Shown here in pieces: positions 1-23,755 of a stretch of 23,755 nt of DNA; position 1 is the stretch's first letter, and each line of letters starts with the position of its first letter. Below the pieces are notes generated by a model, which did no database searches, was not told the origin of the DNA, and worked only from the letters and a program-made list of their open reading frames with translations. This stretch comes from a virus. The position numbers and the translations under genes are program-made. The DNA is taken from positions 1 to 23,755 of IMG/VR virus record IMGVR_UViG_3300046454_000363. One strand, 5' to 3'.

Positions 1-62
1 ACTTCGAGAATCTCGAGGAGCGCGTCACCGTTCGTCATACTTTGCGGAGAAACGTGGATCAT
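1..62 (-). CDS. hypothetical protein, N-terminal fragment cut by window edge
   Basis: An ATG at 62 opens a frame (MIHVSPQSMTNGDALLEILE) that runs off the left edge without a stop. The start overlaps the stop of the upstream gene in a TGATG junction, the same coupling used by most gene pairs here, which is the main reason to call it. Only about 20 residues are visible. I do not recognise the product. Confidence 0.5.
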   Translation of the reverse strand, partial: MIHVSPQSMTNGDALLEILE

Positions 63-223
63 CAGAACGCTCCGATCAGGGTCCAGATGCCGAGCGCCAG
101 GGCGAGCGTGAAGCCGGCGATCAGCATCAGGAGCCAGACGACGAACACGGCGACCCAGAACGGGTTCGACCGCAGCTGCGCCGACCGGCTGGGCGGCGTG
201 AACTCGGCCTCGTCGGGGATCAC
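62..223 (-). CDS. small single-pass membrane protein
   Basis: This is a 53-residue protein starting at GTG 223, which overlaps the upstream stop as GTGA. The first 23 residues are polar (VIPDEAEFTPPSRSAQLRSN). The rest is one long hydrophobic stretch, FWVAVFVVWLLMLIAGFTLA and onward, ending at IWTLIGAF. That gives a cytoplasmic tail plus one, possibly two tightly packed, C-terminal membrane segments. The function is unknown; small membrane proteins at this place in phage genomes may be holin accessories or superinfection-exclusion factors, but nothing in the sequence decides. A longer in-frame ORF extends upstream, but it would overlap the neighbouring gene heavily and is Arg-rich, as shadow translations are. 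Confidence 0.6.
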   Translation of the reverse strand: MIPDEAEFTPPSRSAQLRSNPFWVAVFVVWLLMLIAGFTLALALGIWTLIGAF

Positions 224-486
224 TCTGACGCTCGTTCCATCTGGAGCTCCGCAACGAGGGCGACCGCGTGAGGGTGACCCATCATGCAGTCGTACTCGAC
301 CACGGTCGGGTTGCGCGACTTCGTCACGGGAGTGACGCCGCCGGGGCAACGCTCCGCGACGGACTGGTCGGTCGTCAATCCCCAGCACACCGTCTGGTCG
401 AGGTTCGTCCAGACGAAGCGAAGCTCTCGGATGGCGACGACCTGGTCGTCCGTCAGCGGGACAATCTCGACTTCTGCTTGGCTCAC
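220..486 (-). CDS. hypothetical protein, 88 aa
   Basis: I chose GTG 486 because GGAAGGA stands 6 nt upstream. An upstream ATG at 501 is in frame but has no good ribosome site and would overlap the preceding gene. The protein begins VSQAEVEIVPLTDDQVVAIR and has a central cysteine-containing region (TVCWGLTTDQ, AERCPGG, YDCMMGHPH). Three cysteines and a histidine pair could bind metal, but the spacing fits no family I know. It is part of the overlapping small-gene run and its stop is coupled to the GTG of the membrane protein downstream. Function unknown. Confidence 0.6.
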   Translation of the reverse strand: MSQAEVEIVPLTDDQVVAIRELRFVWTNLDQTVCWGLTTDQSVAERCPGGVTPVTKSRNPTVVEYDCMMGHPHAVALVAELQMERASE

Positions 487-488
487 TG

Positions 489-764
489 CTAGTCCTTCCA
501 TTCGACTGGCGGGTAGAGGGGCACGACTTCGTTCCTGAATCCGAACCCGCTCGAGGCGTCGTGCTTACCGCACTCCACTAGCGCCTCCTCGGGCGTGGCG
601 AACGGACCGTATGCGCCGACGATGACGTATCTGCCGTCCTCGGGGTCCGGTGGCTCCTCGTCGTAGCAGAGGACAAGCCATGCCATGGCTTCGCGGCGCT
701 GGAACCTTTCGTGTGCGAGCTCCAGGCTGGCGAGTAGACGATCGCGAATCTCGTCATTCCACAT
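489..764 (-). CDS. hypothetical protein, 91 aa
   Basis: The start ATG at 764 (MWNDEIRDRLLASLELAHER) overlaps the end of the 40-aa gene upstream by 11 nt. The N-terminal third is an amphipathic helix. The rest (AWLVLCYDEEPP, GRYVIVGAYGPFATPEEAL) looks like a small alpha/beta fold, and the segment after the helix resembles the short single-domain proteins that phages carry in early or accessory regions. I do not recognise a named family. The stop at 489 sits just before the GTG of the next gene. Confidence 0.65.
   Translation of the reverse strand: MWNDEIRDRLLASLELAHERFQRREAMAWLVLCYDEEPPDPEDGRYVIVGAYGPFATPEEALVECGKHDASSGFGFRNEVVPLYPPVEWKD
493..499 (-). promoter_or_regulatory. ribosome binding site deciding the start at 486
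   Basis: The minus strand reads GGAAGGA followed by 6 nt and GTG. It lies across the end of the upstream gene and favours the GTG at 486 over the in-frame ATG at 501. Confidence 0.55.
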
Positions 765-876
765 CGTCGGACTCCACGATGTCGGCCACCGGGTAGCCGC
801 GCTCGACCATCCTCTGGTCGGCGGTCATGATCGCCCAGGCGATGTCCTGCGCCTTCTCAATCTCTTCTTCGTTCAT
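754..876 (-). CDS. micro-protein, 40 aa, acidic helix
   Basis: ATG 876 overlaps the upstream stop as ATGA, and the frame closes at TGA 754-756. The 40 residues start MNEEEIEKAQDIAWAIMTAD and end DIVESDDVE; they are acidic and predicted largely helical. The gene fills what would otherwise be a 109-nt gap between two genes, and the couplings on both sides support it. Function unknown. Confidence 0.55.
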   Translation of the reverse strand: MNEEEIEKAQDIAWAIMTADQRMVERGYPVADIVESDDVE

Positions 877-1052
877 CTCGGCCCCCGTCGCATGGCTTCG
901 CGAAGCTGCGCCAGCACAAGGAACGCCGAGATCGCGAGTCCGATCAGGAACGCCACCCCGCCGGCCGTCCCCGACCCCGTCAGGAGCGTGACCAGGACCG
1001 CGAGAAGTATGGGGACGAGGATCACGCCCTTGAGTGGCTGCTGGCCGTTCAT
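873..1052 (-). CDS. small membrane protein with two TM helices
   Basis: A 59-residue protein from ATG 1052, coupled to the zinc-ribbon gene upstream by ATGA. Residues about 9-25 (GVILVPILLAVLVTLL) and about 30-48 (GGVAFLIGLAISAFLVLA) form two membrane helices joined by a short GSGT turn, followed by a basic tail (REAMRRGPR). The shape is that of a class II holin-like hairpin. However, it lies well away from the lysin at 2822-3310, and a better-placed candidate is at 2603-2803. I call it a membrane protein only. Confidence 0.6.
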   Translation of the reverse strand: MNGQQPLKGVILVPILLAVLVTLLTGSGTAGGVAFLIGLAISAFLVLAQLREAMRRGPR

Positions 1053-1234
1053 GCGACCACCATCAGGAGTAGCTCGTCGGCCCCGTAGACCTGATGCTCG
1101 CCGCAGCTTTCGCACTGCTGCTTGCGACCGTCCGGCTCGACGGGGCGGACCTCGTCACCGCAGGCGAGACAGAAGCCGATCAGGTCGTCGGCCTCGACGG
1201 CGGCGATGATCTCGTCCGTGGTCGGGCGCTTCAT
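1049..1234 (-). CDS. small zinc-ribbon protein
   Basis: ATG 1234 overlaps the upstream stop as ATGA. The 61-residue product has two CxxC knuckles, FCLACGDE near residue 19 and QCESCGEH near residue 41, spaced 21 residues apart, which is a zinc-ribbon arrangement. It is preceded by a short helix (TTDEIIAAVEADD). Similar tiny zinc-ribbon proteins with a TTDEII...GFCLACG N-terminus occur in many phages of high-GC bacteria. Their role is not known; a transcription or nucleic-acid-binding function is a guess. The zinc site itself is seen in the sequence. Confidence 0.72.
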   Translation of the reverse strand: MKRPTTDEIIAAVEADDLIGFCLACGDEVRPVEPDGRKQQCESCGEHQVYGADELLLMVVA

Positions 1235-1389
1235 GACAGACGCTCCGCGGTGGCGTAGTCGACGCGCACGGCCTCGGCGTACTCCTCCGAGCAGCCGAGG
1301 TGGAGCAACGCGGCCTTCATGATCTCGGCCCACTCCAACAGCGAGTAGTAGGCGAGAGCGAACCTGCGTCCTGAAGCTGTGACGAACAT
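1231..1389 (-). CDS. hypothetical protein, 52 aa
   Basis: The start is ATG 1389, in a TGATG junction with the gene upstream. The product (MFVTASGRRFALAYYSLLEW, ending VDYATAERLS) is small and mostly helical, with one cysteine. The in-frame ORF extends further upstream, but that part would overlap the neighbouring gene and is composed like a shadow. No family recognised. Confidence 0.58.
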   Translation of the reverse strand: MFVTASGRRFALAYYSLLEWAEIMKAALLHLGCSEEYAEAVRVDYATAERLS

Positions 1390-1925
1390 CAGGCGTCCTT
1401 CCAGTTCGACGCGAGATTCACCAGCGCGATGATGGTGCGCGGACCGAGCTTGATCGAAGCAGCGACCGTTCGCTTCCCCTTCATGCCTTGTCGCTCGCGC
1501 ATCGACCACTCCGGGTTCTTGCCGAGGACGGCGATCAGGGCCGCGTCTGCCTGGGCGAGCAGCGGCTCGTACTCGTCTCCAAGCTCGTCCGCCTCCTGCT
1601 GGTTGACGATCCGCTGCGCCGCTGACGCCTCGTTGATTACGACTTGCTCAGACCAAGGGAGGAGGATGCAGTTGGGAGTCAGCACCGTCTCGGTGATCTT
1701 CTTGCCGTAGCCACTGCCCGTCGCCGGATGGAAGGATGAGTAACCAGTCCACATCGGCTCATCGAAACGGACTCGGATCCCGTCCTTCTTCGACGGAGCG
1801 TAGTAGCCCCTGCCTGGACGCTCGACTCCGACCGCTACGACCACGCCGCGCACTGGCCGCGCATCGTTCGTGCGACGAGCGACAACGGCATAGTCCTCGC
1901 CTACGAGGATCTCTGACCGCTTCAT
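1389..1925 (-). CDS. hypothetical protein, 178 aa
   Basis: This is the largest gene of the left accessory run, starting at ATG 1925 in a TAATG junction. The N-terminal half (KRSEILVGEDYAVVARRTND, VRGVVVAVGVERPGRGYY, GIRVRFDEPMW) looks like a beta-rich small-barrel domain. The C-terminal half (ASAAQRIVNQQEADELGDEY onward) is helical, and its last 50 residues (GMKGKRTVAASIKLGPRTII) are basic. The basic tail and small barrel could bind nucleic acid, but I see no diagnostic motif and give no function. Confidence 0.6.
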   Translation of the reverse strand: MKRSEILVGEDYAVVARRTNDARPVRGVVVAVGVERPGRGYYAPSKKDGIRVRFDEPMWTGYSSFHPATGSGYGKKITETVLTPNCILLPWSEQVVINEASAAQRIVNQQEADELGDEYEPLLAQADAALIAVLGKNPEWSMRERQGMKGKRTVAASIKLGPRTIIALVNLASNWKDA

Positions 1926-2200
1926 TAGTTCATCGCCGCGCAGGCGGCGACCTCAGCGTCGTGCCGCGACTGGAACTCGCGACAGCCGATGTTGCCCGAG
2001 GCGAACCGCGGGATGACGTATCCGTCGAGGGTCCAACCAGCGGAGTCGCGACCCTGGATGACGCAGTTCTTGATGCGCCCCTCCGGGTCGGCGTCGTGAT
2101 CGCTGACGAGCTCGTAGTTGGCCGGCAGGTACGCCTCGATTTCTTTCCTCGAGAGTCCTACGGCGACGGCAAAGCGAACTGGTGCCAGGTCGGGTTCCAC
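1925..2200 (-). CDS. hypothetical protein, 91 aa
   Basis: The GTG start at 2200 is set by a full AGGAGG site 7 nt upstream. The product (VEPDLAPVRFAVAVGLSRKE, EIEAYLPANYELVSD, AGWTLDGYVIPRFASGN, IGCREFQSRHDAEVAACAAM) looks like a compact alpha/beta protein. It is the first gene after the GC hairpin at 2277-2302 and so may begin a separate translational unit. A competing frame over 1953-2252 is Arg-rich and has no ribosome site. No family recognised. Confidence 0.65.
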   Translation of the reverse strand: MEPDLAPVRFAVAVGLSRKEIEAYLPANYELVSDHDADPEGRIKNCVIQGRDSAGWTLDGYVIPRFASGNIGCREFQSRHDAEVAACAAMN

Positions 2201-2207
2201 CCTGTGA

Positions 2208-2213
2208 CCTCCT
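2208..2213 (-). promoter_or_regulatory. strong ribosome binding site for the GTG gene at 2200
   Basis: The minus strand reads AGGAGG, 7 nt, GTG. It lies in the longest non-coding stretch on this side (2201-2314), directly after the hairpin. That suggests independent translation initiation rather than coupling. I looked for a promoter in the same stretch and saw no convincing -35/-10 pair. Confidence 0.6.
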
Positions 2214-2276
2214 ATGGCTTGGCGAGACTAGAAGAGATCGGGACGCTACCACCGCCGGCGGATGGAAGCAAGCCCA

Positions 2277-2302
2277 GGGGCCGGATCGCAGAACCCGGCC
2301 CC
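2277..2302 (-). terminator. GC hairpin, candidate terminator after the late operon
   Basis: A perfect 8-bp all-G/C stem (2277-2284 with 2295-2302) and a 10-nt loop lie 12 nt after the stop of the coiled-coil gene at 2315. On the minus strand the stem is followed by TGGGCTTGCTT, with only scattered T residues, so it is not a classical U-tract terminator. It separates the structural and lysis genes from the small accessory genes. Confidence 0.5.
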
Positions 2303-2314
2303 CGAGGATGGAAG

Positions 2315-2593
2315 CTACGCGGCCGGCGGCGTGAGCTTGCCGAGCTCGTCGGCCACAGAAGCAGCAGCGGCCTGGACGGACGTATCCTCCGCCGTCAGGT
2401 CGGCTGTGGCCTTGGACGCGATCAGCGCGTCGACTGCCGCGACGAGGGCGGCGATAGCCGTGACGAGCGCGGCCAGGTCGGTGTCGAACGTCTCCTGGTC
2501 GATCATGATCTCTCCGACTCTCCTTTCGATACGGAACAGGCGGACCGAGATCCTCTCGAGAACCTCGATCAGTAGATCGTCTTCGTGTGCCAT
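2315..2593 (-). CDS. short coiled-coil / helical protein, 92 aa
   Basis: ATG 2593 follows the stop of the holin candidate by about 10 nt. The protein is almost entirely helical: residues 1-30 (MAHEDDLLIEVLERISVRLF) are amphipathic, and 35-65 (FDTDLAALVTAIAALVAAVD) form an Ala/Leu/Val heptad-like helix. It ends in a disordered Ala/Pro tail. The ...DLAALVTAIAALVAAVDAL... helix is a type often met in small phage ORFs near tail-fibre and lysis genes. It is too polar at the ends for a confident membrane call. Function unknown; it could oligomerise. Confidence 0.62.
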   Translation of the reverse strand: MAHEDDLLIEVLERISVRLFRIERRVGEIMIDQETFDTDLAALVTAIAALVAAVDALIASKATADLTAEDTSVQAAAASVADELGKLTPPAA

Positions 2594-2602
2594 CGCGCCA
2601 CC

Positions 2603-2803
2603 CTAGCTAGGGGGCGTATCGGATGGAACCTTGAGCGCGAGAGCCGTGTTCAGCGAACCGCCAATGAGGCCAATGGCCGCGGCGTAGAGCGCCATCGCTG
2701 TCGTCTCGGTGAGGTCGTGCAGGGCGAGCAGGACGGTCGCGGCGACGATGATCGCGAGGCCCATGATCAGATGGCCGATCGTGGCGAGCGTGGTGCTGGA
2801 CAT
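2603..2803 (-). CDS. small two-TM membrane protein, holin candidate
   Basis: The 66-residue product starts at ATG 2803 with AAGGAGAAGGC immediately upstream. Two hydrophobic segments, about residues 8-28 (IGHLIMGLAIIVAATVLLAL) and 36-56 (AMALYAAAIGLIGGSLNTAL), flank a short acidic turn (HDLTET). A short polar tail (KVPSDTPPS) follows. Size, topology and position directly after the cell-wall hydrolase gene fit a class II holin, which would permeabilise the membrane to release the lysin. Holins share little sequence, so the call rests on context and topology. Confidence 0.62.
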   Translation of the reverse strand: MSSTTLATIGHLIMGLAIIVAATVLLALHDLTETTAMALYAAAIGLIGGSLNTALALKVPSDTPPS

Positions 2804-2821
2804 GCCTTCTCCTTCGGTTGG

Positions 2822-3310
2822 TTAGAGCTTCGCGACGCTGAGGAATGTGGTCGCGCCACTGAAGCCGTGCTGCATCCAGGCGAGCGTACGGAAGTTCGGA
2901 TCCTCGGACTCTCCGTGCGTGAACAGGACCGGGTTGCCATGCAGCTTGTCGGCCTGATGGACCTGGCAGACGTGCTGTTCGGAGAGCGGCCGGTTGGAGT
3001 TGAAGACGACGAGAGCTCCGGGCAGCGCGGCCTTCGCGTCCGTGTAGTGCTTGAGCAGACCGAGCATCGTCTCCGTGTTGCCGATCGACCAGCTGCCCGT
3101 CGGTGACTTGACGCCGGCGACGTGGCAGATCAGCACACCCGACTCGGAGCAGTCCATCGCGAAGCCCTTCTCGGTGGCCGCGATCAACGCCTTCATCGTC
3201 GTGATGTGCGCGGTCTGCATGGGGCGGCGTTCGATGTAGCCGATCTGGTCTTTCTTCCAGACGAGGTACGCCTGGATGCGTTGAATCTTCTGTCGTTGGG
3301 CCAGCGTCAT
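2822..3310 (-). CDS. NlpC/P60-like peptidoglycan hydrolase (endolysin candidate)
   Basis: The 162-residue protein starts at ATG 3310 with GAGGA upstream. The pattern MDCSESGVLICHVAGV near residue 52 matches the catalytic-cysteine helix of NlpC/P60-type phage lysins (usually DCSGF...C...AG), giving Cys54 as the nucleophile. ALVVFNSNRP followed by QHVCQV supplies the usual GDLVVF and catalytic His113 strand. VLFTHGESEDPNF matches the conserved HG(Q/E) segment near the end. No separate wall-binding domain or signal peptide is present, so export would rely on a holin, and a holin candidate lies just downstream. The fold call rests on motif order. Substrate specificity (peptide stem cleavage) is inferred from the family. 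It could instead be a virion-associated hydrolase. Confidence 0.65.
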   Translation of the reverse strand: MTLAQRQKIQRIQAYLVWKKDQIGYIERRPMQTAHITTMKALIAATEKGFAMDCSESGVLICHVAGVKSPTGSWSIGNTETMLGLLKHYTDAKAALPGALVVFNSNRPLSEQHVCQVHQADKLHGNPVLFTHGESEDPNFRTLAWMQHGFSGATTFLSVAKL

Positions 3311-3359
3311 GATGGTTCCTCTCTGTGGGGTGTGATCATCGTCCGCTCGTCGGATGCCG

Positions 3360-3875
3360 TCACATCTTCCGCCTCTCCCCGAGCAGGCCCAGAATCCGTG
3401 CCTGGTTCTGCATGCCAGTCTCCATCCTCTTCATCGCCTCATCGTGCTGTCTGGCGAGCAGTTCCAACAGCGAGGAGAGGTCGGTCTTGGAATGCTCAAC
3501 GGCGAGGAGCGCCTTGACGGACGCGAGCTCGTTCTTCAGTTCGTGCCGAAGCAGCCGCTGCTGCTCTGCTGCCTCAGCAAGCTGGGCGTGGTACTGATCC
3601 TGTAGCTCGAGCATCTGGTTTTCCCTCTGATGCGCGTGTTCCTCGAGAACCTTGATCTGCTCCTGCCTCTCTTCCGCGAGGTTGCGCCAGAAGGTCCGCA
3701 TGTTGTTGCGGAAGCTGAAGATGCCGCCTGCGATGACGACCGCGGAGGCGACGAGGATCGATCCGATCGTGAGGGTGTCGGAGAGGCGGATTCCACCGAC
3801 CACGCCAGAGATCACGCCTGCGACCGCGAGCAGTCCGGGCCAGCCTTTTGGAATGAGTAGTCCCCAGTCCATCAC
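3360..3875 (-). CDS. membrane-anchored coiled-coil protein in the lysis region
   Basis: GTG 3875 has AGGAG 8 nt upstream; an ATG at 3872 (TGATG junction) is the alternative and removes one residue. Residues about 4-30 (LLIPKGWPGLLAVAGVISGV) and 35-55 (TIGSILVASAVVIAGGIFSF) are two membrane segments. Residues about 60-165 are a long charged helix with coiled-coil character (NLAEERQEQIKVLEEHAHQR, QLAEAAEQQRLLRHELKNEL), ending basic (GERRKM). It lies just before the hydrolase gene. It could be a holin, a lysis regulator, or a spanin-like tether, but the sequence does not decide among them. It has no lipobox and no Rz-type signature. Confidence 0.6.
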   Translation of the reverse strand: MMDWGLLIPKGWPGLLAVAGVISGVVGGIRLSDTLTIGSILVASAVVIAGGIFSFRNNMRTFWRNLAEERQEQIKVLEEHAHQRENQMLELQDQYHAQLAEAAEQQRLLRHELKNELASVKALLAVEHSKTDLSSLLELLARQHDEAMKRMETGMQNQARILGLLGERRKM

Positions 3876-4855
3876 GCGATCAACTCCTGGCCGAACTCGT
3901 CCGCGTTGATCGTCGCGGCCAGCCAGGGTGAACCGGTCGGGTCGTTGTCGAGCAGCCAGGAGTAGAAGACGTAGTCGCTCGAGAGCGTGTGCGTCACCCC
4001 CACATGGTCGGTGCCGGCCTGCCTGATCAAAGGTGCGATCTGCCTGACCGACGCGTCGCCTTTGCGAGCTCCGATGTTCAGCTGCGCCCCGTAGATGGAG
4101 CCGATGAACGTGTCCAGCTTGTAGGTGTCCTTGTCACCGGGCGTGGCGTCGTAGACGAAGCTGCCGTCGCCGTCGATCAGGTGCTCGTCGACCATGGCGA
4201 AGTGGTCGGTGCCCGTCTTGGGCGTCCAGGCGGTGTAGCTCGCGTCCGCGACCGGGTACAGCGTCTCGATGCGGATCTCGCCCAAGAAGTCGTTCAGCGG
4301 TGCGGATCCTGTCGTGTCGATGACGTAGATGTCGTCGGCGTCGGTCAGCCCGTCACCGAGCGCGTGGTTCCAGAACACGATCCTGCCGAAGTCGGCCGTG
4401 CCGAAGTTGCCGACCGTGGAGGGGATCTCGGCAGCGCCGTTGAGGTGGAGGGTGACGTGGCCGGCACCTCCCTTCTCCAGCTTGACCTCAATGTAGAACC
4501 ATGTCCCGAGCGGGATTATCGTCGGGCCGGTTGCGACGAGGTGGGCAGCGCTGTCGGTGAGGGTCAGGTGGTGCGTCGAGTCGGTTCCGATCTCCACGCC
4601 GAGTCCGCCGCCGCCTATCTCGATCGTCATGAACTTCTGGGGGACGACGACACCGGTCAGCTTGATCGCCACTCCGACGATGATCGGGCTGGCCGCTGGG
4701 AAGTCCTTGTAGACGGGGTTCAGGTTGACTACGGAGATCGCCTGACCACCGAAGCCGCGGCCGGGGACCATGCCGACGATGTGGCCGGTCCAGAACTTCT
4801 CGATGGCCTGCTCAGATGCGTAGTGGTCGAAGCCTTCCGTCAGGAGGAGAGCCAT
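3872..4855 (-). CDS. tail protein with lectin/LamG-like fold
   Basis: A 327-residue protein from ATG 4855, with AAAGGGG just upstream. The opening MALLLTEGFDHYASEQAIEK and the following Gly/Val-rich beta strands are typical of phage tail or tip proteins with a concanavalin/LamG-like jelly-roll. The TWFYIEVKLEKGGAGHVTLH segment near residue 119 matches the conserved W-x-x-(L/V)-E strand of that fold, and FWNHALGDGLTDADDIYVID is the usual C-terminal strand with a Ca-site-like DDIYV. The last 120 residues (LNDFLGEIRIETLYPVADAS onward) form a second beta domain that often accompanies it. A role in binding host glycans is inferred from the fold and from being the last structural gene. Confidence 0.62.
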   Translation of the reverse strand: MALLLTEGFDHYASEQAIEKFWTGHIVGMVPGRGFGGQAISVVNLNPVYKDFPAASPIIVGVAIKLTGVVVPQKFMTIEIGGGGLGVEIGTDSTHHLTLTDSAAHLVATGPTIIPLGTWFYIEVKLEKGGAGHVTLHLNGAAEIPSTVGNFGTADFGRIVFWNHALGDGLTDADDIYVIDTTGSAPLNDFLGEIRIETLYPVADASYTAWTPKTGTDHFAMVDEHLIDGDGSFVYDATPGDKDTYKLDTFIGSIYGAQLNIGARKGDASVRQIAPLIRQAGTDHVGVTHTLSSDYVFYSWLLDNDPTGSPWLAATINADEFGQELIA

Positions 4856-4870
4856 CCCGACCCCTTTCTG

Positions 4871-6166
4871 TTACGAGCGTTGCCACACATGTAGACCCTT
4901 GTACCAGGGGACGATGATTTCCAGTGTGACCTGACTCACGTTCGCGTTCGGACTCCCGTCGCTGGTCAGTACCTCGAGCGCGACCTGGCTGACGCCGCCA
5001 CCCGTGAACGAAACCTTGAGCGTCGGCTGGTAGACGACCGTGTTGGAATCGATGAACGGGACATCGAACTCGACCGGGTTGACAATCGGCGTGTAGACCA
5101 CCGTGAGCGATGAGATGAAGCTGGGGCTGGTCGAGTAGACGAGCGCCGGCGTGTAGACAGTGCTGCTGCTCGAGATGAACGGCGCGTAGAGGTCAGCCGC
5201 GACACCGGGTGCGTAGACAACGGTGTTCGAGGAGATGAAGGGGACGACGACGGGGAAGGACGGCGCGTAGACGACGGTCTTGCTGGCGATGAACTCGTTG
5301 ACGATCGCCGTCGTGATCTCGACGCTGCCAGCGGCACCATTCCCTGCGCTAGCGGACTGTCCGCCACCGCCTGCGCCGCCGCCGGGTGAGGTGCCGTTGG
5401 AGCCACCACCGAAGATGAGTCCACCGTCGCCGCCGGACCCCCCACCATTCGCTCCTGCCGCGCCAGTCCTTGAGGTGGCGCTCGCGCCCGTGGCGAGCCT
5501 GTTGCCGCTCGCACCGCCACCGCCGCCCGTACCACTGCCTGCCTGGGTGAAGCCATCGCCGCCTGAGAACTTGGTGTCACCGATCGACGATGCTGCCGCG
5601 CCTCCCGGTCCACCTGATGCCGGGGCCCGGTGTCCGCCACCGCCTCCCTTGGCGAGAACCTGGGTGCTGCTGTCCCCGGTGAAGTACGAGTCCCCGCCGG
5701 TGGTGCCAACATCGGGATCGCGAAGGCCTGCCGCACCGACGACAAGCGTGTACAGCACCCCCGGCGTGACCGGGATTGCCGTCTTGAGCGCGTAGGCACC
5801 GCCGCCGCCGCCACCGCCGCCTGCGAGCGCTCCTGATCCGTCAGCGCCGCCGCCGCCGCCGCCGATTACCTCGACGTAGACCTGGACTATCCCAGGCGGA
5901 CACAGCCACTGGTAGGTCCCCGCCACGACGACCGTCGTCTGCTGTCCCGTTACTGCGAATGTAGGGGCCTGGACGGCAGTTACGGACGAGATGAAGGACG
6001 GGAAAACCTGCCCTGGACGTAGCTCCGGGGCGTATAGAGCCGTGACCGATGAGATGAACGACGGTAATACGTCGCTCGTACTCGTCTCGAGAAGATAATC
6101 GCCGCTCGCGTCCTCGAGGATGAACTTGCTAGTTCCGTCCTCCTCGCGGACGTAATAGTCGGCCAC
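4871..6166 (-). CDS. glycine-rich tail adhesin-like protein with FISS repeats
   Basis: A 431-residue protein starting at GTG 6166. Residues 1-30 are a short head (MADYYVREEDGTSKFILEDA). Two repeats of the form PSFISSVTALYAP lie at about 35-70. A glycine-rich domain spans about 80-285: it opens with GTYQWLCPPGIVQVYVEVIG and contains many poly-Gly runs. Five more repeats (NEFIASKTVVYAP, PFISSNTVVYAP and relatives) fill 290-382, and two VSQVALEV/VSQVTLEI motifs close the protein. The W-x-CPPG-x-x-V-x-V-E-V-x-GGGG opening is characteristic of glycine-rich phage tip domains. In such adhesins the Gly-rich loops contact the host receptor. Position among tail-tip genes supports this; the receptor-binding role is inference. 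Confidence 0.68.
   Translation of the reverse strand: MADYYVREEDGTSKFILEDASGDYLLETSTSDVLPSFISSVTALYAPELRPGQVFPSFISSVTAVQAPTFAVTGQQTTVVVAGTYQWLCPPGIVQVYVEVIGGGGGGADGSGALAGGGGGGGGAYALKTAIPVTPGVLYTLVVGAAGLRDPDVGTTGGDSYFTGDSSTQVLAKGGGGGHRAPASGGPGGAAASSIGDTKFSGGDGFTQAGSGTGGGGGASGNRLATGASATSRTGAAGANGGGSGGDGGLIFGGGSNGTSPGGGAGGGGQSASAGNGAAGSVEITTAIVNEFIASKTVVYAPSFPVVVPFISSNTVVYAPGVAADLYAPFISSSSTVYTPALVYSTSPSFISSLTVVYTPIVNPVEFDVPFIDSNTVVYQPTLKVSFTGGGVSQVALEVLTSDGSPNANVSQVTLEIIVPWYKGLHVWQRS
5021..5296 (-). repeat. FISS-type protein repeats, second block (5 copies)
   Basis: Five copies of the unit (F-I-x-S-x-T-V-V-Y-x-P core) are encoded after the glycine-rich domain. They are spaced about 18-22 residues apart, each followed by a variable linker of about 5-10 residues. 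Same repeat family as the block at 5957-6064. Confidence 0.62.
5957..6064 (-). repeat. FISS-type protein repeats, first block (2 copies)
   Basis: Two copies of the (P)SFISSVTA-x-x-AP unit are encoded here, about 21 residues apart, before the glycine-rich domain of the adhesin-like gene. They are protein-level repeats; the DNA copies have diverged. Confidence 0.6.
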
Positions 6167-6180
6167 CCAGCCGTCTCTGT

Positions 6181-6693
6181 TTAGGCTCTAGTGATTCGGA
6201 GAAAACCTGGGACTCTCGTTCCGGCCCCGCCAACATCGGCATTTACCTCTCCAGAGGTCGTTCCTCGCCACGCTTTGAAGTGGAACGTGTGTGAGGCTGC
6301 TGACGGTGTAACGAATCTCACGCCATAGCATGGCACCGGAGAATTGACATTGGATTGCGCGACGCTCCCAAGGTCCGTGCTCCCATCCCAGAGAGATACA
6401 GCAATGAAGTTGTTGCCCTGGAAATATGGTGCGAAGCACTCAACTTTGATCCTTGTACTGCCGTCATAGGTGACAGCATTACCATCTATGAAGACGTTTG
6501 CTCCTGCCGCGGTGGTAGCGCTAACAGTGAGCGCTGTTGTCCGTTCTACATAGTCGTACTCAAACCCCGGCATGAACTTCTGCACGTTCGCCGCCGTGAT
6601 CTTGTTCGACACACCCGATAGGGCAACCGCGAACTCCTCCGTGCCGCCAAGGGCTGTGATCGCAGTGAGGGCGCTGATCTTAGAGTCAGCCAT
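6181..6693 (-). CDS. tail fibre-like protein, 170 aa
   Basis: Starts ATG 6693, 3 nt after the stop of the upstream gene. The N-terminal 40 residues (MADSKISALTAITALGGTEE, FAVALSGVSNKITAANVQ) are a module found at the head of many phage tail-fibre or tip proteins. The C-terminal 120 residues (YDYVERTTALTVSATTAAGA onward) are a beta-rich domain with aromatic strands (FHFKAWRGTTSGEVNA). It ends PGFLRITRA. Base composition differs from its neighbours: about 158 G+C in 300 bases over 6241-6540 by hand count, against about 63% elsewhere, which suggests recent acquisition. The N-terminal module probably attaches the protein to the tail tip. Confidence 0.65.
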   Translation of the reverse strand: MADSKISALTAITALGGTEEFAVALSGVSNKITAANVQKFMPGFEYDYVERTTALTVSATTAAGANVFIDGNAVTYDGSTRIKVECFAPYFQGNNFIAVSLWDGSTDLGSVAQSNVNSPVPCYGVRFVTPSAASHTFHFKAWRGTTSGEVNADVGGAGTRVPGFLRITRA

Positions 6694-6696
6694 CGT

Positions 6697-7134
6697 CTAG
6701 GCGATAGAGAAGAGTCCGGAGGCGTTCCAGATCACGCTGATGTCCCCGCCCGTCGGAGTGAATGAGGCTACGTCGAAGACGCAGATGAGGCGCGAGGTCG
6801 AGTCCGTGCCCGTGTCCGCGTACAGGATCAGGTGCGTGAACGCCGACCCGGACACAGCCGTCACCGTCACGTCCGCCGCGTCGAAGACGCCGTTCGTCGT
6901 CGTCTTGCTGGCGAGGTTGCCCGAACGTGCGACGATCGACCCTCCTGTCAGGTCGGAGACGAACTCCCAGGTCGTCGTGATCGCGCCCGAGTAGAAGAGG
7001 AACTTGATGTTGTTCGCCGTCATGTCGACGCCCGTGCTGGCCCCCAGGATGTGGCCTGCGCCCTTGGGGAACAACTGGCTCGCCCAGAGCGAGTAGATCA
7101 GGTACGCGGCGGCTGCGATGAGAGGCGCGAACAT
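6697..7134 (-). CDS. putative minor virion/tail protein with hydrophobic N-terminus
   Basis: ATG 7134 overlaps the upstream stop in a TGATG junction. After a hydrophobic stretch at residues 4-21 (PLIAAAAYLIYSLWASQLF), the body reads FPKGAGHILGASTGVDMTAN then IVARSGNLASKTTTNGVFDA, and closes with TSRLICVFDVASFTPTGGDI. These segments match a common phage structural family of about 130 residues (pattern: KGA...G.DLTADNIK, SGNL.SKT..NGVFDA.DVT, GGDI.V.W). Members are encoded among tail genes, but their exact role is unknown. The extra hydrophobic N-terminus is unusual for that family. Confidence 0.6.
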   Translation of the reverse strand: MFAPLIAAAAYLIYSLWASQLFPKGAGHILGASTGVDMTANNIKFLFYSGAITTTWEFVSDLTGGSIVARSGNLASKTTTNGVFDAADVTVTAVSGSAFTHLILYADTGTDSTSRLICVFDVASFTPTGGDISVIWNASGLFSIA

Positions 7135-7340
7135 CAGACAGCCTGCTTCGTGATCGTGCCGGCGGCATCCACGTCGTAGGTGTCGTCCCCGACAGAGACG
7201 ATCAGACCATCGCCTTCGCGCGTGAACGAGACGGACTTGTCTCCGCTGTCACCGATCAGATAATCGACCGCCGTCTCCTCACCTGCCGAGAGGGGGATCC
7301 GGCCTTCCTGAACCATCTCTTCTTCCATCTCTTCTTCCAT
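7134..7340 (-). CDS. small acidic protein, 68 aa
   Basis: ATG 7340 stands 5 nt after AAGGAGG, which overlaps the upstream stop. The first eight residues are MEEEMEEE, from a tandem 12-bp DNA repeat that offers three in-frame ATG codons (7340, 7328, 7316). The rest (GRIPLSAGEETAVDYLIGDS, VSFTREGDGLIVSVGDDTYD) is a small beta-rich domain, with a final strand that reads VDAAGTITKQAV. It lies between two small tail genes and is likely a minor tip component. Family unknown. Confidence 0.6.
   Translation of the reverse strand: MEEEMEEEMVQEGRIPLSAGEETAVDYLIGDSGDKSVSFTREGDGLIVSVGDDTYDVDAAGTITKQAV
7317..7340 (-). repeat. tandem 12-bp repeat at a start codon
   Basis: Two perfect copies of ATGGAAGAAGAG (minus strand), followed directly by a third ATG. 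Each copy carries a purine-rich run just before the next ATG, so each can serve as a weak ribosome site for that ATG. Confidence 0.7.
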
Positions 7341-7345
7341 CTCTT

Positions 7346-7352
7346 CCTCCTT
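7346..7352 (-). promoter_or_regulatory. strong ribosome binding site overlapping the upstream stop codon
   Basis: AAGGAGG on the minus strand shares bases with the TAA of the gene ending at 7351 and stands 5 nt before ATG 7340. This favours the first of the three in-frame ATG codons. Confidence 0.6.
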
Positions 7353-7815
7353 AGACCGTTCCCCAGATGAACTCTCCGGTTTTCAGTAGTCGGCACGGAA
7401 CATACGCCCCGTAGATGTCGTGGGTGTGGTAGGGCACGTCGTAGTCGTGCTGGAACTCGAGGGGAAGCACGAACACTGTGTCCCCGATGACCAGCCCCGT
7501 CACGTCGCCCTGGATGTCGATCTGGTGGTCGGTGTAGGCGAGGATCGCAGTCGCCACAGGGTCTGTCGAGGAATTCCAGCCGGCGTACTCGCACTCGTTC
7601 GGAGGCCCGACGCTGATCCGAAAACGAGCCGGCACAGGGTTCGGAACGGCAACGGTCGCACCAGCGTTGCCGCCGTTGACGAACGGCACTCGCGGGTCGA
7701 CGCCGACGTAGATCCAGACATCGGTCTGCGACGGGTCGCTGCCTCGAGGCGCGTGACGAAGTCCGTGCTGACCATAGGTCCGCTGACCGCGCAGGCCCGA
7801 GATCTGTCCGCTCAC
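7351..7815 (-). CDS. putative minor tail protein, 154 aa
   Basis: The GTG at 7815 overlaps the upstream stop as GTGA; the longer in-frame reading to 8076 lies over the neighbouring gene and is Arg-rich. The N-terminus (VSGQISGLRGQRTYGQHGLR) is basic and Gly-rich. The body is beta-rich (TDVWIYVGVDPRVPFVNGG, PVPARFRISVGPPNECEYAG) and ends in DVPYHTHDIYGAYVPCRLL. Position directly after the large minor tail protein suggests a tail-tip component. I do not recognise the family. Confidence 0.6.
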   Translation of the reverse strand: MSGQISGLRGQRTYGQHGLRHAPRGSDPSQTDVWIYVGVDPRVPFVNGGNAGATVAVPNPVPARFRISVGPPNECEYAGWNSSTDPVATAILAYTDHQIDIQGDVTGLVIGDTVFVLPLEFQHDYDVPYHTHDIYGAYVPCRLLKTGEFIWGTV

Positions 7816-9269
7816 GTCCCGCCTCCGGGCCAGTCGGGGAAGACGTTGTGCGTATCCATCGACCAGACCGCCGGCGAGACGCTCAGGTCGAGCTCGACGT
7901 AGTCGTAACCGGGAAGACTGCTGATGGTCGAGGAGTCGAGTGGCCGCACCCGCAGCTGTCGCCCTTCGACGTAATGGTCGTCGTCGGGACTCGATCCAGT
8001 GAAGCCTGTGCCAGCGGGGTAGCCGATCTTCGTGTTGACGATGTCGTTCACGTCGGCGGCGGTGAGACAGCCCCACACTCCTTCGGCGCGACTATCCAGT
8101 GGGTCGACCGTCTTGACCTGGAGACGAGTGATCGCCTCACGCGGATCCTTCATGTTCTTGACGATCAGTTCCGCGTACTTCAAGCACTCCGTGTTGCGCG
8201 TCCAGGTCGGATGCCCGTTCAGGTTGTCGGTGATCGGGTCAGCCGTCAGGAGGTTCTCCATCGACGGAGCGGCGTAGTGGCCGAAGTCGTCGATGCTCGT
8301 CGTGTCCGAGAACACCTGATTCGGCATCTGATTCTGGTTCATGCCCTGCGGAGAGCAGACGGCGACGTTGACGATGTTGCCGCGAGCTCGAGCGAACTCG
8401 AGGACGCGCATCTGGATCCTGCCGTCGTCGCGCACCGCCTTACCGTCACCGAGCGCGAACCGGTTGAAGATCCAGCGGTCAGGACCGGCGGCTGCACTCA
8501 CTCCGTCTGGCTCGAAGCGTCCATACCGACCGTGGAAGCACAGGCGTCCGAAGCGGTCGACGTAGAACGACTGCGCGATGAACGGAAGTTCGGCGTCTGC
8601 ACAGTCGCGGAACGCGATCAGCGCCGCCTCGTCGGCGTCGTACTTCGCCGTCTGGAGCGCGACGTTGCCGCTGAAGAAGACGTACTGGGTGATGTCGAGT
8701 CCGATGTCGGTCGCGATCTGGATCAGACGGTCGCGCACCTCGCCCGTTGTGGCCGCGTACCAGACTCCGTCCTCGCCCCCGTTGGGCGGACGGTCGCCGG
8801 CCAGTCCGGGCGTCAGTCCGAACCCGGCGCAGTAGTCCATCACGTCCACGGCGTTCAACTGGATGCTCGCGTTCAGGGGCTGGCCGTTCTCGTTGACCGC
8901 GGTGTTGTTCATCGCGTAGGTCGCCCCATCGAGAACGCCTGCGAATTGCGGCTCCCAGGTCTCGAGGACGGGGTTGAACACCTGGAGCAGGATCTGCTTC
9001 CCATCCAGAGACTCGTAGAACGGCGAGCTCGCATTGCGCGGGTCGAACAGCCCGTACTTGTGGTCGTTGATGTAGACGGTTCCCGTGCCCGTGTCGGTCT
9101 GCGCGAGCAACGTCTGCTTGCCGTTCTGCGTGTCGAAGCCGGCGACGAACTGGTCGGGGAAGTCTCCGCCGGGAGCGTCGATGCGCGTCCAGGTCGGGTT
9201 CGGCTCGAGCGGTCCGTCATCGAAAGCTATGAGGACTCGGCCCTCGACTCCTGCCCAGCGGTGCGCCAT
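7812..9269 (-). CDS. large minor tail protein (tail tip / baseplate)
   Basis: A 485-residue protein starting at ATG 9269, 3 nt after the tape-measure stop. The N-terminal 130 residues (GRVLIAFDDGPLEPNPTWTR, QTLLAQTDTGTGTVYINDHK, YGLFDPRNASSPFYESLDGK) fit the beta-rich tail-tip domain that phages of high-GC Gram-positives place just after the tape measure. The domain continues with WEPQFAGVLDGATY. The middle holds a helical segment (GEVRDRLIQIATDIGLDITQ), followed by a strand-rich part with FYVDRFGRLCFHGRYGRFEP. Location and length fit the distal-tail or hub protein that joins tube to fibres. The specific role is inferred from gene order. Confidence 0.68.
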   Translation of the reverse strand: MAHRWAGVEGRVLIAFDDGPLEPNPTWTRIDAPGGDFPDQFVAGFDTQNGKQTLLAQTDTGTGTVYINDHKYGLFDPRNASSPFYESLDGKQILLQVFNPVLETWEPQFAGVLDGATYAMNNTAVNENGQPLNASIQLNAVDVMDYCAGFGLTPGLAGDRPPNGGEDGVWYAATTGEVRDRLIQIATDIGLDITQYVFFSGNVALQTAKYDADEAALIAFRDCADAELPFIAQSFYVDRFGRLCFHGRYGRFEPDGVSAAAGPDRWIFNRFALGDGKAVRDDGRIQMRVLEFARARGNIVNVAVCSPQGMNQNQMPNQVFSDTTSIDDFGHYAAPSMENLLTADPITDNLNGHPTWTRNTECLKYAELIVKNMKDPREAITRLQVKTVDPLDSRAEGVWGCLTAADVNDIVNTKIGYPAGTGFTGSSPDDDHYVEGRQLRVRPLDSSTISSLPGYDYVELDLSVSPAVWSMDTHNVFPDWPGGGT

Positions 9270-9272
9270 CGT

Positions 9273-12173
9273 CTAGGCCGTCGGTGTTCCGGCATGTGGA
9301 CCGCGCCGGGACGACGGGTTGCTCTTCCTGTAGCTCTGCTGGCCCCTGGTGACGACTGTGGTGAGGTGCTTGCCGTCGATGTTGAGGTTGAGCCTGATCG
9401 TCTGGTCGATATAGATTCGACCGCTGCCGCCAGCGCCCCCAGGAATCTCAGTGGATCCGCTGAGGTGGCGACGCTTGCTCTTCACCCTCACAGGTCGGCC
9501 GGTCTTCGGGTCGATGACGTAGCCAGCAGCACCCGTACCAGTCTCGGGGACCGTCCCTCCGGGGCCGCGCTGCGACAGCCGTGCCTCCAGAGCATCTCGT
9601 TGCGCTCGAGTCAGCCCGAGGCCGGCCGTCTCTGCCTTCAGGCTCGCCTTCTTGTAGTCGCCGTAGGCGTTGGTCACGCTCGAGTTCAGTTGGCTGTTGA
9701 TGCTCGCGATCTCGTTGAGGAGGTCGATCAGGCTCTGGCCCGTGAACTTGCCGGACTTGAGCGCCTTGATCGCAGCAGCCTTCATCTCCTCGAGGATCTT
9801 CGTGTCGTCCTTGCCGAACGCCTGCGCTCGAGCGAGCGCGATCTGGAGTCTCATCGGCTCCGTGAACGTCTTGGTCACCGCCGTCTGGGCCTGCTGGATC
9901 TGCTGCTTCAGCGAGGTGATCTGGTCGTACGCCTGCTTGATCAGTTGCTGGTTTCCGTTCGCAATCGCCTTGGCGAGCCCCTTGTAGGCAGCGCTGAGGA
10001 GAGCCTTGAGTGCCGGCACCGTCGACTGCCCGAGAGCCTGCGCCTTGGAGAGCCCGACCTCCAGCTTGATCGGGTCGATGGCGTTCTGGATCTGCGTGAT
10101 GATCTTCTGCTTCGCCGCGGCAGCAGCAGCTGCCCTCTTCTGCGCTGCGGCCGCTTCGGCCGACCAGATGGTGCTGAGATCGGTTGCCTCCATCTGCAAC
10201 GCCATGAAGAGAGCCGGACCCTTGAGCCTGCCCTCGTCCAGCAACTGCTTGATCCTGGCGATCTCTTGTCTGGCCGCTGCTATGTCGTCCTTGTTCGACT
10301 TGGTGAGCGCGGCCTGCGCCTCTGCCATCTGCTGCTTAAGGGTGAGTCCGAACGTCTTCCAGAACTGCTGCATCGGCTGGGCGGTGCCGAACGGACCCGT
10401 CTGACCAGTCACCGCCTGACCAAGCACTCCGGGTACTTGGAACTGCTGCGGGATGTACGGAGGCTTGAGCAGATATGCGGGAGGCGGCGGCGGCTTCGGC
10501 CTGCTGTAGCCGGGGAATCCGTGCAGTGCTTGACCGAGGACTCCGAAGCGGTAGTCGCCTACCAGACCGCCGCTGAGGACTCCCGAGATGGTGTTGATGA
10601 TGCTGTTCCCGGTGCTTCCGCCACCAGCAGCCTCGTTGACTTTCTTCGCCAGACCTCCCAGTGCGTCCGTCGCGAGGACGGCGGCTACTGCCAGTGCGCC
10701 TACTCCAGTTGCTGAGACTCCAGCCGCTGCCCCACCCTCCGCGCCAACTCCTGCGAGTTCCGACGCAGCCGCCCTGGACGCGAAGAAGCCGCGAACGCGA
10801 CTGCCTGCGACCTGGCCGAGCAGTCCGCCGGCGAACAGGCCACCGATTCCTCCCGCGCCAGCTTCCGCAGCAGCCGCTCCTCCGCCAGCAACACCGGCAG
10901 CGCCACTCGTAGCGACCGCGGCAACCTGGGCTTCACCAGCAGCCGTGGCGGCAGCACCGACGAGTCCCCATTCGCCGGCGAGTACGCGGAGGGCCGTCAC
11001 CCAGCCGTAGACCTTGCTGCCGAGCTCCAGCGCAATCAGGATCGCGATGGTGTGGGTGAACCCTCCGGTTGCATCGTCCACGACCTTGATCGCAGACCCG
11101 AGCGCGTGGAAGCCGATGCCGAGAATCGTGACCCCCTCACCCACATCTCTCTGCAACCGCCCCGTCTGGTCCAGCTTGGTGAGGTAATCCGAGAACTCGC
11201 CGGTGAGACGGTTGAAGGTCGGAAGAACCGAGGTGCCGATGACCTCCCCCGCGTTGGCGAGACTCGCGTGGAGATGGTCCGCGGAGGTCGCGCCAGCCTC
11301 CGCCTGACCGGCGAACTTGGCTGCGACATAGCGGATCGCATCCATGCCGGTCGCCGTCTTCGGGACGATGATCCCGAGGCGACGGAGCGCGGTCGATGAT
11401 CCGCCTAGAGCCTTCGCGAGAGCGATCGAGGCCGACGAGAGCGCGATGTGCCGTCCTCGAGCTACGTCCGCGGCGACGGAGTCGAGGTTGAGCGACTGCC
11501 CGACTTTGCCGCTGACCCGGACGAGGTACCCGAACGACTGAAGAAGATCCTGGCGCGTGAACCCGGACAGCTTCGACTCGGCGGTGAGCGCGTCTTCGAT
11601 CTGGCTCTTGTACGTCTGGAATGACAGGCCTCCGGTCTTCAGCTGGGCCGTGACCTGTTTCTCGGCGGCGGCGTAGCCGAGAGCTTCGGTGATGGCCGAG
11701 TGAAGGAGGGTGGCGGTTCCGGCGACAACGATGAACCCGGTCGACGCGAACGCGAGCGAGCGACCAAGGGTCGAGATGACACCCGACCCGGCGAGTGCGC
11801 CGCGGGTGAGCTTGCCGATGTCCGCCTCTGCCGTCTTCGCTCCCCTCGACATCCCGCCAGTGCCTGCGACGACGAGTCCCTGGGAGCGAGCCAGTCTGGC
11901 GTTCGTGAGCTCCGCGAGTTGCGCGGCCTTGACCTGTTCCTTGCCGCTCAACGCCGCCGAGGTGGAGAGCGACCTGTACTCAGCCGCCAGCTTGGCGAGC
12001 GATTCCTCCATCGCGACCGAGGAGGTGACCGCGGTCTTGGCCGTCTTCGCGATGTCGGCACCCATGTCGAGCGCCGACTTGCCGACCAGAGTGTTGGACG
12101 AGATGACGGCGTTGTTCATCCTGAGCGTCTGGGTAGCGTCAGTGATGATCCTGAGAATCAGCGGAGCGGCCAT
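9273..12173 (-). CDS. tail tape measure protein
   Basis: At 966 residues it is the longest gene here. Its start at ATG 12173 forms a TGATG junction. Residues 1-100 are helical (ITDATQTLRMNNAVISSNTL, EESLAKLAAEYRSLSTSAAL). Hydrophobic Ala/Gly-rich segments lie near 140-165 (ASTGFIVVAGTATLLHSAIT) and 380-500. The last third is Gln/Ala/Lys-rich helix with repeated KAQALGQ/RAQAFGK motifs. This helix-rich layout with central hydrophobic segments is that of tape measures, which set tail length and form the passage for DNA into the cell. By the rule of about 0.15 nm per residue the tail would be about 145 nm. Position after the tail chaperones is diagnostic. Confidence 0.93.
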   Translation of the reverse strand: MAAPLILRIITDATQTLRMNNAVISSNTLVGKSALDMGADIAKTAKTAVTSSVAMEESLAKLAAEYRSLSTSAALSGKEQVKAAQLAELTNARLARSQGLVVAGTGGMSRGAKTAEADIGKLTRGALAGSGVISTLGRSLAFASTGFIVVAGTATLLHSAITEALGYAAAEKQVTAQLKTGGLSFQTYKSQIEDALTAESKLSGFTRQDLLQSFGYLVRVSGKVGQSLNLDSVAADVARGRHIALSSASIALAKALGGSSTALRRLGIIVPKTATGMDAIRYVAAKFAGQAEAGATSADHLHASLANAGEVIGTSVLPTFNRLTGEFSDYLTKLDQTGRLQRDVGEGVTILGIGFHALGSAIKVVDDATGGFTHTIAILIALELGSKVYGWVTALRVLAGEWGLVGAAATAAGEAQVAAVATSGAAGVAGGGAAAAEAGAGGIGGLFAGGLLGQVAGSRVRGFFASRAAASELAGVGAEGGAAAGVSATGVGALAVAAVLATDALGGLAKKVNEAAGGGSTGNSIINTISGVLSGGLVGDYRFGVLGQALHGFPGYSRPKPPPPPAYLLKPPYIPQQFQVPGVLGQAVTGQTGPFGTAQPMQQFWKTFGLTLKQQMAEAQAALTKSNKDDIAAARQEIARIKQLLDEGRLKGPALFMALQMEATDLSTIWSAEAAAAQKRAAAAAAAKQKIITQIQNAIDPIKLEVGLSKAQALGQSTVPALKALLSAAYKGLAKAIANGNQQLIKQAYDQITSLKQQIQQAQTAVTKTFTEPMRLQIALARAQAFGKDDTKILEEMKAAAIKALKSGKFTGQSLIDLLNEIASINSQLNSSVTNAYGDYKKASLKAETAGLGLTRAQRDALEARLSQRGPGGTVPETGTGAAGYVIDPKTGRPVRVKSKRRHLSGSTEIPGGAGGSGRIYIDQTIRLNLNIDGKHLTTVVTRGQQSYRKSNPSSRRGPHAGTPTA

Positions 12174-12628
12174 CAGATCCTCCCCGTGCCCGTGCTGCTG
12201 TTGAACGCGTCACTCACGCGCCCGAGCCAGTTATCGACGAACTGGACAACGCCGGCACGGCCCGTCGCGAACGCCGGATCGTACGACTTGCCGAACATGA
12301 CATCGACGAAGTTGGGACGGCGACGACTGCGATCCGTCTTCGACTTCACGCCGCGCTCGCGGGGTGCGATGTACACCTCATGGATCGTCTCCCCATCTCG
12401 CTGGATCGACCAGGGCGGCGGCTTCTTCTTCGCTCGCTTCATGCCGCTGATCTCGGACTCGGCAAGACGCTCTGCATCGCGCCTGATCGGTTCAGCGCCC
12501 TGCAGCATCCCGGCCTTCGCGGCGCTGTAGATGGCAGGACCGAGCGCCTTGAGATCCCTGTTGATCGAGTCGAGGTTGACAACCAGAACTGGGTTTTCAG
12601 CCTGCAAGGATCCGAAAGAGGTAGGCAC
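12173..12628 (-). CDS. HK97 gp10-like tail protein (tail completion candidate)
   Basis: GTG 12628 directly abuts the TAG that ends the -1 frame extension of the tail chaperone (12629-12631). The 151-residue product has an N-terminal helix (INRDLKALGPAIYSAAKAGM) then LQGAEPIRRDAERLAESEIS. That is the signature of the HK97 gp10 family (helix, then a conserved A-x-x-(I/V)-x-x-x-A segment). A beta strand region follows (ETIHEVYIAPRERGVKSKTD), then a C-terminal FATGRAGVVQFVDNWLGRV. In HK97-like phages gp10-type proteins act at the head-tail junction; here the gene lies before the tape measure instead, so the exact role is uncertain. Confidence 0.6.
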   Translation of the reverse strand: MPTSFGSLQAENPVLVVNLDSINRDLKALGPAIYSAAKAGMLQGAEPIRRDAERLAESEISGMKRAKKKPPPWSIQRDGETIHEVYIAPRERGVKSKTDRSRRRPNFVDVMFGKSYDPAFATGRAGVVQFVDNWLGRVSDAFNSSTGTGRI

Positions 12629-12895
12629 CTACTCCTCGCTCTCGTACTTCCCCTGGAACAGCGAGATGGCCCCGAGCAGATCGGTCGGCTTGAGCTTGCC
12701 GATGTTGTCGCGGGTGATCGACGGCAAGATGTGCCCTACCCGCCAGTCCCAGTAGCTGGCAGTTCGCCTTCCGGTTCGTCCGAAGTCTTCGGTGAATCGG
12801 GAGACGAACTCTCGCTGATGTCGCCCGATGTTCTCAGCGATGATTCGTCGGTTGCGCTCTGAGACTCCTGCGTAGGGTCGTCGGCATCGTCGTCC
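12629..12895 (-). CDS. tail assembly chaperone, -1 frame extension (GT product)
   Basis: This is the 3' part of a frameshifted protein. In the -1 frame of the upstream chaperone gene there is an open stretch with no stop from before 12895 to TAG 12629-12631. It reads like a real protein: RRPYAGVSERNRRIIAENIG, REFVSRFTEDFGRTGRRTAS, YWDWRVGHILPSITRDNIGK and LKPTDLLGAISLFQGKYESE. The frame-0 reading of the same DNA is a Ser/Asp/Pro-rich tail of low complexity, as expected for the overprinted frame. A slip near codon 107 would give a product of about 195 residues. The stop abuts the next gene's GTG. In phages the G and GT forms bind the tape measure before the tube grows around it. Confidence 0.75.
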   Translation of the reverse strand, partial: GRRCRRPYAGVSERNRRIIAENIGRHQREFVSRFTEDFGRTGRRTASYWDWRVGHILPSITRDNIGKLKPTDLLGAISLFQGKYESEE

Positions 12896-13215
12896 CCTCC
12901 TGCCAGCGACTTCAGCACGTCCAACATCTTCATGTCGCCGGCGAGCTCGCGAGCGGCGTGGATGTCGGTCTGGGGATGTGCGCGAAGGATCCCGCAGATC
13001 GCGAGCGCCTTGATCAGCGCCGGATTGCGAAGCTGCTGCTGGCGAGTCTCCTCGCGGATCTTGTCATCGAACGGGGCGAAGTCCTCGAGGATCAGGCCCG
13101 TCTCGTCGTAGATGACTACCCACTCGTCCAGGTCGAGATCGAACGGGTCCGGGTACTCGTACGTCTCTCCACCAGCGGTGAAGGTTCTCCTGCTGTCGTT
13201 GGTTTCAGCGGCCAC
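12736..13215 (-). CDS. tail assembly chaperone (G-type product)
   Basis: GTG 13215 has GAGGGAG 7 nt upstream. Residues 1-105 are a compact domain: TFTAGGETYEYPDPFDLDLD then EWVVIYDETGLILEDFAPFD, then a helical part ending MKMLDVLKSLAGG. Position between the tail tube and tape measure genes, size, and the open -1 frame behind it identify it as the short form of the tail assembly chaperone pair. Residues 106-159 (GGDDDADDPTQESQSATDES onward) are acidic and Ser/Pro-rich; they are the by-product of the frame that is overprinted on the GT extension. The protein acts in the cytoplasm during tail assembly and is not part of the finished virion. Confidence 0.75.
   Translation of the reverse strand: MAAETNDSRRTFTAGGETYEYPDPFDLDLDEWVVIYDETGLILEDFAPFDDKIREETRQQQLRNPALIKALAICGILRAHPQTDIHAARELAGDMKMLDVLKSLAGGDDDADDPTQESQSATDESSLRTSGDISESSSPDSPKTSDEPEGELPATGTGG
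12892..12898 (-). promoter_or_regulatory. candidate -1 frameshift site in the tail chaperone
   Basis: The minus strand reads AGGGGAC, with four G residues at codons 107-108 of the frame-0 gene. It lies where the encoded protein changes from LKSLAGG (frame 0) to the RRPYAG segment (-1 frame). It is not a perfect X-XXY-YYZ heptamer, so the exact slip point is uncertain. Confidence 0.4.
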
Positions 13216-13241
13216 GCGTGGACTCCCTCTCTTGTTCTGGT

Positions 13242-13269
13242 GGGCACCCGACCCATTCGCCGGGTGCCC
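13242..13269 (-). terminator. GC hairpin after the tail tube gene
   Basis: A perfect 9-bp stem (13242-13250 with 13261-13269) and 10-nt loop begin 27 nt after the tail tube stop. On the minus strand it is followed by ACCAGAACAAG, with no T run, so it is more likely an attenuator or mRNA-stabilising element than a full terminator. It closely parallels the hairpin after the capsid gene. Confidence 0.55.
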
Positions 13270-13296
13270 CTAGCTCTTCTGCTGCGCCGGCACGGC

Positions 13297-13713
13297 TTAG
13301 GTGGCAGCGCCGGACTGGATGCCGTTGTCGTCCGCGGCCATGAACGTACACGGGAACACCTCGACGCTCCCGCGGGTCACGGACGGGCCGAACTCGTACA
13401 TCTTCACGTTCCCGTAGTACACCTCGCGGGACGGATCGACGAGGCCATCCGGCTGCCACGTCAACTCGAACACCGTCGAGTTGTCGAACAGCGGCTTGAG
13501 GAGCGCATACACCTCGGGCGTGTAGAACGCCTCGCCCTCAAACGACTGCGTGATCGCACCGGGAAGCGTCTCGTTGCGTCCCGACACCGAAAACCCACTT
13601 ACGTCCTCCTGGGTCTTCGTGTTCGGCTGACCAAAGCTGCGGAACGCGTTCGAGCAGTCCTCTCCATCGATCATGATCTTGTCGTGCAGAGCGATGCTCT
13701 TGGTGAAGGTCAC
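13297..13713 (-). CDS. major tail protein (tail tube)
   Basis: GTG 13713 stands just after AGGAGG. The 138-residue protein is beta-rich: MTFTKSIALHDKIMIDGEDC, TQEDVSGFSVSGRNETLPG, ITQSFEGEAFYTPEVYALLK, then DNSTVFELTWQPDG and REVYYGNVKMYEFGPSVTRG, closing VEVFPCTFMAADDNGIQSG. The W-x-P-D-G, GNV and final PCTFMAADD strands follow the usual order of siphovirus tube proteins. Position before the chaperone and tape measure genes, its own strong ribosome site and the hairpin behind it fit a highly expressed structural protein. Many copies stack to form the tube. Confidence 0.72.
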   Translation of the reverse strand: MTFTKSIALHDKIMIDGEDCSNAFRSFGQPNTKTQEDVSGFSVSGRNETLPGAITQSFEGEAFYTPEVYALLKPLFDNSTVFELTWQPDGLVDPSREVYYGNVKMYEFGPSVTRGSVEVFPCTFMAADDNGIQSGAAT

Positions 13714-13721
13714 TTTCCCTC

Positions 13722-13973
13722 CTAACTCATTGCTCGCGAGACGCTTGCGTCTCTGGTTGTTCCTTCATCGGCCGCGTCCTGCGGCCAATCTTCGGGCGGC
13801 AGCGCATAGCTGCCATTCTCCAGTTCTGGCTGGACGCTGTCGATCACGCGGATGGACCCGCGCTCAATCGCTCGCTGCTCCGCGTCCGGGTCGAGTCTCG
13901 CCTCAAAGATGGTCCCCGGCTTGTGCCAGCGGTACTGGCGCTTCCCGGTGACGAGGTACCGCTTGTACTTCAC
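13722..13973 (-). CDS. hypothetical protein, 83 aa
   Basis: ATG 13973 overlaps the stop of the last cassette gene as ATGA. The product begins MKYKRYLVTGKRQYRWHKPG, a basic, aromatic strand-rich N-terminus, continues TIFEARLDPDAEQRAIERGS and IRVIDSVQPELENGSYALPP, and ends in an acidic, disordered tail. The N-terminal pattern (beta strands, then a helix that starts with LDPDAEQRAIERG) resembles small phage head- or tail-associated proteins. No known family is certain. Its coupling to the glycan cassette and its position just before the tail tube gene leave open whether it belongs to either group. Confidence 0.6.
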   Translation of the reverse strand: MKYKRYLVTGKRQYRWHKPGTIFEARLDPDAEQRAIERGSIRVIDSVQPELENGSYALPPEDWPQDAADEGTTRDASVSRAMS

Positions 13974-14734
13974 GCCGCGGCCGCCTTCACGCCGAAGTAG
14001 TGCTGCTCCATCTCCTCGAGCGACTCGGCGTCGTAGTACGGCGTGAGCGCGGTGAAGGGATCATCCCCAACCTCGGAAGTCCTCAGCGTGGTCACGCTCT
14101 TGTAGGCGTTCAGCTGCTCTCCACCCGTCTTCCAGTCCACGATCTGGTAGTCGTTCATATGCCAGTGGCGGATGTCGAGCTTGTCCCCATGCTCGCGGCG
14201 GATGTTGGTGAGGATGCTTGTGTCGCAGCCGCGCTCGCGATCCTCGTCGGCGGGTCGGTAGTCGAGCGGGGCGACGAGCTCGCGAGGGATGATCCTGATC
14301 CCCGACCCGCCCTGGTAGTCGAGGAACGTGGTCGAGATCTCACGCCCGTCCTCGCGCACGAACGCCATTCGCTGGAACCCGAAGATCTGGTTGCGGTTCG
14401 GCAGGGGCTCCGCGAACAGTCGGTAGTCGGCCCAGTCGTCGCTGCCGAACGGGACGACGAAGTCCGCCGGCGCGGGGTTGAACTTCGGGTCGGTCGCCAG
14501 TTGGATCCCGTCGTTGAAGCGGCGGCTTGTGAACTGGTTGTCGCGCCGGACCCAGCCGAAGCCGAGCTCGCCCACGTTCAGAACGTCGAGCGTGGCGGCG
14601 TCCGAGATGACAACCGCTGTCGCCTTCACGCCGCGCTCGAGCAGAGCATCGCATGTCCGCCGAAGGTGGCGAAGGCAGATCTTCGTGAGGCCCAGCCTGC
14701 CATGAACGGGGACGACGAACCAGAGCGTCCTCAT
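13970..14734 (-). CDS. GT-A-fold glycosyltransferase-like protein (cassette gene 6)
   Basis: ATG 14734 overlaps the deacetylase stop as ATGA. An upstream in-frame ATG at 14770 lies inside that gene and adds only a Gly/Arg-rich leader. The 254-residue product opens MRTLWFVVPVHGRLGLTKIC, the first strand and helix of family-2 glycosyltransferases, where V-P-x-H/Y-x-R is typical. AVVISDAATLDVLNVG is the second strand. NQFTSRRFNDGIQLATDPKF is the N-x-G...A helix. VVPFGSDDWADYRLF supplies the DxD-like metal/nucleotide motif (residues 98-100). The C-terminal part is acidic. Donor sugar and acceptor cannot be read from the sequence. Confidence 0.7.
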   Translation of the reverse strand: MRTLWFVVPVHGRLGLTKICLRHLRRTCDALLERGVKATAVVISDAATLDVLNVGELGFGWVRRDNQFTSRRFNDGIQLATDPKFNPAPADFVVPFGSDDWADYRLFAEPLPNRNQIFGFQRMAFVREDGREISTTFLDYQGGSGIRIIPRELVAPLDYRPADEDRERGCDTSILTNIRREHGDKLDIRHWHMNDYQIVDWKTGGEQLNAYKSVTTLRTSEVGDDPFTALTPYYDAESLEEMEQHYFGVKAAAA

Positions 14735-15546
14735 GCGACAGCCTTCACCGGAACGAACGCCTCGGCCCACCAGTCCGGGTGGATCAGGAGGTGCAGCTGC
14801 TGTGGATGCTTTGACCGGCGCGGCAGATCTGTCACCTGTGTCTGGGTAGCGAACCTAGTCGCCGTCTCCTCAAATCCAGGGTTGAACCACCGGCCACCAG
14901 AGTCGCTGCAACGCCACGACCACGGCTGCGCTGACCAGAGCGCTTCGTACTCGAGGCCGAAGTCAGAGAGCGGACGAGGAGAAAGTTTCAGCGAAATCTT
15001 TCCCCTGGCGATGATTCGATCAGCTTCGCCGTGAGCAGGCCGGCGGCACTCAGCGAACTGCTCGTCGTTCGCGAACGGACTCTCATGCGGCTCCCTGACT
15101 CTCAGGCAGATCTCGTTTCCGTGACCGGCCACGCCCCGAACCGGGTAGCCGAGATCGCGCAAGCGCGTGATCGCTCGCTCGAGGATCAGGTCGGGATCAT
15201 CTCCCGTGACCAGTGACTCCGCGAGCGCGTCAGTGTGGATGCCGATCTCATGTCCGCACTCTGCGATCTCCTGCACGGCACTCGGGAACCCGACGTAGCT
15301 CCAGTACGGGGACGTGTGGAGCAGGAAGTAGGTGGAGCGGTAGCCGCGTTCGGCTTCCCAGTGCGCCATGCTGACCGCGGTCCGAAGCGAGTGGGCGGCA
15401 TCGCAGTCGTGGCGCAGGCCGATCACGTTCGGCTCGCGAGCTCCAGCGACCACGTCTTCCATCGCTACGACTCGAGCAGCCTTCGCATAGAACACCTCGT
15501 CAAGCTCGTCCAGGTCGTCGGCCTGGAAAGGTGCGCCGTACCTCAC
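14731..15546 (-). CDS. polysaccharide deacetylase-like protein (cassette gene 5)
   Basis: GTG 15546 overlaps the upstream stop as GTGA. The 271-residue protein has the NodB-type motif order: GLRHDCDAAHSLRTAVSMAH (Asp47/Asp49), RGYRSTYFLLHTSPYWSYVG, and ECGHEIGIHTDALAE (His99, His104), then a later VAGHGNE segment (His142). This matches the RHDVD...STYFF...GHEIGLH family found in surface-polysaccharide loci. The metal-binding Asp and both His residues are present, so it should be active as a de-N-acetylase or related hydrolase. It lies among glycosyltransferase-like genes, consistent with trimming an N-acetyl sugar. Substrate unknown; no signal peptide, so it acts in the cytoplasm. Confidence 0.75.
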   Translation of the reverse strand: MRYGAPFQADDLDELDEVFYAKAARVVAMEDVVAGAREPNVIGLRHDCDAAHSLRTAVSMAHWEAERGYRSTYFLLHTSPYWSYVGFPSAVQEIAECGHEIGIHTDALAESLVTGDDPDLILERAITRLRDLGYPVRGVAGHGNEICLRVREPHESPFANDEQFAECRRPAHGEADRIIARGKISLKLSPRPLSDFGLEYEALWSAQPWSWRCSDSGGRWFNPGFEETATRFATQTQVTDLPRRSKHPQQLHLLIHPDWWAEAFVPVKAVA

Positions 15547-16142
15547 GCCGGCAGCCCGTCGCGGATCTGCCGCGCCCTGCGGATCGCCTCGGTCTTCTGC
15601 TCAACCGCATTCGGCAGGTTGCACATGCGAGTCTCGTCCTCGGCGCATGGCAGAGCATCGAAGCGGAGGTCCAGCTGGATACTCGGGGTGATGACGCCGA
15701 TGATCGTGTCGCACCAGAGGCGGAAGAACTCGTCGTCCGGCCACTCGTTCAGGTACTCGTCGATCGCGTCTTCCCACATGTCGACATGGCTGATCGACCC
15801 CGAGCCTGGGAAGACGAGGTCGTCGTAGCCGTTCTCGATGCCCTGCTCCTTCGCGCCGGCGGACCAGTCCTCCCACATGCAGCCGACGAGGTACGTCTGC
15901 TGGTACGCGCCCAGGATCTTCATCTGATTCTCGGGCGTGTGGATGATGTCGTCGTCCTGGCTGTAGATGATCTTGTCGTCCGCCTCGCGAGCGCCGACGA
16001 CGCGCCCGTATGTCATCTGGTTCTCGCGGAGGCTGTTGTCGTAGACGACGACGTTCGGGAAGATCAACGATTCGTATATCGGCGTCAGGTCGACATCGCC
16101 CTTCGTCACGATCACGGCGGTGACATCAGACGGTGTAAGCAA
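15543..16142 (-). CDS. GT-A-fold glycosyltransferase-like protein (cassette gene 4)
   Basis: I place the start at TTG 16142, because GGAGG stands 6 nt upstream, inside the 3' end of the preceding gene. A GTG at 16115 is the fallback (190 residues instead of 199). The protein reads LTPSDVTAVIVTKGDVDLTP and then IFPNVVVYDNSLRENQ (first and second strands of a GT-A fold). KIIYSQDDDIIHTPENQMK carries the DxD motif (residues 63-65). Later, FPGSGSISHVDMWEDAIDEY and PDDEFFRLWCDTIIG give the acidic motif where the catalytic base usually lies. Closest in style to family-2 glycosyltransferases; substrate unknown. Confidence 0.68.
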   Translation of the reverse strand: MLTPSDVTAVIVTKGDVDLTPIYESLIFPNVVVYDNSLRENQMTYGRVVGAREADDKIIYSQDDDIIHTPENQMKILGAYQQTYLVGCMWEDWSAGAKEQGIENGYDDLVFPGSGSISHVDMWEDAIDEYLNEWPDDEFFRLWCDTIIGVITPSIQLDLRFDALPCAEDETRMCNLPNAVEQKTEAIRRARQIRDGLPA

Positions 16143-16737
16143 GGATCTCCTCCAGGCCGAGCATCTCTTCCTTGTGGCGCTCCCACAGTTCGGGCCGCAC
16201 GTCCGTCTTGGTCCGTTGCAGCGGATGGTCGCGGTAGATCGAATGGACACGCCCGGACGCCGAGAAGTTGAGTCCAGCCAGTGCCATGCGCCGCCACAGC
16301 GCCCAGTCCTCATGGCCGACGGTGGGATAGCCGCCGACGAGTTCCCAGGCCTGCTTGCGGAACGCGCTCATGCTGGGGTACGGGTTGCCGAAGTTGGCGA
16401 GGTAGTCCGCGTTGCTCATGGCCTCGGGGACGATGTCCTGCTTGCCGCTCCGCATTCCCATCAGCCAGACTTGGGCGTCCTGCTCCTCGAGGCCGGCCAG
16501 CGCGTCCGGCAGCGCCAGGTCGTCCACGTTCAGCGGCCAGACCCAGTCGGTGGCGACCTTCGCGATGGCCTCGTTCAGCAGACGGGCCTGCGGGTAAAGC
16601 TCCCCTTCCTTGAGCAGTCCGTGGTGGAGGATCACGTCGTCTGCCGGCGGAACCATCGCGTGGAGTGACCGTCGCCAGTCCATCTCGAACTGCCAGTAAT
16701 CGAATCCGTAGATCACGGCGACGACGGTGACGCTCAT
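16126..16737 (-). CDS. family-2-like glycosyltransferase (cassette gene 3)
   Basis: ATG 16737 overlaps the upstream stop as ATGA. The longer in-frame reading to 17193 lies over another gene and is Arg/Pro-rich. The 203-residue protein opens MSVTVVAVIYGFDYWQFEMD (first Rossmann strand). ARLLNEAIAKVATDWVWPLN followed by VDDLALPDAL (residues 71-73) is the N-E-A-I-x-x-A...D-x-D core of family 2. AFRKQAWELVGGYPTVGHED then WALWRRMALAG matches the GGY-x(3-5)-(E)D-W-x-L-x-x-R motif of the acceptor site. Both halves of a GT-A glycosyltransferase are therefore present, in a protein slightly shorter than usual. No membrane segment, so the enzyme is cytoplasmic. Confidence 0.8.
   Translation of the reverse strand: MSVTVVAVIYGFDYWQFEMDWRRSLHAMVPPADDVILHHGLLKEGELYPQARLLNEAIAKVATDWVWPLNVDDLALPDALAGLEEQDAQVWLMGMRSGKQDIVPEAMSNADYLANFGNPYPSMSAFRKQAWELVGGYPTVGHEDWALWRRMALAGLNFSASGRVHSIYRDHPLQRTKTDVRPELWERHKEEMLGLEEILAYTV
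16147..16153 (-). promoter_or_regulatory. ribosome binding site pointing to a TTG start
   Basis: GGAGGAG on the minus strand, 4 nt before TTG 16142, lies inside the end of the upstream glycosyltransferase gene. No ATG in this frame is near. The site supports TTG over the internal GTG at 16115. Confidence 0.6.
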
Positions 16738-17381
16738 CGCTCCCACCTGATGTCGCCCTCGCGGAACCCGGTCTTCTCCTTGTAGTAGCGGAGTCCGTCG
16801 GTGCCCGAGTCCCAGCGGTTGTAGTAGAGCCAGCCGCCGAGGTGAGACTGCTGCTCGACCATCCCGGCGAAGAGGAGGTACATGATGTCGTCCGTCAGGA
16901 AGTTGCCGTGTCCGAGGATCATCGAGATCAGGACGAGCTCGTTGATCCGGTAGACGCTCATGTAGGCGACCAGCTTCGGCTTTAGCCGACTTATCGTGAC
17001 TCCGTAAGTTCGGATCGCGTGGCGCTCGCACGGATAGTCGGGCAGCTTGCCCTGCTGGTGGTATTCGACATATCCCGCGGTCATCGGCCGCCCCTGGCGC
17101 GTCGCGAGCGACGTGTTGATGTCGAAGACATCGTCGCTGTGCTGGCTGAGGTCGACGGGAGCGAACCTGTACCCGAGTCGTTCCGAGCGCCACGCCCTCT
17201 TACGCGCAGTCCGATGATCGGCCTCCCACGCCTCGCGGCTCTCGGGCATCTCCATGAGCGCCGCGCCCTGGCGGTACTTCGTCTTGTCGACGGTGCCCCG
17301 GATCTTCTCCATCAGCGGGACGCAGAAGACGCCGTCGTTCTCGCAGTCACCGAGGAGACGGATCGTCGTCGAGGTCGCCAT
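16734..17381 (-). CDS. GNAT/FemAB-like acyltransferase (cassette gene 2)
   Basis: The start at ATG 17381 lies 1 nt after the stop of the methyltransferase-like gene (TGAGATG). The 215-residue product has a first half of charged helices (WEADHRTARKRAWRSERLGY), with VFDINTSLATRQGRPMTAGY matching a conserved (D/H)TS...RQGRPM...Y segment of a GNAT-type family. The second half has typical acyltransferase strands and helices (LVAYMSVYRINELVLISMIL, then FLTDDIMYLLFAGMVEQ), and ends in YYNRWDSGTDGLRYYKEK followed by TGF, like the C-terminal K-x-x-GF of GNAT proteins. It may acylate an amino sugar made by its neighbours. That role is inferred from context, and the acceptor is unknown. Confidence 0.6.
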   Translation of the reverse strand: MATSTTIRLLGDCENDGVFCVPLMEKIRGTVDKTKYRQGAALMEMPESREAWEADHRTARKRAWRSERLGYRFAPVDLSQHSDDVFDINTSLATRQGRPMTAGYVEYHQQGKLPDYPCERHAIRTYGVTISRLKPKLVAYMSVYRINELVLISMILGHGNFLTDDIMYLLFAGMVEQQSHLGGWLYYNRWDSGTDGLRYYKEKTGFREGDIRWER

Positions 17382-17382
17382 C

Positions 17383-17868
17383 TCAATCACGGTGCAGCAC
17401 CATCCACGACACTTCGTCGTTGCGCGGGAACATGTACGAGCTCCAGCCAGGAGGGGCGAACAGTTCGCGGTCGGCGGCGACGGTGAGCGTGACGATCTTG
17501 TCGGCCAGGAGGGGCCAGAGGTGGCGAGTCTCCCATGCCTTATCGGAAGCGTCACCCATGTACGGGTCCACGCTGACCACGTCCCAGGTGCGGCCAGAGG
17601 CTGCGGCGTCGGTCGCGAAATGCCACGCATCCTCGACCCAGAGTTCCAGGCCGGCGGGGTAGATCGAAGCCATCTCGAAGAGCTTGTCCTTGTCCACGTC
17701 CACGCACGTCACGCGCATGTCATTGCGGACCATGTGGATCACGTCGTTCCAGCCGAGGAAGCCGGCCGAGAAGAGGCAGAGCGCCGTTCCCCCGTTCGGC
17801 AGCACGTTCGCCGGGTAGACCTGGGCGTTCCGGTTGATCCGGTCGAATGTCGTGGCCGTTGCGTTCAC
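17383..17868 (-). CDS. class I SAM-dependent methyltransferase-like protein (cassette gene 1)
   Basis: I chose GTG 17868, 2 nt after the stop of the tail-terminator-like gene; the longer in-frame reading to 18909 lies over two structural genes and is Arg-rich. The 161-residue protein has a Rossmann core: TALCLFSAGFLGWNDVIHMV (motif I glycine turn at 33-40), RVTCVDVDKDKLFEMASIYP (acidic Asp at the end of strand 2), LELWVEDAWHFATDA, and WDVVSVDPYMGDASDKAWET (motif IV at about 101-106). It ends in a small beta hairpin (YMFPRNDEVSWMVLHRD). Fold and motif order are those of class I methyltransferases, somewhat short. The target (sugar, protein or DNA) is not readable. It has no DPPY or other DNA-methylase target domain, so a small-molecule or glycan target is more likely. 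Confidence 0.65.
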   Translation of the reverse strand: MNATATTFDRINRNAQVYPANVLPNGGTALCLFSAGFLGWNDVIHMVRNDMRVTCVDVDKDKLFEMASIYPAGLELWVEDAWHFATDAAASGRTWDVVSVDPYMGDASDKAWETRHLWPLLADKIVTLTVAADRELFAPPGWSSYMFPRNDEVSWMVLHRD

Positions 17869-17870
17869 GA

Positions 17871-18341
17871 TCAGCTTTGCGTCTTGACGACGACGATTTT
17901 CATCTCGGAGCCGGCCAGTGTCCCGTCGCCGTTCGCGTCGAGGTATGCGGCCACGCCGGCCCACGGGTATCCGAAGCCCCACGTCAGCGAGTCGCAGACA
18001 CCGCCGAGCGTCCGGTCGGCGTCCAGGGCGGCGACGATGGACAGCAGTCCGATCTCGTCCATCATCCCGTAGAGAAGCTCCTGGCCGGCCTCGCCGTCGG
18101 CCATCCCGACACGGGCCCGGATCATGATCGGCACCGCGCCGTAGCGAGTCTCCGACCCGAACCCGGCAAGACCGTCCTCGAGGCCGGTCGGGTTCGTCGG
18201 GAACATGTCGACGGCCGGCATCTCCGCGATGGGAAACCACATCGGTTCGATGTGAACGTCGAAGTCGGTGTTCGCCTGGATCGAATCCTCCAGCTGCCCC
18301 GCTATCGCCTGCAGGATCTCGACGTTCGTCGCCAGCGCCAT
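17871..18341 (-). CDS. tail terminator-like protein with EF-hand-like loop
   Basis: ATG 18341 abuts the upstream TAG. The 156-residue protein begins with a helix (TNVEILQAIAGQLEDSIQAN), followed by HIEPMWFPIAEMPAVDMFPT and a central beta region (RYGAVPIMIRARVGMADGEA, then GQELLYGMMDEIG). Size, order of helix and strands, and position between the head-tail adaptor and the tail genes fit a tail terminator or neck protein. Near the C-terminus, residues 135-146 read DANGDGTLAGSE, a perfect 12-residue EF-hand-type calcium loop (D-x-N-x-D-G-T-L-x-x-x-E). Role from gene order; the loop is seen directly. Confidence 0.62.
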   Translation of the reverse strand: MALATNVEILQAIAGQLEDSIQANTDFDVHIEPMWFPIAEMPAVDMFPTNPTGLEDGLAGFGSETRYGAVPIMIRARVGMADGEAGQELLYGMMDEIGLLSIVAALDADRTLGGVCDSLTWGFGYPWAGVAAYLDANGDGTLAGSEMKIVVVKTQS

Positions 18342-18968
18342 CTAGGCGATCCCCCACTGATCCTTCAGCGGAGAGAGGCGAGCGGCGTACCGCGCCCAGG
18401 AGTAGCGCCCCGGAATGGTGGAGACGGCCTCGTCCACGATGCCGAGGATCCCCGGCGCGGACTCGGTGTGACGCCACAGGTCGGCGGCTCGATCGAGATT
18501 CACGGTCGCGCAGATCTGGTATCCCGGCTCGCTGATCTCGGGCAGGCTCAGGTCGATCTCGGAGATGATCTCCTGCGCCGCAGCCAGCAGAACGCGGTTC
18601 GCGGCGGCGGTCTGATCGGCGGACGGCGTCCTCACCTTCAAGACGCGGAAGAGTTCGTCGACGGTGGTGAACGGAACCACGTCGAAGCCGAGGTCCATGA
18701 TCGGGATCGTCGGTGACGACATGCCCGAGCTCGCATCGGCCCAGACGATCCGGTACCACTGCTGCGGCGTGTCGCTCGCGAGGTGCGTCGTCAGGTTCCT
18801 GACCTGAGGATGCTCCGGGTCGCCATCGACCGGGTCGAGCGCCAGCGAGTCGATCTGCGCGAACGTGCCGTCGGAGGCGTCCGACTGCTGGATCAGCGCA
18901 TGCGTCCAAGGCACGTCGTCGTACCGCGCCGGCGGCGTGTAGTCGACGAAGGAGAAGACGGTCGCCAT
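18342..18968 (-). CDS. head-tail adaptor with Ig/Fn3-like N-terminal domain
   Basis: ATG 18968 abuts the upstream TAG. Residues 1-90 form a beta domain (MATVFSFVDYTPPARYDDVP, WTHALIQQSDASDGTFAQID, TTHLASDTPQQWYRIVWADA) with the W-Y-R-I strand of fibronectin type III folds. Residues 100-208 are helical (TVDELFRVLKVRTPSADQTA, AANRVLLAAAQEIISEIDLS, then a helix through DLWRHTESAPGILGIVDEA), matching HK97 gp6-like adaptors. These form a ring below the portal. The Fn3-like part is an added surface domain. Gene order (after the capsid, before the tail terminator) supports the role. Confidence 0.68.
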   Translation of the reverse strand: MATVFSFVDYTPPARYDDVPWTHALIQQSDASDGTFAQIDSLALDPVDGDPEHPQVRNLTTHLASDTPQQWYRIVWADASSGMSSPTIPIMDLGFDVVPFTTVDELFRVLKVRTPSADQTAAANRVLLAAAQEIISEIDLSLPEISEPGYQICATVNLDRAADLWRHTESAPGILGIVDEAVSTIPGRYSWARYAARLSPLKDQWGIA

Positions 18969-19154
18969 CTAGATCCCCTTGGACGTGTTCTTCGTGATCT
19001 TCATGTTCCCCTCGCCGGACGCCGAAGAGATCTGCGGCGACGCAGGCTTGGTCGCCGTCAGGAGTCCGGTCAGATGGTGCGAGTGAATCGACTGCGGCGT
19101 CTCACCGTCCGGGTGGTAGTGACCCTTCTCGCGGCGCTCCCTGTACGGCGTCAT
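18969..19154 (-). CDS. small His-rich protein, 61 aa
   Basis: ATG 19154 lies 1 nt after the stop of the 38-aa ORF. The product reads MTPYRERREKGHYHPDGETP then QSIHSHHLTGLLTATKPASP, and ends KITKNTSKGI. The cluster HYHPDG...HSHHLTG suggests metal binding or a short structural motif. Small proteins with an HYHPDG...IHSHHLTG core occur next to capsid genes of actinobacterial phages. A head or neck association is possible; function unknown. Confidence 0.62.
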   Translation of the reverse strand: MTPYRERREKGHYHPDGETPQSIHSHHLTGLLTATKPASPQISSASGEGNMKITKNTSKGI

Positions 19155-19155
19155 G

Positions 19156-19272
19156 TCACTTGGCCTTCTGCATGACGTGCGGCTTCGGAGCAGCCTTCGG
19201 CTTGACCTTCTTGGGCGTCATGAGTCCCTTGACGTTCGCTGACGTTGTCGAGGACGGCTGCGGATAGGACAT
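19156..19272 (-). CDS. small Lys/Pro-rich protein, 38 aa
   Basis: ATG 19272 has AGGAG 6 nt upstream, inside the gap after the capsid hairpin. The product, MSYPQPSSTTSANVKGLMTP then KKVKPKAAPKPHVMQKAK, is basic and probably disordered. It is coupled to the next gene (TGA 19156-19158, ATG 19154). The good ribosome site and the spacing make it a likely gene despite its size. Function unknown. Confidence 0.6.
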   Translation of the reverse strand: MSYPQPSSTTSANVKGLMTPKKVKPKAAPKPHVMQKAK

Positions 19273-19290
19273 CTCTGTCTCCTTTCAGTC

Positions 19291-19320
19291 GGGAGGCCCA
19301 GCCGGATGACTGGGCCTCCC
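19291..19320 (-). terminator. GC hairpin after the major capsid gene
   Basis: A perfect 11-bp stem (19291-19301 with 19310-19320) and 8-nt loop start 23 nt after the capsid stop. On the minus strand the stem is followed by GACTGAAAGGAG, which leads into the ribosome site of the next gene. With no T tract it is more likely a partial terminator or 3'-end stabiliser that raises capsid mRNA relative to downstream genes. Confidence 0.62.
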
Positions 19321-19343
19321 ATTCCCCTCTTTGCCTCTCGTCC

Positions 19344-20606
19344 TTACGAGCCGGACGAGATGAGCGCGAACGAGCCGGGGTCGACGACGACCGACTTGAA
19401 CGCTCCGATCAGACCGACCTCGAGGCCACCGATGGCAGGCTCGACGACGCGGAGCTCGACCGGCGCACCGGGCGTCTCCGCGACGAGGAATCCCTCCAGG
19501 TCGCAGACGAGTGCCGTGCCCGAGTCGAGTCCCCTCGAGACGATCACGTTCAGCGGACCGATGTTCTGGCCGTTGACGCTGATGAAGATCGGCTGCGGGG
19601 TCGACGTGAGGCCGATCAGGTACCCGTACACGTCCGGGGCGAGCAGGATCGTGTCCGCGATCCGGTGCGACTGCGCGTACACCTTGGAGTAGCCCTCGCC
19701 CACAGCCTTCAGGAAGGCGGTGAAGTCCGAGGAGCCCATGGTGAACACGTCCGAGATGACGTTCGTGAAGCCGTCGTCGATGACCGCGTCGGCAGCTGCC
19801 GTCTCGGTCTTCAGCGCGTAGTCCGCTGCGACGAGGTCGAACCAGAGCTGGAGCGCGTCCGGCGTCGACCAGTTGAGCGCCTGCCACGACAGGTCGCCTC
19901 CACCGAGGTAGGTCACTGCGGCGGCGGTCTTCATGCTGACGACCATGCCCGTGTTCCCGGCCTCGGTCTTCTCCGACGCCTGCACGGCCACGACGGGGCG
20001 CGTGTCGACGGACGGGTAGGTGATGGTGCCGCGCACCAGACCGGTCGACGGAGACGCCGCGACGAGCGGACGGCTCTTGTCGATGATCTGGAAGATCTGC
20101 GCGATGTGCTCAGGCGGGTTGAGGCCGGCGACGTTGCTCGAGAGCGTGTTCGCCGGCGTCCTCGCCTTGAGCAGCTGAAGCCGCTCGCGAGCCTTCAGAG
20201 AGACTTCCTCGCCACCCGCCTGATTGGCGATCTTGGCGCACTCGGGCGTCCCGCGAGTGAGGATCACGTCGCGAGCGTACGCGGCGAAGTCGCGGTACAC
20301 GATCTCGCCGTTCTCGCCCTCTTCGATGGTGCCGTCCGAGCCGGCCATCTTGCGACGAAGGTCCGCCGCCTTCTCGATGGACTCACGGGTCTGGATGATG
20401 TCCGTCGAGAGCGACTCCGTCTCGCCGTCGATGATCTCGACCCGCTCGCGGTACATCTTCTGATGCTCCTGCTCCGTCTCCGACAGCGTCTTGTCCTCAC
20501 GGGTGTTGATACGCGCGTTGAGCGCCTCCCACTTCTCCGTGATGACCTGGCGCTCGTCGAGGAGCGTCTCCAGACGGATCTCCGCCTGGGTGGTCGTTGC
20601 CGACAT
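19344..20606 (-). CDS. major capsid protein, HK97 fold, with N-terminal scaffold domain
   Basis: ATG 20606 has GGAGG 8 nt upstream. Residues 1-95 are a charged coiled coil (AEIRLETLLDERQVITEKWE, EQEHQKMYRERVEIIDGETE), the delta-domain type scaffold that the prohead protease normally removes. The capsid core then starts with YRDFAAYARDVILTRG. Later segments, LVRGTITYPSVDTRPVVAVQ, AVTYLGGGDLSWQALNWSTP, DVYGYLIGLTSTPQPIF and LNVIVSRGLDSGTALVCDLE, are the E-loop, spine-helix and P-domain strands of HK97-type capsids. It ends in FKSVVVDPGSFALISSGS. Order portal-protease-capsid confirms it. The strong hairpin follows. Confidence 0.92.
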   Translation of the reverse strand: MSATTTQAEIRLETLLDERQVITEKWEALNARINTREDKTLSETEQEHQKMYRERVEIIDGETESLSTDIIQTRESIEKAADLRRKMAGSDGTIEEGENGEIVYRDFAAYARDVILTRGTPECAKIANQAGGEEVSLKARERLQLLKARTPANTLSSNVAGLNPPEHIAQIFQIIDKSRPLVAASPSTGLVRGTITYPSVDTRPVVAVQASEKTEAGNTGMVVSMKTAAAVTYLGGGDLSWQALNWSTPDALQLWFDLVAADYALKTETAAADAVIDDGFTNVISDVFTMGSSDFTAFLKAVGEGYSKVYAQSHRIADTILLAPDVYGYLIGLTSTPQPIFISVNGQNIGPLNVIVSRGLDSGTALVCDLEGFLVAETPGAPVELRVVEPAIGGLEVGLIGAFKSVVVDPGSFALISSGS

Positions 20607-20609
20607 TTC

Positions 20610-20708
20610 CTACACCTCCGAGATTGACGTTTGTGTTCCGCGGCGGGTGTCGAAATCGGGGGTGCCGACTAGCTGAGTCGGGGTGCCCGTTGGCTCGAGG
20701 TGCGCCAT
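20610..20708 (-). CDS. possible micro-protein between protease and capsid genes
   Basis: An ATG at 20708 opens a 32-residue frame (MAHLEPTGTPTQLVGTPDFD, then TRRGTQTSISEV) ending at TAG 20610, 3 nt before the capsid ATG. Its last codons contain the GGAGG site of the capsid gene. Its own ribosome site is weak. It may be a true micro-gene or only a leader that couples translation to the capsid gene. Confidence 0.35.
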   Translation of the reverse strand: MAHLEPTGTPTQLVGTPDFDTRRGTQTSISEV

Positions 20709-20730
20709 CTGCGGTAGGCAGTTCAAGATC

Positions 20731-21699
20731 TTACTGACCGGTGCTGCTGGATGTGAAGGACGCGAGGATCTTCTCGAGCTTGGTCTTCGCGCCATCGCGC
20801 TCTGCCGGGGTCGCGTCCTGCGGGTTTCCCTTGCCGATCTCCGACAGGGCGGCCCGTACTCCGTTGACGTTGATCTCGCCGGACGGCTCCTTGTACGGAA
20901 GGTGGCAGAGGTTCTTCTGCTTCGGTGCGCCGGACGGGTTGCTGTCGATGGCCGCGGCAGAGCAGTACGACTCCGCGGTGTCGAACCGGGACGCGGATCC
21001 GTCCCACGGTGCCTCCGTGTAGGCGCGGGTGAGCAGCTTCGCCATCCCCTCGGGGAGGTCGATGCCGAGCTTGGCGCACCGCTCGAGCAGCTGCTGATTG
21101 ACCGCCGGCGGCAACATCTCCTCATCCTCCACGATCTGGTGCCCTTCGCGAAGCGCGAGGATCTCCGCGCCCGTGTACGCCGGCCCGAGGGCGAGCGCGA
21201 CCGAGTCGAGGTGGGCCTTGACCCGCGACATGATCCCGTCCTTCGTGCGGACGGTGCGGATGGGGATGAACTCAGCGGACACGCCGTCGTAGCCGCCCTC
21301 ACGGGTGAGTTCCAACGCGGTGTCCGCCTCGGGCGTGTTCAGGAAGCGGAAGTCGGCCTCGTATCCCCCCTCCTCCTCGCGCAGGTTCACGCCCTTGCCG
21401 ACGACGCTCGCCATCGGGGAGGTCCGCTTGCCCGTCGCGAGAACCTCTTCGTCGTGGATCGCACGAAGCCGGATCCGGTGGGCGGCGTTCTCCTGGGCCT
21501 TGAACGCTCCGCGCACGAACTGCTCCCTGTACGGGCGGAAGTCGGGAGGATCAGCGACCGTCGCGACCTCGTTGAACGGGACGACCCGGACCGAGAGAGT
21601 CCGGCCATCCAGGGACTGGGACTCCACGGCGAACGTGCGGACGAGAACCTCGCGTCCACCGTTCTCCACGGAGGTTTCCTCCTGCACTTCGTCGCTCAT
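20731..21699 (-). CDS. HK97-type prohead protease with extra C-terminal domain
   Basis: ATG 21699 overlaps the portal stop (ATGA), and AGGAGG 6 nt upstream is encoded within the portal's last codons. Residues 1-185 form the protease: RLRAIHDEEVLATGKRTSPM (His82 as the catalytic His) and REGGYDGVSAEFIPIRTVRT (Ser141 in the S-x-E-F strand). These are the usual order and spacing for the U35/S78-like prohead protease. Residues about 190-322 are extra: a helix (QQLLERCAKLGIDLPEGMAK), then PWDGSASRFDTAESY, then INVNGVRAALSEIGKGNP and a C-terminal helix. That W-D-G-S-A-S-R-F ... N-V-N-G-V module recurs at the C-terminus of other phage proteases and portal-neighbour proteins. It processes the capsid during maturation. 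Confidence 0.85.
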   Translation of the reverse strand: MSDEVQEETSVENGGREVLVRTFAVESQSLDGRTLSVRVVPFNEVATVADPPDFRPYREQFVRGAFKAQENAAHRIRLRAIHDEEVLATGKRTSPMASVVGKGVNLREEEGGYEADFRFLNTPEADTALELTREGGYDGVSAEFIPIRTVRTKDGIMSRVKAHLDSVALALGPAYTGAEILALREGHQIVEDEEMLPPAVNQQLLERCAKLGIDLPEGMAKLLTRAYTEAPWDGSASRFDTAESYCSAAAIDSNPSGAPKQKNLCHLPYKEPSGEINVNGVRAALSEIGKGNPQDATPAERDGAKTKLEKILASFTSSSTGQ

Positions 21700-22982
21700 C
21701 TATTTCCTCCTAGGACGGTCAGACGTGGTGCCTGACTTTGTTGCGCCGGCGAGGCGGATGCCACCGCTGGAGCTTCTGCCTGCGACGGCGCTGCCGTCGA
21801 TGCGTCCTGCTCGACCGCCGCTGCCTGGGGGTCGTCCTCCTCGGTCGCCACAGGAGAAGCCTCCTGGGCGGTGTTCTGCGGTTCGATTTGCAGGAAGGTG
21901 TCGGTCGCATCGAACCAGCACCACTGTCCTGCCGGCAGAGCTTGAGCGGTGAGCGCGTCGGCCAACTCTTTAGCCGACGGCCGAAGCTCGAAGCGCCACC
22001 ACATCTCGCCCAGCATCCCTGGGTTCTGATACGTCATCCCCCAGCGGATCGCCATGTTGAGCAAGACGGCAGGAATGCCGAACGCAGCTGCGAGGGCGAG
22101 CGCGTTGAATTCTTGTGTCTCGAGGAGCGCCATGTCCTTCGGGCTCCACGACAGCGTCTCGAAGTCGAGGCCGTACGGCAGGACGGGCGGCGCACCGCTC
22201 CGCTTCTGCGTTTTCTCCTGCCATTGATCCTGCAGGTTGGTGGCCTGCTTGTCGGTCAGCTTCCGGTTCTCGTCGGTGACCTTCAGCGACACCTTGGGGA
22301 TGCCGCCCTGGTTGACCTCCATCGCCTGATTGCCTGCCGCAAGCAAGCCCCAGGCAAGCTGGGCGTAGGAGCGAATCGCGCTCGTCCCGTGCGCCAGCCA
22401 GCCGTCGCCGCAGTCGCGGTCGATCTGGATGACATCCTCCGGGTTGAGCCACTGGCCGCCGACCGGATACTGGCGGTAGCCGTTCTCGTCCCACATCGGC
22501 TCGCAGCGAGCAGCCGGGATCCGGGTGAAGGTCCGCGGGTAGCCGTCCGAGTAGCGCGAGGTGACGTAGAGCAGGCACCAGCCCCAGCCGTAGTAGTCGC
22601 GCATCAGAGCCTTGATCATCGAGCCGATCCCGTTCGGGTAGTACAGCGGGTCTGGGTTCGACATCCAGGCCGGCTCAGTCACCGTGGTCGCGTTGCCGGG
22701 GTTGAAGCGCAGCGGCATCGACGCGATCTGCTGCGAGTTCATCTGCAGGCAGCGGTTCGTGATCCAGGTCCGGTCCGCGAGCAGACCATTCCCCGGCCAG
22801 AACATCTGGCCTGCGGCGTTGAGCCCGTTCTCGGTCCACCACGCCGGGATGATCGTGTTCCAGAGGGACATGCGAGTCCCCTCGAGCGGCTGCACGTCAC
22901 GGGCCAGGATCTGGCCGGCGGCACCCCGACCAGCCCGAGCCAGTGCGGCAGAGACAGGAGATATGCGCTCGAGCAGACTCAT
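21696..22982 (-). CDS. portal protein, HK97 type
   Basis: ATG 22982 overlaps the upstream stop as ATGA. The 428-residue protein shows the HK97 portal layout. An N-terminal helix is followed by WITNRCLQMNSQQIASMPLR (the conserved clip-entry helix, compare V-x-x-C-V-x-x-I-A-x-x-x-x-x-x-P). Next come GWGWCLLYVTSRYSDGYPRT, then GGQWLNPEDVIQIDRDCGDG and SAIRSYAQLAWGLLAAGNQA, then FETLSWSPKDMALLETQEFN and FGIPAVLLN, the (G/S)xP-x-x-(L)-L strand of the wing/crown. Residues 370-428 are Ala/Gln-rich and disordered. It forms the 12-mer DNA gate at one vertex. Slightly shorter than average; position next to terminase and protease fits. Confidence 0.9.
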   Translation of the reverse strand: MSLLERISPVSAALARAGRGAAGQILARDVQPLEGTRMSLWNTIIPAWWTENGLNAAGQMFWPGNGLLADRTWITNRCLQMNSQQIASMPLRFNPGNATTVTEPAWMSNPDPLYYPNGIGSMIKALMRDYYGWGWCLLYVTSRYSDGYPRTFTRIPAARCEPMWDENGYRQYPVGGQWLNPEDVIQIDRDCGDGWLAHGTSAIRSYAQLAWGLLAAGNQAMEVNQGGIPKVSLKVTDENRKLTDKQATNLQDQWQEKTQKRSGAPPVLPYGLDFETLSWSPKDMALLETQEFNALALAAAFGIPAVLLNMAIRWGMTYQNPGMLGEMWWRFELRPSAKELADALTAQALPAGQWCWFDATDTFLQIEPQNTAQEASPVATEEDDPQAAAVEQDASTAAPSQAEAPAVASASPAQQSQAPRLTVLGGNR

Positions 22983-23131
22983 CGACGCATCCTCTCAGCG
23001 ACTTGGGCCGCGACGAGGAAGCTGAGGCAGACGACGACCCATCCTTCCGTCTTCCAGACGCCGCCCCAGATGGCGTCAACGACTCCGACCAGTCCTGCGC
23101 CGAACGACACCAAGAGCAGTCCCCTCACCAT
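22979..23131 (-). CDS. small membrane protein, 50 aa, two TM helices
   Basis: ATG 23131 forms a TGATG junction with the 32-aa gene; I reject the longer in-frame start at 23188 because it overlaps that gene. The product has two hydrophobic helices, MVRGLLLVSFGAGLVGVVDA and EGWVVVCLSFLVAAQVAE, joined by a Trp-rich turn (IWGGVWK), and ends in RMRR. Its stop overlaps the portal start. A membrane protein between terminase and portal is unusual; function unknown. Confidence 0.58.
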   Translation of the reverse strand: MVRGLLLVSFGAGLVGVVDAIWGGVWKTEGWVVVCLSFLVAAQVAERMRR

Positions 23132-23229
23132 CAGAGAACCGACCGTGGATTGCGACGACGCCAGAACCAGCGCGGGACGCGCACCCACTTCCCGACGACC
23201 GGGATCGTCGCGTAGTACTTGGCTGGCAT
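23131..23229 (-). CDS. micro-protein, 32 aa, basic
   Basis: ATG 23229 overlaps the terminase stop in a TGATG junction, and TGA 23131-23133 overlaps the next ATG. The product (MPAKYYATIPVVGKWVRVPR then WFWRRRNPRSVL) is rich in Arg and Trp. Couplings on both sides support it as a gene. Function unknown. Confidence 0.5.
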   Translation of the reverse strand: MPAKYYATIPVVGKWVRVPRWFWRRRNPRSVL

Positions 23230-23755
23230 CAGAAGATCACCATTTCCTCTCGGTTCGCAATGTCACGGTCGACCGCTGACCATAGGGCAATCGAGCAGGC
23301 GATCACCGGGCCCGGATCCGTCTTCGACTTCGACCTGGACCACGCCCAGCGGTCGACGAGCGGCCGGGTGCGAGCTCCACGCACCGAGGTGTTCAACTCC
23401 TCCTGACCGAGGTGGACCATGTCGTGTTCGTCGATGGCGTTCGCGAACTGGCCGCAGGCGTCCGCGTACTCGCCGGTCTTCATGCGTCGGACCTTCAGGC
23501 CCGTCTGCTCCTCCACCTTGGCGGCGATGGCGTTCGCGGGACCGAACCCGTCGCAGATGATCTGCACCACTTCGTGGCCCTCGCACAACTCGAGCATCCT
23601 CTCGGGCACCCAGGCCGTGCCGGCGCGACTGTTGACCACCTCGACGTGCAGCTTGCGCCTGCGGTTCAGGCCCGAGGCCGAGATCGTGGTGCGCCGCCCC
23701 GGCGAGATGTCGAAGGCGAGGCAGACCGGATCCTCCAGCACCGAGCCCTCGTCCT
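23229..23755 (-). CDS. terL: large terminase subunit, C-terminal nuclease part (5'-truncated by window edge)
   Basis: The frame is open to the right edge, so the ATPase half lies outside. Visible: CLAFDISPGRRTTISASG (first strand of the RNase H-like nuclease, with the catalytic Asp), VVQIICDGFGPANAIAAKVE (second acidic strand), RRMKTGEYADACGQFANAID, and PLVDRWAWSRSKSKTDPGPV followed by IACSIALWSAV, where the last Asp and the A-x-x-x-A-x-W-A helix are usual for phage terminases. The role is to cut the DNA concatemer during packaging. A GTG within the frame at 23741 is not a true start. Portal, protease and capsid follow in order, which confirms it. Confidence 0.82.
   Translation of the reverse strand, partial: DEGSVLEDPVCLAFDISPGRRTTISASGLNRRRKLHVEVVNSRAGTAWVPERMLELCEGHEVVQIICDGFGPANAIAAKVEEQTGLKVRRMKTGEYADACGQFANAIDEHDMVHLGQEELNTSVRGARTRPLVDRWAWSRSKSKTDPGPVIACSIALWSAVDRDIANREEMVIF

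Follow-up and report, generated by a model that had tools for sequence, protein, structure and literature searches.

An exchangeable gene cassette in the late operon of uncultured phages and its probable role in virion glycosylation

We found that a six-gene block between the tail terminator and tail tube genes of an uncultured phage is a modular, exchangeable cassette and not one fixed pathway. We judge it probable (roughly 0.66) that this is a late-expressed cassette for virion glycans, in which one glycosyltransferase (GT3) starts a glycan on a conserved virion protein and the products of the exchangeable genes then lengthen and edit it.

Genomic setting of the block

The window, by which we mean the whole 23,755-base phage record from IMG/VR, carries its main genes all on the minus strand and in an order usual for late genes: terminase, portal, protease-like, capsid, connector, tail terminator, the six-gene block, a small gene, tail tube-like, chaperone-like and tape measure. 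The six ORFs are coupled through overlapping stop and start codons or gaps of a few bases, which bears out the sequence-only reading of a six-gene block inside the late operon, from terminator to tube. The block and its flanks comprise:

17871..18341, minus strand: tail terminator-like protein, upstream flank (PHROG 17840 tail terminator, E 1.6e-4)
17383..17868, minus strand: methyltransferase-like protein (MT), class I methyltransferase fold, GTG start (AF2 and Foldseek)
16734..17381, minus strand: FemX/GNAT-fold transferase, first read as FemAB/GNAT-like (AF2 and Foldseek)
16126..16737, minus strand: GT1, predicted GT-A glycosyltransferase (motifs NVDD and HEDW; PHROG 9549)
15543..16142, minus strand: GT2, GT-A-like glycosyltransferase in a variable slot, TTG start after GGAGGAG (motif QDDD)
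14731..15546, minus strand: NodB-like (polysaccharide-deacetylase-like) protein (motifs RHDCD and GHEIGIH)
13970..14734, minus strand: GT3, GT-A-like glycosyltransferase, universal in the group (motif GSDD; weak 3bcv profile match)
13722..13973, minus strand: small conserved protein coupled to GT3 and following it in nearly all relatives
13297..13713, minus strand: tail tube-like protein, downstream flank (one of ten homologues matches PHROG 4574 major tail protein, E 0.002; otherwise named by position)

Placed between GT3 and the tube-like gene, the small gene is a seventh gene and moves with GT3; the tube-like gene precedes the chaperone-like and tape-measure-like genes. A hydropathy scan detected no membrane segments in the six block proteins (best 19-residue value ≤ 1.44), in agreement with their proposed cytoplasmic nature. 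Within the block we saw no convincing candidate for an internal promoter, terminator or repeat, and recognised no nucleotide-sugar gene. All six genes are under purifying selection (median dN/dS 0.16-0.21 across seven relatives), and this, together with the recurrence of the unit in dozens of distinct contigs, places the block beyond chance.

Enzymes encoded by the block

Scans of the six proteins and their families against Pfam, NCBIfam and PHROG returned little. The assignment of GT1 as a GT-A glycosyltransferase is supported by a match to a PHROG 9549 glycosyltransferase (E 1.1e-11), by a homologue in contig L011 that matches PF13641 (E 1.3e-5) and by the invariance of D72 and D73 in its DXD-type motif. 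No Pfam match above cut-off was obtained for GT2 or GT3. The QDDD motif of GT2 is invariant in 23 sequences, the weak PDB profile matches of this protein (E 0.08-0.9) to a beta-1,3-glucosyltransferase and heparosan synthase B fall at the DDD loop, and its homologue in L039 matches PF00535 (E 0.004). GT3 gave a profile match to the glycosyltransferase 3bcv (E 0.012) across the DXD region, where G97 and D99 are invariant in 30 sequences and GSDD is near-invariant. The proposal of three GT-A glycosyltransferases thus stands by profile for GT1 and more weakly for GT2 and GT3, which are probably GT-A-like given low-scoring glycosyltransferase profile matches at the right place. A Pfam match of GT3 to DHDPS was weak, below cut-off and not common to the family, and we rejected it.

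The structural models of two enzymes upheld the folds expected of them. The MT model (AF2 pLDDT 94.4) matched SAM methyltransferases in Foldseek, with E down to 1.6e-7, confirming a class I methyltransferase fold at the level of the model. D57 and D101 are invariant in 28 homologues, with the acidic D57 sitting after strand 2; the canonical Gly-rich motif I is absent, and an F-x-A-x-F-x-G-x-x-D pattern stands in its place. Because this motif is missing, we file MT as a methyltransferase-fold protein with putative methyltransferase activity, not as a proven methyltransferase. The MT profile also had cellular matches at E ~1e-4. A weak Pfam match to UDPG dehydrogenase fell short of the cut-off and was not seen across the family, and we set it aside.

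The model of the FemAB/GNAT-like protein (AF2 pLDDT 94.7) shows, within 215 aa, a single domain of the GNAT type with a shorter N-terminal portion, where the FemABX scheme has two GNAT domains and the acceptor site between them. Its best Foldseek matches are Sbb17/Sba18, FemX and MprF. Most PDB matches with E ≤ 0.001 are FemX, MprF/PGS or Sbb17/Sba18, all of them aminoacyl-tRNA-dependent enzymes, the last solved with streptothrisamine. The GNAT/FemAB-like call is therefore upheld in fold, with aminoacyl-tRNA-dependent transferases as its closest neighbours. An aromatic residue at position 200 (F or Y, 26/28 members) is followed by K201 in 28/28, a pair that at the sequence level resembles FemX Lys305 and DhpH-C Phe328-Lys329 (PMC12945691). 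The R/Q-x-x-G-x-G/A acyl-CoA (pyrophosphate-loop-like) pattern occurs in just 9/28 members, so we keep the donor as either aminoacyl-tRNA or acyl-CoA and regard the modelled protein as a candidate aminoacyl- or acyltransferase. The word "acylate" is probably too narrow for it, as most of its structural neighbours depend on aminoacyl-tRNA. By sequence the protein matched none of the curated families. Apparent cellular relatives of its profile were rejected, as they share a single DDIRxxNWxAxxRxGRPMSNxY-like stretch within long unrelated ORFs; by eye, these ORFs read as DUF58-type proteins.

In the NodB-like protein R45, H46, D47, D49, H104, H142, G143, D215 and H256 are invariant in 28 sequences, including the Asp pair (D47 and D49) of NodB/CE4 motif 1. 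Motif 2 (HxxxH) is incomplete, with H104 invariant and position 108 not His in the family. The protein did not reach its curated profile (PF01522, 12.6 bits vs a cut-off of 23.1), and a PDB profile search gave no clear match. Relatives with an RHD(V/I)D signature are encoded in cellular genomes of Actinomycetota, one of which (L130) has a group-1-like glycosyltransferase and an ATP-grasp-like ORF as neighbours. The invariant Asp/His motifs resemble those of a deacetylase, but with the second metal histidine missing and the score below the curated cut-off, deacetylase activity is not certain. The description of the active-site motifs as intact was accordingly too strong for the NodB-like protein, which lacks the second HxxxH metal histidine across its family. 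MT lacks canonical motif I, and for both proteins these absences make catalysis no more than putative.

Conservation and hosts

With GT3 as bait we recovered 28 viral contigs, near-duplicates of three having been left out, and the FemX-like, MT, NodB-like and GT3 genes occur together in all 28. GT2 was present in 22/28 and GT1 in 10/28. When these were pooled with contigs from an independent capsid bait, and the set limited to the 40 contigs that have a terminator and at least 300 bases past it, a FemX-like or MT gene lay directly after the terminator in 38, so that the block or its start recurs behind the terminator of related phages. MT was not matched in L084 and L122 of this pooled set. 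L045 has its outer genes relocated to the terminase-portal interval, with GT3 and the small gene still close to the terminator and tube, and in L098 a small ORF and a collagen-like protein fill the place of the block. Several relatives, among them L018, L039, L098 and L105, encode collagen-like GXY proteins within the cassette or close to it. Throughout, the cassette lies among virion genes, as virion glycosylation predicts.

GT3 is well conserved across the group, with a mean pairwise identity of 58%, against 61% for the capsid, 47% for the tube and 42% for the terminator. In a second, different phage group (L027 and L047), a GT3-type enzyme is encoded between terminase and portal alongside a methyltransferase and a further glycosyltransferase; over half its length, the latter enzyme of L027 shares ~41% identity with Courthouse gp21. 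This placement beside a cluster J-related glycosyltransferase ties the GT3 family to structural operons generally. Among INPHARED phages we found no match to the GT3, GT2, FemX-like or NodB-like proteins. One phage contig of this kind (L026) lies inside a genome bin labelled Actinomycetota, and the capsid of the window was recognised by its similarity to Mycobacterium phage MooMoo, at 28%; together these suggest actinobacterial hosts. Integrases were detected in 3/15 related records.

Exchange of the cassette between phages

Comparison of the window with contig L022 revealed a clean block swap. The DNA of the two is 94.7% identical from the portal to 17870 and 88.6% identical from 14800 onward, with just fragments at 69-80% identity in the segment between:

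14801..17869, no strand assigned: exchanged segment, occupied by another cassette in L022 (DNA identity comparison)

Identity is lost at the terminator stop codon and regained at the end of the NodB-like gene. The L022 cassette has 37-51% protein identity to that of the window, a different gene order and no GT1, and its swapped genes are closest to those of other phages or other clades. GT3, 95% identical between the two, stays with the phage backbone. The slot between MT and the NodB-like gene is variable elsewhere too: L014 has a GT-B enzyme there (Pfam Glyco_trans_1_2, E 1.2e-5), L017 has a second methyltransferase, this one canonical (Pfam E 6e-9), and other relatives have GT1 with GT2, GT2 alone, or nothing. 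The reading of the six genes as one set for one sugar accordingly changes to that of a modular cassette.

Proposed mechanism and alternatives

Since the outer genes swap and GT3 remains in the backbone, the simplest model is that GT3 begins the glycan on a conserved virion protein, whose outer sugars are then the work of the exchangeable genes. We infer the substrates, the order of the reactions and the virion as their target. Acting in the cytoplasm, GT3 would attach the initial sugar to this structural protein, and by analogy with cluster O mycobacteriophages this acceptor may be the capsid or the tail tube. GT1 and GT2, or whichever enzyme occupies the slot, would then lengthen the glycan; the NodB-like protein would probably free the amino group of an N-acetylated sugar, the FemX-like protein may load the freed amine with an acyl group or with an amino acid taken from aminoacyl-tRNA, and the methyltransferase would cap the product. 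Exchange of the outer genes en bloc would alter the chemistry of the surface and leave acceptor and first enzyme as they are. More tentatively, and against the odds as we see them, the FemX-like and NodB-like proteins may act in series, so that a virion sugar is first de-N-acetylated and next receives an amino acid from aminoacyl-tRNA; the particle would then have an amino-acid-bearing coat whose outer chemistry is swapped as a block. Our literature search found no phage virion modification dependent on aminoacyl-tRNA.

The main rival is that the cassette alters the cell-wall or surface glycan of an infected or lysogenic actinobacterium, for instance to block superinfection, with the FemX-like and NodB-like proteins acting on peptidoglycan or wall-polymer precursors. 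FemX and peptidoglycan deacetylases work on cell-wall material, so the FemX fold fits this reading, as do the cellular NodB-like relatives in Actinomycetota, one of them beside glycan-type genes, and the integrases in related records; with at least three relatives carrying integrases, effects on a lysogen are conceivable. We nevertheless consider host-envelope modification unlikely, because the cassette is always amid virion assembly genes and tightly coupled, no membrane or secreted component and no lipid-carrier or flippase-type gene was seen, and the 397 genomes sampled from the host phylum yielded no copy of GT3 outside the phage contig.

Two further explanations place the modification on other phage components. 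Decoration might be restricted to a tail fibre or collagen-like accessory fibre rather than the capsid or tube, as the GXY proteins in or near the cassette of several relatives would allow; the window and most full-cassette relatives are without a collagen-like protein, albeit in incomplete records, and we hold this to be quite improbable. Some phages carry base-modifying glycosyltransferase and acyltransferase sets, and the block could likewise serve DNA hypermodification, with phage bases glycosylated and further modified. That seems highly improbable, as the location is the late operon and not the replication genes, and no thymidylate-synthase-type base hydroxymethylase was detected in the 15 related records, which are incomplete. 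Virion glycosylation is the reading that we prefer.

Relation to known systems

Virion glycosylation by late-operon glycosyltransferase and methyltransferase cassettes is already known. The cluster O mycobacteriophages Corndog, Firecracker and Catdawg carry an O-methyltransferase and three glycosyltransferase genes between portal and protease (PMC4351075), and PMC11600133, with reference to Freeman 2023, states that this set modifies the capsid and the tail tube. In the cluster J mycobacteriophages Courthouse, Omega and Thibault, a variable glycosyltransferase/methyltransferase insert lies between the capsid and connector genes (PMC3706429). The placement of our block in a structural operon is thus not new in itself, a methyltransferase with several glycosyltransferases being already on record there. 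Both cluster O phages and ours have a cytoplasmic methyltransferase and glycosyltransferase set within an actinobacteriophage structural operon, but the cluster O set sits at the portal-protease position with no FemX-like or NodB-like gene annotated there, and hhalign against Firecracker gp33-gp36 found no homology of the glycosyltransferases or MT in the pairs compared. Cluster J shares a late-operon glycosyltransferase and methyltransferase content that varies between related phages; its enzymes are other ones, yet the similarity to Courthouse gp21 appears near a GT3 homologue.

The two remaining enzymes have their counterparts outside these clusters. The FemX-like protein has the fold of FemX/Sbb17-type enzymes and an aromatic-Lys pair resembling those of FemX and DhpH-C but is phage-encoded, short at ~215 aa and unmatched by sequence in curated families. 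The NodB-like protein shares with NodB/CE4 enzymes the Asp motif, GHEIGxH and an LxH-type motif, as well as relatives in bacterial genomes, and differs from them in the missing second His of HxxxH, the score below the Pfam cut-off and the unclear PDB profile match. New here are FemX-like and NodB-like proteins as near-constant partners, the clean block swap, and the spread of the cassette in uncultured phages whose GT3, GT2, FemX-like and NodB-like proteins have no INPHARED homologues.

The block is practically a core virion module across a group of uncultured actinobacterial soil phages. So far, glycosylated virions are documented from few phages, and as far as the searched literature shows, chemistry combining deacetylation-like and FemX-like transfer steps has not been reported for virions. 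If our reading is true, the phage particle would be covered with an unusual modified sugar whose outer chemistry can be swapped between phages, a natural system in which the acceptor and the first enzyme are fixed and the decorating enzymes can be exchanged. Because near-identical phages trade the block, selection on virion glycans in soil becomes testable.

GT3, a GT-A-like glycosyltransferase of the cassette, is coupled in nearly all relatives to a small conserved gene. GT3 homologues were also detected on two contigs of a phage type distinct from the window's, L027 and L047, each accompanied by a canonical methyltransferase and another glycosyltransferase; L027 is labelled a Myxococcales bin in the database, yet its content reads as phage.

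Window 13722-13973, small conserved gene
L027 5721-10738, GT3 homologue set between terminase and portal
L047 868-5945, GT3 homologue set between terminase and portal

Collagen-like Gly-X-Y proteins, absent from the window, were found on several relatives' contigs (L024, L014, L045 and those below), some within or adjoining the cassette. A tail protein in the window, with matches to PHROG tail families, carries about seven copies of an FI(S/A/D)SxTxVYxP-like motif flanking a glycine-rich region.

L018 2333-5608, collagen-like protein
L098 5351-6298, collagen-like protein
L105 4377-5069, collagen-like protein
L039 8162-9316, collagen-like protein
Window 4871-6166, tail protein

The capsid/connector gene interval is enlarged by an insert of ~3-5 kb in the relatives L015, L017, L020, L030, L037 and L040. 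Because 3 of the 15 related records (G302, G309 and G312, containing contigs L016, L031 and L043) encode a phage integrase, some members of this phage group may be temperate.
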